Assembly (NCBI GenBank): GCA_035690485.1
Contig: DASSKL010000080.1
Coordinates: 1-64,000 of the forward strand
Length of the DNA stretch: 64,000 bases
Direction: 5' to 3'
From: Mycobacteriales bacterium
GTDB lineage: Bacteria > Actinomycetota > Actinomycetes > JAFAQI01 > DASSKL01
Numbering within the stretch: the stretch's first letter is position 1; each line of letters starts with the position of its first letter. The notes below the pieces were generated by a model. It was given only the letters and a program-made list of their open reading frames with translations. It was not told the DNA's origin and did not search any database. This document shows, piece by piece, positions 1-64,000 of this stretch. Made by a program: the position numbers and the translations under genes.

Positions 1-852
<852 letters not shown>

Positions 853-858
853 TGCTCC

Positions 859-864
859 AGACTA
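859..864 (-). promoter_or_regulatory. -10 box (TAGTCT) for leaderless ettA
   Basis: On the minus strand TAGTCT is followed by six bases and then the ettA ATG, the usual geometry of actinobacterial leaderless promoters. A GGAG lies inside the spacer but only 2 bases from the ATG, too close for a good ribosome binding site. Confidence 0.5.
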
Positions 865-890
865 CGGGCCTCGACCGCCCCCTCGGACGG

Positions 891-1340
891 TCACGCCGCC
901 TCGGTGGAGTAGCGCTGCTCCGGCACCGTTTCGGCGGCCGGTGCATCGGCCGGTGCGGCCACCGGCTGCGGCTGCGCGCGCTCCGGCTTGACCGGCTTGG
1001 CCGTGGCGAACGTGAGGTCGACCGACACGGAGTCGGCGTTGATGGACCAGTTGTCGCGCTCTGTGCCGTCCTTGCCCCGGTAGGTGTCCCGGTTGAGGCG
1101 GCCCACGACGACGACCCGGTCGCCGCGGGTGACGGACTCGTGAACGTGGTCGGCCAGCTGCCGCCAGCACGTCACGTCGAAGTACATCGTCGTCTCGTTC
1201 GACCAGGCGCCCGTGCCGCGGTCGAACCGCCGCGGCGTGGCGGCGATGCTGAAGTTGAGGACCGAGGACTGGTCACGGGTGAACCGCTTCACAGGCTCCT
1301 TGGTGATGTTGCCGGCCACGGTGATCCGCACGTCGTTCAT
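891..1340 (-). CDS. ssb: Single-stranded DNA-binding protein, SsbB-type
   Basis: A 149-residue OB-fold SSB that coats single-stranded DNA. The fold spans about residues 1-110 (MNDVRITVAGNITKEPV; FDVTCWRQLADHV; RGDRVVVVGRLNRDTYRGKDG) and is followed by a Pro/Ala-rich tail. The tail ends RYSTEAA and lacks the acidic DDDIPF-type tip that recruits replication partners in the main actinobacterial SSB. This is therefore probably the second paralogue (SsbB), linked in Streptomyces to chromosome segregation during sporulation. The ATG is preceded by GGAGG 6 bases upstream. It lies 38 bases past the ettA start on the same strand. Confidence 0.9.
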   Translation of the reverse strand: MNDVRITVAGNITKEPVKRFTRDQSSVLNFSIAATPRRFDRGTGAWSNETTMYFDVTCWRQLADHVHESVTRGDRVVVVGRLNRDTYRGKDGTERDNWSINADSVSVDLTFATAKPVKPERAQPQPVAAPADAPAAETVPEQRYSTEAA

Positions 1341-1475
1341 CGCTGCCTCCGCTGTGCTCCGGGTCGAGGCGGCCGGACCGCCGCCGCAACCGCAGCGTCG
1401 TACGCCGCAGAACGCCGCGACCAGGGCCGCGACAAGATCTGTGGGCAGCGCCCCGGCACCTACGATTGCCTGTGG

Positions 1476-1549
1476 GCGCCCGTAGCTCAGTCGGATAGAG
1501 CGGGGACCTTCTAAGTCCAGGGTCGCAGGTTCGAGTCCTGCCGGGCGCG
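1476..1549 (+). tRNA. tRNA-Arg (anticodon TCT)
   Basis: Cloverleaf: acceptor GCGCCCG (1476-1482) pairs with CGGGCGC (1542-1548), discriminator G, D-stem GCTC/GAGC, T-arm GCAGG-TTCGAGT-CCTGC. The anticodon loop CTTCTAA gives anticodon TCT. The top anticodon-stem pair is a G-A mismatch. CCA is not encoded. A TACGAT -10 box lies at 1461-1466. Confidence 0.95.
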
Positions 1550-1582
1550 CCCAGCCGACAGGCCCACGCGGCGCTTGACGGG

Positions 1583-1613
1583 TTGACTCCGGGGTAGGCG
1601 ACGCCCGTAAGGT
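1583..1613 (+). promoter_or_regulatory. Possible promoter for the radical SAM gene
   Basis: TTGACT at 1583-1588 and TAAGGT at 1608-1613 are separated by 19 bases, longer than the usual 17. It lies in the only gap between tRNA-Arg and the radical SAM gene. Weak call. Confidence 0.3.
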
Positions 1614-1649
1614 CGGTGTCCGAGACGAGTCCCGCCGAAGGCAGGTGAC

Positions 1650-3149
1650 ATGCGCGTTCTGCTCATCCACCCCAGCCCGCTGCTGTACTCCGAGCTCTAC
1701 ATCCGCCTGGAGCCGCTGGGGCTCGAGCGGGTGGGCACGGCGGCGCTCGCCGCCGGCCACGACGTACGCGCCATCGACCTGCAGACCCACTCGACGAGCG
1801 AGTTGATCGCCGAGCTCGGCAGCTTCCGCCCCGAAGCGGTCGGCTTCTGCGGCAACTACCTCGCCAACGTGCCCGAGGTGCTCGACCTCGCCGGCCTGGT
1901 CAAGCGCCTGACCGGCGCCTTCGTCTTCGTGGGCGGTCACTCCACGTCGTTCATCGCGAAGGACATCCTCGAGCAGGCGCACGGCACGGTCGACTGCGTC
2001 GTCCGCGGCGAGGGCGAGCGGATCACGCCGATGCTGCTGGAGGCGTGCCGCGACGGCGACGTGCACACCCTGCCCGGTGTCGTCACGCTCGAGGGGTCCG
2101 GCCCGGCACCGCTGATGATCGACACACTCGAGGAGTGCCCGCCGACCCGCAGCCTCACCAACCGGCGGCGCAAGTACTTCATCGGCACCCTCGACCCCTG
2201 CGCCTCCATCGAGTTCAGCCGCGGCTGCCCCTGGGACTGCTCCTTCTGCAGCGCCTGGACGTTCTACGGCCGCAGCTACCGCAAGGCCGACCCGGTCGCG
2301 GCCGCCGAGGAGCTCGCCGCGATCGAGGAACCCAACGTCTTCATGGTCGACGACGTGGCGTTCATCAAACCCGAGCACGGCGACGCGATCGCCAGCGAGG
2401 TCGAGCGCCGCAAGGTGCGCAAGGAGTACTACCTGGAGACCCGCAGCGACGTGCTGCTGCGCAACACCGAGGTGTTCGAGCGCTGGCGGCGGCTCGGGCT
2501 CAACTACATGTTCCTGGGCATGGAGGCGCTCGACGAGCAGGGCCTCGACCACTACCGCAAGCGCACGAACATCGACGAGAACATGCAGGCGCTCGAGGTG
2601 GCCCGCAAGATCGGGCTCACCGTCGCCATCAACCTCATCGTCGACCCGCAATGGGACGAGAAGCAGTTCCAGCTGGTGCGCGACTGGGCAATGTCGGTGC
2701 CGGAGATCGTGCACCTGACCGTGATGACGCCCTACCCGGGGACCGAGATCTGGCACACCGAGGCCCGCAAGCTGACGACGCGCGACTACCGGCTCTTCGA
2801 CATCCAGCACGCCGTGCTGCCCACGAAGCTGCCGCTGCCGCGGTTCTACGAGGAGCTGGTCAAGACGCAGGGCGTGATCGCCCGCAAGCACCTCGGGGTG
2901 GCGGCGGTGGCCAAGACGTTCGGCCTCATCGGCAACCGGTTGGTGCACGGCCAGACCAACTTCGTCCGGATGCTCTGGCGCTTCAACAAGGTCTACAACG
3001 CCCAGCGCCAGCTGCACGACCACGACCGGGTCAGCCGCTACGAGCTGCCGATCCCCCAGCACCGCGAGATCAAGCAGCGCGACCGGCGCGACCTCTACAT
3101 CCACACCCAGCCGATCCGTCGCCGCGAGGACACCGTCGAGGTCGGCTGA
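1650..3149 (+). CDS. hpnR: B12-binding radical SAM protein, likely hopanoid C-3 methylase HpnR
   Basis: A 499-residue enzyme with an N-terminal cobalamin-binding domain (about 1-140) and a radical SAM core. The cluster motif is C193-P-W-D-C197-S-F-C200 in SRGCPWDCSFCSAWTFYG. The segments IHPSPLLYSELYIRLEPLGLE, FCGNYLANVPEVLDLA and FVGGHSTSF resemble HpnR as I remember it. HpnR methylates hopanoids at C-3 using SAM and methylcobalamin, giving 3-methylhopanoids in the membrane. Length matches the family (about 500). No other hopanoid gene is in the window, so the substrate rests on family resemblance. Another class B radical SAM methylase is the alternative. Confidence 0.75.
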   Translation: MRVLLIHPSPLLYSELYIRLEPLGLERVGTAALAAGHDVRAIDLQTHSTSELIAELGSFRPEAVGFCGNYLANVPEVLDLAGLVKRLTGAFVFVGGHSTSFIAKDILEQAHGTVDCVVRGEGERITPMLLEACRDGDVHTLPGVVTLEGSGPAPLMIDTLEECPPTRSLTNRRRKYFIGTLDPCASIEFSRGCPWDCSFCSAWTFYGRSYRKADPVAAAEELAAIEEPNVFMVDDVAFIKPEHGDAIASEVERRKVRKEYYLETRSDVLLRNTEVFERWRRLGLNYMFLGMEALDEQGLDHYRKRTNIDENMQALEVARKIGLTVAINLIVDPQWDEKQFQLVRDWAMSVPEIVHLTVMTPYPGTEIWHTEARKLTTRDYRLFDIQHAVLPTKLPLPRFYEELVKTQGVIARKHLGVAAVAKTFGLIGNRLVHGQTNFVRMLWRFNKVYNAQRQLHDHDRVSRYELPIPQHREIKQRDRRDLYIHTQPIRRREDTVEVG

Positions 3150-3184
3150 CCCGTACGTCCCACCATCGCGAACCCTCGGCACCG

Positions 3185-3190
3185 TAGTCT
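3185..3190 (+). promoter_or_regulatory. -10 box (TAGTCT) for leaderless orn
   Basis: TAGTCT is followed by seven bases and then the GTG start of oligoribonuclease. No Shine-Dalgarno sequence is visible, so a leaderless transcript is likely. Confidence 0.5.
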
Positions 3191-3197
3191 GTGCGCC

Positions 3198-3815
3198 GTG
3201 TCCGAGGTCCTGGTCTGGGTCGACTGCGAGATGACCGGGCTCGACCTCACCCGCGACGCGCTGGTCGAGGTGGCCGTCCTGGTCACCGACTCCGAGCTCA
3301 CGATCCTCGACGAGCAGGGTCTCGACCTGGTGCTGACGGCTCCGCAGGAGACGCTCGACGGGATGGAGCAGGTCGTCCGCGACATGCACACCCAGTCGGG
3401 GCTGCTCACCGAGATCGCCACTGCCACCACCACGGTCGAGGAGGCGCAGCAGCAGGTCCTCGACTATGTACGCCGCTTCGCCCCGGAGCCCCGCAAGGCG
3501 CCGCTCTGCGGCAACTCGGTCGCGACCGACCGAGGCTTCCTGGCGCGCGACATGCCGGAGTTCGACGCCTGGCTGCACTACCGGATCGTCGACGTGTCGA
3601 GCATCAAGGAGCTGTGCCGCCGCTGGTACCCCCGCGTCTACTTCAGCGCGCCGGCGAAGAACGGCGGGCACCGCGCGCTCGCGGACATCAGCGAGTCGAT
3701 CCGGGAGCTGCGCTACTACCGCTCGACGGTGTTCGTCCCGGGTCCCGGTCCCGACACGCCGACGGCTCGCGCGGCGGCCGAAGCCGTCTCCGGCACGAGC
3801 CCCGCGAGCGGCTGA
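3198..3815 (+). CDS. orn: Oligoribonuclease (DEDDh 3'-5' exonuclease)
   Basis: A 205-residue enzyme that degrades 2-5 nt RNAs, including pGpG from cyclic di-GMP breakdown, to mononucleotides. The DEDDh metal and catalytic residues are visible: D9 and E11 in WVDCEMTGLDL, Asp in GNSVATDRGFL, and His/Asp in GGHRALADI. It has a roughly 20-residue Pro/Ala tail beyond the usual core, common in actinobacteria. The GTG start directly follows a TAGTCT box, with no ribosome binding site. tRNA-His follows downstream on the same strand. The cyclic di-GMP link fits the GGDEF protein at 35.3 kb, but that is only an inference. Confidence 0.95.
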   Translation: MSEVLVWVDCEMTGLDLTRDALVEVAVLVTDSELTILDEQGLDLVLTAPQETLDGMEQVVRDMHTQSGLLTEIATATTTVEEAQQQVLDYVRRFAPEPRKAPLCGNSVATDRGFLARDMPEFDAWLHYRIVDVSSIKELCRRWYPRVYFSAPAKNGGHRALADISESIRELRYYRSTVFVPGPGPDTPTARAAAEAVSGTSPASG

Positions 3816-3884
3816 ATCCCGCGCGGGCAGGCGCTCCCAGGCCGGTACACTGATCGGGCCGCGCGGCGCGTTCGCGGCGGCGAT

Positions 3885-3958
3885 GGTGGGTGTAGCTCAG
3901 CTGGTAGAGCACCGGGTTGTGGTCCCGGGTGTCGCGGGTTCAAGTCCCGTCACTCACC
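3885..3958 (+). tRNA. tRNA-His (anticodon GTG)
   Basis: The acceptor GTGGGTG (3886-3892) pairs with CACTCAC (3951-3957). The extra G-1 at 3885 and C73 at 3958 are diagnostic of tRNA-His. The anticodon loop TTGTGGT gives GTG, and the T-arm is CGGG-TTCAAGT-CCCG. CCA is not encoded. A TACACT -10 box lies at 3846-3851. Confidence 0.96.
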
Positions 3959-4031
3959 CCAACGCGTCACGTGGCGGCACTGAGCGCAGGCGGGGGCCGG
4001 ACAAGACGTCAACTGCGGACCCCGACCGCGA

Positions 4032-5636
4032 TCAGCCCCTGCCGCTCGGACACCAGGGGTTGGCCGGCGCACCGGCGCAGGGGTCGGGCATCGACGGCAG
4101 CGTCGCCGACTGCGGGTCGGTGAGCGAGCGCGCGCCCGGAAGCGGGTGCATGACGACCTTCGACCGGCGCGGGTAGTTGGAGCCCGGCAGGCAGGCGCTG
4201 CTGCCCTGGACGGGACCGATGGCGATGGACGCCGAGTCACACGCGACCTCGTCGGCGAACAGCGCGTTCGCGTCGGGCAGCGTGGTCTGCCCGGTGCACT
4301 CCGGGTAGAGCGACTCCAACATCGGCGGCGAGGTGGTCAGCCCGGCGGGATCGGTATTGGCCCCGAAACAACTCGGCGGGTTGGGCTCGGTGCTCACCGC
4401 GCCGATGTCGCCGTTGGTCGGGTTGCCGAAGCCGCCGTTGTGCGTGAACGCGTTGTGGAAGACGGCGTTGCCGTAGTCGTCGTACAGGCAGACCGCCGGG
4501 GTCGAGGTGCCGCCGGTGCACGGCGGTCCGCTGTCGGGGAACGGCACCACGATGACGCCCCAGGCGTCGTTGTTGGCGAAGACGTTGTCCATCACGGTGT
4601 CGTTGCGCGCCCCGGACAGCGACAGGCCGGTGCCCAAAGGCCCGGCAGCCGCCAGGCCCGACCCCGGCACGTTGGGGTCGTTGTTGTCGTGCACGTAGTT
4701 GTGCATGAACACCCAGCAGGAGTGGGTGTGCGTGATCGGGCTGATGGCCCCGTTGGGGCACGAACCGTCCTGCGGCGGCGGGTTGTCGCCGTTTTGGCTG
4801 TTGGTGTCGAAGCCGTCCTCGTTGTGGTCGAACTCGGAGTTCTCCACGACCAGTCGCCCACCGGAGTTGGAGCCGGAGTAGCCGAGCGCGTTGTACTCCG
4901 CCCATGCGTGGTTGACGGTCTGGTCGCACACCTGCTGGCAGGCACCGATGTAGTAGCCGGAGTCGCTGAAGTTGCTGGCGTAACCCTGATCGAAGCTGCC
5001 GCCGGACCAGTCGCTGGAGAAGATGCCGTACTGCGCAGCCGTCGACTCGTCGGCGAAGTAGGTCGACGTGGTGGTCAGGTAGTTGCCCCAGAACCCGTGC
5101 CCGCCGATCTTGGCGCTGTCCTCGCCGCCGTTCCACCAGACCTCGTTACCGGTGCTGCCGTCGTGACCGGCGCCGCCCTGGAAGTTGCAGACCGTGAGGT
5201 TCTCGACCCAGACGTTGTCGGCCTTCCAGACCATGACGCCGTCGAGCCCCGCCCCCTTGCCCTGCTCCAGCGGACCGGCGTTCTGGTCCTGGGCGCGCGT
5301 GCTGCACGTGGGCCCTGACTTCGTCCCGTCCACGATGACGGTGTCGCGGTTCATGCCGCGCAGATGGATGAGCGGCTTCGTGATGAGTACGCCGGCCGGC
5401 GGGCCGCCTGCGGGAGAGCTGGACGTCCGGGTCTTGTAGTCGCCGGGTGCGACGAGCACCCAGTCGCCCGGTTGCGCCGCGTTGACGGCAGCCTGGATCG
5501 AGCTGTACTGACCGTGGATTCCCTTGTAGGTCCCCACCCGCAGCACCTGCGGGTGGTGGCCGGAGACGGCGATGGCCGGGGTGGCCAGGGCAGCGAGCAG
5601 GGCAGTGGCGGCCGCACCGGCCAACGGCTTGTTCAT
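4032..5636 (-). CDS. Secreted right-handed parallel beta-helix protein
   Basis: A 534-residue protein with a signal peptide (MNKP plus a hydrophobic Ala/Leu run, cleavage near residue 23). The start of a pectate-lyase-like fold follows: YSSIQAAVNAAQPGDWVLVAPG, the usual opening coil. Asn/Asp/Gly-rich coils follow (VWVENLTVCNF, GRLVVENSEFDHNEDGFD, NDTVMDNVFANNDAWGVIV). Several Cys pairs suggest disulfides outside the cell. NosD/DUF1565-like proteins share this fold, but no catalytic motif is clear to me, so the substrate is unknown. It is a single gene between tRNA-His and the aldo/keto reductase. Confidence 0.85.
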   Translation of the reverse strand: MNKPLAGAAATALLAALATPAIAVSGHHPQVLRVGTYKGIHGQYSSIQAAVNAAQPGDWVLVAPGDYKTRTSSSPAGGPPAGVLITKPLIHLRGMNRDTVIVDGTKSGPTCSTRAQDQNAGPLEQGKGAGLDGVMVWKADNVWVENLTVCNFQGGAGHDGSTGNEVWWNGGEDSAKIGGHGFWGNYLTTTSTYFADESTAAQYGIFSSDWSGGSFDQGYASNFSDSGYYIGACQQVCDQTVNHAWAEYNALGYSGSNSGGRLVVENSEFDHNEDGFDTNSQNGDNPPPQDGSCPNGAISPITHTHSCWVFMHNYVHDNNDPNVPGSGLAAAGPLGTGLSLSGARNDTVMDNVFANNDAWGVIVVPFPDSGPPCTGGTSTPAVCLYDDYGNAVFHNAFTHNGGFGNPTNGDIGAVSTEPNPPSCFGANTDPAGLTTSPPMLESLYPECTGQTTLPDANALFADEVACDSASIAIGPVQGSSACLPGSNYPRRSKVVMHPLPGARSLTDPQSATLPSMPDPCAGAPANPWCPSGRG

Positions 5637-5819
5637 GATGCGCGCATTGCATCGCTCCCCGACCGGCCGGACAAGAGAGGTTGCGGGGCTGCCGCGTCCG
5701 TGCCTGTCGTCCGGGTCGGCGGCTCCCCCACTCCTACCCCGACCTGCGTGAGAGCGGAGTTCCGGTCGGGTGGGACGCCGTGAAACGGTAGGGGCCAGGC
5801 ACTATCGAGGGGAACAGCC

Positions 5820-6797
5820 GTGGACTACGTGAAGTTCGGCCGCACCGGCATGGACGTCTCGCGCATCTGCCTGGGGTGCATGAGCTACGGCGTCCCCGAG
5901 CGCGGCGGCCACCCGTGGTCGCTCGACGAGGAGCGGTCGCGACCGTTCATCCAGCGGGCGCTCGAGCTCGGCATCAACTTCTTCGACACGGCGAACGTCT
6001 ACTCCGACGGCACCAGCGAGGAGATCGTCGGCCGCGCGCTGAAGGACTTCGCCAACCGCGACGAGATCGTCATCGCCACGAAGGTGCACGGCGTCATGCG
6101 CCAGGGCCCCAACGGCTGGGGCTTGTCGCGCAAGAACATCATGGCCGAGATCGACCACAGTCTGCGCCGGCTCGGCACCGACTACGTCGACCTCTACCAG
6201 ATCCACCGGTGGGACCGGCGTACGCCGATCGAGGAGACCGTCGAGGCGCTGCACGACGTCGTGAAGGCGGGCAAGGCCCGCTACGTCGGCGCCTCGTCGA
6301 TGTGGGCATGGCAGTTCAGCAAGTCGTTGCACGTCGCGGAGCTGAACGGCTGGACGAAGTTCGTCTCGATGCAGAACCACTACAACCTGCTCAACCGTGA
6401 GGAGGAGCGGGAGATGCTGCCGCTGTGCGCCGACCAGGGCATCGCGGTCATCCCCTGGAGCCCGCTGGCCCGGGGCCGGCTCACCCGAGACTGGGACGAG
6501 ACGACCGAGCGGTCGCAGACCGACGAGTTCGGCAAGTCGCTCTACGACACCACCGGCGACGATCGGGTCATCGTCGAGCGAGTGGCGCAGGTGGCGAAGG
6601 AGCGCGGCGTGCCGCGGGCGCAGGTCGCGCTCGCGTGGATGCTGTCGAAGAAGGTCGTCACCGCACCGATCATCGGCGCAACCAAGCCGCACCACCTCGA
6701 CGACGCGGTCGCGGCGGTCGACCTGAAGCTCACCGACGACGAGATCGCGACGCTGGAAGAGCCCTACCACCCGCACCCGGTGATGGGCTTCCGGTAG
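5820..6797 (+). CDS. Aldo/keto reductase, Tas/YajO-like
   Basis: A 325-residue NADPH-dependent oxidoreductase with a (beta/alpha)8 barrel. The catalytic tetrad is visible as Asp in FFDTANVYSDG, Tyr in the same segment, Lys in IVIATKVHG and His in LYQIHRWD. The C-terminal cofactor loop PIIGATKPHHLDDAV is also present. The GTG start is preceded by GAGGGG. Its 3' end overlaps the convergent TerC gene by 68 bases. The substrate cannot be inferred; relatives reduce small aldehydes and ketones. Confidence 0.93.
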   Translation: MDYVKFGRTGMDVSRICLGCMSYGVPERGGHPWSLDEERSRPFIQRALELGINFFDTANVYSDGTSEEIVGRALKDFANRDEIVIATKVHGVMRQGPNGWGLSRKNIMAEIDHSLRRLGTDYVDLYQIHRWDRRTPIEETVEALHDVVKAGKARYVGASSMWAWQFSKSLHVAELNGWTKFVSMQNHYNLLNREEEREMLPLCADQGIAVIPWSPLARGRLTRDWDETTERSQTDEFGKSLYDTTGDDRVIVERVAQVAKERGVPRAQVALAWMLSKKVVTAPIIGATKPHHLDDAVAAVDLKLTDDEIATLEEPYHPHPVMGFR

Positions 6798-7734
6798 CAG
6801 CGGTGCGGGTGCGCCGCAGGCTCGCCACGGTCGCCGTCGCGAGGATCAGCACGATGACGACGAGCGACATCCACGTCGGGATGTCGGGGACCGACGCCCC
6901 CGACTCGTGCGCCGCGTGCAGCACCAGCTTGCCGCCGATGAACGCCAGGATCGCGGCCAGGCCGAACCGCAGGTAGACCAGCCGGTCCAGCAGCCCGGCG
7001 AGCAGGAAGTAGAGCTGGCGCAGCCCCATCAGCGCGAACGCGTTGGCGGTCAGCACGAGGTAGGGCTCCTGGGTCAGCCCGTAGATGGCCGGGATCGAGT
7101 CGAGGGCGAACAGCACGTCGGTGAGCCCGATGGCCACCATGACCAGCGCGAGCGGTGTCGCCAGCCGCCGCCCGTCACGAACGGTCGTCAGCCGCGCGCC
7201 GTCGTAGTCGCTGGTCGTCGGCACCAGCCGGGCGACCAGCCGGTAGGCCGGGTTGCGGGTGGGGTCGGGTTCCTTCTCGCCGCCGCGCAGCAGCTGCACC
7301 GCGGTGACGATCAGGACCGCGCCGAAGGCGTAGAACGTCGCGCTGAACGCGTCAAGCGCCGCCGCACCGGCCGCGATGAAGCCGGCGCGCAGGACCAGTG
7401 CGGTGACGATCCCGACGAGCAGCACCCGCTGCCGATAGGCCGGCGGTACGCCGAACGACGTGAGGATCAGCGCGAAGACGAACAGGTTGTCGACGGACAG
7501 GCTGTACTCCGTGAGCCAGCCGGCAGTGAACTCGCCGGTCCACCGCCAGCCCGCGACGAACCCCAGGCCGACCGCGAACGCGACGGCGAGGCCCACGTAG
7601 ACGCCGACCCAGACGGTGGCCTCGCGCATCGAGGGCACGTGGGGCCGGCGCACGCTCAGCGCCACGTCGAGACTCACGACCGCCGCGAATCCGGCGACGG
7701 TCAGAGCCCAGACCCAGATCGGGATGTCGAGCAC
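6730..7734 (-). CDS. TerC/Alx-family integral membrane protein, riboswitch-controlled
   Basis: A 334-residue membrane protein with about eight or nine transmembrane helices. Family motifs include EYSLSVDNLFVFALI (conserved Asp-Asn in a helix), GLTDVLFALDSIPAIYG, NAFALMGLRQLYFLL and YLRFGLAAILAFIGGKL. TerC/Alx/MeeF proteins export Mn2+, often during secretion of Mn-loaded exoproteins. The GTG start at 7734 is chosen because AAGGAG ends 6 bases upstream and that ribosome binding site is part of the riboswitch hairpin. The Arg/Ser-rich C-terminal tail overlaps the aldo/keto reductase in antisense. The Mn role is inferred from family and riboswitch. Confidence 0.93.
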   Translation of the reverse strand: MLDIPIWVWALTVAGFAAVVSLDVALSVRRPHVPSMREATVWVGVYVGLAVAFAVGLGFVAGWRWTGEFTAGWLTEYSLSVDNLFVFALILTSFGVPPAYRQRVLLVGIVTALVLRAGFIAAGAAALDAFSATFYAFGAVLIVTAVQLLRGGEKEPDPTRNPAYRLVARLVPTTSDYDGARLTTVRDGRRLATPLALVMVAIGLTDVLFALDSIPAIYGLTQEPYLVLTANAFALMGLRQLYFLLAGLLDRLVYLRFGLAAILAFIGGKLVLHAAHESGASVPDIPTWMSLVVIVLILATATVASLRRTRTAATGSPSPGAGGRALPASRSRRR

Positions 7735-7740
7735 GAGCGG

Positions 7741-7861
7741 CTCCTTCGGCAGCGACGGCTGCCGAAGGTCTCTCCCACCGCAGGGCGGCCGTGGCACCGG
7801 GCCCCGCGTCGGGCTGCGGGGCCGTACTGACGATGCCGCGTGGAGGGGTACTCCCCTTCGG
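7741..7861 (-). promoter_or_regulatory. yybP-ykoY (Mn2+-sensing) riboswitch with SD-sequestering hairpin
   Basis: Minus-strand landmarks of this class are present. P1 is CCGAAGG (7861-7855) with CCTTCGG (7768-7762), loop L1 is GGGGAGTA, L3 is CATCGTCAGTACG, and AGAGACC precedes the 3' P1 strand. The 3' P1 strand also starts a perfect 11-bp hairpin, CCTTCGGCAGC-CGTC-GCTGCCGAAGG, whose 3' arm contains the AAGGAG ribosome binding site. Ligand binding would stabilise P1, break the hairpin and free the site: translational ON control by Mn2+. The element is known; this expression platform is read from the sequence. Confidence 0.88.
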
Positions 7862-7891
7862 ACTGACTCCAGAATAGCCGAGCAGTGGTCG

Positions 7892-10111
7892 CTAGGCCAG
7901 CGGCGTCAGCCGCTCCAGGCCGGTCGGCAACGCCGACGCGTGCAGCACGCCGAGCCGCCTGGTGGCCCGGGTCAGCGCCACGTAGAGATCGTGGCCGCCG
8001 CGCGGCGAGCCCTCGACGACGAGGCGCGGCTCGACGACGAGGACCGAGTCGAACTCCAGGCCCTTGGCCTCCGCGACCCGCAACACGGCGACCCTGGCGT
8101 CGAGGGCCGCTGGCCCGCGCGCCGCGTCGGGCAGTCGCTCTGTGACGGTCTCGGCGACCTCGGCATAGACCGAAGCGGGCAGGAGCACCGCCACCGTCCC
8201 CTCGCCGACCTCGGCCTGCTCGGATCGCACGGCGGCGACCAGGGTGTCGGCCAGGGCAGTCCGCTCGACCCGGCGCACCCAGGGCCGGTCGTCGGTCTCC
8301 CGCACCGATCGCGGTATCCGCGCGCCACGCTCGGTCGCGGCCAGCACGTCGCCGGCAACCGCCATGATCTGTGCGGGCGTGCGGTAGTTGACGGTCAGCT
8401 CGGCGGCGCGCCATCGCCCGGCGACGAACGGGTCGAGCGCATCCGCCCACGACTGCGCGCCACTCGACGACGACGTCTGCGCGATGTCCCCCACCACGGT
8501 CATCGACCGGCTGGGGCAGCGGCGGAAGAGCATCCGCCACGCCATCGGGGTGAGCTCCTGCGCCTCGTCGACGATGACGTGGCCGTACTCCCACAGCCAC
8601 GCGCCGCCGGCGCGCTCGGCGAGGGGTTGGCGGCCGCCGGCCTCCCGGTAGCGCTGCGCCAACTGCTCGGCGCTGACCCGCCCCCGGGTGCCGGTCGCGG
8701 CGATCACCTCGGCGGCGTACTGGCGTTCCTCGCGCTCACGGCGCCGGTCCGCAGCACGTTGCAGGATCTCGTCGGGGTCGCCGAGCAGCACCGCGGCCTC
8801 GTCGAGCAGCGGCACGTCGGCGGGCGTCCATGCCGAGCCGGGCGGGCGGCGCAGCAACTGCCGCTCGGCCACCGACAGCGGTTCGAGAGAGGACGGGTCG
8901 GCGTACATCCCCTCGACCAGCTCGGCCGGGGTCAACCTCGGCCAGCAGGCGTTGACCGCGTCGCGGAACTCGTCGCTGCGCATGAGCGTCCGGGCCACCC
9001 ACCGCTGCCGCGACAGCTCGGGGTCGCCGGTGACACGGCCGACCTCGCGCACGAGGTGCTGCAGCAGCGCCCTGGCGAAGGTGTAGCGGGCGTGGTTGTG
9101 CGGTCGGCGCGAACGTCGCGCCCGGGACACGGCATCGGCCACGACGCGTGGCGGCACCTGCAGGTCGTGCTCGTCGAACGGCACGACCAGCGGCTCGGCC
9201 GGTACCGTCTCGCGGGCAGCGACGGCCGCGGCGATCACGTCGACCATGCGCAGGTCACTCTTCAGCGCGACGACGTCGGCACCGTCGTCCGCGCGCACGT
9301 CGACCTCGGGCCCGATCCGGTCGGGCGTGGCCAGCACGACCCCGGTCTCGCCGAGCGAGGGCAGCACCGCCTCGATGTAACGGGTGAAGATCCGGTTGGG
9401 GCCGACGACGAGTACGCCGCTGCGCTCGAGCCGCTCGCGATGCGCGTAGAGCAGGTAGGCCGCTCGGTGCAGGCCGACCGCGGTCTTGCCGGTGCCGGGA
9501 CCGCCCTGCACGACGAGCACCCCGCCCAGATCGGCGCGGATGATCTGGTCCTGCTCGGCCTGGATCGTGGCGACGATGTCACGCATGTGCCCGGTGCGGC
9601 TCTCCGAGAGCGCGGCGAGCAGCACGGCCTGCCCCGATAGGGTGGCCCGGTCGTCGGCGGAGATGGTGTCAAGGTCGAAGACGTCGTCGTCGATGTCGAC
9701 CACCCGCCGGACCCTCAGCCGCAGGTGCCGCCGGCGGACCACGCCGAGCGGGTTCGCCGGCGTCGCGCGGTAGAACGCCTCGGCGGCCGGTGCCCGCCAG
9801 TCGACGAGCAGCGTCTCCTGCGCGTCGTCGAGCAGTCCGATGCGGCCGATGTAGTGCCGCTCGCCACCGACCAGGTCGAGCCGGCCGAAGCAGAGGCCGG
9901 CCTCGGCGGCGTCGAGCCGGGCCAGCCGGTCCTCGTACATCGTCGCGAAAGCGTCGCGCTCGCTGCGCGCCTGCGGGGTGCCGCTCGCGCCGCGTCGGCG
10001 TACCTCCCGCAGCTGGTCGCGCGACTGGGCCCGCAGCCGGTCGAGGCGGCCGTAGAGCCTGTCGACGTAGGCCTGCTCGCGCGCGAGCTCCGCCTGCTTG
10101 GCGTCCGTCAC
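7892..10111 (-). CDS. helD: HelD/HelR-type UvrD-like ATPase (RNA polymerase recycling factor)
   Basis: A 739-residue superfamily-1 motor. An N-terminal coiled coil (about 1-70) fits the arm that HelD pushes into the RNA polymerase secondary channel. It is followed by RIGLLDDAQETLLVDWRAP (family hallmark), Walker A GGPGTGKT (203-210), motif II VIVDEAQELTP, motif III VVGDIAQTSSSS, and C-terminal motifs VAEAKGLEFDSVLVVEP and YVALTRATRRL. HelD removes stalled or rifamycin-blocked polymerase; class II members such as HelR confer rifamycin tolerance. Its ATG overlaps the amidase stop by 4 bases, so the two are translationally coupled. Confidence 0.92.
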   Translation of the reverse strand: MTDAKQAELAREQAYVDRLYGRLDRLRAQSRDQLREVRRRGASGTPQARSERDAFATMYEDRLARLDAAEAGLCFGRLDLVGGERHYIGRIGLLDDAQETLLVDWRAPAAEAFYRATPANPLGVVRRRHLRLRVRRVVDIDDDVFDLDTISADDRATLSGQAVLLAALSESRTGHMRDIVATIQAEQDQIIRADLGGVLVVQGGPGTGKTAVGLHRAAYLLYAHRERLERSGVLVVGPNRIFTRYIEAVLPSLGETGVVLATPDRIGPEVDVRADDGADVVALKSDLRMVDVIAAAVAARETVPAEPLVVPFDEHDLQVPPRVVADAVSRARRSRRPHNHARYTFARALLQHLVREVGRVTGDPELSRQRWVARTLMRSDEFRDAVNACWPRLTPAELVEGMYADPSSLEPLSVAERQLLRRPPGSAWTPADVPLLDEAAVLLGDPDEILQRAADRRREREERQYAAEVIAATGTRGRVSAEQLAQRYREAGGRQPLAERAGGAWLWEYGHVIVDEAQELTPMAWRMLFRRCPSRSMTVVGDIAQTSSSSGAQSWADALDPFVAGRWRAAELTVNYRTPAQIMAVAGDVLAATERGARIPRSVRETDDRPWVRRVERTALADTLVAAVRSEQAEVGEGTVAVLLPASVYAEVAETVTERLPDAARGPAALDARVAVLRVAEAKGLEFDSVLVVEPRLVVEGSPRGGHDLYVALTRATRRLGVLHASALPTGLERLTPLA

Positions 10112-11502
10112 CGCCCGGGCGCGTGGCGCGGCCAGGGGGCCGCCTGCTCGTAGATGCGCGCGAGCCGCAGGACCACGTCGTCGCGGTGCCGCCGCGCGGT
10201 GATCTGCAGCCCGACCGGCAGGCCGTCGCTGGTGGTGCCGGCGGGCAGCGAGATCGCGGGGTTCCAGCAGAGGTTGGCCAGCATGGTGAACGGCACCGGG
10301 CCGCTGTTGCGGGCGTCCTTGCCATCGATGGTGAACGGCAGCGGGCCTTCCGCGGCGAACGCCGGCACCGCCGTCGTCGGGGTGAGCAGCAGGTCGACGT
10401 CGGCGAACAGCTCGGCGACCTCGACCTCGAGCCGGTTGCGGCGCTTGACCTGCCGGGCGAACTGCGCGACGGAGTACGACGCGGTGACCTCGAGCGATCG
10501 GCGGTTGTCGGGCATGAACTCCTCGGCCCGCTCAGGGAACATGCCGCGCTCGACGTCCATGTTGATGTCGACGGCACCGAGCCCCCACCAGGCCCGCAGC
10601 GGGTTGGTCGGGGCGAACGGCCGGTCGATCTCGCGCAGTCCGGCCACGGAGACCAACGTGTCGGCGGCAGCGCGCGCGAGCTCCGCCACCTCGGGGTCGA
10701 CGACGGCGAAGCCGAGGTCGAGTGACCACGTGGCGGTCAGGCCGCCGACGTCGAGCTCCTCGATGGCCCGCTCGTAGCAGACGCCGGAGGGCGGCAGCGA
10801 CCCGCGGTCGCGATCGTCGGGACCGGCGGTGACGTCGAGGTGGCGGGCGGCGTCGGCGACGGTGGTGACCATCGCGCCGCGCACGCTGGTCTCGCTCTCG
10901 TGCGCCCCGTCGAAGGGGATGCGGCCGTACGACGGCTTCAAACCGAGCAGCCCGGTGAACGCGGCGGGGATCCGGGTCGACCCGCCCCCGTCGCTCGCGG
11001 TCGCGAAAGGCACCATCCCGGCGGACACGGCCGCCGCCGACCCTCCGCTCGACCCGCCCGGCGTGCGGGTCGGGTCCCACGGGTTGCGCGTCACGCCGCA
11101 GGCCTTGGTCGCGGTGAAGCAGGTCGCCCCGAACTCCGGTGCGGTCGTCTTGCCGAGCGGCACGGCGCCCGCCGCCCGCAGTCTGGCCACCTGCATGGAG
11201 TCGGCCGCTGCGGGCGGATGGCCGGCGTAGAGCAGCGAGCCGTGACCGGTCGGCATGCCGGCGCAGTCCTCAAGGTCCTTGACCCCGAACGGCACGCCGG
11301 CAAACGGCCCCGGGTCCTCGCCGCGGGCCACCATCGCGTCGACCCGCTCGGCGGCCGCCCGGGCCAGGTCGGGGGCCAGGTGGCTGAAGGCGTTGAGCTC
11401 GGGGTCCATGGCCTCGATGAGAGCCAGGCACTCGTCGAGCGCCTCGACCGCCTTGAGCTCGCCGCGGCGTACCGCTTCAGCGGTCTCGATCACCGTGCGC
11501 AT
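10108..11502 (-). CDS. Amidase (amidase-signature family)
   Basis: A 464-residue amide hydrolase with the Ser-cisSer-Lys triad. Lys is in PFGVKDLEDCAG (about 74), the Gly/Ser core is TPGGSSGGSAAAVSAGMVPF, and the nucleophile region is ASDGGGSTRIPAAFTGLLGLKPS. No GatB or GatC is nearby, so this is probably a stand-alone amidase rather than GatA. The ATG follows TACGGT by seven bases, so amidase-helD may have its own leaderless promoter just after the ABC-F gene. The substrate is unknown. Confidence 0.92.
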   Translation of the reverse strand: MRTVIETAEAVRRGELKAVEALDECLALIEAMDPELNAFSHLAPDLARAAAERVDAMVARGEDPGPFAGVPFGVKDLEDCAGMPTGHGSLLYAGHPPAAADSMQVARLRAAGAVPLGKTTAPEFGATCFTATKACGVTRNPWDPTRTPGGSSGGSAAAVSAGMVPFATASDGGGSTRIPAAFTGLLGLKPSYGRIPFDGAHESETSVRGAMVTTVADAARHLDVTAGPDDRDRGSLPPSGVCYERAIEELDVGGLTATWSLDLGFAVVDPEVAELARAAADTLVSVAGLREIDRPFAPTNPLRAWWGLGAVDINMDVERGMFPERAEEFMPDNRRSLEVTASYSVAQFARQVKRRNRLEVEVAELFADVDLLLTPTTAVPAFAAEGPLPFTIDGKDARNSGPVPFTMLANLCWNPAISLPAGTTSDGLPVGLQITARRHRDDVVLRLARIYEQAAPWPRHAPGR

Positions 11503-11509
11503 TCTTGTG

Positions 11510-11515
11510 ACCGTA
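11510..11515 (-). promoter_or_regulatory. -10 box (TACGGT) for leaderless amidase-helD transcript
   Basis: On the minus strand TACGGT is followed by seven bases and the amidase ATG. It lies just beyond the stop of the upstream ABC-F gene, giving the amidase/HelD pair a possible separate promoter. Confidence 0.4.
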
Positions 11516-11523
11516 TCTCCCGG

Positions 11524-13110
<1,587 letters not shown>

Positions 13111-13215
13111 CGGAGGTACCGAGTCTAGTTGGCGACCCGCGCAACCGGCTTTCCTTTATCCACCGGCGGTCGTACGGTCGAGGTACGGCACCGCACGACA
13201 ACTTGGGGGCGCGCC

Positions 13216-13353
13216 ATGGGCAACAAGAACAAGGGCGGTCGCGAGGCCCGCAAGCCCAAGAAGGACAAGAAGTCCAAGGGCGTGCCGACCGCAACCCACA
13301 CGGTTCAGCAGGTCGTGCACCCCACGACCCCGCCGGCCACGGCCGGGCACTGA
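13216..13353 (+). CDS. Small basic actinobacterial protein (45 aa)
   Basis: It starts MGNKNKGGREARKPKKDKK, then a short Thr/Val/Pro tail. Lys and Arg dominate the first 22 residues, suggesting RNA or DNA contact. The ATG has GGGGGCG upstream. Similar short Lys-rich proteins occur in actinobacteria without known function. It stands alone between the ABC-F gene and the convergent propeller-thioredoxin gene, 3 bases from that gene's stop. Confidence 0.7.
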   Translation: MGNKNKGGREARKPKKDKKSKGVPTATHTVQQVVHPTTPPATAGH

Positions 13354-13356
13354 CGC

Positions 13357-14859
13357 TCAGTCGTCGTACCAGTCGTCGCGGCCGAGCAGGCGGGTGATCG
13401 CGGCCTTCAGCTCGTCGGGCGTCGTCGCGCCGACCTCGACGGCTGTCCCGTCGGTGTCAACGAAGACGTTCATCGGTACGCCGCGGATGCCGAGCGCCGC
13501 CGCGTAGTCGCCGGTCTCGTCGATCAGCACGGTGCCCTCGACGCCGTAGATGTCGCAGAAGTGCCGGGCCTCACCGGCTGGGTCGACGCTCTCCCAGACG
13601 TTGACCATGATGATGTCCAGGCCGAACCGGCCTGCGCGGCGGCGTAGGTCCTCGATGACCGGCGCCTCCACGTTGCAGGGGCCTCACCAGCTGGCGAAGA
13701 AGTTGAGGATGTACTTCTTCTCCGCCCACTCCCGGCTCTCCCGGATCCGCCCCTCGAGATCGGGCAGCCGGAAGGCCGGGACCCGCTGCCCGGTGAGCGG
13801 GTGCGGCGCGCTGGTGACGTCGTCGGCGGGCGGGCCGGTGAGCAGGTCTTCGACCACGATCAGGCTGGCGCTGCCGGCGTTGGAGACGAGCACCCAGCCG
13901 GTGACCGGGTCGACCGCGAGGTCGCCCGGACCCTTGCCGACCGGCACCCTCGCCCACTCGCGGCCGTCGTCGGCCCCGACGATGCTGATCGACCCCGCGC
14001 CGCGGTTGCACACGTAGAAGCGGTCGCCCGCAGGGGCCTCGGCGACGCCGACGGGCGCCCGCTCGACGGGCACCTCGTCGATGACGCTGCGGTCGTCGAG
14101 CCGGACGCGCACGATCGTGCTGTCGAGGGAGTTGGCGATGAACGCCGTGCCCGAGCGAGGGTTGACCGCGACCTTGCAGGGCCCTTCGCCGACCGCGATG
14201 CGCTCGACCGGCTCCATGCGCTCGACGTCGACCATCGTGACCGAGGCGGAGAAGAAGTTGACGCAGTAGGCCAGGCCGCGCTCGACGTCGACGTCGATGC
14301 TGCCCACGCCGAGCTCGGCGGGGACCACGGCAACCCGCTCAAGGGTGTCGCAGTCGACCACGGAGACCGTGCTGCCGGCCGTGTCGCCGCACAGCAGCAG
14401 CCGCCGCTGCGGGTCGTGGCCGAGCCCCGCGGGGTACTCCCCGACCTCGACCTCGTGCACGCGGTTGCCGCCGCGGGTGTCGATCGCCGAGATCGTGTTG
14501 CTGCGGGCGTTGGCGCAGAACATGCGGCCGGTCGGCTCGTCGAAGGCGGCGGGGATCGGCTCCTGACCGACCGGGATCTCCTCGACGGCTTCGAGCCGGT
14601 CGAGGTCGATGACCGTGACGGCGTTGCTGCGAGAGCAGGAGACGTAGGCCCGGCGCCCCGCGGGGTCGACCGCGACACCCTCCGGGCCCATGCCGACCGG
14701 GATCTCGGCGACGATGCGGTAGGCCTCGGTGTGCTGCGGAGCGGGCGGGCCCAGATCGACCAGACACGCGGCGCCGTCGGGGAAAACCGGCGCCACGCCC
14801 GGCACCTTCTCTCCGGCAGTCACGTAGCGCACCGCCCTTCGACGTCGGCCCCCCGACAT
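13357..14859 (-). CDS. Beta-propeller-TlpA thioredoxin fusion with in-frame TGA at the active-site Cys (candidate selenoprotein)
   Basis: Residues about 45-350 are a YVTN/YncE-type propeller with repeated blades (EGVAVDPAGRRAYVSCSRSN, GDLAVDPVTGWVLVSNAGS). A TlpA-like thioredoxin domain follows from PAFRLPDLEGR. The active site reads FFASW-TGA-GPC, where the family has WCGPC. The TGA (13684-13686) would be Sec392. The same frame continues for 108 codons of good thioredoxin sequence (DIIMVNVWESVD, GIRGVPMNVFVDTDG). Reading TGA as selenocysteine gives 500 residues. The alternatives are a nonsense mutation or sequencing error. Start choices are ATG 14859, GTG 14832 or GTG 14823 (best SD, GAAGGGCGG). 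There is no signal peptide. It is divergent from a TetR gene. Confidence 0.7.
13635..13672 (-). promoter_or_regulatory. Candidate bacterial SECIS hairpin after the TGA
   Basis: Starting 12 bases 3' of the TGA, the mRNA can form a long imperfect hairpin. Ten positions (+12 to +21 with +40 to +49) pair apart from one A-G mismatch. After a 2x2 internal loop, GGUC pairs with GACC (+24 to +27 with +34 to +37) around the loop AUCGAG. Position and size are compatible with a bacterial SECIS. The loop does not begin with G, as SelB-bound loops often do. It was drawn by eye; energies were not computed. Confidence 0.35.
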
Positions 14860-14947
14860 GTCGTGGAGCCATCCAATCAAACACTTGCTGGACTCGCCAA
14901 ACGACCGTTTCCCCGCGGCCTCCCGGCACATGCGGCACGATGGCCTC

Positions 14948-15547
14948 GTGTCGCAACGAGCCCGGATCCTGCGGCTCGCGCTGGAGCTGATGGCCCAGGG
15001 CGGCGCCGAGGCGATGAGCATGCGCGACCTCGCCGGCGCTGCGGAGATGAACGTCGCGACGCTCTACCACTACTTCCCGTCCAAGCGCGACCTGCTGACC
15101 GCGGTGCTCGAGGAGCCGGAGTACCGCAACGTGCTCGACGGCGAGCTGCCCGGAGCCGGGCCGGGCGGCCCGGTCGACGACCTCGCCCAGCTGCTGCAGG
15201 AGTCGTGGCAGGTCATGCTCGACGTGCAGGACTACGTGCGGGTGATGGTCGGCGAAGCACTGCGCGGCGACGACGCGGCGCGCAGCGTCGGCTCGAGCCT
15301 GCTGGGCACGACCGAGGCAGCGCTGCAGCAGTGGGCGGCCGACGTGCTGCACGAGCGCCAAGCGGCGCGAGCCGCCGCCATCGCCCGGATGCTGCGCGCC
15401 GTCATCGTCGGCGTGTTCATCGAGCAGCTGGCCGACGGCAGCGACGACACGTCCTGGTGCGAGCAGCGGGCGCGTGAGCTCGCACCGATGCTGGCCGGCG
15501 TCGTACGCCGTGAGGGTGGCGCACCCAAGTCGACGCACCGGCGCTAG
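14948..15547 (+). CDS. TetR/AcrR-family transcriptional regulator
   Basis: A 199-residue repressor. The N-terminal helix-turn-helix is MSMRDLAGAAEMNVATLYHYFPSKRDLL (shown here in parts: RDLAGAAEMNVATLYHYF then PSKRDLL), ending in the family-typical YxYFxSK pattern. The rest is a helical ligand and dimer domain. GTG 14948 is chosen; ATG 14930 is also in frame. It is divergent from the propeller-thioredoxin gene. The roughly 90-base gap contains CAAACACTTG (a CAA-N4-TTG dyad), a possible but weak operator. The ligand is unknown. Confidence 0.88.
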   Translation: MSQRARILRLALELMAQGGAEAMSMRDLAGAAEMNVATLYHYFPSKRDLLTAVLEEPEYRNVLDGELPGAGPGGPVDDLAQLLQESWQVMLDVQDYVRVMVGEALRGDDAARSVGSSLLGTTEAALQQWAADVLHERQAARAAAIARMLRAVIVGVFIEQLADGSDDTSWCEQRARELAPMLAGVVRREGGAPKSTHRR

Positions 15548-15634
15548 CCCGGCCGGGCCCGTCCGCGTCATCACTTGCGCCGCTCACCGGTCCGGGTACC
15601 AGGGCGCCGGCGCGACAACCTGGCGGCAGGAGCG

Positions 15635-16276
15635 TCAGTCGCGCCGCGGGAGGCCGTCGGCCTCCGACAGCGCGCCGTGGAAGCTTTCGTACTGCTGGAT
15701 GTGGGTGGGGGCGATGAACAGCCCCTCGGCCTCGACGGTCGTCTTGCCGTCGACCTCGATCCGGCCCGAAGCGTAGATCTTGCGGCCCTCACAGCCGTCG
15801 TTACGCGCATGCACGACCAGCGGCACGTCGAGCGGCGTGGGCCGGCGATAGGACACGGTCAGCCGGGCGGTCATCCCCGGAGTCCCGGCCGCGCCGTTGG
15901 CGTGGCCGAGGATCTGGTCGAGGACGGCAGCGAGCATCCCGCCGTGGACATAGCCGGGCGGGCCCTCATAGGCCCGACCGAAGGTCATGTCGGCCCGCAG
16001 GTCCTGGCCGGTGACGGTCGGGAGCAGCGGGATCGCGATCGGGTTGGCGCCCCCGGAGATGGCGTTGTAGCGGCGGACGTCCCAGTCGTCGTCGGGTCGC
16101 CGCGCGACGTCGATCAGCTCCGTCGCCTCGCGGACCAGGTCGGCGGCCCGCTTGAGCCGGTCGGCGTCCGCGTGCGTGCGCACGGTGGTGTCGATGAGGC
16201 GGCGTACGCCGTCGGCAAGGTCGAACAGCGCGGCCTCGTCGGGGTCGCGCGGGTCGGTGTCGTAGACCGGAGTCAC
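15635..16276 (-). CDS. PaaI-family thioesterase (hotdog fold)
   Basis: A 213-residue protein with a hotdog domain at about 95-195. The PPGYVHGGMLAAVLDQILGH segment carries the HGG motif of PaaI acyl-CoA thioesterases. The N-terminal 90 residues are a helical extension rich in Asp and Arg. The likely reaction is hydrolysis of an acyl-CoA; the substrate is unknown. The GTG start follows GGGA. It is divergent from the PAP2-like gene 35 bases away. Confidence 0.87.
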   Translation of the reverse strand: MTPVYDTDPRDPDEAALFDLADGVRRLIDTTVRTHADADRLKRAADLVREATELIDVARRPDDDWDVRRYNAISGGANPIAIPLLPTVTGQDLRADMTFGRAYEGPPGYVHGGMLAAVLDQILGHANGAAGTPGMTARLTVSYRRPTPLDVPLVVHARNDGCEGRKIYASGRIEVDGKTTVEAEGLFIAPTHIQQYESFHGALSEADGLPRRD

Positions 16277-16311
16277 TCCCGAAGTGTGTCAGCCGTGGTT
16301 GGCTTGCCGTC

Positions 16312-17178
16312 ATGCCGTACTGGTCGCTGGGCTGGCGAGCGGCCACCGTGCTGGCCGCGGTGCTGGTGGCCGGCAGCGTCGGCGTGCGCCGGCCGAGGGC
16401 GCGCAGGCTGGCTCCGGCAGCGCCGGTGCTGCGGGAGCTCGGCATCGTCTTCCTGCTGTTCGCGCTCTGGCTGCTGGCCGGGTCGCACGCGCACACGCAC
16501 GTGGCCGGGGCGCAGGACCGGGCGATGGACATCTGGCGGGCCGAGCGCTGGCTGCACCTGCCCAGCGAGGTGACCGTGCAGCACGCCGTGCTGCCGCTGC
16601 ACTGGCTGGTGAGACGGATCAACGACTACTACGCCGGCGCGCACCTGTCCGGCATGCTGATCTTCCTGTGCTGGCTGCTCTGGCGGCACCGCGGCGCCTA
16701 CGCGCGGGCACGCAACATCGTGGTCCTGCTGACGGCGTCGGCGCTGCTCATCCAGATGGTGCCGGTGGCACCGCCCCGGATGTTCCCGCACCTCGGCTTC
16801 GTCGACACGGGCCTGCTCTACCACCAGTCGGTCTACGGCCCGGTGGGCAGCGGCGTGCCGACACAGCTCGCCGCGATGCCGTCGCTTCACGTCGGCTGGT
16901 CAGTGCTCGTCGCCGTCGTCGTGGTGGCCGTCAGCACCAGCCGGTGGCGATGGTTGGTGGTGCTGCATCCGCTGGCGACGATGTACGTCGTCGTGGTCAC
17001 CGCGAACCACTGGTGGTTCGACGGCCTCGCGGCCATCGGGCTGCTCGCCCTGGTCTGGCCGCTAGAGCTGGCGCTGGAGACGGCCTGGCGGCACCTGCCG
17101 CCGTTCGCGGTGCCGCAGCCGTTGGCCGGTCAGGCCGCCGAGGGGATCCAGCGCGTGTCGGCCGGCTCGTCGCGGTAG
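16312..17178 (+). CDS. PAP2-superfamily membrane protein
   Basis: A 288-residue integral membrane protein with about six helices. The phosphatase core is present as SLHVGW (191-196) and ANHWWFDG (231-238), matching the SxHxxx and HxxxD motifs of the inositolphosphotransferase/AUR1-like PAP2 branch. The first motif (KxxxxxxRP) is not obvious; PPRMFPHLG (154-162) sits where it would be. The protein probably moves or removes a lipid phosphate at the outer membrane face. The ATG follows a thioesterase gene on the other strand. Confidence 0.85.
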   Translation: MPYWSLGWRAATVLAAVLVAGSVGVRRPRARRLAPAAPVLRELGIVFLLFALWLLAGSHAHTHVAGAQDRAMDIWRAERWLHLPSEVTVQHAVLPLHWLVRRINDYYAGAHLSGMLIFLCWLLWRHRGAYARARNIVVLLTASALLIQMVPVAPPRMFPHLGFVDTGLLYHQSVYGPVGSGVPTQLAAMPSLHVGWSVLVAVVVVAVSTSRWRWLVVLHPLATMYVVVVTANHWWFDGLAAIGLLALVWPLELALETAWRHLPPFAVPQPLAGQAAEGIQRVSAGSSR

Positions 17179-17291
17179 ATCTCGTCGGAGGCCGGACCGC
17201 CGGACATGCCGAGGTCGACGAGCAGCGACAGCGGGACGCCCGCGGCCAGCCACGTCATCAACGGATGCTCGGTGTGCGTCTCGTGCTCCAT
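17130..17291 (-). CDS. Small conserved-looking protein (53 aa)
   Basis: It begins MEHETHTEHPLMTWLAAG, has one hydrophobic stretch (LMTWLAAGVPLSLLVDLG), and ends in an acidic tail with DEIYRDEPADTRWIP. GAGGAG sits 7 bases upstream of the ATG. It overlaps the PAP2-like gene end by 49 bases in antisense. The function is not recognised. The good ribosome binding site and protein-like composition argue for a real gene. Confidence 0.55.
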   Translation of the reverse strand: MEHETHTEHPLMTWLAAGVPLSLLVDLGMSGGPASDEIYRDEPADTRWIPSAA

Positions 17292-17454
17292 CCCGCTCTC
17301 CTCGCCCGTTGGTACTAGCCCGGATGCAGACATTCTCGGCCACACCAAGGAGCCGAATGGAGCACCCGAACGGGTGAAATTCGGTCATGATCGCCCAATC
17401 GAGCGCATATTTCGGTGCAATCGGTGCGCGCAGCCGGGCGCCCCGGCGGCGGCG

Positions 17455-18567
17455 TTACCCGGCCGGGACAGCGTCGATGCGCAGGGGCGTCACTTCGCCG
17501 TCGAACCCGCGCAGCGGCTGGGCGGGCAGCAGCGTGGTCGACCACCCGCCGCGATTCAGCGTGGCCCGCAGCAGCGGATCGGCGACGACTTCGCCCGGTG
17601 CGGCAATGGTCAGCAGCCGAGCGGCCAGGTTGACGGGGGTGCCGAAGTAGTCGCCGTCCTGCATCAGCACCGGGCCGAAGGAGACCGCCGCTCGCATCTG
17701 CAGGTCGTGCTCGGCGACGCGGGGATGGCGCACCATCAGGCAGGCGATCTCGGCGGCCGACTCGGGCGTCGTCGTCACGAACATCACCGCGTCGCCGATG
17801 AACTTCACCACCCGGCCACCCTGGTCGTGCACCACGCTGGTGGCCTCCGCCTCGAACGCCGACAGCAGCTTCGCGAGCTTGTCGAGCGGCACCGACCGCG
17901 ACAGTGCCGTGAAGCCGGCCAGGTCGCAGAACCCGATGCCGCAGGAGAGGCCGCCCGCGTCGTCGACCAGGAGCTCGACGTGGCGGCGTACGCCTTCGAT
18001 GTGGCGACGGTGCACCACGTCGATGACCTGGGTTATGCCGGGCACGAGCGCGGCAATCTTGGCGTAGCCACGACCGGTGCGCTCCTCGCTGCCGGTGTGC
18101 GCGAGCGACAGGTCGTCGATGCTGCGCAGCGCCGCGAACTCCGCCTCCGCTATCCGGGCAGCGGCCGAGCCGACGACCCGGGCCAGGCCGAGCGTCTGGT
18201 CTCGACCCAGCAGCTCGACCAGCTCGCCGAACGCGGACAACGCCTTGATGTCGGCCTCGGTGAGGACGGGCAAGTGCGGCGGCGGCTGGGGCAGCCCGAG
18301 GGCGCGGCAGAGCTCGCGGGTGTCGTCCTCGGACAGGCCGGTCGCCGGCGCGGCGTCCTCGATCGTGTACGCCGGAAAGCCGGGGTGGATCAGCCGATCG
18401 CCGGCGAGCGCGAACAACCGCCCCATGGCGTGGGCCTTCTGCATCTCCTCGACCGAGCAGCCCTGCTCGACCAGGAAATGCAGCAGCGCGAGGCGATCGG
18501 CCGCATTGGACGCGCGCTCGTCGTACAGCCCGGCGGCGGCCAGCGTGTCCAGGCCCGGCTTGTCCAT
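17455..18567 (-). CDS. Class III adenylate/guanylate cyclase with N-terminal regulatory domain
   Basis: A 370-residue soluble cyclase. The catalytic domain (about 190-370) shows GFCDLAGFTALSR (first metal Asp), GGRVVKFIGDAVMF (second metal Asp) and DYFGTPVNLAARL (transition-state Asn and Arg). The N-terminal 170 residues, with LLHFLVEQGCSVEEMQKAHAMGRLFAL, resemble the helical regulatory domain of mycobacterial Rv1264-type cyclases, which responds to pH. The likely product is cAMP. The ATG at 18567 is chosen because GGGGGAG lies upstream. It is divergent from menG, 97 bases away. Confidence 0.9.
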   Translation of the reverse strand: MDKPGLDTLAAAGLYDERASNAADRLALLHFLVEQGCSVEEMQKAHAMGRLFALAGDRLIHPGFPAYTIEDAAPATGLSEDDTRELCRALGLPQPPPHLPVLTEADIKALSAFGELVELLGRDQTLGLARVVGSAAARIAEAEFAALRSIDDLSLAHTGSEERTGRGYAKIAALVPGITQVIDVVHRRHIEGVRRHVELLVDDAGGLSCGIGFCDLAGFTALSRSVPLDKLAKLLSAFEAEATSVVHDQGGRVVKFIGDAVMFVTTTPESAAEIACLMVRHPRVAEHDLQMRAAVSFGPVLMQDGDYFGTPVNLAARLLTIAAPGEVVADPLLRATLNRGGWSTTLLPAQPLRGFDGEVTPLRIDAVPAG

Positions 18568-18664
18568 GCTGCTCCCCCACGCCCGTCCACTGCCTGCATG
18601 CAGTCTGCACCGATTCGCCGGCGGCTCCCAGCGTCCGTGACAATGCCCCGGTGAGGACAACGCC

Positions 18665-19357
18665 GTGACCCGAGCCGATCTCGGCAAGAGCCCCGCCGAC
18701 GTCGCCCGGATGTTCGACGCCGTGGCCCCGCGCTACGACGTCACCAACGACGTGCTGTCGCTGGGCCAGGACCGGCGATGGCGGCGAGTCGTTGCGCGGC
18801 TGGTCGGTGCGCGACCCGGCGACCGGGTGTTGGACCTGGCCGCCGGCACCGGCACGTCGTCCGAGCCTTTTGCCGCCGTAGGCGCCCGGGTCGTCCCCTG
18901 CGACTTCTCCCTCGGCATGCTGCGCGTTGGCAAGCAGCGACGGCACGACATGGCATTCACCGCGGGCGACGCCACTCGGCTTCCGTTCGCCGACGGCGTG
19001 TTCGACGCAGTCACGATGTCCTTCGGACTGCGCAACGTCGTCGACGTCGACGCGGCACTGCGGGAGATGCTGCGCGTGACCAGGCCCGGCGGCCGACTGG
19101 TCGTCTGCGAGTTCAGCCACCCGACCTGGCGGCCGTTCCGCACCGTCTACGTCGAGTACCTCATGCGCGCGTTGCCCGCGGTGGCACGGCGCACATCCAG
19201 CAACCCGGACGCCTACGTCTACCTCGCGGAGTCGATCCGCGCGTGGCCGGACCAGACAGGCCTCGCTGCGCGAATCAGGGCGTCGGGCTGGCAGCAGGTG
19301 GGTTGGCGCAACATGTCGGGTGGCATCGTTGCCTTGCACTACGGCGTGCGCCACTGA
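18665..19357 (+). CDS. menG: Demethylmenaquinone methyltransferase
   Basis: A 230-residue SAM-dependent C-methyltransferase of the UbiE/MenG family that makes menaquinone in its last step. Motifs are [25 protein letters not shown] (shown in part: [16 protein letters not shown]), the SAM loop [12 protein letters not shown], and [20 protein letters not shown]. The family box [11 protein letters not shown] is near the C-terminus. It has a GTG start with GTGAGGA upstream. It implies a menaquinone respiratory chain, the electron acceptor needed by the SQR at 52 kb. Confidence 0.94.
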
Positions 19358-19444
19358 CCTCGACGTGCATCTGTTGTCCGGACCGGACTGGGCAGCAGCG
19401 CGCAACACGGCCATAATCCGGGACGGCCTAACCAGGAGCAGAAC

Positions 19445-20188
19445 ATGACCACTGAGGCACCGCAGTCCACCAGCGACATGCAGGCTCTCTACGACGCCCT
19501 GACCAGTGCAGCCGGTGAAGACGGCCGCACCCGCGTCGGCTACGACGAGGCGTTGCGCAGCGCAGGCACGATCGGGCAGTTCAGCAGCAACGGCGAGCTG
19601 GACGATGCACGGGTCGAAGCCGCTGCACGAGGGCTGATCGAGCAGGGTCTGCTGGAGGTGCGCGGTCCTGGTTACAAGTACGTCGGTGGTGCAGTCGGTC
19701 GCTCGTCCGGGCGCAGCTCCGGCCGCGGGCGCAAGCGGGCTACGAGCAAGCGCACCGCCGGCCGCAATCGCGCAGCAGCGCGCAAGACGACGGCGCGCTC
19801 GACCGGCGGCCGGCGCAGTGCTGCTGCCGCCCGCGGGTCGTCCTCTCGCGGCGCTGCCAGTGGTCGTGCGGCGACCGCGCGGCGCGGCAGCGGTAGCGGT
19901 AGCGGGTCGCCGTACCTCGCCGACACGCTGCGCGACCTGCTGGCGAAGATGACCGACGAGGTCTCGACGGTCTCGGCCCTGTCCGGCCGCATCGACAGCG
20001 CAGCGCAGGAGCTGCAGGCGATGCTCGCGGAGTACTGCGAGCGGATCGCGACACTGGCTCAGCTGCGCGCGACGACCAGCGAGGGCCCCCTTGCCGCGTT
20101 CCTCGCCGAGGAGCTGCGGCCGGAGCGGCCCAGCGAGCTGCAGGCGCTCGACCAGGCGAGCGACCGGGCCCAGCGCGCCGACGTCTGA
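19445..20188 (+). CDS. Hypothetical protein with basic, histone H1-like middle region
   Basis: A 247-residue protein that I do not recognise. Residues 1-80 look like a small winged-helix domain (LYDALTSAAGEDGRTRVGY; ARGLIEQGLLEVRGPGYKYV). About 84-158 is low complexity: Arg, Lys, Ala, Ser, Gly with RSSGRSSGRGRKRATSKR, like histone H1 or mycobacterial basic DNA-binding tails. About 159-230 is a helical, probably coiled-coil region (LADTLRDLLAKMTDEVSTVS). GGAG lies 8 bases upstream of the ATG. The layout suggests a DNA-bound architectural protein; that is inference. Confidence 0.75.
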   Translation: MTTEAPQSTSDMQALYDALTSAAGEDGRTRVGYDEALRSAGTIGQFSSNGELDDARVEAAARGLIEQGLLEVRGPGYKYVGGAVGRSSGRSSGRGRKRATSKRTAGRNRAAARKTTARSTGGRRSAAAARGSSSRGAASGRAATARRGSGSGSGSPYLADTLRDLLAKMTDEVSTVSALSGRIDSAAQELQAMLAEYCERIATLAQLRATTSEGPLAAFLAEELRPERPSELQALDQASDRAQRADV

Positions 20189-20207
20189 CCCCAGGGCACG
20201 GTGCCTG

Positions 20208-20213
20208 TAGACT
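20208..20213 (+). promoter_or_regulatory. -10 box (TAGACT) for tRNA-Lys
   Basis: TAGACT lies 14 bases before the first base of the tRNA, the expected distance for a short 5' leader. No good -35 is visible. Confidence 0.4.
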
Positions 20214-20227
20214 GGCCCCGTGTTCAC

Positions 20228-20300
20228 GCGCCGCTAGCTCAACTGGCAGAGCAGCGGACTCTTAATCCGCGGGTTCGGGGTTCGAGTCCCTGGCGGCGCA
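20228..20300 (+). tRNA. tRNA-Lys (anticodon CTT)
   Basis: The acceptor GCGCCGC (20228-20234) pairs with GCGGCGC (20293-20299), discriminator A. The D-stem is GCTC/GAGC. The anticodon stem GCGGA/TCCGC holds the loop CTCTTAA, anticodon CTT. The T-loop is TTCGAGT. CCA is not encoded. Confidence 0.96.
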
Positions 20301-20314
20301 CCCGTGCTACGCCT

Positions 20315-20332
20315 GCCCTGACCAGGGCTTTT
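20315..20332 (+). terminator. Short intrinsic-type terminator after tRNA-Lys
   Basis: GCCCT-GACC-AGGGC followed by TTTT, 14 bases past the tRNA 3' end. The stem is only 5 bp, so it may be weak. Confidence 0.5.
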
Positions 20333-20600
20333 CCTCACGGCCCCGGAAGTTCTGGTGGGCCGCTGTGCACCGACGACAAGGCGTGCGACACTCGGGGTTA
20401 CAGAGAGCGCCTGGATTCATCCGGCCCTTGTGCTTACTCGCCGCCCTCGAACCCTACTTCTCGGGCGGCGCACCGTGACAGTTTCCCTCAGCAATCAGAC
20501 ACGCGAGGCGAGCGGTCACGCCGCCCCAGACGGGCCCCACCTGGCGTCGAAGGCGCACGGTCCAAGCCGCGAGGGGACCGACGGGCGTGGACGCGCAGCG
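20333..20600 (+). other. Intergenic stretch, no clear feature
   Basis: 268 bases between the tRNA-Lys terminator and the small Cys-rich gene. An open frame crosses it in phase with that gene, but its composition is Arg/Thr-rich and unlike a real N-terminus. No integrase and no repeat of the tRNA 3' end was seen here, so there is no support for an attachment site. Confidence 0.5.
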
Positions 20601-20843
20601 ATGACCAAAGACCGAGCGGCCGCCAGTCACCGAAACGCCACCCCTCCGGCCACCTACCCCGACGAGCCCGCAGCTGCCTGCACGGCCTCGGAGCCCGGCG
20701 GGGATGGGCCGTACAAGTGCGGCTGCGGTCACGCCGCCGAGGCCCACGACCAAATCGCCGCCCGGTACTGCGCCGCGACCCGCAGCGCCCACCTCGACCG
20801 CGGCTGCATCTGCGCAAAACCTGCGCCGGCAGGCACGAAATGA
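20601..20843 (+). CDS. Small Cys/His-rich protein (80 aa), coupled to the desaturase
   Basis: It starts MTKDRAAASHR. The C-terminal half contains YKCGCGHAAEAHDQ, RYCAATRS and RGCICA, that is CxCxH, Cys and CxC. This pattern could bind Zn or Fe-S. Its TGA overlaps the desaturase ATG (ATGA), so translation is probably coupled. I do not recognise the family. A redox or metal-binding partner of the di-iron desaturase is a guess from position only. Confidence 0.6.
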   Translation: MTKDRAAASHRNATPPATYPDEPAAACTASEPGGDGPYKCGCGHAAEAHDQIAARYCAATRSAHLDRGCICAKPAPAGTK

Positions 20844-21907
20844 CCGTGCCGACGCTGCCGCGGTCAACTGGGCCCGTCCAATTCGGCTCGGACTACGCCC
20901 GGCTGCTGGCCGAGGTGCGACGCGCGGGGCTGCTGGAGCGGTCGGGCTGGCGCTACCTGACCCGTGTCTTGACGCTCGCTGCGTCGATCGGTGCCGGTGT
21001 CCTCGCCCTCTCCTGGGTGGGGGACTCCTGGTGGACGCTGGGGGTCGCGGCCTACGCCGGTGCCGTCATGGCGCAGCTCGGCTTCCTCGGGCACGACGCC
21101 GGCCACCAACAGATGTTTCACGGTAAGCGGTGGAACGACCGGGTCGGTGTCGCCGTGTCCGCCCTCGGTGTCGGCCTGAGCTACCGGTGGTGGGTCGACA
21201 AGCACAGCCGGCACCACCGCAACCCCAACGAGATCGGCCGCGACCCCGACGTCGATCGCAACGTCCTCGCGTGGACCCCTGAGCAGGCGCAGGGCCAGCG
21301 GGGGCTGTTCCGGCTCATCGCGCGGCACCAGGACGCGCTGTTCTTCCCGTTGCTGCTGCTCGAGGGGTGGAACCTGCACGCCGGCAGCGTCCGGACGCTG
21401 CTGCACCGGCAACCACGAACGACGGAGCTGCTGCTGCTCTGCGCGCATACAGCGGGCGGCGTCGCGCTGCTGCTGACGTTCCTCTCCCCGCTGAAAGCGC
21501 TGATCTTCCTGCTCGTCCAGCAGTCCACATTCGGGCTCTACCTCGGCGCCACGTTCGCGCCCAACCACAAGGGCATGCCCATCCTCGACGCCGGCAGCGA
21601 GCACCCGGACTTCCTGCGGCGCCAAGTGCTCACCTCCAGGAACATCACCGGCGGTCGGCTCACCGCCCTCGGGCTCGGCTCGCTCAACTTCCAGATCGAG
21701 CACCACCTGTTTCCGAGCATGCCGAGCGCCAACCTGAGGCGCTGCCGGCCCCTGGTTCGACGGTTCTGCGCCGAACACGCCGTTGCCTACACCGAGACCG
21801 GACTGTTCGACTCCTACCGAAGGGTACTGCGTTACCTCGGGAATATTCGACCGGATGGCCCCGGCACGCCGATGGTGACGGGGTCGTTGTCGCGGAGGGG
21901 ACTGTGA
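20840..21907 (+). CDS. Membrane fatty acid desaturase (di-iron)
   Basis: A 355-residue membrane enzyme that inserts a double bond into acyl chains using O2. The three His boxes of the family are present: HDAGH (85-89), HSRHH (122-126) and QIEHH (285-289). The QxxHH form is typical of front-end and actinobacterial acyl-lipid desaturases. Hydrophobic pairs lie at about 45-80 and 195-240. There is no fused cytochrome b5 or ferredoxin domain, so an external electron donor is needed. It is coupled to the Cys-rich gene upstream and followed after 1 base by a small gene. Confidence 0.92.
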   Translation: MTVPTLPRSTGPVQFGSDYARLLAEVRRAGLLERSGWRYLTRVLTLAASIGAGVLALSWVGDSWWTLGVAAYAGAVMAQLGFLGHDAGHQQMFHGKRWNDRVGVAVSALGVGLSYRWWVDKHSRHHRNPNEIGRDPDVDRNVLAWTPEQAQGQRGLFRLIARHQDALFFPLLLLEGWNLHAGSVRTLLHRQPRTTELLLLCAHTAGGVALLLTFLSPLKALIFLLVQQSTFGLYLGATFAPNHKGMPILDAGSEHPDFLRRQVLTSRNITGGRLTALGLGSLNFQIEHHLFPSMPSANLRRCRPLVRRFCAEHAVAYTETGLFDSYRRVLRYLGNIRPDGPGTPMVTGSLSRRGL

Positions 21908-21908
21908 C

Positions 21909-22256
21909 ATGACCAACAGAGCCACCAGCGCAGCCGCCGCAGCCAGCCGGCTGCCACTGCAGCGATGCTGCACAACCCACCCCGACTGGCAGACCCTCAC
22001 CCAGCACTTGATGGTCAAGTTCGACAACTTGGACGGCCAACGGGTCATAGATGCGGTCGGCAACGCTCGTCAGGCCGTCGACCTCGGCGCGCTCGACCCA
22101 GACGATGCCCTGACAACCGGCGAGATCATCGCCCGTTACCAACTCCTGATGCTGTCCGATGCCGCGGCGGCCAGGCACCGGGCGCTAACGACGGCGACGG
22201 TGGCCCGCACGGATTCGGCACCCGGCAGGGCACTGGCCAACTCCTCACCGCCGTAG
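21909..22256 (+). CDS. Hypothetical protein (115 aa)
   Basis: The ATG starts 1 base after the desaturase stop. A helical core (DWQTLTQHLMVKFDN, GQRVIDAVGNARQAVDLG, ALTTGEIIARYQLLML) lies between an Ala-rich N-terminus with two Cys and a disordered tail. The helix pattern faintly resembles three-helix-bundle dimerisation proteins of actinobacteria. That is a weak resemblance. Position suggests cotranscription with the desaturase. Confidence 0.6.
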   Translation: MTNRATSAAAAASRLPLQRCCTTHPDWQTLTQHLMVKFDNLDGQRVIDAVGNARQAVDLGALDPDDALTTGEIIARYQLLMLSDAAAARHRALTTATVARTDSAPGRALANSSPP

Positions 22257-22340
22257 CGCATCACCACGTCGTCCCGCGTACAATGGAGGACGGAAGCTGA
22301 CGCGCTCCAGACCCTCGGCGACACGGTTCGGCGATGAGTT

Positions 22341-23594
22341 GTGGGGTGGCCCGTGGACGAGCAGCGGCTGGCTTCCGTCTTGGTCGAGTTCGCCAGGACG
22401 TTGACCGGCGACTTCTCCATCCAGACGATCCTCGATCACCTCGTCGACCACGTCGTCGAGGTCATCCCGGTGGACGGCGCCGGCGTACTGCTCATGGACA
22501 GCGACACCGAGCACCACTTCGTCGCCGCCTCCGACGACGTCATCCTCGGCGTCGAAGGGCTTCAGATGGAGCTCCAGCAAGGTCCATGCCTGGACGCCTA
22601 CCGCAGCGGCGAGCACGTCGCCGTGCGCGACCTGGCCACCGACACGACGTTCGACCGCTTCTCCCCCGCCGCCGCGCAGGCCGGCATGGGTGCCGTCTAC
22701 AGCTTCCCGCTCCGGCTGGACGACCGGCAGCTCGGGGCGTTGGAACTCTACGCGAAGAATCCGGTCGACCTGTCCGACGCCGACCTCGCCGGTGCGCAGA
22801 TCTTGGCGGATGTCACCGCCGCCTACCTGTTCAACGCGAGCGCTCGCGAGGACGCCCGTGCACTGGCCCGCGCCAGCCAGGAACTCGCGGCGACCCTGCA
22901 GGAAAGCTTGATGCCCGCGGAGCTGCCTGAGGTGCCGGGGCTCACGGTCGCCGCCCGCTGGCTGCCCGGCAAGGGCGGCACGCTTGTGGGTGGCGACTTC
23001 TACGACCTGTTCCCGCTCCCGTCCAAACGGTGGGGCGCTCTGCTCGGCGATGTCGTCGGGCACGGCGCTCGCGCCGCAACGCTCGCGGCACTGGCCAGAT
23101 ACACCGTCCGGACGCTGGCCATCCTGCAGGCGTCGCCCCGCGACGTGCTCGCGGGGCTGAACGACACCGTGTTCCGACGCGAGGAGCCGGAGCAGTTCCT
23201 GACCGCGATCTACCTGACCACCCGCGTCGCCACGCACGGAGTCGCCGTATGTCTGGTCAGCGGTGGGCACCCGGCCCCCCTGTTCCGCCACGCCGACGGC
23301 CACGTGGAGGTCGTCGAGACGTCCGGGGCCTTGTTGGGGTGCCTGCCCGATGCGGGGCTGCAGGAGGTCCGCTTCCGCCTGAGGCCAGGAGAACTGCTCC
23401 TGCTCTACAGCGACGGCGTGACCGAAGCGCGCCGCGGACGCGAAGAGTTCGGCCAGGATCGGCTATGCGCGCTGCTGGCGGACGCCGACCCCGTCCCTCA
23501 AACCGTCGCCGACACCGTCATCGACCGGGTCGCGGCGCACTGCGGCGGGGTTCTCGCCGACGACGTCACCGTCGTCGTGCTCAGCGCAACCTAG
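22341..23594 (+). CDS. GAF-PP2C (SpoIIE/RsbU-type) serine phosphatase
   Basis: About 417 residues. A GAF sensor domain (about 15-165, with GVEGLQMELQQGPCLDAYRSG) precedes a PP2C-like phosphatase. The phosphatase shows metal ligands in GGDFYDLFPL, LLGDVVGHGARAA, LYSDGVTEARRG and ADDVTVVVLS. Such enzymes dephosphorylate STAS anti-anti-sigma factors in sigma-B-type stress pathways; a STAS gene lies at 56.7 kb. The start is uncertain between GTG 22341 and GTG 22353. It ends with a 14-base convergent overlap with the hydrolase. Confidence 0.9.
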   Translation: MGWPVDEQRLASVLVEFARTLTGDFSIQTILDHLVDHVVEVIPVDGAGVLLMDSDTEHHFVAASDDVILGVEGLQMELQQGPCLDAYRSGEHVAVRDLATDTTFDRFSPAAAQAGMGAVYSFPLRLDDRQLGALELYAKNPVDLSDADLAGAQILADVTAAYLFNASAREDARALARASQELAATLQESLMPAELPEVPGLTVAARWLPGKGGTLVGGDFYDLFPLPSKRWGALLGDVVGHGARAATLAALARYTVRTLAILQASPRDVLAGLNDTVFRREEPEQFLTAIYLTTRVATHGVAVCLVSGGHPAPLFRHADGHVEVVETSGALLGCLPDAGLQEVRFRLRPGELLLLYSDGVTEARRGREEFGQDRLCALLADADPVPQTVADTVIDRVAAHCGGVLADDVTVVVLSAT

Positions 23595-24504
23595 AGCCGC
23601 GGGCCACCGCGGGGTTCGCACCGCCGACGTACGGCTCTTGCCGGTCGAGCATCCGCTCGCGCGTACGAAGCCGGTCGTACGCCGCAGAGGGAGTCTCCTC
23701 GACGAAGCGCTCGACGAGCGAGGTGAAGCGACTCGGCTCGACCCCGTGCGGGAAGTGCCCGGAGTTCTCGAAGATCTCCAGCCGGCTGCCCGGCAGTGCT
23801 GCGGCGGTCGCATGGGCGTGGTGCACCGGAATGATGCGGTCGCGGGCACCCCAGACGATGAGGGTCGGGACGTCGGCCGCCAGGTAGAGCCGGTCCCCGG
23901 CACTGACCCGCTGCCCGCCCGGGCTCGCCACCGCGCGGACCGCGCGGACGAACGCGGCCCGCCGGTCGCGGTCGGTCATGCCGGCGATACGGCGTACCAG
24001 CTCGCCGCCCTCGCTGCTCGGCCGGACACCGGCCACTGCCAGCGCCGGCTGCACGGCGTTGGCCGCTCCCCCGAGCACCCCGAGGACGTGCTCGGCACCG
24101 GGCAACGCTGCAGCGCGGATCAGCGGGCTGACCTCACGACCAAGGCCACCGCTGGAGACGAGCACCATGCGCTCGACGTACTGCGGGAACTGGTAGGCGA
24201 ACTGCATCACCACCCCGCCGCCGAGCGAGTGCCCGACGAACGTCGCCCGCTCGACGCCGATCGTCTCGAGAAGGTCACGCAGCCAGCAGGCGAACGCACC
24301 GATCGAGTGGTCGCCCCGCAGGCGGGCCGACGACCCGTGGCCGGCGAGATCCGGCGCGATGACGTCGAAGCCGCCGGCCAGCCGCTCGCAGACGGGCGCC
24401 CACTCCGAGGCGTCGCCGGCAATCCCGTGGACCAGGACCACGGCCGGGCCTTCACCGGCACGGACGAAGCTGGCCTCGCGGCCGTGCACGCGCACCGTCT
24501 GCAT
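23581..24504 (-). CDS. Alpha/beta-fold hydrolase
   Basis: A 307-residue serine hydrolase. The oxyanion segment is VVLVHGIAGDASEW and the nucleophile elbow is FVGHSLGGG (Ser about 100). Asp is in TLIVWGARDRIIPVHHA and His in ENSGHFPHGVEP. A lid region lies between. The substrate is unknown; relatives include esterases, epoxide hydrolases and C-C hydrolases. The ATG follows TACCGT by six bases, so it may be leaderless. Confidence 0.9.
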   Translation of the reverse strand: MQTVRVHGREASFVRAGEGPAVVLVHGIAGDASEWAPVCERLAGGFDVIAPDLAGHGSSARLRGDHSIGAFACWLRDLLETIGVERATFVGHSLGGGVVMQFAYQFPQYVERMVLVSSGGLGREVSPLIRAAALPGAEHVLGVLGGAANAVQPALAVAGVRPSSEGGELVRRIAGMTDRDRRAAFVRAVRAVASPGGQRVSAGDRLYLAADVPTLIVWGARDRIIPVHHAHATAAALPGSRLEIFENSGHFPHGVEPSRFTSLVERFVEETPSAAYDRLRTRERMLDRQEPYVGGANPAVARGSRLR

Positions 24505-24510
24505 CCCTCG

Positions 24511-24516
24511 ACGGTA
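24511..24516 (-). promoter_or_regulatory. -10 box (TACCGT) for leaderless hydrolase
   Basis: On the minus strand TACCGT is followed by six bases and the ATG of the alpha/beta hydrolase. The gap to the divergent methyltransferase is only 57 bases. Confidence 0.4.
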
Positions 24517-24561
24517 AAGGGCCCCGGCGGGATGCTGTCCCGTCAATAGGAGAATCTCGGT

Positions 24562-25356
24562 GTGACGGGCGACACCTGGGCCGAGCTGGCCGACCTGTTC
24601 GTCGACGAGGCCTACGCCTCCGTCAAGGGCTACGTGCGCACCTACGTGATGCACCAGCACCTGCTGGAGCACCTGCCCCCGCCCCCGGCGACGGTGCTCG
24701 ACGTGGGTGGCGGTGCAGGTCACCAGTCGTTCCCCCTCGCGCTGGCCGGTTACGACGTGACGCTGCTCGACTCCTCGCCCGCGATGTTGGACAAGGCACG
24801 AGGACGACTCGCGCGTCTCCCGGCACAGGCCCGGCAACGGGTGGCGCTGCTGCAGGGCGACGGTGCGAGCGCCGATGCTGCCGTCGACGGCCGCCGCTTC
24901 GAGGCGGTGCTCTGCCACGGCGTGCTCGGCTACCTCGACGACCCGCAGCCGATGGTCGACCAGCTCTGCCGGTGTGCCGCCCCGGGCGGTCTCGTCTCGA
25001 TCATGACGGGCAACGCGAGGACCACCGCGGTCCGCCCGGCGCTGGAGCAGCGCTGGGAGGAGGCGCTCGCGTCGTTCGACACCCGGACGGGCATCGGCGT
25101 GCTCGGGGTGACCGGCCGGGCCGACACCGTCGAGGAGCTGAGCGACCTCTTGCGCGACCGGGACGTCGAGCCGGTCGCCTGGTACGGCGTCTGGCTGTTC
25201 GTCGACTGGCTCGAGTTCGGCGGAGTCCGTCTCGACCCGACCGACGCACCGCAGGTCGCAGCGACCGCGGCGGTCGAGCTGGAGGCCAGCCGGCGCGACC
25301 CTTACCGGCAGCTCAGCCGCGTCTTCCACCTGCTGGGACGCAAGAACGAGAGCTGA
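24562..25356 (+). CDS. Class I SAM-dependent methyltransferase
   Basis: A 264-residue Rossmann-fold methyltransferase. Motif I is TVLDVGGGAGHQSFPLALAG (about 46-65), motif II is VTLLDSSPAMLDKA, and the motif IV region is EAVLCHGVLGYLDDP. It resembles SmtA/CmoM-type enzymes in length and motifs, but target and partner are unknown. It has a GTG start with AGGAGA 8 bases upstream. It precedes the marR operon and has no close functional neighbour. Confidence 0.85.
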   Translation: MTGDTWAELADLFVDEAYASVKGYVRTYVMHQHLLEHLPPPPATVLDVGGGAGHQSFPLALAGYDVTLLDSSPAMLDKARGRLARLPAQARQRVALLQGDGASADAAVDGRRFEAVLCHGVLGYLDDPQPMVDQLCRCAAPGGLVSIMTGNARTTAVRPALEQRWEEALASFDTRTGIGVLGVTGRADTVEELSDLLRDRDVEPVAWYGVWLFVDWLEFGGVRLDPTDAPQVAATAAVELEASRRDPYRQLSRVFHLLGRKNES

Positions 25357-25406
25357 CGACAGGAGCCCGAGCGCCTCGCCATCCGGAGCGACGTCCACCG
25401 AACTAT

Positions 25407-25422
25407 TCGATACCCTAATCGA
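25407..25422 (+). promoter_or_regulatory. MarR operator overlapping a leaderless promoter
   Basis: TCGAT-N6-ATCGA is an inverted repeat ending directly before the marR GTG. The -10 box TACCCT (25411-25416) lies inside it and is 6 bases from the GTG. There is no Shine-Dalgarno. A repressor bound here would block its own promoter, so autoregulation of the operon is likely. Confidence 0.55.
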
Positions 25423-25847
25423 GTGGATGGCACCGGCCGCGTGCTCGCGCGCCTGGCCCGGCAGGTCGAGGTCGGTCTGGCGACGGTCGACCTGTCGCTC
25501 GCGCAGTACCGCTTCCTCGCCCTGCTCGCGGAGGGCTCGTCCGCGGCGTCGGCACTGGCCAGCGGGCTCACGGTCAGCCGGCCCAGCGTCACCGCCGTCG
25601 CCGACGGCTTGGTGTCCCGCGGGCTGGTCGAGCGGCGGGCCGACGACGACGACCGCCGGGTCGTCGGTCACACCTTGACGGCCAAGGGCCGGCAGATGCT
25701 CGAGGAGGCCGACCAGGCCGTCTCGGCCCGGCTCGAAGGGATCGCCAAACACCTCGAACCCGCTGCGGCCGCCGAGGCATTCGCCGGCGTACGACGCTGG
25801 CACCAGGCCCTCGACGGCTACCGCGCCGAGAAGCTGAAGGCACGCCG

Positions 25848-25851
<4 letters not shown>
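25423..25851 (+). CDS. MarR-family regulator of the ABC exporter operon
   Basis: A 142-residue winged-helix protein. The DNA-recognition segment is SALASGLTVSRPSVTAVADG, followed by the wing RRADDDDRRVVGHTLTAKG. The C-terminal helix forms the dimer. Its TGA overlaps the first ABC ATG (ATGA), so it is cotranscribed and coupled with the exporter. It probably represses the exporter and releases DNA on binding a drug-like ligand; this is inferred from family and layout. Confidence 0.9.
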
Positions 25852-27673
<1,822 letters not shown>

Positions 27674-27674
<1 letters not shown>

Positions 27675-29641
27675 TGGCGTGGTCGGGCCACGCCGGTGGC
27701 GGGATGTTCGGCGGCGGTGGCGCTGCCGGCGGCTCCCGCTCGGCCGCCAACCCCGGTGGTGGGCTGCCGTTCGCCGGCATCCCGCCGGAGATGATGGCGG
27801 GCGTCGAGCGGCTGCTCGCGTCGGAGCCCGAGCACGCGGAGCCGCGCGCCCGGTTCACCTACCGGCCGACCGAGCGGGAGACCCGGCGGCTGACCCTCCG
27901 CTCGCTGCTGTTCGCCCACTGGCACCTCGGCGTGCTCGCGATCGCGCTCGTCACGGTCGTCAGCGTCGCGAACCAGGCCGGGCCCAAGCTGATCGACGTC
28001 GGCATCACCAACGGGATGGGCCGGCACAAGGACTTCGGTGCGGTCGCGCTCGCCGCCGGCCTGTTCCTGGCGGCGATCGCGGTGACCGCGCTCGCCCAGC
28101 GCTGGCAGGTGAAGGTGACCGGCCGGCTCGCCGCCTGGGTCATGAACGACCTGCGGGTCAAGGTTTTCACGCACCTGCAACGGCTCGGCCTCGACTTCTA
28201 CACGGACGAGAAGGCCGGCGTGATCATGACCCGGATGACCAGCGACATCGAGAACCTGCAGCAGATGCTGCAGGACGGACTCGCGCAGTTCGCCGTCCAG
28301 GGACTCACCATGCTGGTCATCGCGGGCGTGCTGTTCTCGATGAACGTCAAGCTCGCCCTGATCACGATCGTGGTGATCATGCCGGTGCTCACGGCGCTGT
28401 CGCTGTGGTTCCGCTCGGCCTCCGAGAAGGGCTACGACCGCGTCCGCGACGGCATCGCGAACGTGCTCGCCGACCTGGCGGAGAGCCTGCACGGCGTACG
28501 CATCGTCACGGCACACAACCGGCAGCGGCACAACGTGCTGCACCACCGCAACGTCGTCGGCGGCTACCGCGACGCGAACATGTACACCGCGCAGATCGCC
28601 GCCGTCTACGGCCCGGGCACCCAGATGCTCGGCTACCTCGGCTCCGGCGCCATCCTCGCGATCGGCGGCGACATGGTGCTGCACGGCACGCTGAGCCCCG
28701 GCGACCTGGTCGCGTTCTTCCTCTACCTGAACCGGTTCCTGATGCCGATCCAGCTGCTGGTGCAGCAGTACAACACCTACCAGCAGGGGCAGGCGTCGAT
28801 CAGCAAGCTGCGCACGCTGTTCGCCGTCGCACCCGGCGTGCCGGAGGCGCCCGACGCGGTCGAGCTGCCACCCGTCTCCGGTGACATCGCGTTCGAGGGC
28901 GTGACGTTCGGCTACGACCCGGCCAACCCGGTCGTCCGCGACGTCGACCTGCGCATCGACGCGGGCGAAACCGTCGCGTTCGTCGGGCCGACCGGTGCCG
29001 GCAAGTCGACGCTCGCCAAGCTCGTCACCCGCTTCTACGACCCGACCGAGGGACGGGTCCTGCTCGACGGGCACGACCTGCGCCGGGTCACCCTGAGCTC
29101 GCTGCGGCACCAGCTCGGAGTGGTGCCGCAGGAGCCGTTCCTGTTCGCGGGCACGATCCGCGACAACATCTCCTTCGCGCGACCCGATGCCACCGACGAC
29201 GAGGTGCGCGAGGCGGTCGAGGCCGTCGGTCTCGAGGAGGTCGTCGACCGGATGCCGCAGGGCGTCGACACGATCGTCCACGAGCGTGGCCAGTCGCTGT
29301 CGTCGGGCGAACGCCAGCTGATCGCGCTGGCCCGGGCATTCATGGCCCGGCCAAGGGTGCTCGTGCTCGACGAGGCGACCTCGAACCTGGACCTGCTGTC
29401 CGAGCAGCGGATCGAAACGGCGCTCGACGTGCTGCTCGAAGGGCGTACGGCGGTGCTCATCGCACACCGCCTCACGACGGCGATGAAGGCCGACCGCATC
29501 ATCGTCGTGGACGAAGGGCGCATCATGGAGGTCGGTACGCACGACGAGCTCGTGCGCGCCGGCGGTCGCTATGCCGACATGTACGCCACGTGGATCGCGC
29601 ATGCCGAGCACAGTCTCGACCAGGAGCCCGCGGTCGGCTAA
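27674..29641 (+). CDS. ABC exporter half-transporter, catalytic-site subunit
   Basis: A 655-residue partner of the preceding gene. A Gly-rich N-terminal extension (about 1-60) is followed by six transmembrane helices and the ATPase domain. Walker A is GPTGAGKST and Walker B is VLVLDEATSNLD with the catalytic Glu, but the signature is LSSGERQL instead of LSGGQ. Together the two subunits give one intact ATP site (this Walker B with the partner's LSGGQ) and one degenerate site, the classic asymmetric exporter. Its TGA ends the marR operon. Confidence 0.93.
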
Positions 29642-29750
29642 GGCCACCGAGAGCTCGAGGCGGCTCGCCCGCCTCGCCCGTCAGGACGCCCGCCTCGGCG
29701 GACGTCACGGTCAACCGGTCCCTCCGGACCGCTCTTGTGGGAGAGGGCAC

Positions 29751-31892
29751 GTGTCCACATCCGGCCGGCCTGCGGCCAACGGCGGCCCGTCGCCACGGCG
29801 ACGGCAGCGCCCGACGAGGCGGCGCCCCGACGACGGCCCGATCCCCGTCCTCGCCAAAGCCATGGGCGGAGTGCAGTACGCCGTGGATCGCGGCCGCGTC
29901 ACCGCCGACACGCGGAGCACCTTCCAGGCGGTCGCGCTGCTGGTGCGCGAGCTGCGCGCCCAGGCCAAGTCCGCGGAGGTGGCCGAAGCCCAGCGCACGG
30001 TGCAGCTGAAGCGGATCGACGGCATCGCGGCGATGATGGCGCGTACGGCCGCCGGCAACGCCTCGCTGCTCGCGCTGCTCACCGACGACGCGGCGGTGCT
30101 GCCCGGGACGAGCGGCGCCGTCCGGCAGCTGCGGGCGAGCGCCGGCATGGAGAGCGCACCGGAGCCCGTCGCGCCCGAGCCGGCGCCCTCGGCGGGCCAG
30201 GCCGGGCGGCAGGTCGTGCCGCAGTCCGCCATCGCGCGCCAGCTGTCCAACCCGTTCCTCGCCCCCGACTTCTCCGCGCCGCAGCCGGCGCGCGCCCGCG
30301 TCAGGCTGCTGGCCGACTGGGAGCTGCTGGGGCCGCTGCTGCGGGCCTTCGAGACCGCCAGTGGCGCGGCGCCGTCGTGCATGAACCTGCCGCGACCGGT
30401 GCCCGTCCGGCTGCCCGCCGGGCGCGAGCTCATGCCGCACCAGGCCCAGGTCGTCGCGGCCGCGTCCGCGGGCCACCGGACGTTCCTGCTCGCCGACGAG
30501 CCCGGCCTCGGCAAGACCGCGCAGGCCCTGCTCGCGGCCCAGTCCGCGAACGCCTATCCGCTGCTCGCCGTCGTACCCAACGTCGTCAAGACCAGCTGGG
30601 CGCGGGAAGCCGGCATGTGGACCCCGAACCACCCGGTCACGGTGATCCACAGCGACGGCGAGACCGTCGACGCCTTCCGCGACATCGTGGTCGTCAACTA
30701 CGACGTGCTCGACCGCCACGTCGGCTGGCTCGGCACCCACGGGTTTCGCGCGATGGTCGTCGACGAGGCGCACTTCATCAAGAACAAGACGTCCCAGCGC
30801 TCCCGCAACGTGCTCGAGCTCTCCGAGCGCATCCGGCTGCGGACCGTGCGCCCGCTGCTCATGGCGCTTACCGGCACCCCGCTGATCAACGACATCGAGG
30901 ACTTCCTGGCCATCTGGGAGTTCCTCGGCTGGATCCGCGACGACGAGCCGGGCCCCGAGCTCATGGCCGCGCTCGAGCGCAACGCCTTGACCCCGGCGGA
31001 CCCCGACTTCTACCCCGCGGCGCGGCAGGCCGTCATCGACCTGGGCATCGTGCGGCGGCGCAAGACGGACGTCGCCGCCGACATCCCGGCCCGCCGCATC
31101 GCCGACATGCCGGTGGAGCTGGAGGGCGCCCTCGGCGACTCCATCCGGGCCGCCGAGCGCGCGCTGGCACGCCGCCTCGTCAAGCGCTACGACAGCGCGC
31201 TCGCCGCCCGGTCGAAGGGCGAGGTCGTCGTCGGCATCGACCACGCGCTCGTCCGGCAGGTTGCCGGTTGGGAACGGCAGGACGCGCAGGAGTCCACCGG
31301 TGGCGAGAACGTCTTCCACCTGATGCGCCGCATCGGTGAGGCCAAGGCGGTGCTCGCCGCCGACTACGCCGCCCAGCTGTCGCACAACGTCGGCAAGGTG
31401 GTGTTCTTCGCCAAGCACATCGACGTCATGGACGCCGCGGAGCAGACCTTCGAACGCCGCGGCATCGGTTACTCCTCCATCCGCGGCGACCAGACCTCAC
31501 GAGTCCGTCAGCGCAACATCGACGCGTTCGTCCAGGACGACGACGTGGCGATCGCGGTCTGCTCGCTGACGGCAGCGGGCGTGGGCCTCAACCTGCAGGT
31601 GGCGTCCAACGTCGTGCTCGCCGAGCTGTCCTGGACCGCGGCCGAGCAGACGCAGGCGATCGACCGGGTCCACCGGATCGGGCAGGACCAGCCGGTGACC
31701 GCCTGGCGCATCATCGCCGCGCAGACGATCGACGCACGCGTCGCGGAGCTCATCGACAGCAAGGCGGGCCTGGCCGCCCGTGCCCTCGACGGCTCCGACG
31801 AGGAGGTCGCCTCCTCGGTCGACGTCCAGCTCGAGGCCCTCGTCAGCCTGCTGACCGAGGCACTCACCAACCGGGTCGAGGGGCGCGACTGA
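29751..31892 (+). CDS. SNF2-family DEAD/DEAH helicase
   Basis: A 713-residue superfamily-2 DNA translocase. Motif I is ADEPGLGKTAQ, motif II is VVDEAHFIKNK, motif III is LTGTPLIN, motif V is TAAGVGLNLQVA and motif VI is QAIDRVHRIGQ. The N-terminal 230 residues are helical and less conserved, with an Arg-rich start. The GTG at 29751 is chosen for GGGAGAGG 4 bases upstream. SNF2 proteins remodel protein-DNA complexes or anneal strands. The gene stands alone after the ABC operon, with no restriction or defence gene beside it. Confidence 0.88.
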   Translation: MSTSGRPAANGGPSPRRRQRPTRRRPDDGPIPVLAKAMGGVQYAVDRGRVTADTRSTFQAVALLVRELRAQAKSAEVAEAQRTVQLKRIDGIAAMMARTAAGNASLLALLTDDAAVLPGTSGAVRQLRASAGMESAPEPVAPEPAPSAGQAGRQVVPQSAIARQLSNPFLAPDFSAPQPARARVRLLADWELLGPLLRAFETASGAAPSCMNLPRPVPVRLPAGRELMPHQAQVVAAASAGHRTFLLADEPGLGKTAQALLAAQSANAYPLLAVVPNVVKTSWAREAGMWTPNHPVTVIHSDGETVDAFRDIVVVNYDVLDRHVGWLGTHGFRAMVVDEAHFIKNKTSQRSRNVLELSERIRLRTVRPLLMALTGTPLINDIEDFLAIWEFLGWIRDDEPGPELMAALERNALTPADPDFYPAARQAVIDLGIVRRRKTDVAADIPARRIADMPVELEGALGDSIRAAERALARRLVKRYDSALAARSKGEVVVGIDHALVRQVAGWERQDAQESTGGENVFHLMRRIGEAKAVLAADYAAQLSHNVGKVVFFAKHIDVMDAAEQTFERRGIGYSSIRGDQTSRVRQRNIDAFVQDDDVAIAVCSLTAAGVGLNLQVASNVVLAELSWTAAEQTQAIDRVHRIGQDQPVTAWRIIAAQTIDARVAELIDSKAGLAARALDGSDEEVASSVDVQLEALVSLLTEALTNRVEGRD

Positions 31893-31923
31893 GCCCCGCG
31901 CGCCGGCCAGGACGCTGCGCGGA

Positions 31924-32574
31924 TCAGACGGCGCGGTAGACCACGAACGACGCGGCGATGTACTGGCAGACGAACGCCGCGATCGTCAACGCGTGGAAGA
32001 TCTCGTGGAAGCCGAACCACCGCGGCCACGGGTCGGGTCGCTTGAAGCCGTAGACCAGGGCGCCGAGCGTGTAGAGCCCGCCGCCGACCACGACGAGCGT
32101 GAACGCCGCCACACCCGCGCCGTGAATCAGCTGCGGTACGACGAAGGCGGCGGCCCAACCCAGCCCGATGTAGAGGGGCACGTAGAGCCAGCGCGGGGCG
32201 CCGACCCACAACACGCGGAACAGCACGCCGACGATCGCCCCGGCCCACACCGCTGAGAGCACCGCGACGCGAGCCGCGCCGTGCAACGCGAGCACCGCGA
32301 ACGGCGTGTAGGAACCCGCGATGATCAAGAAAATGTTGGCGTGGTCGATGCGCTTGAAGACCGACTCCACGCGCGGCGACCACCGGCCCCGGTGGTAGAT
32401 CGCGCTCGTCGCGAACAGCACGACCGACGTCACGGCGAAGGCCGCGGCCGCGGCCGCGGCCGGACCCGTCGGTGCCAAGGCGATCAGGACGATGCCCGCC
32501 GCAAGTGCCAGCGGCGACGTCGCGGCGTGCAGCCAGCCACGCAGTTTGGGCTTCATCACCCACCACGGTGTCAC
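31924..32574 (-). CDS. Hemolysin III / PAQR-family membrane protein
   Basis: A 216-residue protein with seven transmembrane helices. Conserved polar residues are SAIYHRGRW, FKRIDHANIFLIIAGSYTPF (Asp-His and Ser-Tyr-Thr-Pro), and FGFHEIFHALT near the end. This His/Asp set binds Zn in PAQR proteins. The bacterial family is called hemolysin III/YqfA, but the real role is probably lipid or membrane-stress related. The start is either GTG 32574 or an internal ATG (MKPKLRG). Confidence 0.9.
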   Translation of the reverse strand: MTPWWVMKPKLRGWLHAATSPLALAAGIVLIALAPTGPAAAAAAAFAVTSVVLFATSAIYHRGRWSPRVESVFKRIDHANIFLIIAGSYTPFAVLALHGAARVAVLSAVWAGAIVGVLFRVLWVGAPRWLYVPLYIGLGWAAAFVVPQLIHGAGVAAFTLVVVGGGLYTLGALVYGFKRPDPWPRWFGFHEIFHALTIAAFVCQYIAASFVVYRAV

Positions 32575-32602
32575 GGATGCGGCGGGGCGCGGTGAACCGG
32601 GA

Positions 32603-33229
32603 TCAGACCAGGCGGTCCAGCGTCGTCCCGGCGGCGAGGAACAGTTCGGTGCAGTTGTGGACGACCTGCTCGCGGGTGACCTCGTCGGGGTGTTCGATCC
32701 ACTGGGCGACGCTCTCGGCGAACCCTGCGACGAGGAAGCGCGCGACGAAGCCGACCGCGCGCACGTCGACCTTGCCCTCGAGCCGTCGGGCGGCCTGCGC
32801 GACGAGCAGCCCCGTGGCGTGGTTGGCCAGCTGCGCCCGCCGGGCGGCGAGCTCCGGCATGCCGGCCGACTCGCTCAGCACCCGGCCCTTGCGCGGGTCG
32901 TCGGCGAGCACGTCGACCATGGCGGCGAGCGCCGCCTCGGTGACCGCCCGCGGGGAGGGGTCGACCGGCTGCTGCACGACGGCCAGCGCGGCGCCGAGCA
33001 GCTCGTCGTTCAGCCGGTCGTAGAGCGCGATCCACAGCTCCTCCACCCCGGCGAAGTTCTCGTAGAAGTAGCGGGGTGCGAGGCGGGCGCGGGCGATGAC
33101 CTGGCGCATCGTCAGAGCGGCTACGCCCTCGGTGCCGGCGAGGTCGAGGGCCGCTTCGAGCAACTGCTCGCGGCGCTGGTCGCGTCGCTCCTGCGGCAGG
33201 AGGCCGCCGTAGGTCCGGACGCGCTGCAC
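32603..33229 (-). CDS. TetR-family regulator, divergent from mpaB-like gene
   Basis: A 208-residue regulator with helix-turn-helix ALTMRQVIARARLAPRYFYENF. It starts with GTG right next to the TGTCATCTTGACA palindrome (33231-33243), and no ribosome binding site is visible. It is divergent from the DUF2236/MpaB-like oxygenase, a common pairing, so it most likely represses that gene and itself. Confidence 0.88.
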   Translation of the reverse strand: MQRVRTYGGLLPQERRDQRREQLLEAALDLAGTEGVAALTMRQVIARARLAPRYFYENFAGVEELWIALYDRLNDELLGAALAVVQQPVDPSPRAVTEAALAAMVDVLADDPRKGRVLSESAGMPELAARRAQLANHATGLLVAQAARRLEGKVDVRAVGFVARFLVAGFAESVAQWIEHPDEVTREQVVHNCTELFLAAGTTLDRLV

Positions 33230-33230
33230 G

Positions 33231-33275
33231 TGTCATCTTGACACAGGCGATGTCAGATGGAGATAGTTTTGTCAT
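33231..33275 (+). promoter_or_regulatory. Promoter and operator of the MpaB-like gene
   Basis: TTGACA (33239-33244), a 17-base spacer and GATAGT (33262-33267) form a near-consensus promoter. The palindrome TGTCA-TCT-TGACA (33231-33243) overlaps the -35. TGTCA recurs at 33251 and 33270, so three TetR half-sites lie on about two helical turns each. Binding would block both divergent starts. Confidence 0.6.
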
Positions 33276-33316
33276 CACGCGATACCACTTCGTGTCGCGA
33301 ACGGCGAGGAGGCACG

Positions 33317-34249
33317 ATGAGCGCGCTGGTCGACGAGCGGACGGTCGAGGTCCCCGACGGGCCCGATGCCCACGCGACCAAGATCGAGCCCAAGCCGTTC
33401 GGGCCGGGCTCGCTGCTCTGGGACATGTCCGGCGACCGGCTGGCGACGGCGACGTCCGGCTGCGCGTTCGTCCTGCAGGTGATGCACCCGGCGATCGGCA
33501 CGGTCGTCGACAAGCGCTCGACGTTCCGCACCGACCCGTGGGGCCGGGCGGCCCGCAGCTTCGACTCGGTGCAGACGTGGGTCTACGGCGGGGAGGAGGC
33601 CCTCGAGGAGGGCCGCCGGCTGCGCCGCATGCACAAGACGATCAACGCCCCGGGCCCCGACGGGCAGACCTACCAGGCGCTGAGCCCCGAACCCTGGGCG
33701 TGGGTGCCGCTCACCGGCTTCTGGGCCTTCCACATCTCGTCGCAGTACTTCTTTCCCGAGCCCTGGCCGGAGGAGCAGGTGCGGCGGTTGTACGACGAGA
33801 CGCTCAACCTCTGCCGCATCCTTCAGGTGCCCGAGCGCATGCTGCCGCCGACGCCCGAGGACTACTGGGTCTACTTCGACCACATGGTCGACAACGTGCT
33901 GGTCGACCACCCGGTGGCACACGAGGTCATCAACAGCGCTGCCCACTCCCCCGCGCCGCCGACGATGGCCCCGCTGATGCGGCCGGCCTGGCCGGCGATG
34001 CGCCGGTTGCTGTCGACGTTCAATCGCACGTTCACCGTCGGCCTGCTGCCCCCGGCGGCGCGCGACAAGCTCAAGCTGCGCTGGACGAAGGCCGACGAGC
34101 TGCAGCTGCGCGTCCTCGCCCGCACGGTCGGGGCGCTCAACGAGCGCCTGCCGGAGAAGCAGCGCTACCTGCCGATCGCCTACCGGGCGCGCGAGGCGGC
34201 GCGACAGCAGGCGGCGCTGACCGACGCGCTCGCCACCCGCGCGATGTAG
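33317..34249 (+). CDS. MpaB/DUF2236-family oxygenase-like protein
   Basis: 310 residues. Conserved family segments are GPGSLLWDMSGDRL, CAFVLQVMHPAIGTVV, RRMHKTINAPGPDG, FFPEPWPEEQVRRLYDE and EDYWVYFDHMVDN. DUF2236 members include the haem-b enzymes rubber oxygenase Lcp and fungal MpaB. Those carry His ligands; His in MHPAIG and RMHKTI are candidates. The substrate is unknown. The ATG is chosen for GGCGAGGAGG upstream. It is controlled by the TetR next door. Confidence 0.85.
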   Translation: MSALVDERTVEVPDGPDAHATKIEPKPFGPGSLLWDMSGDRLATATSGCAFVLQVMHPAIGTVVDKRSTFRTDPWGRAARSFDSVQTWVYGGEEALEEGRRLRRMHKTINAPGPDGQTYQALSPEPWAWVPLTGFWAFHISSQYFFPEPWPEEQVRRLYDETLNLCRILQVPERMLPPTPEDYWVYFDHMVDNVLVDHPVAHEVINSAAHSPAPPTMAPLMRPAWPAMRRLLSTFNRTFTVGLLPPAARDKLKLRWTKADELQLRVLARTVGALNERLPEKQRYLPIAYRAREAARQQAALTDALATRAM

Positions 34250-34298
34250 CCGGGAGGCTTCACCCCGCTGCTCGTGCGGCCGCAGGGCCTGCCCGCAG

Positions 34299-35066
34299 TC
34301 AGCTCCCCCGCGTGCCCGCCGCGCGCGCCGCTGCTCTGGTGCGGCGTTCCTCCGCGTCCATTGCCTCGGCCTCGTCGTAGGTCGGCGCCGTCCCGCCGAG
34401 GTGAACGGGCAACCACCAGCGGTCGTCGACGCCCTCTGGGTCGTGGGGGTAGTGCCGTTGGGTTTGCTCCAGCAGGGCTTGCATGCGCCGGCGCAGCTCG
34501 TCCGTCGTCGCCTGCGGGTCGCCGGTCGCAGGGAACGGCTCGCCCACGGTCATCGCGATCATCCGACCCCGCGTCAGGTCGCGCGGCCTGCCCTTGGTGA
34601 GGATGCGCTGGCCGCCCCAGGTCACCATCGGGATGATCGGTACGCCGGCTTCCGAGGCCATCCGAGCGGCGCCGGACTTGAACTCCTTGAGCTGGAACGA
34701 CCGGCTGATCGTGGCCTCCGGGAAGACGCCGACGATCTCCCCGCGACGAAGCGCGTCGACCGCGTGTGCGTAGGCGGCCGCGCCGGCCTCACGGTCGACG
34801 GAGATGTGTCGCATGCCGCGCATGAGCGGCCCGGTCACCCGGTGCCGGAAGACCGCCTCCTTTGCCATGAAACGCACCAGCCGCCCCGACGGCCGCGCTG
34901 CCAGGCCGACGAAGATGAAGTCGAGATAGCTGACGTGGTTGCTCGCGAGCACGGCGCCCCCGTTGCGCGGGATGTTGTCCGCGCCGCGCTCCAGGAAGTG
35001 CAGCCCGAGCGCCCTGAAACCCAGCTTCGCCGTCAGGATGACGGGCGGATAGACCAGCTCTGGCAT
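34299..35066 (-). CDS. 1-acyl-sn-glycerol-3-phosphate acyltransferase (PlsC-like)
   Basis: A 255-residue acyltransferase of phospholipid synthesis. The catalytic HX4D motif is NHVSYLD (about 43-49), the substrate-binding region is GVFPEATISRS, replacing the usual EGTR, and VPIIPMVTWG is the third block. The membrane-facing N-terminus is ELVYPPVILTAKLGFRALGL. AGGAGG precedes the ATG. The likely reaction is lysophosphatidic acid to phosphatidic acid; EATIS rather than EGTRS leaves the exact substrate open. Confidence 0.9.
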   Translation of the reverse strand: MPELVYPPVILTAKLGFRALGLHFLERGADNIPRNGGAVLASNHVSYLDFIFVGLAARPSGRLVRFMAKEAVFRHRVTGPLMRGMRHISVDREAGAAAYAHAVDALRRGEIVGVFPEATISRSFQLKEFKSGAARMASEAGVPIIPMVTWGGQRILTKGRPRDLTRGRMIAMTVGEPFPATGDPQATTDELRRRMQALLEQTQRHYPHDPEGVDDRWWLPVHLGGTAPTYDEAEAMDAEERRTRAAARAAGTRGS

Positions 35067-35275
35067 CTGCGCCTCCTGGGGGACGTCCGTGTGGACGCTA
35101 CCCGCTTCGGGCCGTTCGCCTCTTGTGGCACCGCGCGCTCACCAAGATCGTGAGGGAGTGGCACCCAGGAGGCACGCCTTGACGACTCTGCTCGAACGGC
35201 CGCCCGCCCCGGACCGCCGGCGCGAGCCCTCCGGCCGACACCGGCGGCCGGGTGAGAAGAGAGGCGGGGTTCACG

Positions 35276-36217
35276 GTGTCCGACGAAACCGCTGACGTCT
35301 CGCTCAGCGATCTCAACGTCAACGACGAGGACACGCCACTCGCCCTCGCCGTCGGTCGTGCCTTGTTCCTGTGGGCGCTCAACCCGATGATGCTCACCCG
35401 GCCGGACACCGGCGCGATCCTGGACGCCAACCCTGCCGCCTGCCGGACGCTGGGGTTGTCGGTCGAGGAGATCCGCGCGCGCGGGCGCGAGGGGTTGCGG
35501 GACCCCGCTGACGACCGCTGGACGGCCGGCTTCCTGCATCGCGCGCACACCGGGTCGTACGTGGGTGAGCTGTCCATGCAGCGTGGCGACGGCACCATGT
35601 TCCCGGCAGAGGTCTCATCGGCCCTGTTCGAGGCCCACGACCGGCAGTACGCCGTGCTGGTCTTCCGCGACATCAGCGAGCAGCGGGCGACGGAGCGACG
35701 ACTCCGCGACGCCTTGGAGGAGATGTCGCGACTCGCGACTACCGACCAGCTGACCGGCCTGCTCAACCGCCGTGGCTTCATGACGGTCGGACACACGTTG
35801 GAAGAACAGGCGCACCGCAACGGGCACCCGTTGGTGGTGCTGACCGCAGATGTCGATGGCCTCAAGAGCATCAACGACCGGTTCGGTCACGCGGCCGGAG
35901 ACGACCTGCTGCGCGACGTCGCCGCCACGCTCACTGCGTCGTTGCGCACCGCCGACGTCATCGCCCGGCTCGGCGGCGACGAGTTCGGCGTCATCCTGAC
36001 CGGAGCGCGTGCCGCCGCAGACGCCGCTGCCGCCGTCGAACGCATCAACGACAACCTCGAGAAGCAGTCGCGGGAGCGCTGGGGGCGCCCGGTCAGGGTC
36101 AGCATCGGCATCGCATCCGGGACGCCGGGCTCCGCCTTCAGCCTGTACGAACTGCTGCGCATCGCGGACGACGCGATGTACGCGCAGAAGCCCTCGGCTC
36201 GTCGCTCCCGTCGCTAG
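35276..36217 (+). CDS. PAS-GGDEF diguanylate cyclase
   Basis: A 313-residue cytoplasmic protein. The PAS domain (about 30-140) contains MLTRPDTGAILDANPAACR and GTMFPAEVSSALFEAHDRQY. The GGDEF domain (about 165-305) contains TTDQLTGLLNRRGF. The active site RLGGDEFGVIL is intact, and an inhibitory RxxD (RTAD) lies five residues before GGDEF, so product feedback is likely. It makes cyclic di-GMP from GTP. There is no EAL domain. GTG 35276 is chosen for GGCGGGG upstream; GTG 35252 is also in frame. Confidence 0.9.
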   Translation: MSDETADVSLSDLNVNDEDTPLALAVGRALFLWALNPMMLTRPDTGAILDANPAACRTLGLSVEEIRARGREGLRDPADDRWTAGFLHRAHTGSYVGELSMQRGDGTMFPAEVSSALFEAHDRQYAVLVFRDISEQRATERRLRDALEEMSRLATTDQLTGLLNRRGFMTVGHTLEEQAHRNGHPLVVLTADVDGLKSINDRFGHAAGDDLLRDVAATLTASLRTADVIARLGGDEFGVILTGARAAADAAAAVERINDNLEKQSRERWGRPVRVSIGIASGTPGSAFSLYELLRIADDAMYAQKPSARRSRR

Positions 36218-36495
36218 CGCAGCCGATGCATCTCTTTGGCGACCGCGTCCTCGGAGAAGCCGTCGTCGTGGTAGACGTCCCAGGCATTCATGACGACGCC
36301 GATCCCCCAGAAGGCCATCAGGAACGCCGGCCAGAAGATGCCGTCGGCACCGGTCAGCACCCAGACCGCGGCGACGGCGGAGTTGAACAACACGTAGACG
36401 AGCAGGTGTCCGTGGAAGTCACGCTTCTTCTTCAGTCGCCGGATGGCCCGTTCGCGCAACTCGGTGTCGGGCTCGGCGAGTTCGTCGGTGAGCAT
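36214..36495 (-). CDS. 2TM-domain protein
   Basis: 93 residues. A charged helical N-terminus (RERAIRRLKKKRDFHGHLLVY) leads into two hydrophobic segments (YVLFNSAVAAVWVLTG; IFWPAFLMAFWGIGVVMNAW). This is the layout of the 2TM domain family, often found alone or fused to histidine kinases. GGGAGGGAGGG lies upstream of the ATG. It overlaps the GGDEF gene end by 4 bases in antisense. The function is unknown. Confidence 0.85.
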   Translation of the reverse strand: MLTDELAEPDTELRERAIRRLKKKRDFHGHLLVYVLFNSAVAAVWVLTGADGIFWPAFLMAFWGIGVVMNAWDVYHDDGFSEDAVAKEMHRLR

Positions 36496-36571
36496 GTCGC
36501 CCTCCCTCCCGATACCGCGACCGTACGGCGGTCCGGTCCGCCGGCAGCAGAGGCGAAGGTCCCCAGTGGGG

Positions 36572-37354
36572 TCAGTGGGTCAGCGCGCCGGGGTTGAGCA
36601 GCGCCTCCGAGCCGACGAACAGCGCGACCGCGACGATCAGCCAGGCGAACCAGCGGCGCAACCGGGCGCCGTCGACCCGGGCGCCGACGTGGCCGGTGAG
36701 CAGCGCCGCGACCAGGGCGCCGCCGGCGAACACCAGCGCGACCGGCCAGTCGATCGCGGCACGCTGCGCGTGCGCCAACAGGCCTGCGGCCGAGTTGACG
36801 ACGATGACGACGAGCGACGTCCCGATCGCCAGCGGCATCTCCAGCCCGAGCACCAGCGCGAGCGTAGGCACGATCACGAAGCCGCCGCCGACACCGAACA
36901 GGCCGGTGAGGAAACCGACCGCACCGCCGGCCGCCAGCGCCTTCGGCAGGCAACGCTGCCAGTGCACGCCACCGTCGGGGGCGGCACATGCGCCCCGAGG
37001 CTGGACCTCGCTGACGAGCATGCGCACGGCGACGACGACCATCAGCGCGGCGAAGGCCACCAGGAGCACCCGCGGTGACATCTCACGGTTGACAGCGGTG
37101 CCCGCGACCGCCGTCCCGACACCCGCGACACCGAAGACCGCGGCCACCGTCCAGCGCACCTGCCCGGCACGGATCCGCGGCCAGGCGCCTGCGCCGGACG
37201 AGACGCCGACGACGAACAGCGACGTGGTCACCGCCTGGGGCACCGACTCACCCACGCCGTAGACGAGTGCCGGCACCGCAAGGATCGACCCCCCGCCACC
37301 CAGCAGGCCCAGCGCGGCGCCGATGACGATCCCGAAAGCCGCGGCCGCGAGCAC
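36572..37354 (-). CDS. TauE/SafE-family sulfite/sulfur anion exporter
   Basis: A 260-residue membrane protein with about eight helices in two repeats. The repeats show the family's Gly-rich turns GAALGLLGGGGSILAVPALVY and GFLTGLFGVGGGFVIVPTLAL (given in parts: LGLLGGGGSILAVP; GLFGVGGGFVIVP). TauE proteins move sulfite or related organosulfur anions out of the cell. It is last in the CstR-type operon; its GTG starts 3 bases after the stop of the persulfide dioxygenase-like gene. Sulfite is the expected product of that enzyme, which supports the role. Confidence 0.9.
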   Translation of the reverse strand: MLAAAAFGIVIGAALGLLGGGGSILAVPALVYGVGESVPQAVTTSLFVVGVSSGAGAWPRIRAGQVRWTVAAVFGVAGVGTAVAGTAVNREMSPRVLLVAFAALMVVVAVRMLVSEVQPRGACAAPDGGVHWQRCLPKALAAGGAVGFLTGLFGVGGGFVIVPTLALVLGLEMPLAIGTSLVVIVVNSAAGLLAHAQRAAIDWPVALVFAGGALVAALLTGHVGARVDGARLRRWFAWLIVAVALFVGSEALLNPGALTH

Positions 37355-37357
37355 CGG

Positions 37358-38731
37358 TCAGGCCGCTTGTTCGCCGGGCCCTGCCAGCCGGACACCGGCG
37401 GGACGCGCGCGCTCGAAATCGTCGTCGACGAGCACGGCTTCACGGCCCGCGGCGGCGAGGAGCGACGCGGCGTAGGCCGCGCGGTACCCGGTGGCGCAGT
37501 GCACCCACACCTCGCCCGAGGGCACGTCGTCGAGGCGGTCGCGCAGGTCATGGAACGGGATGTGCACGGCGCCCACCACGTGGCCGGACTCCCACTCCAG
37601 CTGCTGGCGAACGTCGAGGACCGTGATCGGTCGCTGCGCGCGGGCCGGCTCGAGCTCGGCGAAGCGCACCGCCCGGCTGGTCCGCAGCCCGTCCGGACCG
37701 GCGAGCTCCTGCGGATCGCCGTACGCCGCGGAGCGGATCCGATCGATCCCGATACGCCCCAGCTCGCGCTGTGCCTCCTGCACCTGCTCGGGTGTCTCCC
37801 CGAGAAGAGTCAGCGGCGTGCCCCAGGGGATCACCCAGCCGAGGTAGGTCGCGAAGGACCCGTCGAGGCCGAGGTTCAGCGAGCCGGCGACGTGCCCGGA
37901 CACGAACGCAGTGCGGGTACGCAGGTCGACGACCCACTCCCCCGCGGCGAGGTGCCGGCGCAGGTCGGCGGCGTCGGCCCGCTGCGGCAGCGACAGGTCG
38001 GGCGGCGTTGCGGGAGCCGCGAGGTTGGCCTCCGCCATGTGCGCGTAGTAGGCCGGATAGGTGTCGAGCCCTGCGAGCAGAGCTCGCACGTAGTCGTCCT
38101 CGGCCTGGGTCAGGGCCGGATTGCTCACCAGCTCTGCGGCGATGGTCGAGGCAGTGCCCTCGGCCTGCGTGGCCGAGCAGAAGCTGCCGAACCCGTGCGT
38201 CGGGAAGAGCGGTGTGTCGCCGGGCAGCGCGGCAAGGCGGTGCGCCGAGGCGTACTGCGCGCGCGCCAACGAGAGCGTGGATTCGGGCCCCACGAGGTCG
38301 GGACGACCGGTCGAGCCGAAGAGCAGCGACCCGCCGCTGAACACGCCGGCCGGTCGCCCGGCCGACTCCACCGCATAGGACAGGTGGGTGAAGGTGTGGC
38401 CGGGGGTGAGGATGGCCCGCACCACGAGCAGCGGCGAGACGGCGACGGCCTCCCCTTCTCGGATCGGGGTGCGGTCGAACCTGACCGGGTCCTCGGCGTT
38501 GACGTAGTAGGCGGCACCGGTCTCACGGGCGAGCGCATGCCCACCGGTCACGTAGTCGTTGTGGATGTGGGTCTCGAAGACGTGCCGGACCGTCACGGCC
38601 TCGTCGTCGGCCACCTGGAGCACCCGGTCGATGTCGCGCTGCGGGTCGATGACGAGTGCTGTCGTCCCGTCGTGGACGACGTAGGAGCGGTCGCCCAACG
38701 TGGGCGTGTCGATCGGGATGATGCGCAGCAT
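37358..38731 (-). CDS. Metallo-beta-lactamase fold persulfide dioxygenase-rhodanese fusion
   Basis: 457 residues. The N-terminal MBL domain has THIHNDYVTGG (His55, His57, Asp59 metal ligands), GHTFTHLSYAVES and FPTHGFGSFC. Two rhodanese domains follow: a first without an obvious active Cys (VVDLRTRTAFVSGHVAGSLN) and a second with Cys in VWVHCATGYRAAYA. It resembles CstB/PDO-type enzymes that oxidise persulfide to sulfite and transfer sulfane sulfur. The ATG at 38731 is chosen for GAGGGAG 5 bases upstream. It is third in the operon, between a rhodanese and TauE. Confidence 0.9.
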   Translation of the reverse strand: MLRIIPIDTPTLGDRSYVVHDGTTALVIDPQRDIDRVLQVADDEAVTVRHVFETHIHNDYVTGGHALARETGAAYYVNAEDPVRFDRTPIREGEAVAVSPLLVVRAILTPGHTFTHLSYAVESAGRPAGVFSGGSLLFGSTGRPDLVGPESTLSLARAQYASAHRLAALPGDTPLFPTHGFGSFCSATQAEGTASTIAAELVSNPALTQAEDDYVRALLAGLDTYPAYYAHMAEANLAAPATPPDLSLPQRADAADLRRHLAAGEWVVDLRTRTAFVSGHVAGSLNLGLDGSFATYLGWVIPWGTPLTLLGETPEQVQEAQRELGRIGIDRIRSAAYGDPQELAGPDGLRTSRAVRFAELEPARAQRPITVLDVRQQLEWESGHVVGAVHIPFHDLRDRLDDVPSGEVWVHCATGYRAAYAASLLAAAGREAVLVDDDFERARPAGVRLAGPGEQAA

Positions 38732-38750
38732 CGCGTCTCCCTCGGCCCGG

Positions 38751-39080
38751 TCAGGCATGACCGCGCTCGACGTGTCGCCCGCTGGCGGCCCAGGCGTTGG
38801 TGCCGCCCGCGACGGACACCGCGTCGATGCCCTGACGCTGCAACCACCGGGCCGCGGTCAGGCTGCGGTGCCCGCTGGCGCAGATAACAAAGACTCGCCG
38901 ATCGCGGGGGATCTCCGCAAGATGCGCGGGCAGCTCGCCCATGGGGACCAGCCGGGCGCCGGGCACGTGCGCCTCCACGAACTCGAAGGGCTCCCGGACG
39001 TCGAGCACGTAGGCGCCCAGCCCGTGCTCGGTCGCCAAACCGGCGACGTCGACCTCGAGCCGAGCAGAGGATCTCCACAT
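38751..39080 (-). CDS. Single-domain rhodanese sulfurtransferase
   Basis: A 109-residue rhodanese with active-site Cys67 in CASGHRS and the substrate-fold motif VLDVREPFEFVEAHVPGA. It carries sulfane sulfur as a Cys persulfide, presumably to or from the MBL-rhodanese enzyme encoded 19 bases downstream. ATG 39080 follows a TATGGT -10 box by 7 bases with no ribosome binding site, so the transcript is probably leaderless. The alternative ATG 39092 would sit inside the operator. Confidence 0.9.
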   Translation of the reverse strand: MWRSSARLEVDVAGLATEHGLGAYVLDVREPFEFVEAHVPGARLVPMGELPAHLAEIPRDRRVFVICASGHRSLTAARWLQRQGIDAVSVAGGTNAWAASGRHVERGHA

Positions 39081-39087
39081 ACCGAAC

Positions 39088-39107
39088 ACCATACCCCCTG
39101 GGGTACC
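39088..39107 (-). promoter_or_regulatory. CstR/CsoR-type operator over a leaderless -10 box
   Basis: ATACCCCCTGGGGTACC (39091-39107) is an inverted repeat of TACCCC and GGGGTA with a 2-base spacer, matching CsoR/CstR operators. The minus-strand -10 TATGGT (39088-39093) overlaps it, and the rhodanese ATG follows 7 bases later. Bound repressor would block RNA polymerase directly. Confidence 0.7.
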
Positions 39108-39126
39108 TGGTCAGGAGTGGTCCGCC

Positions 39127-39441
<315 letters not shown>

Positions 39442-39544
39442 CTACAGGGGGAAGGCGGCGGCGACTGCGGACGTCGGGCGACGTGCAACGGCCGACCGGC
39501 TAGCATCCCGGCGCCGGCCATGTGACGACACCGAGGACCGCCCG

Positions 39545-39745
39545 ATGAGAGTGACCATCGACGCCGACCGCTGCCAGGGGCACGGCCGCTGCTACGACCT
39601 GGCACCGCAGATCTTCCACGACGACGAGGAAGGCTACGGCCAGGTCGGTGGTGACGGCACCGTGCCGGCCGGCCTCGAGCCGCTCGCGAAGCGCGCCGCA
39701 GCCAACTGCCCCGAGCGGGCCATCAGCGTCGTCGAAGGGGCCTGA
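39545..39745 (+). CDS. 3Fe-4S ferredoxin, P450 partner
   Basis: A 66-residue ferredoxin. Ligands are Cys10 and Cys16 in DRCQGHGRCYDLAP and Cys55 in ANCPERAI. His13 replaces the second Cys of a 4Fe-4S motif, so a [3Fe-4S] cluster is expected. It carries single electrons to the P450, whose GTG begins 1 base after this stop. No ferredoxin reductase is in the window. Confidence 0.92.
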   Translation: MRVTIDADRCQGHGRCYDLAPQIFHDDEEGYGQVGGDGTVPAGLEPLAKRAAANCPERAISVVEGA

Positions 39746-39746
39746 C

Positions 39747-41024
39747 GTGACCGCCGACACGCGCTTCTCCGAGGAGGAGTTCGAGGCGCAGCGCAACCTG
39801 CGCCCGCTGGGCACCCGCAGCCAGATCGTCACGGGGCCGGTATCGGACTGGGCCACGGACTTCTCGCACCTCGAGCCGGAGTGGGCGGCCGATCCCTACC
39901 GGATCCTGGACGACCTGCGCGCACGCTGCCCGATCGCGCACACCGACCGCTTCGGCGGGGGCTGGCTCCCGACCCGCTACGAGGACGTCGCCGCGATCGC
40001 GCACGACACCGAGCGGTTCTCCTCCCGATCGATCATCATGGGAAACTTTCGGCCGCCCCGCGACATCGCGCCCATGGGCGGCACTCCGCCGATCTCCTCC
40101 GACCCGCCGTTCCACCACGACGCGCGCAAGCTGCTGCTGCCGGCGTTCACCAAGACGGCGATCGGCAAGATAGAGCCGGCGACGCGCGCGTTCTGCCACG
40201 AGCTGGTCGACCGGCTGCAGGGCCGGGACGTCGTCGATGCCGCGGTCGACTACGCGCAGCACATCCCGATGCGGGCGATCGCCGACATGCTCGGCTTCCC
40301 GCCGGAGGACGGCCCGCACTTCCGCGAGTTCGTGGAGAGCGCGCTCGAAGGCGTGAACCTGCCGCCCGAGGAGCGCATCGCGCGGATGACCAAACTCTTC
40401 GACTACATCCTCGTGCAGATCCGCGACCATCTCGACAACCCGCGTGACGACCTCACGACCTACCTGATCGAGGCAGAGCTCTACGGCCAGAAGCTCGAGG
40501 CGTTCCACGTCGCGGGCACCATCGGCCTGCTGCTGATCGCCGGCATCGACACGACGTGGAGCGCGATCGGCGCGTCGCTCTGGCACCTCGCGCAGACGCC
40601 GGCCGACCGCGCGCGACTGGTCGGCGAGCCGTCGCTGGTGGCAACCGCCATGGAGGAGTTCCTCCGCGCGTTCGCCCCGGTGACCATGGCGCGGCTGGTC
40701 AAGGACGACATGGCGTGGCGCGGGGTCGACATGAAGGCCGACGACTGGGTCCTGCTGTCGTTCCCGGCCGCCAACCGCGATCCCGACCAGTTCGACCGGG
40801 CCGACGAGGTCGTGATCGACCGGGAGGTCAACCGGCACGCGGCGTTCGGCCTCGGCATCCACCGCTGCGTCGGCTCGCACCTGGCGCGCATGGAGTTGCG
40901 GGTGGCCCTCGAGGTCTGGCTCGAGCGGATGCCGGTGTTCTCCCTCGCCGATCCGGGGGCGGTCACCTGGTCGGCCGGCCAGGTCCGGGGGCCGCGGACC
41001 CTGCCGCTGCGCATCGGCGGCTGA
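39747..41024 (+). CDS. Cytochrome P450
   Basis: A 425-residue soluble P450. The I-helix motif is AGIDTT (265-270), the ExxR motif is E304-FL-R307, and the haem loop is FGLGIHRCVG with Cys374. It has a roughly 40-residue N-terminal extension before the usual LEPEWAADPYRIL start. It uses electrons from the ferredoxin immediately upstream to hydroxylate an unknown substrate. The GTG start is chosen because it follows the ferredoxin stop directly; earlier in-frame starts lie inside the ferredoxin gene. Confidence 0.94.
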   Translation: MTADTRFSEEEFEAQRNLRPLGTRSQIVTGPVSDWATDFSHLEPEWAADPYRILDDLRARCPIAHTDRFGGGWLPTRYEDVAAIAHDTERFSSRSIIMGNFRPPRDIAPMGGTPPISSDPPFHHDARKLLLPAFTKTAIGKIEPATRAFCHELVDRLQGRDVVDAAVDYAQHIPMRAIADMLGFPPEDGPHFREFVESALEGVNLPPEERIARMTKLFDYILVQIRDHLDNPRDDLTTYLIEAELYGQKLEAFHVAGTIGLLLIAGIDTTWSAIGASLWHLAQTPADRARLVGEPSLVATAMEEFLRAFAPVTMARLVKDDMAWRGVDMKADDWVLLSFPAANRDPDQFDRADEVVIDREVNRHAAFGLGIHRCVGSHLARMELRVALEVWLERMPVFSLADPGAVTWSAGQVRGPRTLPLRIGG

Positions 41025-41050
41025 CGACCGCCGGAGGGCGGAGCGAGCAG

Positions 41051-42154
41051 GTGGCGGTCGGAGTCGATGTCGCCGCGACGGCCGGCGCCGTCGGGGTGAT
41101 CGTGACGTGGACCAGCGTCATGCGGGTCCTGGTCATCCCGCGTGGTCGTTCGAGCGCGCTGAGCCGCGTGGTCGACCGGATCGTCGACGCGACCTTCCAG
41201 CTCGCCGCCCGCCGGGTCCACGACTACCAGCGGCGGGACCAGCTGCTCGCTGCACAGGCGCCGGCGTACCTGCTGCTGCTTCTCGCGACGTGGCTGGCGG
41301 CGTTCCTCGTCGCGTTCACGCTGCTGCTCTGGCCGTGGCACCCGGCGTTCGGGGGCGCCGCCCGCGAGGCGGCGAGCTCGATGTTCACCCTCGGGTTCGA
41401 TGCGACCGCCACTCCTGCGCCGACCATTCTCGACGTGCTCGCCGCGGCCACGGGGCTGGTCGTCGTCGCGCTGCAGATCGCCTACCTGCCGACGCTGTAC
41501 GCCGCATTCAACCGACGCGAGACCGAGGTGACCATGCTCGCCTCCCGCGCCGGCTCGCCACCGTGGGGCCCGGAGCTGCTGGCGCGCACTCGCTACGGCA
41601 CCCGCGCCCGCACCGACGACCTCCCCGACTACTACGCCCTGTGGGAGCGGTGGGCGGCCGACGTCGCGGAGAGCCACACCAACTACCCCGTGCTCACGCG
41701 GTTCCGTTCGCCGCAGTCCCACACGTCCTGGCTGGTCGGTTTGCTCGCCGTGCTCGACTCGGCGGCCCTGCTGCTCGCCCTGTGCCCGAGCCGGGACGGC
41801 ATCGAGCCACGACTGTGCCTGCGGATGGGGTTCACGGCGCTGCAGCAGATCGGCCTCGTGCTCGGCCTGCGCGTCGAGGGCGACCCCGACCCCGACCTGC
41901 CCCTGCTGCTGCCGTACGCCGACTACCTGGCAGGCGTCCAGAGGATGACGGCGACCGGCTTCCCGATCGAGCGGTCCGCCGAGGAGGCCTGGCCTCACTT
42001 CCGCGGATGGCGCGCCAACTACGAGCGGGTCGCCTACGACATCGCCCGGCTCACCGACGCCGTGCCGGCGTTGTGGTCCGGACCGCGACGCTGGCCGGCA
42101 GCTCCGGTGACGACGGTGCGCCCACCCAACCGGATCGCGCGCGACGCACGCTAG
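41051..42154 (+). CDS. Membrane protein of unknown function
   Basis: 367 residues. Four hydrophobic segments are visible: about 5-25, 75-100 (YLLLLLATWLAAFLVAFTLL), 118-145 (ILDVLAAATGLVVVALQIAY) and 230-250. A conserved-looking cytoplasmic block YAAFNRRETEVTMLASRAG then PPWGPELL follows the third. Similar proteins occur in actinobacteria, but I know no function. The GTG at 41051 is 27 bases after the P450 stop, with GGAGGG upstream, so cotranscription is possible. Confidence 0.75.
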   Translation: MAVGVDVAATAGAVGVIVTWTSVMRVLVIPRGRSSALSRVVDRIVDATFQLAARRVHDYQRRDQLLAAQAPAYLLLLLATWLAAFLVAFTLLLWPWHPAFGGAAREAASSMFTLGFDATATPAPTILDVLAAATGLVVVALQIAYLPTLYAAFNRRETEVTMLASRAGSPPWGPELLARTRYGTRARTDDLPDYYALWERWAADVAESHTNYPVLTRFRSPQSHTSWLVGLLAVLDSAALLLALCPSRDGIEPRLCLRMGFTALQQIGLVLGLRVEGDPDPDLPLLLPYADYLAGVQRMTATGFPIERSAEEAWPHFRGWRANYERVAYDIARLTDAVPALWSGPRRWPAAPVTTVRPPNRIARDAR

Positions 42155-42221
42155 CTGTCGCCTTGGCTGCCAGGGCGACAACGGCCGGCGCCGCCGGCCG
42201 CTGACGCGAGGCCCGCGTCTC

Positions 42222-42235
42222 GGGACCTAAGCCCC
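42222..42235 (+). promoter_or_regulatory. DosR-type box 1
   Basis: GGGAC-CTAA-GCCCC. The acyl-CoA synthetase GTG begins 36 bases past its end. It has the same 14-bp geometry as the mycobacterial DosR site (GGGAC-N4-GTCCC). Confidence 0.65.
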
Positions 42236-42270
42236 TGGCCCGCGGGCGCCGAGTCGAGCACGGTGACCAG

Positions 42271-43435
<1,165 letters not shown>

Positions 43436-43443
<8 letters not shown>

Positions 43444-43576
43444 GGACGGCCTGCTCGGTGTGCGACCGGTCGTCGAGGCCACGCTCGCCGGCGACCACAG
43501 GGCCAGCGACGGCCACCGGGGTGGCCGTTACCTCGCCGCGGTCGCGGACCTGCTGCAACGACCGGAGGAGCTGTGA
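43436..43576 (+). pseudogene. C-terminal remnant of a 2-oxo acid dehydrogenase E2 acyltransferase
   Basis: In another frame, [19 protein letters not shown] then [19 protein letters not shown] ends at TGA 43574-43576. DHRASDG matches the catalytic HxxxDG motif of E2 (dihydrolipoamide acyltransferase) and [16 protein letters not shown] its C-terminal helix. About 45 codons remain of a domain of about 230. The stop overlaps the ACP GTG (GTGA), which shows E2 was once the gene directly upstream of the ACP. Confidence 0.75.
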
Positions 43577-43815
43577 ACGACGACGCCGCCCGCGCTGCCG
43601 TGGCTGCCGTGCTGGGCCGCATCGCGCCCGAAGTCGAGCTCGACGAGGTGCCCGGTGCCGCCGTCCTGCGCGACGAGCTGGATCTCGACTCGCTCGACTT
43701 CCTCGCGCTCGTCGAGGGGCTCTGCGAGCGCACGGGCGTCGAAATCCCGGAACGGGACTACGGCCGGGTCGCCACGCTGCACGACCTCGTCGCCTACCTC
43801 GTGGCGCACAGCTGA
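43573..43815 (+). CDS. Acyl carrier protein
   Basis: An 80-residue four-helix carrier. The phosphopantetheine Ser is in [17 protein letters not shown] (DSL motif, Ser about 38). It starts with GTG, preceded by GGAGGAG and overlapping the E2 remnant stop. ACPs of this kind occur beside stand-alone E1/E2 acyltransferase genes in actinobacterial dormancy clusters. With its likely partners deleted, its present role is unclear; it still reads as intact. Confidence 0.88.
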
Positions 43816-43881
43816 CCCGCACCGGCGTACCACCGTCTCGGCCTCTCCGGCCGGACCGGTACGTCGTCGATCGACCTCATC

Positions 43882-43895
43882 GGGACTTTCGCCTC
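43882..43895 (+). promoter_or_regulatory. DosR-type box 2
   Basis: GGGAC-TTTC-GCCTC, with one mismatch in the right half. The CBS-BON ATG begins 77 bases past its end. Confidence 0.55.
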
Positions 43896-43971
43896 TCCCC
43901 CGGTCGGAGCAGCGGCGTGACCATGGATGCGCCGGACGGCACAGAGATGCACCGGCCGGGCGGAGGTCGCC

Positions 43972-44565
43972 ATGCGCGTCGACGAGATCATGGCGGAGGC
44001 GGTCGTCACGGTCCGCCCCGACACCCCGGTCAAACAAGCGGCGGCGCTCCTGGTGGGGCGCGACGTCAGTGCCGCCCCAGTGGTCGCCGAGGACGGTGTA
44101 CTCGTCGGCGTCGTCAGCGGCATCGACTTGGTACGTCACGACGTCGGCCCGGATCCTCGGGCCCACATGATCCCGCAACGACCCTCGACGGCACCACCGG
44201 AGAGCGTGGTCGACGTCATGTCGCACGACGTAGTGACGACGCATCCGCACGGCGACGTCGCCGACGCGGTCGCTCTCATGGACCGCCACCGGCTACGCAG
44301 CCTGCCGGTGGTGGACGAAGGGCGGATCGTCGGCATGCTCAGCCGCAGCGACGTACTGCGCGCGCTGGCTCGCTCCGACGAGGAACTCGCGGTGGCCGTA
44401 CGCCGGCGGCTGGAGGACTGCTTCGGCCGGGATGCCACCGACGTCGCCATCAGCGTGGACCAGGGGTTGGTCGTTCTCTCGCTGCCATCCGAAGGAATCG
44501 ACCCCGATGCAGCGGTACGTGTCGCGGAGACGGTGCCCGGAGTCGTCCGGGCCCGGACGAGGTGA
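43972..44565 (+). CDS. CBS-pair and BON domain protein
   Basis: 197 residues. CBS1 is MRVDEIMAEAVVTVRPDTPV to LVGVVSGIDLV, CBS2 is DVMSHDVVTTHPHGDVADAV to IVGMLSRSDVLRAL. A C-terminal BON-like domain carries VAISVDQGLVVLSLP and ETVPGVVRART. CBS pairs bind adenine nucleotides; mycobacterial Hrp1 (Rv2626c) of the DosR regulon is a CBS-pair protein. GGAGG precedes the ATG. It is probably cotranscribed with the kinase-like gene, since GTG 44562 overlaps its TGA. Confidence 0.9.
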   Translation: MRVDEIMAEAVVTVRPDTPVKQAAALLVGRDVSAAPVVAEDGVLVGVVSGIDLVRHDVGPDPRAHMIPQRPSTAPPESVVDVMSHDVVTTHPHGDVADAVALMDRHRLRSLPVVDEGRIVGMLSRSDVLRALARSDEELAVAVRRRLEDCFGRDATDVAISVDQGLVVLSLPSEGIDPDAAVRVAETVPGVVRARTR

Positions 44566-44570
44566 GGGAC

Positions 44571-46019
44571 ATGGCTGAAGCCTGCGCACGTGCGCTCGAA
44601 ACGCACACGGCGTGGCTGTTCTTCGCCGGTGATCGCGTCTACAAGGTCAAGAAACCGGTGCACCTGGGGTTCCTCGACTTCCGTTCGGTCGAGGCACGCG
44701 CACGAGCGTGCGCGGACGAGGTGGCACTCAACCGGCGGCTGTCGCCGGACGTCTACCTCGGCGTCGCCGAGATTCGCGGTCCGGACGGCTACGAGCACGC
44801 GGTCGTGATGCGCCGCATGCCCGACGAGCTGAGGCTCGGCCACCTCCTGCGAACGCGCACGGACCTCGCCGCGGAGGTCGACCAGATCGCGTCGCTGCTC
44901 GCCCGCTTCCACTCCGATGCGCAGATACCCGACGACGCCGCGAACCTGGGCTCGGCTCGCCTGCTGCGCGCGCGGTGGGACGACGGGCTCGACCTGCTCG
45001 AGCGCACCGGCGTCGTGCCCTCGGCGGACGTGCAGGAGACCCGGCGGTTGGCCCACCGTTACCTCGCCGGGCGACAGGGGTTGCTGCGGGCACGGGTGAC
45101 GGCAGGCCGCGTGCGCGACGGCCACGGCGATCTGCTGACGGACGACATCTTCTGCCTGCCCGAAGGGCCGCGAATCCTCGACTGCCTGGAGTTCGACCGG
45201 GAGCTGCGGATCGGCGACACCCTCGCTGACGTCACCTTCCTGGCCATGGATCTCGAACACCAGGGCGCACCGGCGTACGCACAACGGCTGCTCGACCGTT
45301 ACGCGGCCCTGTCCAACGACCGGTGGCCGCGGTCTCTCGAGCACCACTACGTCGCCCACCGCGCGCACATTCGTGCGAAGGTCTCCGCCATTCGCGCGGG
45401 TCAGACCACGGGCGAGGAGTCCGCACGAGCTGCGGCGGAGTCCCGCAAGCTGACCTCGCTGGGGCTGCGGCACCTGCAGGTCGGGCGGGTACGGATGCTG
45501 GTCATCGGCGGGCTCCCCGGCGCCGGCAAGTCCACGGTCGCGACGGCGGTGGCGGGCCGCACCGGCTGGCCGGTGCTGTCGTCCGACATCGTGCGCAAGC
45601 AGCTGGCCGGCCTGCCCGCTCTCGTGCCCGCCGGCGCGGACTTCAGGAACGGGATCTACACGTCCGGATGGAGCGAGGCGGCCTACGCCGAGATGTTCGA
45701 GCAGGCAAGCCGCCACCTCGAGATGGGCGAGAGCGTCATCCTCGACGCGTCGTTCACCGATCCGCTGCAGCGGCAGGAGGCGGCTGCGCTGGCCCGCCGC
45801 ACCTCCACGGACCTGGTCGAGGTGTCGCTCCTCACGCTGGACGTGACGGCCGAAGCACGCATCGCGACGCGCCGGCCGGGCGAGACGACCTCCGACGCGA
45901 CGATCGACGTGCGGCGCCGGCTCGCCGAGTACGCCGAGCCCTGGCCCTCGGCCCACGGCGTGCGGTCCGACACTGCCCTCGAAGAGACCGTCGCCCAGGT
46001 GGCGGAGCTGCTGCGCTGA
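44571..46019 (+). CDS. APH-like kinase fused to AAA/zeta-toxin-type ATPase (Rv2004c-like)
   Basis: 482 residues. The N-terminal half resembles aminoglycoside phosphotransferases (WLFFAGDRVYKVKKPVHLGFLD; catalytic-loop-like RDGHGDLLTDDIF; ILDCLEFDRELRIGD). The C-terminal half has a P-loop GGLPGAGKST and LSSDIVRKQLAG, like chloramphenicol phosphotransferase or gluconokinase folds. The architecture matches M. tuberculosis Rv2004c, a DosR-regulated protein of unknown substrate. The start is ATG 44571; GTG 44562 (GTGA overlap with the CBS gene) is also possible. Confidence 0.88.
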   Translation: MAEACARALETHTAWLFFAGDRVYKVKKPVHLGFLDFRSVEARARACADEVALNRRLSPDVYLGVAEIRGPDGYEHAVVMRRMPDELRLGHLLRTRTDLAAEVDQIASLLARFHSDAQIPDDAANLGSARLLRARWDDGLDLLERTGVVPSADVQETRRLAHRYLAGRQGLLRARVTAGRVRDGHGDLLTDDIFCLPEGPRILDCLEFDRELRIGDTLADVTFLAMDLEHQGAPAYAQRLLDRYAALSNDRWPRSLEHHYVAHRAHIRAKVSAIRAGQTTGEESARAAAESRKLTSLGLRHLQVGRVRMLVIGGLPGAGKSTVATAVAGRTGWPVLSSDIVRKQLAGLPALVPAGADFRNGIYTSGWSEAAYAEMFEQASRHLEMGESVILDASFTDPLQRQEAAALARRTSTDLVEVSLLTLDVTAEARIATRRPGETTSDATIDVRRRLAEYAEPWPSAHGVRSDTALEETVAQVAELLR

Positions 46020-46039
46020 TCGCATCCAGGCGCGGGGTC

Positions 46040-46053
46040 GGGACCAAAGCCCC
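46040..46053 (+). promoter_or_regulatory. DosR-type box 3
   Basis: GGGAC-CAAA-GCCCC, just after the kinase gene stop. The DUF1918 ATG begins 73 bases past its end. Confidence 0.65.
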
Positions 46054-46125
46054 GGCGAAGGGGGTCCTCTCGCCCGTAGCGGCCGCCCGTGCAGTTGCGT
46101 TGGATACCACTGGGAGGTGCGGACG

Positions 46126-46323
46126 ATGAAGGCTTCCGTTGGTGACAGGATCATCGTCGAGGGTCACACCCTCGACGAGAAAGCCCGTGACGGCGAGATC
46201 ATCGAGGTGCACGGCCACGACGGCGAACCGCCGTACCTGGTGCGCTGGGATGACGGCCACGAAGGCCTGTTCTTCCCCGGGCCTGACGCGCGGCTGCACC
46301 ACTTCACCCACGAGTCGGCATGA
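46126..46323 (+). CDS. DUF1918 protein (65 aa)
   Basis: A small SH3-like beta-barrel: VGDRIIVEGHTLDEKARDGE, PPYLVRWDDGHEGLFFPGPD. It matches DUF1918, seen in actinobacterial stress and dormancy loci, function unknown. GGGAGG lies upstream. Its TGA overlaps the ATG of the next gene (ATGA). Confidence 0.85.
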   Translation: MKASVGDRIIVEGHTLDEKARDGEIIEVHGHDGEPPYLVRWDDGHEGLFFPGPDARLHHFTHESA

Positions 46324-46562
46324 CGGCGGCGACCACGGCGTTCGCCGCACGCCGTGCCCACCAGGAGCAGATCTTCGCCGTCGTCAACCGGTTGATCGCG
46401 GAATTCGCCGGCATCCACCCGGCCGGCACCGTGATCCGTCGGGTGGCCGCCGTGCGAGAGCAGCTCCTGCACCTCGGCATCCGCGACGATCTGCCCTGGC
46501 AGGTGGAAACCCTGGCCCGTCAGCTGCTGTCGGAGCGCACGCCGCCGCACGCCTTCCGCTAG
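46320..46562 (+). CDS. Small helical protein, family A copy 1 (80 aa)
   Basis: It starts [20 protein letters not shown] central segment, [20 protein letters not shown], is closely similar to RLIAEYADVFPAGSVIRCVS in the gene at 60820-61074, so the two are paralogues. Translationally coupled to DUF1918. No function is known to me; the paralogue also sits among DosR-box genes. Confidence 0.75.
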
Positions 46563-46602
46563 CCCGCGTACGCCGGGCCGGTCGGCCGAACTCTGTTCGT
46601 GG

Positions 46603-49332
46603 ATGAGCACGAACCAGGCAGGCGCCGAGCCCGACCTGCGAGAACCGCGACCCGCCTTCCTGCGCCGCCTGCGCACGACCGAGGCGGGGCTGTCCCAGCG
46701 TGAGGCGGAGCGTCGGCTACTGGCCAACGGTCCCAACCAGCTGCCCCAAGAGGTCCATGAGTCGTGGCTGGCCGCAGTCCTGGCCCAGCTGGTGCACCCG
46801 TTGGCACTGGTGCTGTGGGCGGCGGCAGGGCTGTCCCTGGCTGCCGGCACGGCCGCACTCTCGGCCGCAATCGTGCTGGTCATCGTGCTGAACGCGGTCT
46901 TCTCGTTCACCCAGGAACGACAGGCCCAGCGGGCGGTGGCCGCGCTGGGCGCGCTGCTCCCCCGGTCGGTTCGGGTCGTTCGCGACGGCCGGGCGCGTGA
47001 AGTCGATGCCCGCACGCTCGTGGTCGGCGACGTCGTCCTCGTCGAGGAAGGTGACGGGATCTCCGCCGACGCCCGGATCGTCGACGGCGCGGTGGACGTC
47101 GACATGTCCGCTCTGACGGGTGAGTCGGCGCCGGTGTCCCGCTTCGCCATCGATCGATCGCTGGAGACCAGCTGGATGGCGGCTCCCGACGTGCTGCTGT
47201 CCGGCACGCTGTGCACGGCCGGTTCTGCGCGTGCGGTGATCTACGCGACCGGCGGGCTGACCGAGCTCGGGCGGATCGCCGCGCTCAGCCAGCACCAGCA
47301 CCGGGCCCCGAGCCCACTGGAGCGGCAGGTGCGCTCGGTGGCCTGGCTGATCGCGGCCGTCGGCGTGGTCGTTGGTGGCGCCTTCATGCCGCTGGGAATC
47401 GTCGCCGGGCTGCCCGCCCGCGACGCGTTCCTGTTCGCGATCGGACTACTCGTCGCGAACGTTCCCGAGGGCCTACTGCCCACGATCACGCTCGCGCTGG
47501 CCGCCGGCGTGCGCTCGCTCGCACGGCGCGGATCGATAGTGCGGCGCCTGAGCGCCGTCGAGGTGCTGGGGTCGACGTCGGTCATCTGCACGGACAAGAC
47601 AGGCACCCTCACCGAGAACGAGATGCAGGCGGTCGACCTGTGGACCCCGTCGTCCGGACGGCGGTCGGCGGACGGGCTGGAACCCGATCCGGACGAGCGA
47701 CGGCTGGCCGCGGCGCTGGCCGGATGCTCCACGGTCGAGCTGACCGCCGAAGGGCCGACAGCCGCCGATCCGACCGAACGCGCGCTCTACGACCTGGCCG
47801 TGCTGCTGGGCGCGGAGGCCGATCCGACGGCCCGCGACACCGCGCGTGTGCGGATCTTCCGCTTCAGCTCGGCGCGCCGTCTGATGTCTACGGTGCAGCG
47901 CGGTGCCGACGGCACGGCGTGCCTCCTCGTCAAGGGTGCCCCTGAGACGGTGCTCGACCTGAGCACACACGTGCACACCGAGAACGGCATCAGGACCTTC
48001 GACGCGGGGCTGCGCCGGGAGGCCGACCGGACGCTCGCGGCCATGGCGGCCGACGGCCTGCGCCTGCTGGCGGTGGCCTACCGGCCACTCGCCGGTGTCC
48101 CGGTCGACCGCCTCGACGCGGAGCACGACCTGACCCTCGTCGGCATCGCCGGACTGCTCGACCCGCCCCGACCCGAGGTGGCGGCGGCCGTCGCAGACTG
48201 CCACCGTGCCGGCATCCGCGTGCACGTCGTGACCGGCGACCACGGGGCGACCGCCGCCCACGTCGCTCGCCAGGTCGGCATCGGTGGCGGGCAGCCGCGG
48301 GTCGTCAACGGGCCCGACCTCGACCGCATGAGCGAAGCGGATCTCGACGAGCTGCTGGAGGCGGACGACGAGATCGTCTTCGCGCGCAGCTCGCCCGAGG
48401 CGAAGCTGCGCATCGCGGATGCGCTGCGGGCGCAGCACCACGTGGTGGCGATGACGGGAGACGGGGTCAACGACGCGCCGGCGCTGCATCGTGCCGACAT
48501 CGGTATCGCGATGGGGCGCAGCGGCACGGAGGTGGCGCGCGAAGCCGCCACGATGGTGCTCACCGATGACAACTTCGCGACGATCGCGACCGCGGTGGAG
48601 GAAGGGCGCCGCGTCTACGACAACGTGCGCAAGTTCATCCTCTACATCTTCGCGCACGCGACACCGGAGATCGTGCCGTTCCTCGTCTTCGCTCTGGCCG
48701 GAGGGCTGGTGCCGCTCCCGCTGACCGTCATGCAGATCCTCGCGGTGGACCTGGGCACGGAGACGCTGCCCGCCCTTGCGCTCGGCCGCGAGCCTGCGGA
48801 GCCCGGCCTGATGGACCGCCCCCCGCGGCCGCCGTCCGAACACGTCGTCGATCGCCGGCTGCTGTTCCGGGCATGGGCGTTCCTCGGCGCCATCTCCGCG
48901 GTGCTCGTGACCGGCGGGTTCTTCTTCACCCTCTGGCGCGCCGGATGGTCCCCCGGAGCGGCCACGACGTCCGGCAGCCCGTTGCACCACGCCTACTTGC
49001 AGGCGACGACGACCACCTTCGTGGGGATCGTCGCGTGCCAGGTGGGCACCGCCGTCGCCGCCCGCACCGACCTTGCCCCGCTGCGCGCCATCGGACTGAC
49101 CAGCAACCCGCTGCTGCTCTGGGGCATCGCCTTCGAGCTCGCCTTCACCGCGCTGCTGGTCACCGTGCCAGGTGTGCAGCAGGTGTTCGGGACCGCCGCT
49201 CCGCCGTGGCCGTCGCTCCTGCTGGTCGCGCCGTTCCCCGTGATCGTCTGGGGTGCCGACGAACTCCGGCGGGGCCGGCTCCGACGAAGGGCGGCTCAGC
49301 CGGCCGGAGCCGGCTCCGGCACGACCAGCTGA
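46603..49332 (+). CDS. Cation-transporting P-type ATPase (CtpF-like)
   Basis: A 909-residue P2-type ion pump. It has an N-terminal cation ATPase domain ([21 protein letters not shown]), the actuator TGES, and M4 ion-site motif [16 protein letters not shown]. The phosphorylation motif is [12 protein letters not shown], followed by [22 protein letters not shown] and several C-terminal helices. PEGLL resembles Ca2+ or Na+/K+ pumps more than heavy-metal pumps. Mycobacterial CtpF is DosR-regulated. The gene is 40 bases after the small helical gene, probably in the box 3 operon. Its 3' end overlaps the convergent FBPA/P gene by 37 bases. Confidence 0.92.
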
Positions 49333-50423
49333 CCGACGATCGGCTGCCAGCGGCGGGCGAGCCGCGCCTCCAGGTCGTGCATGGTCGTGTACTCGAGCTC
49401 TTCCATGGACAGCCGGTGCGGCTCGAAGGGTCCGTGCCGACGTAGGTAGTCCATGACCTCGTTGGCCATCGAGCGGGCCCGGTCGAACGACGGGTCGTCG
49501 AACATGTCGCGCGGCCCGACCAGCCGGCCGTTGTGCAGCTGGTAGCCGAGGGCCACGACCCGCGGCGGCCCGTCGAAGCGCGCCGGGTGCGCGTCACCGA
49601 CCGCCACCGGCATCAGCGGCGCGTGGTGCGACCCGCGCATGGCTCCCGCCACGGAGTGCGGGAACGCGAACGGCTCCAGCGCCTCGCCCACGGCCGGCAG
49701 CCCCGACTGGCAACGCACGATCATGACGGGGTCGTCCTTGCCGACGTACTTGCCGGCGATCAGGGACAGCCGCTGCGTGCTGGTGGCCGCACCCGGGATC
49801 TCCAACGAGCGTGACGTGACCGAGTGGATCACGTAGCGCGCCGGAGTGCCGATGTACATCAGCAGGTCGTACATCTCCTCCGGCGTGTCGAACTCGATCC
49901 GCTTGTCCTCGTAGAGGTCGTAGATCTCGAACCGGAAGCCGTCGTGCATCTTCGCGTCGATGACCAGACCCGCCGTGGTGAAGGGGTCGGCGAACATGCG
50001 GAACAGCGGCAGGTTCCAGGCACCCGGCTCGGTCTTGTCGGCGAGGAAGACGAGCACCGGCTCCGACGGCCGCTCCTCGAGCTCCATCTCGGCGTACCCG
50101 GGGCCGAGGCCGCGCAGATTGCCCGAGAATGCGTCGGAGAGCAGGTCCTGCCCGGCGCCGTAGAGCCCCAGCTTCTCGGCGATCCGCGTCGTCGCCTGGA
50201 ACACGTCCCAGGCGAAGGAGTGCACCAGCCGGTCGTCCGGCTCGCGTTGGTGGGTCATGATCAGCGAGATGTCGTCGCCGCAGGCGGCGACCTGCCCGTC
50301 GATCAGCAGCTGCCCGCGCTCTGCCTCGACGAGCCGGCGGGCCTCCTCGAGCATCTCGGGGTGCACCGCCGAATGGCCGACGAAACCGCCCGTGTCCGCC
50401 TTGATGATGCTGAGCGTGTACAT
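49296..50423 (-). CDS. Archaeal-type fructose-1,6-bisphosphate aldolase/phosphatase (FBPase class V)
   Basis: 375 residues covering the family closely: [68 protein letters not shown] and [20 protein letters not shown]. Lys229, with Tyr226 and Asp230-Asp231, matches the Schiff-base site (YxxKDD) of the Sulfolobus enzyme. It makes fructose-6-phosphate from triose phosphates in one irreversible gluconeogenic step. The family is mainly archaeal and thermophilic, so an actinobacterial copy is unusual. It is last in the SQR operon. Confidence 0.93.
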
Positions 50424-50454
50424 GCTGACTCCTCACCCGTCGGGGGTTCGCCGC

Positions 50455-50805
50455 TCAGGACGCGGCCTGGCCGTGCACGTAGAACAGGAGGCTGCCGGTG
50501 CCGCCGTCGTGCAACGTGTGACGCACGCCGCGAGGCACGTGCAGGTAGCTCCCGGCGACCAGTTCCGTCCCGCCGACCGTCACCGAACCGACCAGCACCC
50601 ACAGGTGGTGCTCCCGGTCGAGGTGCAGGTGGCTGGGTTCCTCGGCGCCCGGACGCAGCCGCAGCAGCCCCGCGACGGCGGACTCCGCGGCGTACAACGT
50701 CTTGCAGTCGACGCCGACCGCACCGGCCAGCTCGTGCCACGGCAGCTTGTCGACGTCGGAGTAGGGGACGAGCCGGACTGTCGACTCGATGGTCTGCGGG
50801 CTCAT
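50455..50805 (-). CDS. Cupin-domain protein
   Basis: 116 residues, a single cupin barrel. Metal-ligand positions are visible in PSHLHLDREHHLWVLVGSV (His, His, Glu) and LHVPRGVRHTL (His). The early segment LPWHELAGAVGVDCKTLY resembles ChrR-type cupins. Role unknown; by position it acts with sulfide oxidation. It lies 17 bases after the DsrE-like gene stop and 31 before the FBPA/P start. Confidence 0.85.
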   Translation of the reverse strand: MSPQTIESTVRLVPYSDVDKLPWHELAGAVGVDCKTLYAAESAVAGLLRLRPGAEEPSHLHLDREHHLWVLVGSVTVGGTELVAGSYLHVPRGVRHTLHDGGTGSLLFYVHGQAAS

Positions 50806-50822
50806 GGGAAGCCTCCGGCCGG

Positions 50823-51290
50823 CTACGTGAAGATGATGTGTCCGCCGGCGGCCATCGCGTAGAACTCGCCGACGGTGATGATGTCCTGGACCTGCGGGAT
50901 GAAGTCGTTCTTCTCGAGGGCGAAGAGGTCGACCGAGGCCTTGCAGGCGTAGATGCCCGCACCCGTGTCGGCGATCATCTCGACGAACTCCGGAATCGAG
51001 GGGATGTCGAGGTCGCCCATCTTGCGCTCCAGGTAGTGCGTCATGAGCGACGAGACGCCCGGCAGGCCACCTGCCCACGTGGCCAGGTGCAGGCCGGGGT
51101 TGCCGACGGTGGCCACCTTGACGTGCTCGTGCCGCTTGGCGTGGATCGCGTCCAGGCCGAAGAACGTGAAGAACAGGTTGACCTCGATCCCTTCCGCACG
51201 GGCACCGTTGGCCATGATCAGCCCGGGATAGATGCCCTCGAGAGAACCTTTCGAGATGATGATCGAGACCTTCTGGATGGGAGCGGTCAT
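50823..51290 (-). CDS. DsrE/DsrF-like sulfur-carrier protein
   Basis: A 155-residue DsrE-fold protein: VSIIISKGSLEGIYPGLIMA at the start, a conserved Cys116 in GAGIYACKASVDLF, and the end MAAGGHIIFT. DsrE2-like proteins relay sulfane sulfur on that Cys, usually with TusA or DsrC/TusE. Here the TusE-like gene ends 19 bases upstream, so sulfur from SQR may pass through this pair. It is probably peripheral to the membrane. Confidence 0.9.
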   Translation of the reverse strand: MTAPIQKVSIIISKGSLEGIYPGLIMANGARAEGIEVNLFFTFFGLDAIHAKRHEHVKVATVGNPGLHLATWAGGLPGVSSLMTHYLERKMGDLDIPSIPEFVEMIADTGAGIYACKASVDLFALEKNDFIPQVQDIITVGEFYAMAAGGHIIFT

Positions 51291-51309
51291 CGCACGACCT
51301 CCGTTCGTC

Positions 51310-51627
51310 CTAGATGCAGCCGCGCGGCTTCGGGATACCGGCGATGCGCGCCGCGACCTTGGCCGGACCGCCCGGGAACACCCGGTAGAGGTCCTTGATG
51401 GAGATTCCGGCGGTCTTGCTCAGCGCCCGCACGTTGGGGCCGGAGCCGGTGCGGGCGTACTCCGCCCGCATGAACTTCACGACCCGCAGCTGCTCCTCGC
51501 TCGGGTCGGCGATGCCCTCACGGGCGGCGAGTTCCGGGATCATGTATTCGGTCCACTGCGCCGGCTCGGCGAAGAACCCGTCCTCGGTGACCTCGACGGC
51601 CACCCCGGCGACCGTGATGGTGGGCAT
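51310..51627 (-). CDS. TusE/DsrC-family sulfur carrier
   Basis: 105 residues. The family C-terminus PKPRGCI carries the penultimate Cys104 on a flexible arm. The second Cys found about ten residues earlier in true DsrC is absent, so this is the TusE-like single-Cys type. Other hallmarks are DGFFAEPAQWTEYMIPELAA, LRVVKFMRAEY and DLYRVFPGGPAKVAARIAG. It starts 2 bases after the SQR stop and probably accepts sulfane sulfur. Confidence 0.92.
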   Translation of the reverse strand: MPTITVAGVAVEVTEDGFFAEPAQWTEYMIPELAAREGIADPSEEQLRVVKFMRAEYARTGSGPNVRALSKTAGISIKDLYRVFPGGPAKVAARIAGIPKPRGCI

Positions 51628-51629
51628 GG

Positions 51630-52886
51630 CTACTCCTCTCGCGCTCCGACGGCCGACAGCTGCTTGCCGGCGATCGGCATCGGCGCGTGCAGTCTCGGCA
51701 GATCGCGACCGCGCAGGAGGGCGTGCCAGTAGAGCGGTTCGAACAGCAGCTTGCCGAGATGGTTGGACCGCGACTCCTTGAGCAACGGCAGCCCCACTGC
51801 GGTCGGGAAGTGCCCGGGCAACGGCTCGGTGTCGTAGTTGAAGTCGATGAGCAGCGCCTTGCCGAACCCGGTCTCGACGAAGCAGCTGGTGTGCCCGTCG
51901 AAGCTCGACAGCAACGGCCGCCCGGCCAGGTAGTCGCGGATGTTGCCGACCAGCACGTCGCCTTCGAAGTGCGCGACCGAACCGGCCTTGGAAGCGGGCA
52001 GGTTGGCGGCGTCGCCGATGACGAAGACGTTGGGAGCGGCGAGCGCCTGCAGTGTGTGCTCGTCGGTGGGCACGAAGTCGAGCGCGTCGCCGAGGCCGGG
52101 CGACCGGCCGACGTAGGCCGCGCCGCCATGAGCAGGCACCACCACTGCCAGGTCGAAATCGACCGTGCGTCCGTCGTACGAGATCAACCTGCCGTCCCCG
52201 CCGGCGACCTCTCCGACGGCGAACTCCGTGACGAGCTCGATGCCCTTGGCCTCGAGCAGCCCGGCGAGGCGACCGGCGGCGACCGGCTTGGTGAAGGCCG
52301 CGTCGAGCGGCGTGACGTAGGTGAGCCGGACCGAGTCGCGTACGCCGCGCCGCCGGAAGTACCAGTCGGCGAGGAAGCAGAACTCCAGTGGCGCCACGGG
52401 ACACTTGATCGGCATGTCGACGACGTCGACGACGAGGCGGCCGCCGTCGAAGGTCGCGAGCGCACCGGCCAGAGCGGCGGCGCCTTCGGCCGTGTAGAAG
52501 GTGAAGACCCGCTCCATCCAGCCCGCGCCGGTCAGCCCCTCGGTCTCCTCGGGGAGCAGCCTGGCGCCGGTCGCGATGACGAGCACGTCGTAGTCGAGCA
52601 CCCGCCCGCCGGCGAGGAACACCCGGCTGGCCGATGTGTCCACCCGGTCGATCGCGGCCTGCCGGAAGTCGACGCCGTCCCGGAGCTGCCGACGTCGTGA
52701 CCGGGTGATCCCCTCGACGCTCGATCGGCCGAACGGCACGAACAGCAGCCCCGGCTGGTACAGGTGACTGTCGTCCTGGTCGACCACGACGATCTCGACA
52801 TCGCCCGCGGGGTAGCACTGCCGCAGCCGGTTGGCCGCCAGCGTGCCTCCGGTGCCGGCTCCGAGGACCACGATGCGGGTGGTCAT
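51630..52886 (-). CDS. sqr: Sulfide:quinone oxidoreductase
   Basis: A 418-residue FAD enzyme of the SQR branch. The FAD site is VVLGAGTGGTLAANRL, the second nucleotide region is VLVIATGARLLPEE, and NVFVIGDAANLPASKAG binds FAD ribityl. The two redox cysteines are Cys162 (KCPVAPLEF) and Cys335 (GHTSCFVETG). It oxidises sulfide to sulfane sulfur and reduces menaquinone at the membrane. It is first in an operon with TusE, DsrE, cupin and FBPA/P, and its start lies 36 bases from DosR-type box 4. Confidence 0.92.
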   Translation of the reverse strand: MTTRIVVLGAGTGGTLAANRLRQCYPAGDVEIVVVDQDDSHLYQPGLLFVPFGRSSVEGITRSRRRQLRDGVDFRQAAIDRVDTSASRVFLAGGRVLDYDVLVIATGARLLPEETEGLTGAGWMERVFTFYTAEGAAALAGALATFDGGRLVVDVVDMPIKCPVAPLEFCFLADWYFRRRGVRDSVRLTYVTPLDAAFTKPVAAGRLAGLLEAKGIELVTEFAVGEVAGGDGRLISYDGRTVDFDLAVVVPAHGGAAYVGRSPGLGDALDFVPTDEHTLQALAAPNVFVIGDAANLPASKAGSVAHFEGDVLVGNIRDYLAGRPLLSSFDGHTSCFVETGFGKALLIDFNYDTEPLPGHFPTAVGLPLLKESRSNHLGKLLFEPLYWHALLRGRDLPRLHAPMPIAGKQLSAVGAREE

Positions 52887-52921
52887 GCGGCTAGCCAACG
52901 CCGCGCGGCACCTGCCCGGTA

Positions 52922-52935
52922 GGGCCGAAAGTCCG
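52922..52935 (-). promoter_or_regulatory. DosR-type box 4 (SQR operon)
   Basis: Minus strand CGGAC-TTTC-GGCCC, with one mismatch in the left half. The SQR ATG begins 36 bases past it, the same distance as boxes 1 and 5. Confidence 0.6.
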
Positions 52936-53027
52936 CACCGACCCGGAGGGCACCGCCCGCTGGCTCGACGGCCGGTGGCTCGATCTCGACGCGTGGGCCG
53001 AGACGACCGGTCCGACGGCCGGCTGAC

Positions 53028-54791
53028 CTACAGCGCGCGCACGAGCTGCAGCGCGTCGAGGACGCCGATCCCGGTCGTGTAGTCGTAGCCGGGGGTCGCC
53101 GGGTACAGCCCGTTGCTGCCCAGCGTGATGTCGCGGAAGCCGTTGACCGCCCCCGGGTTGGGCTGCGGCGCGTAGACGGTCACGACCTGCTGCGCGACGG
53201 TGCCCGGGTTGACCTTGTTGTAGAGACGGTAGAAGTCCGCCGCAGCCAGCCCGAGCCGGTTGCCGCGCACGCTCTCGACCCGCGCCCACAGGCCCATCAC
53301 CAGCGGGCTCGAGACGCTGGTCCCGCCGACCCCGACCGGCTGCCCGCTGCTGCCGTCGTAGACGAGGTACGGCGTGTTGGCGTCGGCCAGCGCCGCGACG
53401 TCGGGGACGCCACGACCGCCCTGATTGGTGTACTGCCACGACTGGCCCGCCGGGTTGGCGCGCAGCGTCCACGGCGGCGCCGTCTCCCAGGGGCTGATGC
53501 CGCCGCCCCCGGCGATCCAGGCGATCTCCTGCTGCACGTTGCCCTGGTCGTCGGCGAGCAGCGTGGTGCCGCCCACCGCGGTGACGTACTCGCCCGTCGA
53601 CGGCCAGCTCACCCCGGGAGGCCCGGCCGGCAGGCCGACGGAGATGACGACGGGGCAGGCGTACCCGTTGTCGCCGGTCGACGCGAACATGCTCTGCCCC
53701 TGCAGCGCCCCCTCGGCCAGCGACTCGTCGGTCGTGACCATCGCACCGTCGAGGAACGCGATGACGTCGCACTCACCCAGCGACGCCGACAACGCGGTCG
53801 CGTGGTCGTCGGCGACGAACAGGTTGATGGCGCGGGCGACCTCGGGGTCGGTGAACGTCGAGACGTCGTACATCCAGAGGCGGTTGACCGCGCCGGCGAC
53901 CATCGTCGAGATCTGCGTGTCGAGGTCCCACTCGGTGTTGCCGGTCATCGGGTTGTCGTTGGCGTCCACCTGCGGGGTGGCGCCGTAGCGGACGCTCACC
54001 GGCACCCGCGGGAAGCGCCACGCCTTCTCGGCGACGCGCAGGTTCTTGATGATCGGCGCCGGGTCGCCACCCATCACGACGGCGACCGACGTGCCGGCTG
54101 CCGGGGGCAGCCGGTCGGCGTCATAGGCGTGCGCCACGGCGCGGGGCGTGAAGCCGGTCAGGTCGGGTGAACCGCTCGCCGCGACGCCTGCGGGCGTCGA
54201 CGGGTGCGAGGTCGTCGCCCGGGTGAGCGGGGTCGCCATCGGGAGGTTCGACAGGCCGAGGACCGCGGTGACGGCGCCGGCCAACCGGGAGGGCACGGAG
54301 GCGGGCGCCGCGTTGGCGTAGACGGTGTGACCGTCGAGGGCGTAGGAGAGCAGGCTGGTGTGGAACGCCCGCTGCACCTGCGCGACCGTGCCGGTCGCGT
54401 CGACGAGCAGCCGGTTGGACGAGGCGCTGATGTCGCGGAATCCCTGCGCGCGCAGGTAACCCTCGACCGCGCCGACGTGCGCCGCCGTCGGCCCGAACTC
54501 CGCCAGCACCTGCGCCGGAGTCATGAAGTGCTGGTACGACGCGGTGCCAGGGGTGGCCAGGTCATGGATGCGCTGCTGCACACCGGCGCTGTTGCGCAGC
54601 GGCAGCGTCAGGCTGATGTGCAGCCGCTGGCCGGCCGGGAGAGCACCGAGGACCGGGGCGTCGACGTGCAGCGCCTGCGTGTGCGTGGGCGCCCAGGCAG
54701 GCCCGCCGCCGCCGGTGGCGGCCTCCGCCGCAACCGCCGTGGCAGCGATCACGCACATCGCCAGTCCGCCCGCCAGCCACCGTCGCTTCAC
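53028..54791 (-). CDS. Secreted S53 peptidase (sedolisin/kumamolisin)
   Basis: A 587-residue serine-carboxyl protease. It has a signal peptide (KRRWLAGGLAMCVIAATAVA), a pro-domain (about 40-185, YQHFMTPAQVLAEFGPT), then the subtilisin-like catalytic domain. Catalytic residues by motif are Glu287 and Asp291 (NTEWDLDTQ), oxyanion Asp374 (STGDNGY) and Ser492 (GGTSVSSPL). The calcium site is near Asp554 and Asp570 (PGYDYTTGIG). These enzymes digest protein outside the cell, usually at acid pH. It stands alone with a GTG start. Confidence 0.94.
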   Translation of the reverse strand: MKRRWLAGGLAMCVIAATAVAAEAATGGGGPAWAPTHTQALHVDAPVLGALPAGQRLHISLTLPLRNSAGVQQRIHDLATPGTASYQHFMTPAQVLAEFGPTAAHVGAVEGYLRAQGFRDISASSNRLLVDATGTVAQVQRAFHTSLLSYALDGHTVYANAAPASVPSRLAGAVTAVLGLSNLPMATPLTRATTSHPSTPAGVAASGSPDLTGFTPRAVAHAYDADRLPPAAGTSVAVVMGGDPAPIIKNLRVAEKAWRFPRVPVSVRYGATPQVDANDNPMTGNTEWDLDTQISTMVAGAVNRLWMYDVSTFTDPEVARAINLFVADDHATALSASLGECDVIAFLDGAMVTTDESLAEGALQGQSMFASTGDNGYACPVVISVGLPAGPPGVSWPSTGEYVTAVGGTTLLADDQGNVQQEIAWIAGGGGISPWETAPPWTLRANPAGQSWQYTNQGGRGVPDVAALADANTPYLVYDGSSGQPVGVGGTSVSSPLVMGLWARVESVRGNRLGLAAADFYRLYNKVNPGTVAQQVVTVYAPQPNPGAVNGFRDITLGSNGLYPATPGYDYTTGIGVLDALQLVRAL

Positions 54792-54943
54792 GCGCCCAAC
54801 CCTTCGCAGTTCCGAAACATCCGCCGTGACAACGACGGTCCACTGGGATCGTTACGCGATGTGTGCGCTCCGTTCCTGCCTGTGCGGGCAGATTTCTCCG
54901 CCGCCGGCCGCAGCGGCGCGCGTGGCGGTGGCAGAGTGGCCGG

Positions 54944-56173
54944 GTGAGCGCCGAGACGATGTCCGCCCCCGTGGCCCTGACCGATGTCGAGTCGTTCGTC
55001 GACGGCCACCCGTGGGAGCAGTACCGCTGGCTGCGTGACAACGCCCCGGTCTACCGGCACCCGGAAGGACACGGGCCGGGTTTCTGGGCAGTCACCCGCC
55101 ACGCAGACGTGCAGCGGGTCAGCCGCGACACCGCGACCTTCTCGTCGTGGCTGGGCGGCATCATGATCCCCGACCCTGATTCGCCCGAGCTGCTCGACGG
55201 CGCCCGCCACATGATGCTGTACATGGACCCGCCGCAGCACACTCGCTACCGGCAGCTGGTCAACCGCGGGTTCACGCCGCGCAGCGCCGCCACGTGGACC
55301 GAGCGCATCGAGGCGTTGGCCGCGCAGATCGTCGACGAGGTCGTCGAACGCGGCGAGTGCGACCTGGTCGCGGACCTGGCCGGCGAGCTGCCGTCGTACG
55401 TCATCGCGGAGCTGATGGGGATCCCACTGGCCGACGGCCGCCGGCTCTACGAGCTGACCGAGATCATGCACTCGGCCGACCCGGGGCTCAGCGACGCCGA
55501 CCACATGGCCGCCGTCATCGAGATGCACACGTACGCCGGGCAGGTCGCCGCGGACAAGCGCAAGAACCCCGGCCACGACCTCGCGTCGACGCTGGTCAGC
55601 GCCGAGGTCGACGGCGAGCGGTTGTCCGACGAGGAGTTCAACTGGTTCTTCCTGCTGCTGCTCAACGCCGGCGGCGACACGACCCGCAACCTGGTGGCCG
55701 GCGGCATGGAGGCCCTGTTCGCGCACCCGGCGCAGCGTGCGCGGCTGGCCGCCGACCTCGACGGCCTGCTGCCCACGGCGGTCGAGGAGCTGCTGCGCTG
55801 GGTCAGCCCGGTGGTCTACATGCGGCGCACGGCGACGGTCGACACGGAGCTGGGCGGGCGGCGCATCGCGGCCGGCGACAAGGTCGTCATGTACTACGGC
55901 GCGGCCAATCGCGACCCGGCGGTCTTCGCCGAGCCCGACGCCTTCGACGTGGGCCGGGCGCCCAACCCGCACATCGCGTTCGGCGGCGGCGGCGCCCATT
56001 TCTGCCTCGGCGCGCACTTCGCCCGCATCGAGATCGCCGCCATGCTGCGGCAGATCCTCAGCCGGTTGCCCGACATCGCCCCTGCCGGGCCGCGCGAGCC
56101 GCTGCTGTCGACGTTCATAGCCGGACCCCGCCGGCTGCCGGTGACGTTCGCCCCCGGGCCGCGCCGCCGCTAG
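54944..56173 (+). CDS. Cytochrome P450 (CYP125/142/124-like clan)
   Basis: A 409-residue P450. I-helix NAGGDTTRNL (241-250), ExxR E282-LL-R285, haem loop FGGGGAHFCLGAHFAR with Cys354. FGGGG before the Cys is typical of the mycobacterial CYP124/125/142 group, which oxidises sterol side chains and branched lipids. No ferredoxin is adjacent. GTG 54944 is chosen; ATG 54959 is also possible. The neighbours are an acyl-CoA thioesterase and, further on, an acyl-CoA ligase, fitting lipid metabolism. Confidence 0.92.
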   Translation: MSAETMSAPVALTDVESFVDGHPWEQYRWLRDNAPVYRHPEGHGPGFWAVTRHADVQRVSRDTATFSSWLGGIMIPDPDSPELLDGARHMMLYMDPPQHTRYRQLVNRGFTPRSAATWTERIEALAAQIVDEVVERGECDLVADLAGELPSYVIAELMGIPLADGRRLYELTEIMHSADPGLSDADHMAAVIEMHTYAGQVAADKRKNPGHDLASTLVSAEVDGERLSDEEFNWFFLLLLNAGGDTTRNLVAGGMEALFAHPAQRARLAADLDGLLPTAVEELLRWVSPVVYMRRTATVDTELGGRRIAAGDKVVMYYGAANRDPAVFAEPDAFDVGRAPNPHIAFGGGGAHFCLGAHFARIEIAAMLRQILSRLPDIAPAGPREPLLSTFIAGPRRLPVTFAPGPRRR

Positions 56174-56583
56174 CTCGCAGCGACCAGCGCCTCGCGCAGC
56201 GAGTCGGGGATCGGGCGCTTGCCGGACAGGTCGCGGGCGACCGTCACGTAGACCGTGCGCACGGTCACGAGCACGTCGGACTCCAGATCGGCCAAACCGC
56301 GGATGTCGTAGCGGAGCGTGAAGCTCGTGGTGCCGATCTTCTCGACGTCTACGGCGATGTGCGCGATGTCCCCGGCCCGCAGCGAACCGGCCCAGTCGAC
56401 CTCCGCGTGCACGACCTGGAAGTCGAGGTCGAGGTCCTGCAGCGTCGGGCCGGGCAGCCGGCCGAGGAACCACGCGCTGGCCTCGTCGACGTAGCCGAGG
56501 TACCACATGTTGAAGACGACACCCTGCATGTCGACCTCGTAGTAGCGCACCGGCGACGTGTACACCTCGGCTGCAGCAACCAT
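56170..56583 (-). CDS. YbgC/4-hydroxybenzoyl-CoA-type thioesterase
   Basis: A 137-residue hotdog-fold enzyme. The catalytic Asp is in YYEVDMQGVVFNMWYLGYVDE (the DxxGVVxxxxY pattern; Asp about 18). It hydrolyses an acyl-CoA or aryl-CoA; the chain is unknown. Its end overlaps the P450 stop by 4 bases in antisense. Confidence 0.88.
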   Translation of the reverse strand: MVAAAEVYTSPVRYYEVDMQGVVFNMWYLGYVDEASAWFLGRLPGPTLQDLDLDFQVVHAEVDWAGSLRAGDIAHIAVDVEKIGTTSFTLRYDIRGLADLESDVLVTVRTVYVTVARDLSGKRPIPDSLREALVAAS

Positions 56584-56665
56584 GACCGGGGAGGCTAACG
56601 TGCCGCCGGCCGCCGGCCGGCCCGGATGCCGCTGGCGGCTCCTCCGGCGAATCGACCCGCGACGG

Positions 56666-57037
56666 TCAGCCGGCCAGTGCGCCCAGAGCGATGCTTTCGG
56701 CCGCCGCCGTGATCCGCGGGGGCTCCCGAGTCACCGGAATGGCGGCGGCGACAAGGTGCCGGGCCAGCATCGAGGACGGCCCGACCGCGACAAGGGCGCC
56801 GCCGTTGCCGTCGACGGTGCGGGCGGCCTCGGCCAGGAAGGCGAACATCGTCAGCTCGTGCCGGTCGTCGAGCCCCGTGAGGTCCACGACGATGCGCACC
56901 CCGGACCGGTTGCCCAGCTCGCGCAGGACCTGCCGGGCCTCTCGCGCCGACTGGTAGTCGAGTACGCCGACCCGCACGTAGACCGCCGGGTACGCCGACG
57001 AGGCCTGTCCGGCAATGATCTCGAAATCCGCAGCCAT
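56666..57037 (-). CDS. STAS-domain anti-anti-sigma-like protein
   Basis: 123 residues. The fold is seen in FEIIAGQASSAYPAVYVRVG, RIVVDLTGLDDRHELTMFAF and VAVGPSSMLARHLVAAA. The usual phospho-acceptor Ser (in DSSG) is not present at the loop, which reads DDRHELTM, so classic regulation by a kinase may not apply. A partner could be the GAF-PP2C phosphatase at 22.3 kb, but the missing Ser argues against that. Confidence 0.75.
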   Translation of the reverse strand: MAADFEIIAGQASSAYPAVYVRVGVLDYQSAREARQVLRELGNRSGVRIVVDLTGLDDRHELTMFAFLAEAARTVDGNGGALVAVGPSSMLARHLVAAAIPVTREPPRITAAAESIALGALAG

Positions 57038-57230
57038 CTGCTCTCATTCCCACGCGCCGAGGAGGGCTGCTGGGGGCCAGAGCAGCTGCGGTCACCCGCC
57101 GGGACCTGGACGGGGCGAACGAGAGAACGCTACGTCGCATCGTGCGTGCACTCAAGCGGCTTCCGCCGAGTCAGGGCCCCGGCATGCGCCGATCTGCCGG
57201 ACCTCGGCTCTCGGACCCGACCGCGGGCCG

Positions 57231-57244
57231 GTAACATTCGTTAC
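57231..57244 (+). promoter_or_regulatory. Inverted repeat GTAAC-N4-GTTAC
   Basis: A perfect 5-bp dyad, 30 bases before the metal-dependent hydrolase start. It looks like a TetR-type operator. TAACAT inside it could act as a -10 box. No regulator gene is adjacent. Confidence 0.45.
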
Positions 57245-57274
57245 TTTCCGGACAGGGCACCGAGGGAGAGGCCG

Positions 57275-58144
57275 ATGACGGAATCGACGGGCGTGCGCGA
57301 GGTGCCGGTCCGCAGGGTCGCCCTGGAGGCGGCGTTCGAGTCGGTGCCCAAGCACTTCGCCAAGGACGGCGACCTGGTGTCCAGCCACCTCGTCGCGGCG
57401 CTGTCGTCGGTGTTCCCCGACGGTGAGGACTTCTTCGTCCGGTCGGTCAAGCACTACCGCGACCAGATCAGCGACCCCGTGCTGAAGCAGCAGGTCTCCG
57501 GCTTCATCGGCCAGGAGGTCACCCACGGCCGCGAACACCGTGCGTTCAACGCCCACCTCGCGACCCTCGGCTACCCCACCCAGATCGCCGAGCGGCTCAC
57601 CCGCCGCGGGCTGGAGTTCCGGACCCGGCACGTGCCGCCGATCGCGAACCTCGCGACGACAGCGGCGCTGGAGCACGTCACCGCCACGCTCGCGGAGCTG
57701 GTCATGCGCGACGAGGAGACCCGCGAGGCGTTCGGCCACGAGGCGGCCCGCGACCTGTTCCTGTGGCACGCACTCGAGGAGAGCGAGCACAAGGCCGTCG
57801 CGTTCGACGTCTATCGCGCGATGGGCGGCAGCGAGCGGTTGCGCATCTTCACGATGAAGGCCGTCCGCTGGGGGTTCGTGCTCGGGATGGCGGTGCAGGT
57901 GGTGCTGTCGATCCTCAGCGACCGGGCGACATACCGGCCGGGGGCGCTGCGCAAGAGCTGGCGCTACGCGCGCCGCCAGCCGCTGCTGAGCCGGACCACC
58001 TGGCAGCAGCTCAAGGCTTACGAACGTCGCGGCTTCCACCCGAGCGACGTGCCAAACGACGACCTGGTCGAGAGCTGGCGCGAGCGGCTGTTCGGCGAGG
58101 GCGGCGCCATGCTCTACGCGACCCGCGGAGCCGTCGCCTCCTGA
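57275..58144 (+). CDS. Metal-dependent hydrolase, PF10118-like
   Basis: 289 residues. His/Glu motifs typical of this family are visible: FIGQEVTHGREHRAFN, LEHVTATLAELV, and HALEESEHKAVAFDVYRAMG. Their spacing suggests a helical di-metal (ferritin-like) site. One hydrophobic helix (WGFVLGMAVQVVLSIL) may anchor it. The exact reaction is unknown. GAGGGAGAGG lies upstream of the ATG. Its stop is 7 bases from the convergent acyl-CoA ligase. Confidence 0.85.
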   Translation: MTESTGVREVPVRRVALEAAFESVPKHFAKDGDLVSSHLVAALSSVFPDGEDFFVRSVKHYRDQISDPVLKQQVSGFIGQEVTHGREHRAFNAHLATLGYPTQIAERLTRRGLEFRTRHVPPIANLATTAALEHVTATLAELVMRDEETREAFGHEAARDLFLWHALEESEHKAVAFDVYRAMGGSERLRIFTMKAVRWGFVLGMAVQVVLSILSDRATYRPGALRKSWRYARRQPLLSRTTWQQLKAYERRGFHPSDVPNDDLVESWRERLFGEGGAMLYATRGAVAS

Positions 58145-58150
58145 CCCTCC

Positions 58151-59617
58151 TCAGCCGGCGGCGACCGGCCCGACCCGCTCGGCGCGCAGGGCCGCGCGTC
58201 GCACCTTGCCGGCGTCGTCGCGCAACGGCTCACTGACGTACTCGACCGACCGCGGCACCTTGTAGCGCACCAGCCGCTCCGCGACGAACGCGAGCAGCTC
58301 CGGCTCCGGCAGCAGCGCCCCATCGGCCTGGACGATCGCGTGGACGTTGTTGCCGCGCTCCTCGTCGGGCAGGCCGATCACCGCACACGAGTGGACCAGC
58401 GGGTGCTCGAGGATCGCGGCCTCGACCTCTGCGGGGTAGACGTTCGACCCACCGGTGAGGATCATGTCGCTGGCCCGGTCTCCGAGGTAGAGGTAGCCGT
58501 CCTCGTCGAGCCAGCCCATGTCGCCGAGCGACTCCCAGCCGTCGGCCGAACGGCGCGGCTCGGCGCCGACGTAGCGGTAGGTCGGGGTGTCGCGTTCCGA
58601 CTTCAGCCACACCTCACCGGTCTGCCGGGGCGGCAGGTCGCGGCCGTCCTCGTCGCGGATCGTCACCGTCCCCCGGGCGGGTCGGCCGACCGAGCCGCGG
58701 TGCTCCAGCCACTCCTCACCGCTGATGATCGTCGAGGCCTGACCCTCGGTGCCGCCGTACAGCTCGTAGATCCGTTCGGGACCGAGCCACTCGACCCAGG
58801 CGTCCTTCAGCCAGGCGGGACACGGCTCCGCGAGGTGCCAGACGACCCGCAGCGCCGACAGGTCGTAACGGCCGCGCACCTGCTCGCCGAGCGACCAGAT
58901 CCGCTTCATCATCGTGGGCACGAGGTAGACGATGTCGGCCCCGTGGCGATCGAGCGCGTCGAGCGTCTGCTCCGCGTCGAAGCGAGGCAGCACCACCACG
59001 TGGTCGCCCCAGAGCAGCGCCTGCCACGACCAGATCAACGGGCCGTTGTGGTACAGCGGCCCGGGCATGACCATGCAGCCGCCGGGGCTGATGAGAAGCG
59101 GCACGGGCCCGTCGGTCTCGAACAGCGACGGGTCGCCGGAGACGATCAGCTTGGGACGACCGGTCGAGCCGCCCGAGGTCGGCGCCTTCCAGGCCGGGGA
59201 GACGACGTCGGGCAGCGGCTCGTCGACGGGCGGCGCGGTGTAGCCGACCGGCAGGCATCGCCGGCCGGGAAACGTCGCCTCCTCGACGCCGAGGACGGCG
59301 GCCGCGTCGGCGAGCTCGACGATGGCGGTCAGCTCGCGCACCGGGAGCCTGGCGGACACCGGTTGCGGGATCGCGCCGATCTTCCAGCAGGCGGCGAACG
59401 CCACGAACCAGTCGACCGAGTTGGGCAGTGCCACCGTCACCATGTCGCCGACGCGCACCCCGCCGGCGCGCAGGTCATGGCCCAGGCTCGTGGCCGCCCG
59501 GTCGAGCTCGGCCCGGGTCAACGAGCGGTCGCCGCACGTGACCGCGGGCCGATCGGGGTCCTGGCCGGCCAGGTCGCGGATGCGTTGCGCGAAAGAGATC
59601 GGTGCCACGACCGCCAT
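58151..59617 (-). CDS. AMP-forming acyl-CoA synthetase
   Basis: A 488-residue ligase of the ANL superfamily. P-loop TSGGSTGRPKLIVSG (a variant of TSGTTGxPK), A5 YELYGGTEG, A8 hinge YLGDRASDMILTGGSNVYP, and A10 Lys in DDAGKVRRAA. The form of the P-loop and YHNGP resembles bile-acid or cyclohexane-carboxylate ligases. It activates a carboxylic acid with ATP, then CoA. Unlike the copy at 42.3 kb it has a full C-terminal domain. It is divergent from the glycosylase gene. Confidence 0.9.
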   Translation of the reverse strand: MAVVAPISFAQRIRDLAGQDPDRPAVTCGDRSLTRAELDRAATSLGHDLRAGGVRVGDMVTVALPNSVDWFVAFAACWKIGAIPQPVSARLPVRELTAIVELADAAAVLGVEEATFPGRRCLPVGYTAPPVDEPLPDVVSPAWKAPTSGGSTGRPKLIVSGDPSLFETDGPVPLLISPGGCMVMPGPLYHNGPLIWSWQALLWGDHVVVLPRFDAEQTLDALDRHGADIVYLVPTMMKRIWSLGEQVRGRYDLSALRVVWHLAEPCPAWLKDAWVEWLGPERIYELYGGTEGQASTIISGEEWLEHRGSVGRPARGTVTIRDEDGRDLPPRQTGEVWLKSERDTPTYRYVGAEPRRSADGWESLGDMGWLDEDGYLYLGDRASDMILTGGSNVYPAEVEAAILEHPLVHSCAVIGLPDEERGNNVHAIVQADGALLPEPELLAFVAERLVRYKVPRSVEYVSEPLRDDAGKVRRAALRAERVGPVAAG

Positions 59618-59721
59618 CCTGCCTGCTCGGCAGCGCAGCCGACCGGCGGGCGGCACTATGGTCACCCTGAACGCCCTGCCAGGGCCGTCCTCGACTCCCG
59701 AAACACGCGAGGTGCACCGAC

Positions 59722-60294
59722 ATGCCCGACATGTGTCTCGCGCAGGACCCCGACGCCGATGCGCTGCTGACGCGCAGCCCGCTCGCACTGCTGATCGGCA
59801 TGGTGCTCGACCAGCAGATCCCGCTGGAGAAGGCCTTTCGCGGCCCGCTTGTCCTGGCCGAGCGCATCGGCGACCTCGACGCCGCCCGCATCGCGGACTA
59901 CGACGAGGACGCGCTCGTCGCGGCGTTCGCCACGCCGCCCGCGCTGCACCGCTTCCCCAAGGCGATGGCCGCCCGCGTGCAGGAGCTGTGCCGGCAGCTG
60001 GTGGCGAGCTACGACGGCGACGCCGCCCACGTCTGGACCACCGCGCGCGACGGCAACGAGCTGCTCCGACGGGTCCGTGGGCTGCCCGGCTTCGGGGAGC
60101 AGAAGGCGCGCATCTTCGTGGCGCTGCTCGGCAAGCAGCTCGGCGTCCGGCCCCGCGGGTGGCGTGAGGCTGCCGGCACGTTCGGCAAAGCCGGCTCTCA
60201 CCTGTCCGTCGCGGACATCGTCGACGCCGAGTCGCTGGGACGGGTGCGGGCCTACAAGCAGCAGATGAAGTCCGCGGCGAAAGCCTCCGCCTAG
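59722..60294 (+). CDS. HhH-GPD-type DNA repair protein
   Basis: 190 residues with helix-hairpin-helix RVRGLPGFGEQKARIFVALL and the opening LALLIGMVLDQQIPLEKAF typical of the HhH-GPD glycosylase fold. Family members excise damaged bases. It is shorter than AlkA or Nth and has no Fe-S cysteines; no clear catalytic Asp after the hairpin. GAGGTG lies upstream of the ATG. Box 5 and a small gene follow. Confidence 0.88.
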   Translation: MPDMCLAQDPDADALLTRSPLALLIGMVLDQQIPLEKAFRGPLVLAERIGDLDAARIADYDEDALVAAFATPPALHRFPKAMAARVQELCRQLVASYDGDAAHVWTTARDGNELLRRVRGLPGFGEQKARIFVALLGKQLGVRPRGWREAAGTFGKAGSHLSVADIVDAESLGRVRAYKQQMKSAAKASA

Positions 60295-60324
60295 CCTGCC
60301 CCGGCCTGTGGCACCTCCGCCGTT

Positions 60325-60338
60325 GGGACGTTCGGCCC
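60325..60338 (+). promoter_or_regulatory. DosR-type box 5
   Basis: GGGAC-GTTC-GGCCC. The ATG of the next gene begins 36 bases past its end. Confidence 0.65.
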
Positions 60339-60373
60339 TATCAGGCGACGGACCCGGCGCGTGAGATGGGCAC

Positions 60374-60793
60374 ATGCCCGTCACGCTCACCCATAGCAAC
60401 CGGGGCGACGTGGCGGTCATCGCCGCCCACAGCGATCCGGCCGTGTCGTTCCTCTGCCGCTCGCTGATGGCGGGAGCCGCCTTCTCCGATTACGCGGCCG
60501 TCCTCATCGACCTGCGCGACGCCGACCTCTCAGACAGCAGCACGCTGGCGGCGATCGAGCAGGCCGCCCGCAGCTGCCTGAGCCGACGTCAGCTGCTGGG
60601 TGTGGTCCGGCCGGGAGAAGACGTCGCCCATGCGGTCGCACGGGTACGTCGCGGACGCCGGCTGCTCGAGGGTCCTGCCGGCACCGCCACCACCTCGGCG
60701 CGCGTGGCCGGCAACGTGCTCAGCGGCCTGTTGAAGACGGCAGGCGCCGTCGTCCGGCAGGTCGCCACGGCCCGGGCCCAGCCCCCCCACTGA
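60374..60793 (+). CDS. Hypothetical protein, STAS-like N-terminus (139 aa)
   Basis: The first 75 residues (DVAVIAAHSDPAVSFLC; AAVLIDLRDADLSDSSTLAAIEQAA) look like a degenerate STAS/anti-anti-sigma fold, with a Ser-Ser near the usual phospho-site. The C-terminal half is Arg/Ala-rich and helical. I do not recognise the family. It is preceded by DosR-type box 5 and faces the small paralogue gene. Confidence 0.65.
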   Translation: MPVTLTHSNRGDVAVIAAHSDPAVSFLCRSLMAGAAFSDYAAVLIDLRDADLSDSSTLAAIEQAARSCLSRRQLLGVVRPGEDVAHAVARVRRGRRLLEGPAGTATTSARVAGNVLSGLLKTAGAVVRQVATARAQPPH

Positions 60794-60819
60794 GCCCGGG
60801 CCACGGCCCCCGCACCGGA

Positions 60820-61074
60820 TCACAACAGGCGGTGCGGCGGGCGAAGGGCCGACAACCGTCGACGTACGGCGGACTCGGTGGCCGCCACGACGTCGACGTC
60901 GACGTCGACGCCGGTGTTGCGCAGCTGTATCCAGTAGCGCGAGACGCACCTGATGACGCTGCCTGCGGGGAAGACGTCGGCATACTCCGCGATCAGCCGT
61001 TCGGTCATCACCAGCATGCGCTCGCGCGCCGCCCGCCGCTGCGCGAACGACGCCGTGTCTACCGTCACCGTCAT
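60820..61074 (-). CDS. Small helical protein, family A copy 2 (84 aa)
   Basis: It starts MTVTVDTASFAQRRAARE. The segment RLIAEYADVFPAGSVIRCVS matches the protein at 46320-46562. It contains a run of Val-Asp repeats encoded by GACGTC hexamers (60889-60910). A weak half-box (GGGACC, 61099-61104) lies upstream on the minus strand. No function is known to me. Confidence 0.75.
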   Translation of the reverse strand: MTVTVDTASFAQRRAARERMLVMTERLIAEYADVFPAGSVIRCVSRYWIQLRNTGVDVDVDVVAATESAVRRRLSALRPPHRLL

Positions 61075-61221
61075 GCCCGGTCTCCTGTTCGGCATCCGGT
61101 CCCCGTGCTTGGCATGCTGCGGGAGACACCGTGAAGATGTGCCGGAACCGGTCCACAAACCGGCCCGATGCCCGAGCGCGGGTACGTCGTTTGCACGACA
61201 ACCCGTCCCTGGAGCCGCCCC

Positions 61222-62451
61222 GTGCACGTCGTTTCCGAGCAACACCTGAGCCGCGTGCTCGGCAACCTGCGTGCCGAGCAACCACGGATCGTCGCGAGCG
61301 GCAACGCCGCCGCGCCGGCGACCCTGCTGACCGCGGTCGACGCCGCGATCCCGGCGTACCGGCTGTTCATGCTCAACGCCCCGGCCGGCCTCCTGCTGCG
61401 CGACGGGGTGATCCCCGAGACGCCGTTCGTCGGTCCGGGCATGCGCGGACATCCGCTGCTCGCCTACACGCCGTGCCGACTCAGCCTCGTGCCGCGCCTC
61501 ATCACTACGCGGCTGGTTCCAGACGTGGTGGTGCTCAACACCACGGTCCCTCGCGACGGGGTGGTGTCCCTCGGCATCGAGGTCAACATCCTGCCCGCCG
61601 CGATCGAGGCGGCGCACGACCGCGGCGCGTTGGTGGTCGCGCAGCTCAACCGGTCGATGCCCTACACCTACGGCGACGGGCAGGTGCCGGTCGCCGACAT
61701 CGACTACGCGGTCGAGGTCGACGAACCGCTGCGCGCCACCACGGCGCGCCCTTCCGACGAGACGCACCGGGAGATCGGTGCCCGGGTGGCCTCGCTCGTC
61801 GGCGAGGCCGCAACGCTGCAGGCCGGCATCGGCGCGGTGCCCGACGCCACGCTCGCCGCGCTGAGCGGGCGGACCCGCCTGCGCGTCTGGACCGAGATGC
61901 TGAGCGACGGCGTGATGCACCTGGAGCGCGCCGGGGCGCTCGACGGCGACCACCCGTTGCGTACGTCGTTCGCGGCCGGGAGCCCCGAGCTCTACGACTG
62001 GATCGACCGCAACCGGCGACTGGTCTTCAGCCGCACCGAGAAGGTCAACGATCCGGCGCGGATCGCGCGGCAGCCGGCGATGACGTCGATCAACACGGCA
62101 CTGCAGGTCGACCTGTTCGGCCAGGCCAACGCGTCGTACGTCCGGGACCAGATCCACTCCGGCTTCGGTGGTCAGACCGACTTCATCGTCGGCGCCCTGC
62201 ACGCGACCGACGGCAACGCGGTCGTGGCCCTCGCCTCGTGGCACCCGAAGGCCGACGTCTCGACGATCGTGCCCGCATTGCGTGCGCCGGCCACGTCGTT
62301 CCAGCAGTCGTACGTCGTGACCGAGCAGGGTACGGCGCCGTTGTGGGGCAGCTCCCAGCACGAGCAAGCACGGGCTCTCATCGAGCAGGCGGCGCACCCC
62401 GACGCGCGGGACGATCTCCGGAGGGCGGCCGCCGAGGCTCACCTGTTGTGA
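61222..62451 (+). CDS. Acetyl-CoA hydrolase / CoA-transferase family protein
   Basis: 409 residues of the Cat1/4-hydroxybutyrate CoA-transferase family. Catalytic Glu is in VWTEMLSDGVMHL. CoA-site loops are QAGIGAVPDATLAAL and SGFGGQTDFIVGALH, and VTEQGTAPLWG is near the end. It moves CoA between acyl groups (often acetate) or hydrolyses acetyl-CoA. GTG start with GGAG 7 bases upstream. In this context it may balance acetate and acyl-CoA under low oxygen; that is inference. Confidence 0.88.
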   Translation: MHVVSEQHLSRVLGNLRAEQPRIVASGNAAAPATLLTAVDAAIPAYRLFMLNAPAGLLLRDGVIPETPFVGPGMRGHPLLAYTPCRLSLVPRLITTRLVPDVVVLNTTVPRDGVVSLGIEVNILPAAIEAAHDRGALVVAQLNRSMPYTYGDGQVPVADIDYAVEVDEPLRATTARPSDETHREIGARVASLVGEAATLQAGIGAVPDATLAALSGRTRLRVWTEMLSDGVMHLERAGALDGDHPLRTSFAAGSPELYDWIDRNRRLVFSRTEKVNDPARIARQPAMTSINTALQVDLFGQANASYVRDQIHSGFGGQTDFIVGALHATDGNAVVALASWHPKADVSTIVPALRAPATSFQQSYVVTEQGTAPLWGSSQHEQARALIEQAAHPDARDDLRRAAAEAHLL

Positions 62452-62468
62452 CCCCCGGCACCAGGTTC

Positions 62469-62482
62469 GGGACCAACGCCCC
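62469..62482 (+). promoter_or_regulatory. DosR-type box 6
   Basis: GGGAC-CAAC-GCCCC. The universal stress protein ATG begins 50 bases past its end. Confidence 0.65.
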
Positions 62483-62531
62483 TAACGCGGCGGGCGGACG
62501 CGCACCAGCCTTGGAACAGGAGGTGGTTCAC

Positions 62532-62978
62532 ATGGCCGACACGGTGAACCCACTGGTGGTCGTCGGAGTCGACGGCTCGGAAGGTTCGCAGACCGCGCTT
62601 CGCTGGGCCGCGGACTACACCCGCCGTGCGGAGGGTCGGCTGCTGGTCATGGGCGCGTGGCAGTACCCGACGATGTACTACGGCTACGCGGTCGCGATTC
62701 CCGAGGACGACCTGGCCGCAGAGACCGAGCGCGCGGTACGCGCCTCGGTGACCGAAGTCCTCGGCAGTGAACCGGACCTCTCGGTCGATGTCCGCATCGC
62801 GCAGGGTCCGGCGGCCGAGGTGCTGCTCGAGGCGGCGGCGTCGGCCGACCTGCTCGTCGTCGGCTCGCGGGGACACGGGGCGTTCACCGGGATGCTGCTG
62901 GGCTCGGTCAGCGGCCACGTCGTGCATCACGCGGCGTGCCCGGTCGTCGTGGTCCGCCCCCCCAAGGCAGGCAAGTGA
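62532..62978 (+). CDS. Universal stress protein
   Basis: A 148-residue single-domain USP. It opens PLVVVGVDGSEGSQTALRWA; the ATP-binding motif is VVGSRGHGAFTGMLLGSVSG (G2xG9xG-S). It probably binds ATP as a dimer. AGGAGG lies upstream of the ATG. Mycobacterial DosR regulons hold many USPs. It overlaps the nitroreductase gene by 1 base. Confidence 0.94.
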   Translation: MADTVNPLVVVGVDGSEGSQTALRWAADYTRRAEGRLLVMGAWQYPTMYYGYAVAIPEDDLAAETERAVRASVTEVLGSEPDLSVDVRIAQGPAAEVLLEAAASADLLVVGSRGHGAFTGMLLGSVSGHVVHHAACPVVVVRPPKAGK

Positions 62979-63952
62979 TGGCCACGACCCTCGCACCGCC
63001 GGCCCGCATCTGGAAAGGCGCGGTCGCCGCCGCCGTGCAGGCACCGTCGATCCACAACAGCCAGCCCTGGCGCTTCGTCGCCGAGGGCGACCGGCTGCAC
63101 CTGTACGCCGACCCGCGTCGGCAGCTGCAAGAGGTCGACCCGACCGGCCGCTCGCTGCATCTGAGCTGCGGGGCGGCGCTGATGCACGTGGAGCTGGCTG
63201 TGCACGCGGCCGGGCGTGACTGCCTGATCAGCCTGCTCCCCGACCCGGACGACCGGCTGCTGCTCGCCACGATCACCCTGGGGGGCGAGCGTTCACGCAC
63301 GATCGTGGAACGGCGGCTGGCCGGCGCGATCGTCAAGCGGCACACCCACCGTCAACCGTTCACGGGCGAACCCGTGCCGGCCCCCGTCCTGCACCAGTGG
63401 CGCCACGGCGTGGCCGGTCGCGGTGCCTGGCTGCACGTGCTGTACCGCAGCGAGGATCTCGTGCTGGTCAACGCTCTGCTGGCACAGGCGGACGAGGCCG
63501 AGCGTTGCGACCCCGCGTACCTGGAGGAGCTCGCCGCGTGGACGCGTGACGACGGTCACCAGGGTGTGCCCGCCCGTGCGTGGCGGGACAGCGACTCCGT
63601 CTCCTGCGTGCCGCTGCGCGAATTCGGCAACCGTCCGCAGGGCGGCGAGAGCGCGGACGCCCCGCCTCCGGTAGAGCGTCCTCAACTCGTGCTCATCGGC
63701 ACCGACGACGACGACCCGCGGGCCTGGTTGCGTGCTGGGATGGCGATGGAGTGGCTGCTGCTCGCCGCCACCGCCAGTGGCCTCGCGGCCTCCCCGCTCA
63801 CACAGGTCCTCGACTGGCCGGCCTACCGCACCCGGGTAGCCCCGCTGCTCGGGTTGTCGGGCTACGTGCAGATGATCCTGCGCGTGGGCTACCCCACCAC
63901 GGACGTGACGACCCCGCGCCGGCCGCTGTCCGACGTCTTCTCGGTCAGCTGA
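62978..63952 (+). CDS. Acg-family nitroreductase-like protein
   Basis: 324 residues resembling mycobacterial Acg (Rv2032) and Rv3131, both DosR-regulated. Family segments are AAVQAPSIHNSQPWRF (FMN loop), LHLSCGAALMHVELAVHAAG, KRHTHRQPF and MAMEWLLLAATASGLAASPL. Acg has a flavin fold but a lid that blocks substrate, suggesting FMN storage or sequestration. It is coupled to the USP. Its stop is 48 bases from the window edge; nothing else is seen there. Confidence 0.92.
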   Translation: MATTLAPPARIWKGAVAAAVQAPSIHNSQPWRFVAEGDRLHLYADPRRQLQEVDPTGRSLHLSCGAALMHVELAVHAAGRDCLISLLPDPDDRLLLATITLGGERSRTIVERRLAGAIVKRHTHRQPFTGEPVPAPVLHQWRHGVAGRGAWLHVLYRSEDLVLVNALLAQADEAERCDPAYLEELAAWTRDDGHQGVPARAWRDSDSVSCVPLREFGNRPQGGESADAPPPVERPQLVLIGTDDDDPRAWLRAGMAMEWLLLAATASGLAASPLTQVLDWPAYRTRVAPLLGLSGYVQMILRVGYPTTDVTTPRRPLSDVFSVS

Positions 63953-64000
63953 GCCGGTCCGTCCACCGGATGGCTAGCCCTTCGCCGCGCCGTCCGCGAG

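Follow-up and report, generated by a model that had tools for sequence, protein, structure and literature searches.

An in-frame TGA that very probably encodes selenocysteine in a bacterial fusion of a YVTN-type beta-propeller with a thioredoxin domain

When a stop codon falls within the active site of an otherwise open reading frame, does it mark a broken gene or is it read as an amino acid? This question is raised by positions 13357-14859 of the window, i.e. the whole stretch of 64,000 nucleotides that was analysed here, where translation of the minus strand yields 500 codons with a single internal stop. A sequence-only reading of this DNA had proposed a candidate selenoprotein at these positions without giving a strand, and had claimed that the only in-frame stop lies at the first cysteine of a thioredoxin CxxC motif. 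This is indeed the case: the TGA at 13686-13684, corresponding to residue 392, is found in the context FFASW-[TGA]-GPC and stands where the active site would have its first cysteine. The terminal stop of the gene, at 13359-13357, is likewise a TGA. The start codon is uncertain, with an ATG at 14859 being possible, while a GTG at 14796 or 14805, preceded by GGAGAG, matches the N-termini of the relatives better on inspection. The elements of the gene required for the argument are the following:

13357 to 14859, minus strand: predicted coding sequence for the propeller-thioredoxin selenoprotein, continuing past the internal TGA (translation, Pfam, alignment)
13684 to 13686, minus strand: in-frame TGA, residue 392, taken as selenocysteine at the first position of UxxC (TGA in 16/16 homologous genes)
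13675 to 13677, minus strand: TGC codon of Cys395, the putative resolving cysteine of UGPC (invariant in 15/15 aligned proteins)
13846 to 14721, minus strand: predicted seven-bladed YVTN/YncE-type beta-propeller, residues 47-338 (profile matches, fold model)
13375 to 13797, minus strand: predicted ResA/TlpA/Redoxin-like thioredoxin domain, residues 355-495 (profile matches, fold model)
14637-14635, 14265-14263 and 14178-14176, minus strand: codons of the invariant propeller cysteines 75, 199 and 228 (15 aligned proteins)

Standard ORF calling divides this frame into two ORFs, 13684-15021 and 13357-13671, as would be expected if a nonsense mutation in the active site had left behind a pseudogene or split gene, with a propeller protein on one side and, on the other, a thioredoxin remnant that is either dead or separately re-initiated. 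The length of the open frame beyond the TGA does not by itself speak to the matter, as 108 open codons are unremarkable in such a GC-rich window (P about 0.26); they were accordingly rejected as stand-alone evidence, and the argument draws on homology and on the decoding machinery of the genome. Sequence profile analysis confirmed that thioredoxin-like sequence continues through these 108 codons, as the sequence-only reading had stated, with both Pfam PF08534 (Redoxin) and PF00578 (AhpC-TSA) recovered above cut-off across the stop (residues 356-477, E 4e-15). The Redoxin/AhpC-TSA fold, the UGPC motif and an invariant GVP (cis-Pro) segment place this domain in the TlpA/ResA-like family, and the N-terminal region was recovered as a YVTN propeller by TIGR02276 with 112 bits against a cut-off of 27.85. 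An AlphaFold2 model made through the TGA site, for which the input included 15 homologues, shows two intact domains with a mean pLDDT of 88.9 and a pTM of 0.85. In the model residues 47-338 form about 28 propeller strands, equivalent to seven blades, followed by a thioredoxin fold spanning approximately residues 355-495, in which residue 392 directly precedes a helix beginning at residue 393; this predicted placement is as expected for CxxC enzymes. A PDB profile search recovered the archaeal YVTN protein 1l0q, YncE and ResA as matches to the separate domains, and Foldseek recovered YncE-like propellers. According to the structural model, the break implied by a split gene would interrupt the active-site loop of a single fold, so that no working thioredoxin would result from either half, which argues against that explanation.

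Scanning a single genome for each species yielded five homologues, and profile searches over overlapping sets of 397, 395, 349 and 103 genomes, at strict thresholds of 1e-50 and 1e-40, added eleven further full-length matches, of which one lay on an already sampled contig (L054, the same contig as L025, counted once), as well as one gene cut by a contig edge. Together with the gene of the window these make 16 distinct full-length genes, which form two deep clades, the relatives being 49-56% identical to the window protein. TGA is present at exactly the same codon in all 16, followed by an in-frame continuation of 103-138 codons; the family thus displays the conserved in-frame UGA at a redox-active position that characterizes bacterial selenoproteins. 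In the 15 aligned proteins Cys75, Cys199 and Cys228 of the propeller are invariant, as are Sec392 and Cys395. The edge-cut homologue (from genome G1029) was excluded from the count, as it stops before the thioredoxin domain at the contig edge, and no homologue was found that ends naturally ahead of this domain. By eye, this gene (L086:1145-2550) adjoins F420 biosynthesis-like genes, namely CofE- and CofC-like ones.

The recurrence of the TGA at the same codon in 16/16 genes is hard to reconcile with a pseudogene, and the agreement of 16 genes from independent genomes practically excludes a misread TGC. No point was found in support of a sequencing error or of its companion explanation, a genome-wide reassignment of TGA. 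The gene of the window and the homologues L022, L023, L024 and L063 themselves terminate in TGA, which rules out reassignment as the explanation, and the matches to selA, selB and selD in the genome of the window contain no internal TGA; error and reassignment together retain next to no probability. TGA in close relatives is also what the sequence-only reading had named as support for Sec, though its accompanying expectation of cysteine in most homologues failed, with none of the 16 having Cys at this position. No Cys form was recovered among the overlapping sets of 397, 395, 349 and 103 genomes at the thresholds of 1e-50 and 1e-40, which are strict enough that remote Cys fusions could be missed, nor among the plasmids searched. 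Candidate Cys orthologues among relatives and plasmids were rejected, being separate propellers or thioredoxins, mostly of 25-35% identity, and in profile comparisons Cys occupied the position of the Sec exclusively in remote thioredoxin-domain families. Hence the family, within the present sampling, consists of Sec forms only. The pairing of Sec and Cys homologues that is usual for bacterial selenoproteins, though not strictly defining for them, is therefore missing here and counts against the assignment.

The genome of the window (3.13 Mb, 96.7% complete) encodes the complete set of Sec components that the sequence-only reading had proposed to look for: selA (415 bits), which overlaps selB; a SelB with EF-Tu-like domains and the SelB winged helix; selD (391 bits); and a tRNA-Sec with the anticodon TCA (77 bits, with ARAGORN in agreement). 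It further contains a second Sec gene, coding for an FdhA-like protein with an ENQARI-TGA-HSSTV site (L077:2232; contig C60, about 76,231), which is of the classic formate dehydrogenase type. The TGA of this gene is followed by a hairpin, with the loop AGUCU at +18, that conforms to the published bacterial SECIS rules, making it very likely that Sec is inserted at TGA elsewhere in the genome. Across the carriers, selA was detected in 14 of the 16 genomes, the remaining two being 71% and 84% complete. Within the family f74, selA is present in 66 of 103 genomes (9/11 carriers against 57/92 others); as it is common there regardless, its co-occurrence with the gene adds little, and it was set aside as too weak for stand-alone support.

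Beyond the TGA, dN/dS was read from close pairs, with values of 0.12-0.19 in the four closest gene pairs and 0.12-0.46 in the eight closest, the distant pairs being saturated so that pN/pS over all pairs is uninformative. The region downstream of the TGA is under purifying selection, which further counts against a pseudogene and, with the preceding observations, leaves the split-gene explanation exceedingly improbable. This selection, the conserved TGA and the Sec machinery uphold the original selenoprotein reading, and its refuting conditions of absent Sec machinery and of homologues ending before the thioredoxin domain both failed. Two further features of the transcript lie in the same region:

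13642 to 13680, minus strand: codons +2 to +14 after the TGA, with the top between-clade synonymous conservation (0.88 identity, rank 1 of 449 windows)
13635 to 13672, minus strand: candidate SECIS-like hairpin, whose apical loop begins 27-28 nt after the TGA (pairing analysis)

In 13-codon windows the synonymous identity of codons +2 to +14 (0.88) compares with a propeller average of 0.58 and a maximum of 0.72 in codon-usage simulations. Another synonymous-conserved stretch, seen near codon -238 in an all-pairs scan, was absent from the top between-clade windows and was dropped. In the candidate hairpin 86% of the cells are standard pairs as against 29-56% with a slid partner strand, the former figure being favoured by the derivation of the structure from one of the sequences; its energy relative to synonymous shuffles is ordinary (mean z -0.7). 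The rule for bacterial SECIS elements requires a hairpin after the UGA with the loop at 16-37 nt and a G in the first two loop positions, and some bacterial selenoprotein genes fail this standard model (PMC13188914). The candidate hairpin can form and its spacing fits the rule, while its first two loop positions lack the G; a strict scan, which demanded such a G, likewise recovered no conserved hairpin after the TGA. It is thus likely from the conservation and pairing patterns that an RNA element follows the TGA, though not a textbook bSECIS.

The post-stop synonymous conservation would equally fit a general readthrough signal, and hence a programmed or leaky UGA at which Trp, Cys or Arg is inserted instead of Sec. 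Against this, the stop is TGA in every case and invariably takes the place of the catalytic Cys in the UxxC motif, the carrier genomes mostly possess Sec machinery, and Trp or Arg at the catalytic position would destroy a thioredoxin-type active site; such readthrough is accordingly very improbable. The internal TGA therefore almost certainly encodes selenocysteine, judging from comparison of the sequences, and we make this assignment with high confidence. Taken as a whole, the observations are very probably best explained by a genuine propeller-UxxC selenoprotein with Sec at the UGA, functioning as a probable cytosolic thiol/selenol oxidoreductase.

Under the mechanism proposed for this selenoprotein, SelB and Sec-tRNA(UCA) would decode the internal UGA as selenocysteine, with the RNA element in the next ~40 nt assisting. 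The product would be a protein of 480-500 aa in which a seven-bladed YVTN propeller is joined to a thioredoxin domain of the ResA/TlpA-like UxxC type. In UxxC thioredoxin-fold selenoenzymes the Sec attacks and the Cys resolves. By analogy, Sec392 most likely provides the selenol that attacks a partner at a disulfide or another oxidised group, and Cys395 the thiol that resolves the resulting intermediate. The propeller probably binds this partner, its docking role being conjectural, and its three invariant cysteines could either have a structural role or act as redox partners to the Sec. The absence of any hydrophobic leader or export signal visible by eye at the N-terminus favours a cytosolic role, and the protein is probably a cytosolic oxidoreductase of the thiol/selenol type, although the assignment of function is made with low confidence and the choice of a substrate and reductant for the fusion would be conjecture. 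A fuller picture, of a Sec-only propeller-UxxC family restricted to a few Actinomycetota lineages, cytosolic, with a redox-active propeller and a non-standard SECIS hairpin, is possible but rather doubtful in all its parts together.

Operon logic provided no route to function, as the neighbours differ among the carriers; since the gene neighbourhoods are not conserved, no partner can be named. In the window a small basic ORF (MGNKNKGGREARKPKKDKKSKG...) at 13217-13353 on the plus strand is convergent with the selenoprotein gene and finishes just short of its stop. Upstream, a TetR-like regulator gene at 14858-15547 on the plus strand is divergently oriented, and is not conserved beside the other copies of the selenoprotein gene. 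The candidate starts of these two genes overlap, implying that at least one true start lies further in.

The 2026 inventory of prokaryotic selenoproteins lists 119 families or subfamilies in its Table 1; the propeller fusion is not named among them and the word "propeller" is absent from the inventory (PMC13188914). NCBIfam likewise gave nothing above cut-off except a generic YVTN repeat, in keeping with the statement of the sequence-only reading that it knew of no propeller-TlpA selenoprotein. The present family thus adds a domain architecture unnamed among the 119, and makes testable both the contribution of a propeller to a selenol enzyme and the extent to which SECIS hairpins of bacteria may deviate from the model. 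As only Sec forms were found, the usual search for Sec/Cys pairs would miss it. Most carrier genomes probably also have it annotated wrongly, because ordinary gene calling breaks the gene up into a propeller protein plus a fragment. The closest entries of the inventory are the UxxC proteins described as "Redoxin family protein" (PF08534, HEU0032618.1), "Thiol-disulfide isomerase-like" (cd02966) and "Prx-like thiol:disulfide oxidoreductase" (PF00578), which share Sec at the first UxxC position of a Redoxin/TlpA-type domain and are set apart, by description alone, in that no propeller is mentioned (PMC13188914). HEU0032618.1 and MBA3499694.1 are both named in reviews, and the former might be a relative of the window protein. 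An earlier marine survey reported that Prx-like selenoproteins occur as fusions, of which none is named as containing a propeller (PMC2398784). The NCBIfam model NF041054 (ResA-like WAxxUGC motif protein) resembles the window protein in its Sec-containing ResA-like domain and matches residues 350-479, but with 49 bits against a cut-off of 300, a UGC rather than a UxxC motif and no match to the propeller. ResA/TlpA/StoA oxidoreductases and YncE/YVTN propellers are separate, Cys-containing and mostly exported proteins; each matches its respective domain by sequence and fold, whereas the window protein has both in one chain, carries the predicted Sec and shows no evident export signal. NHLRC2 and SOQ1 were not evident homologues in the PDB profile or Foldseek searches and differ in their reverse domain order, six-bladed NHL propeller, CCINC motif and lack of Sec. 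Like the window protein they nevertheless combine a thioredoxin-like domain and a beta-propeller in a single chain, and in NHLRC2 the redox motif sits in the cleft between these two domains (PMC6107167).
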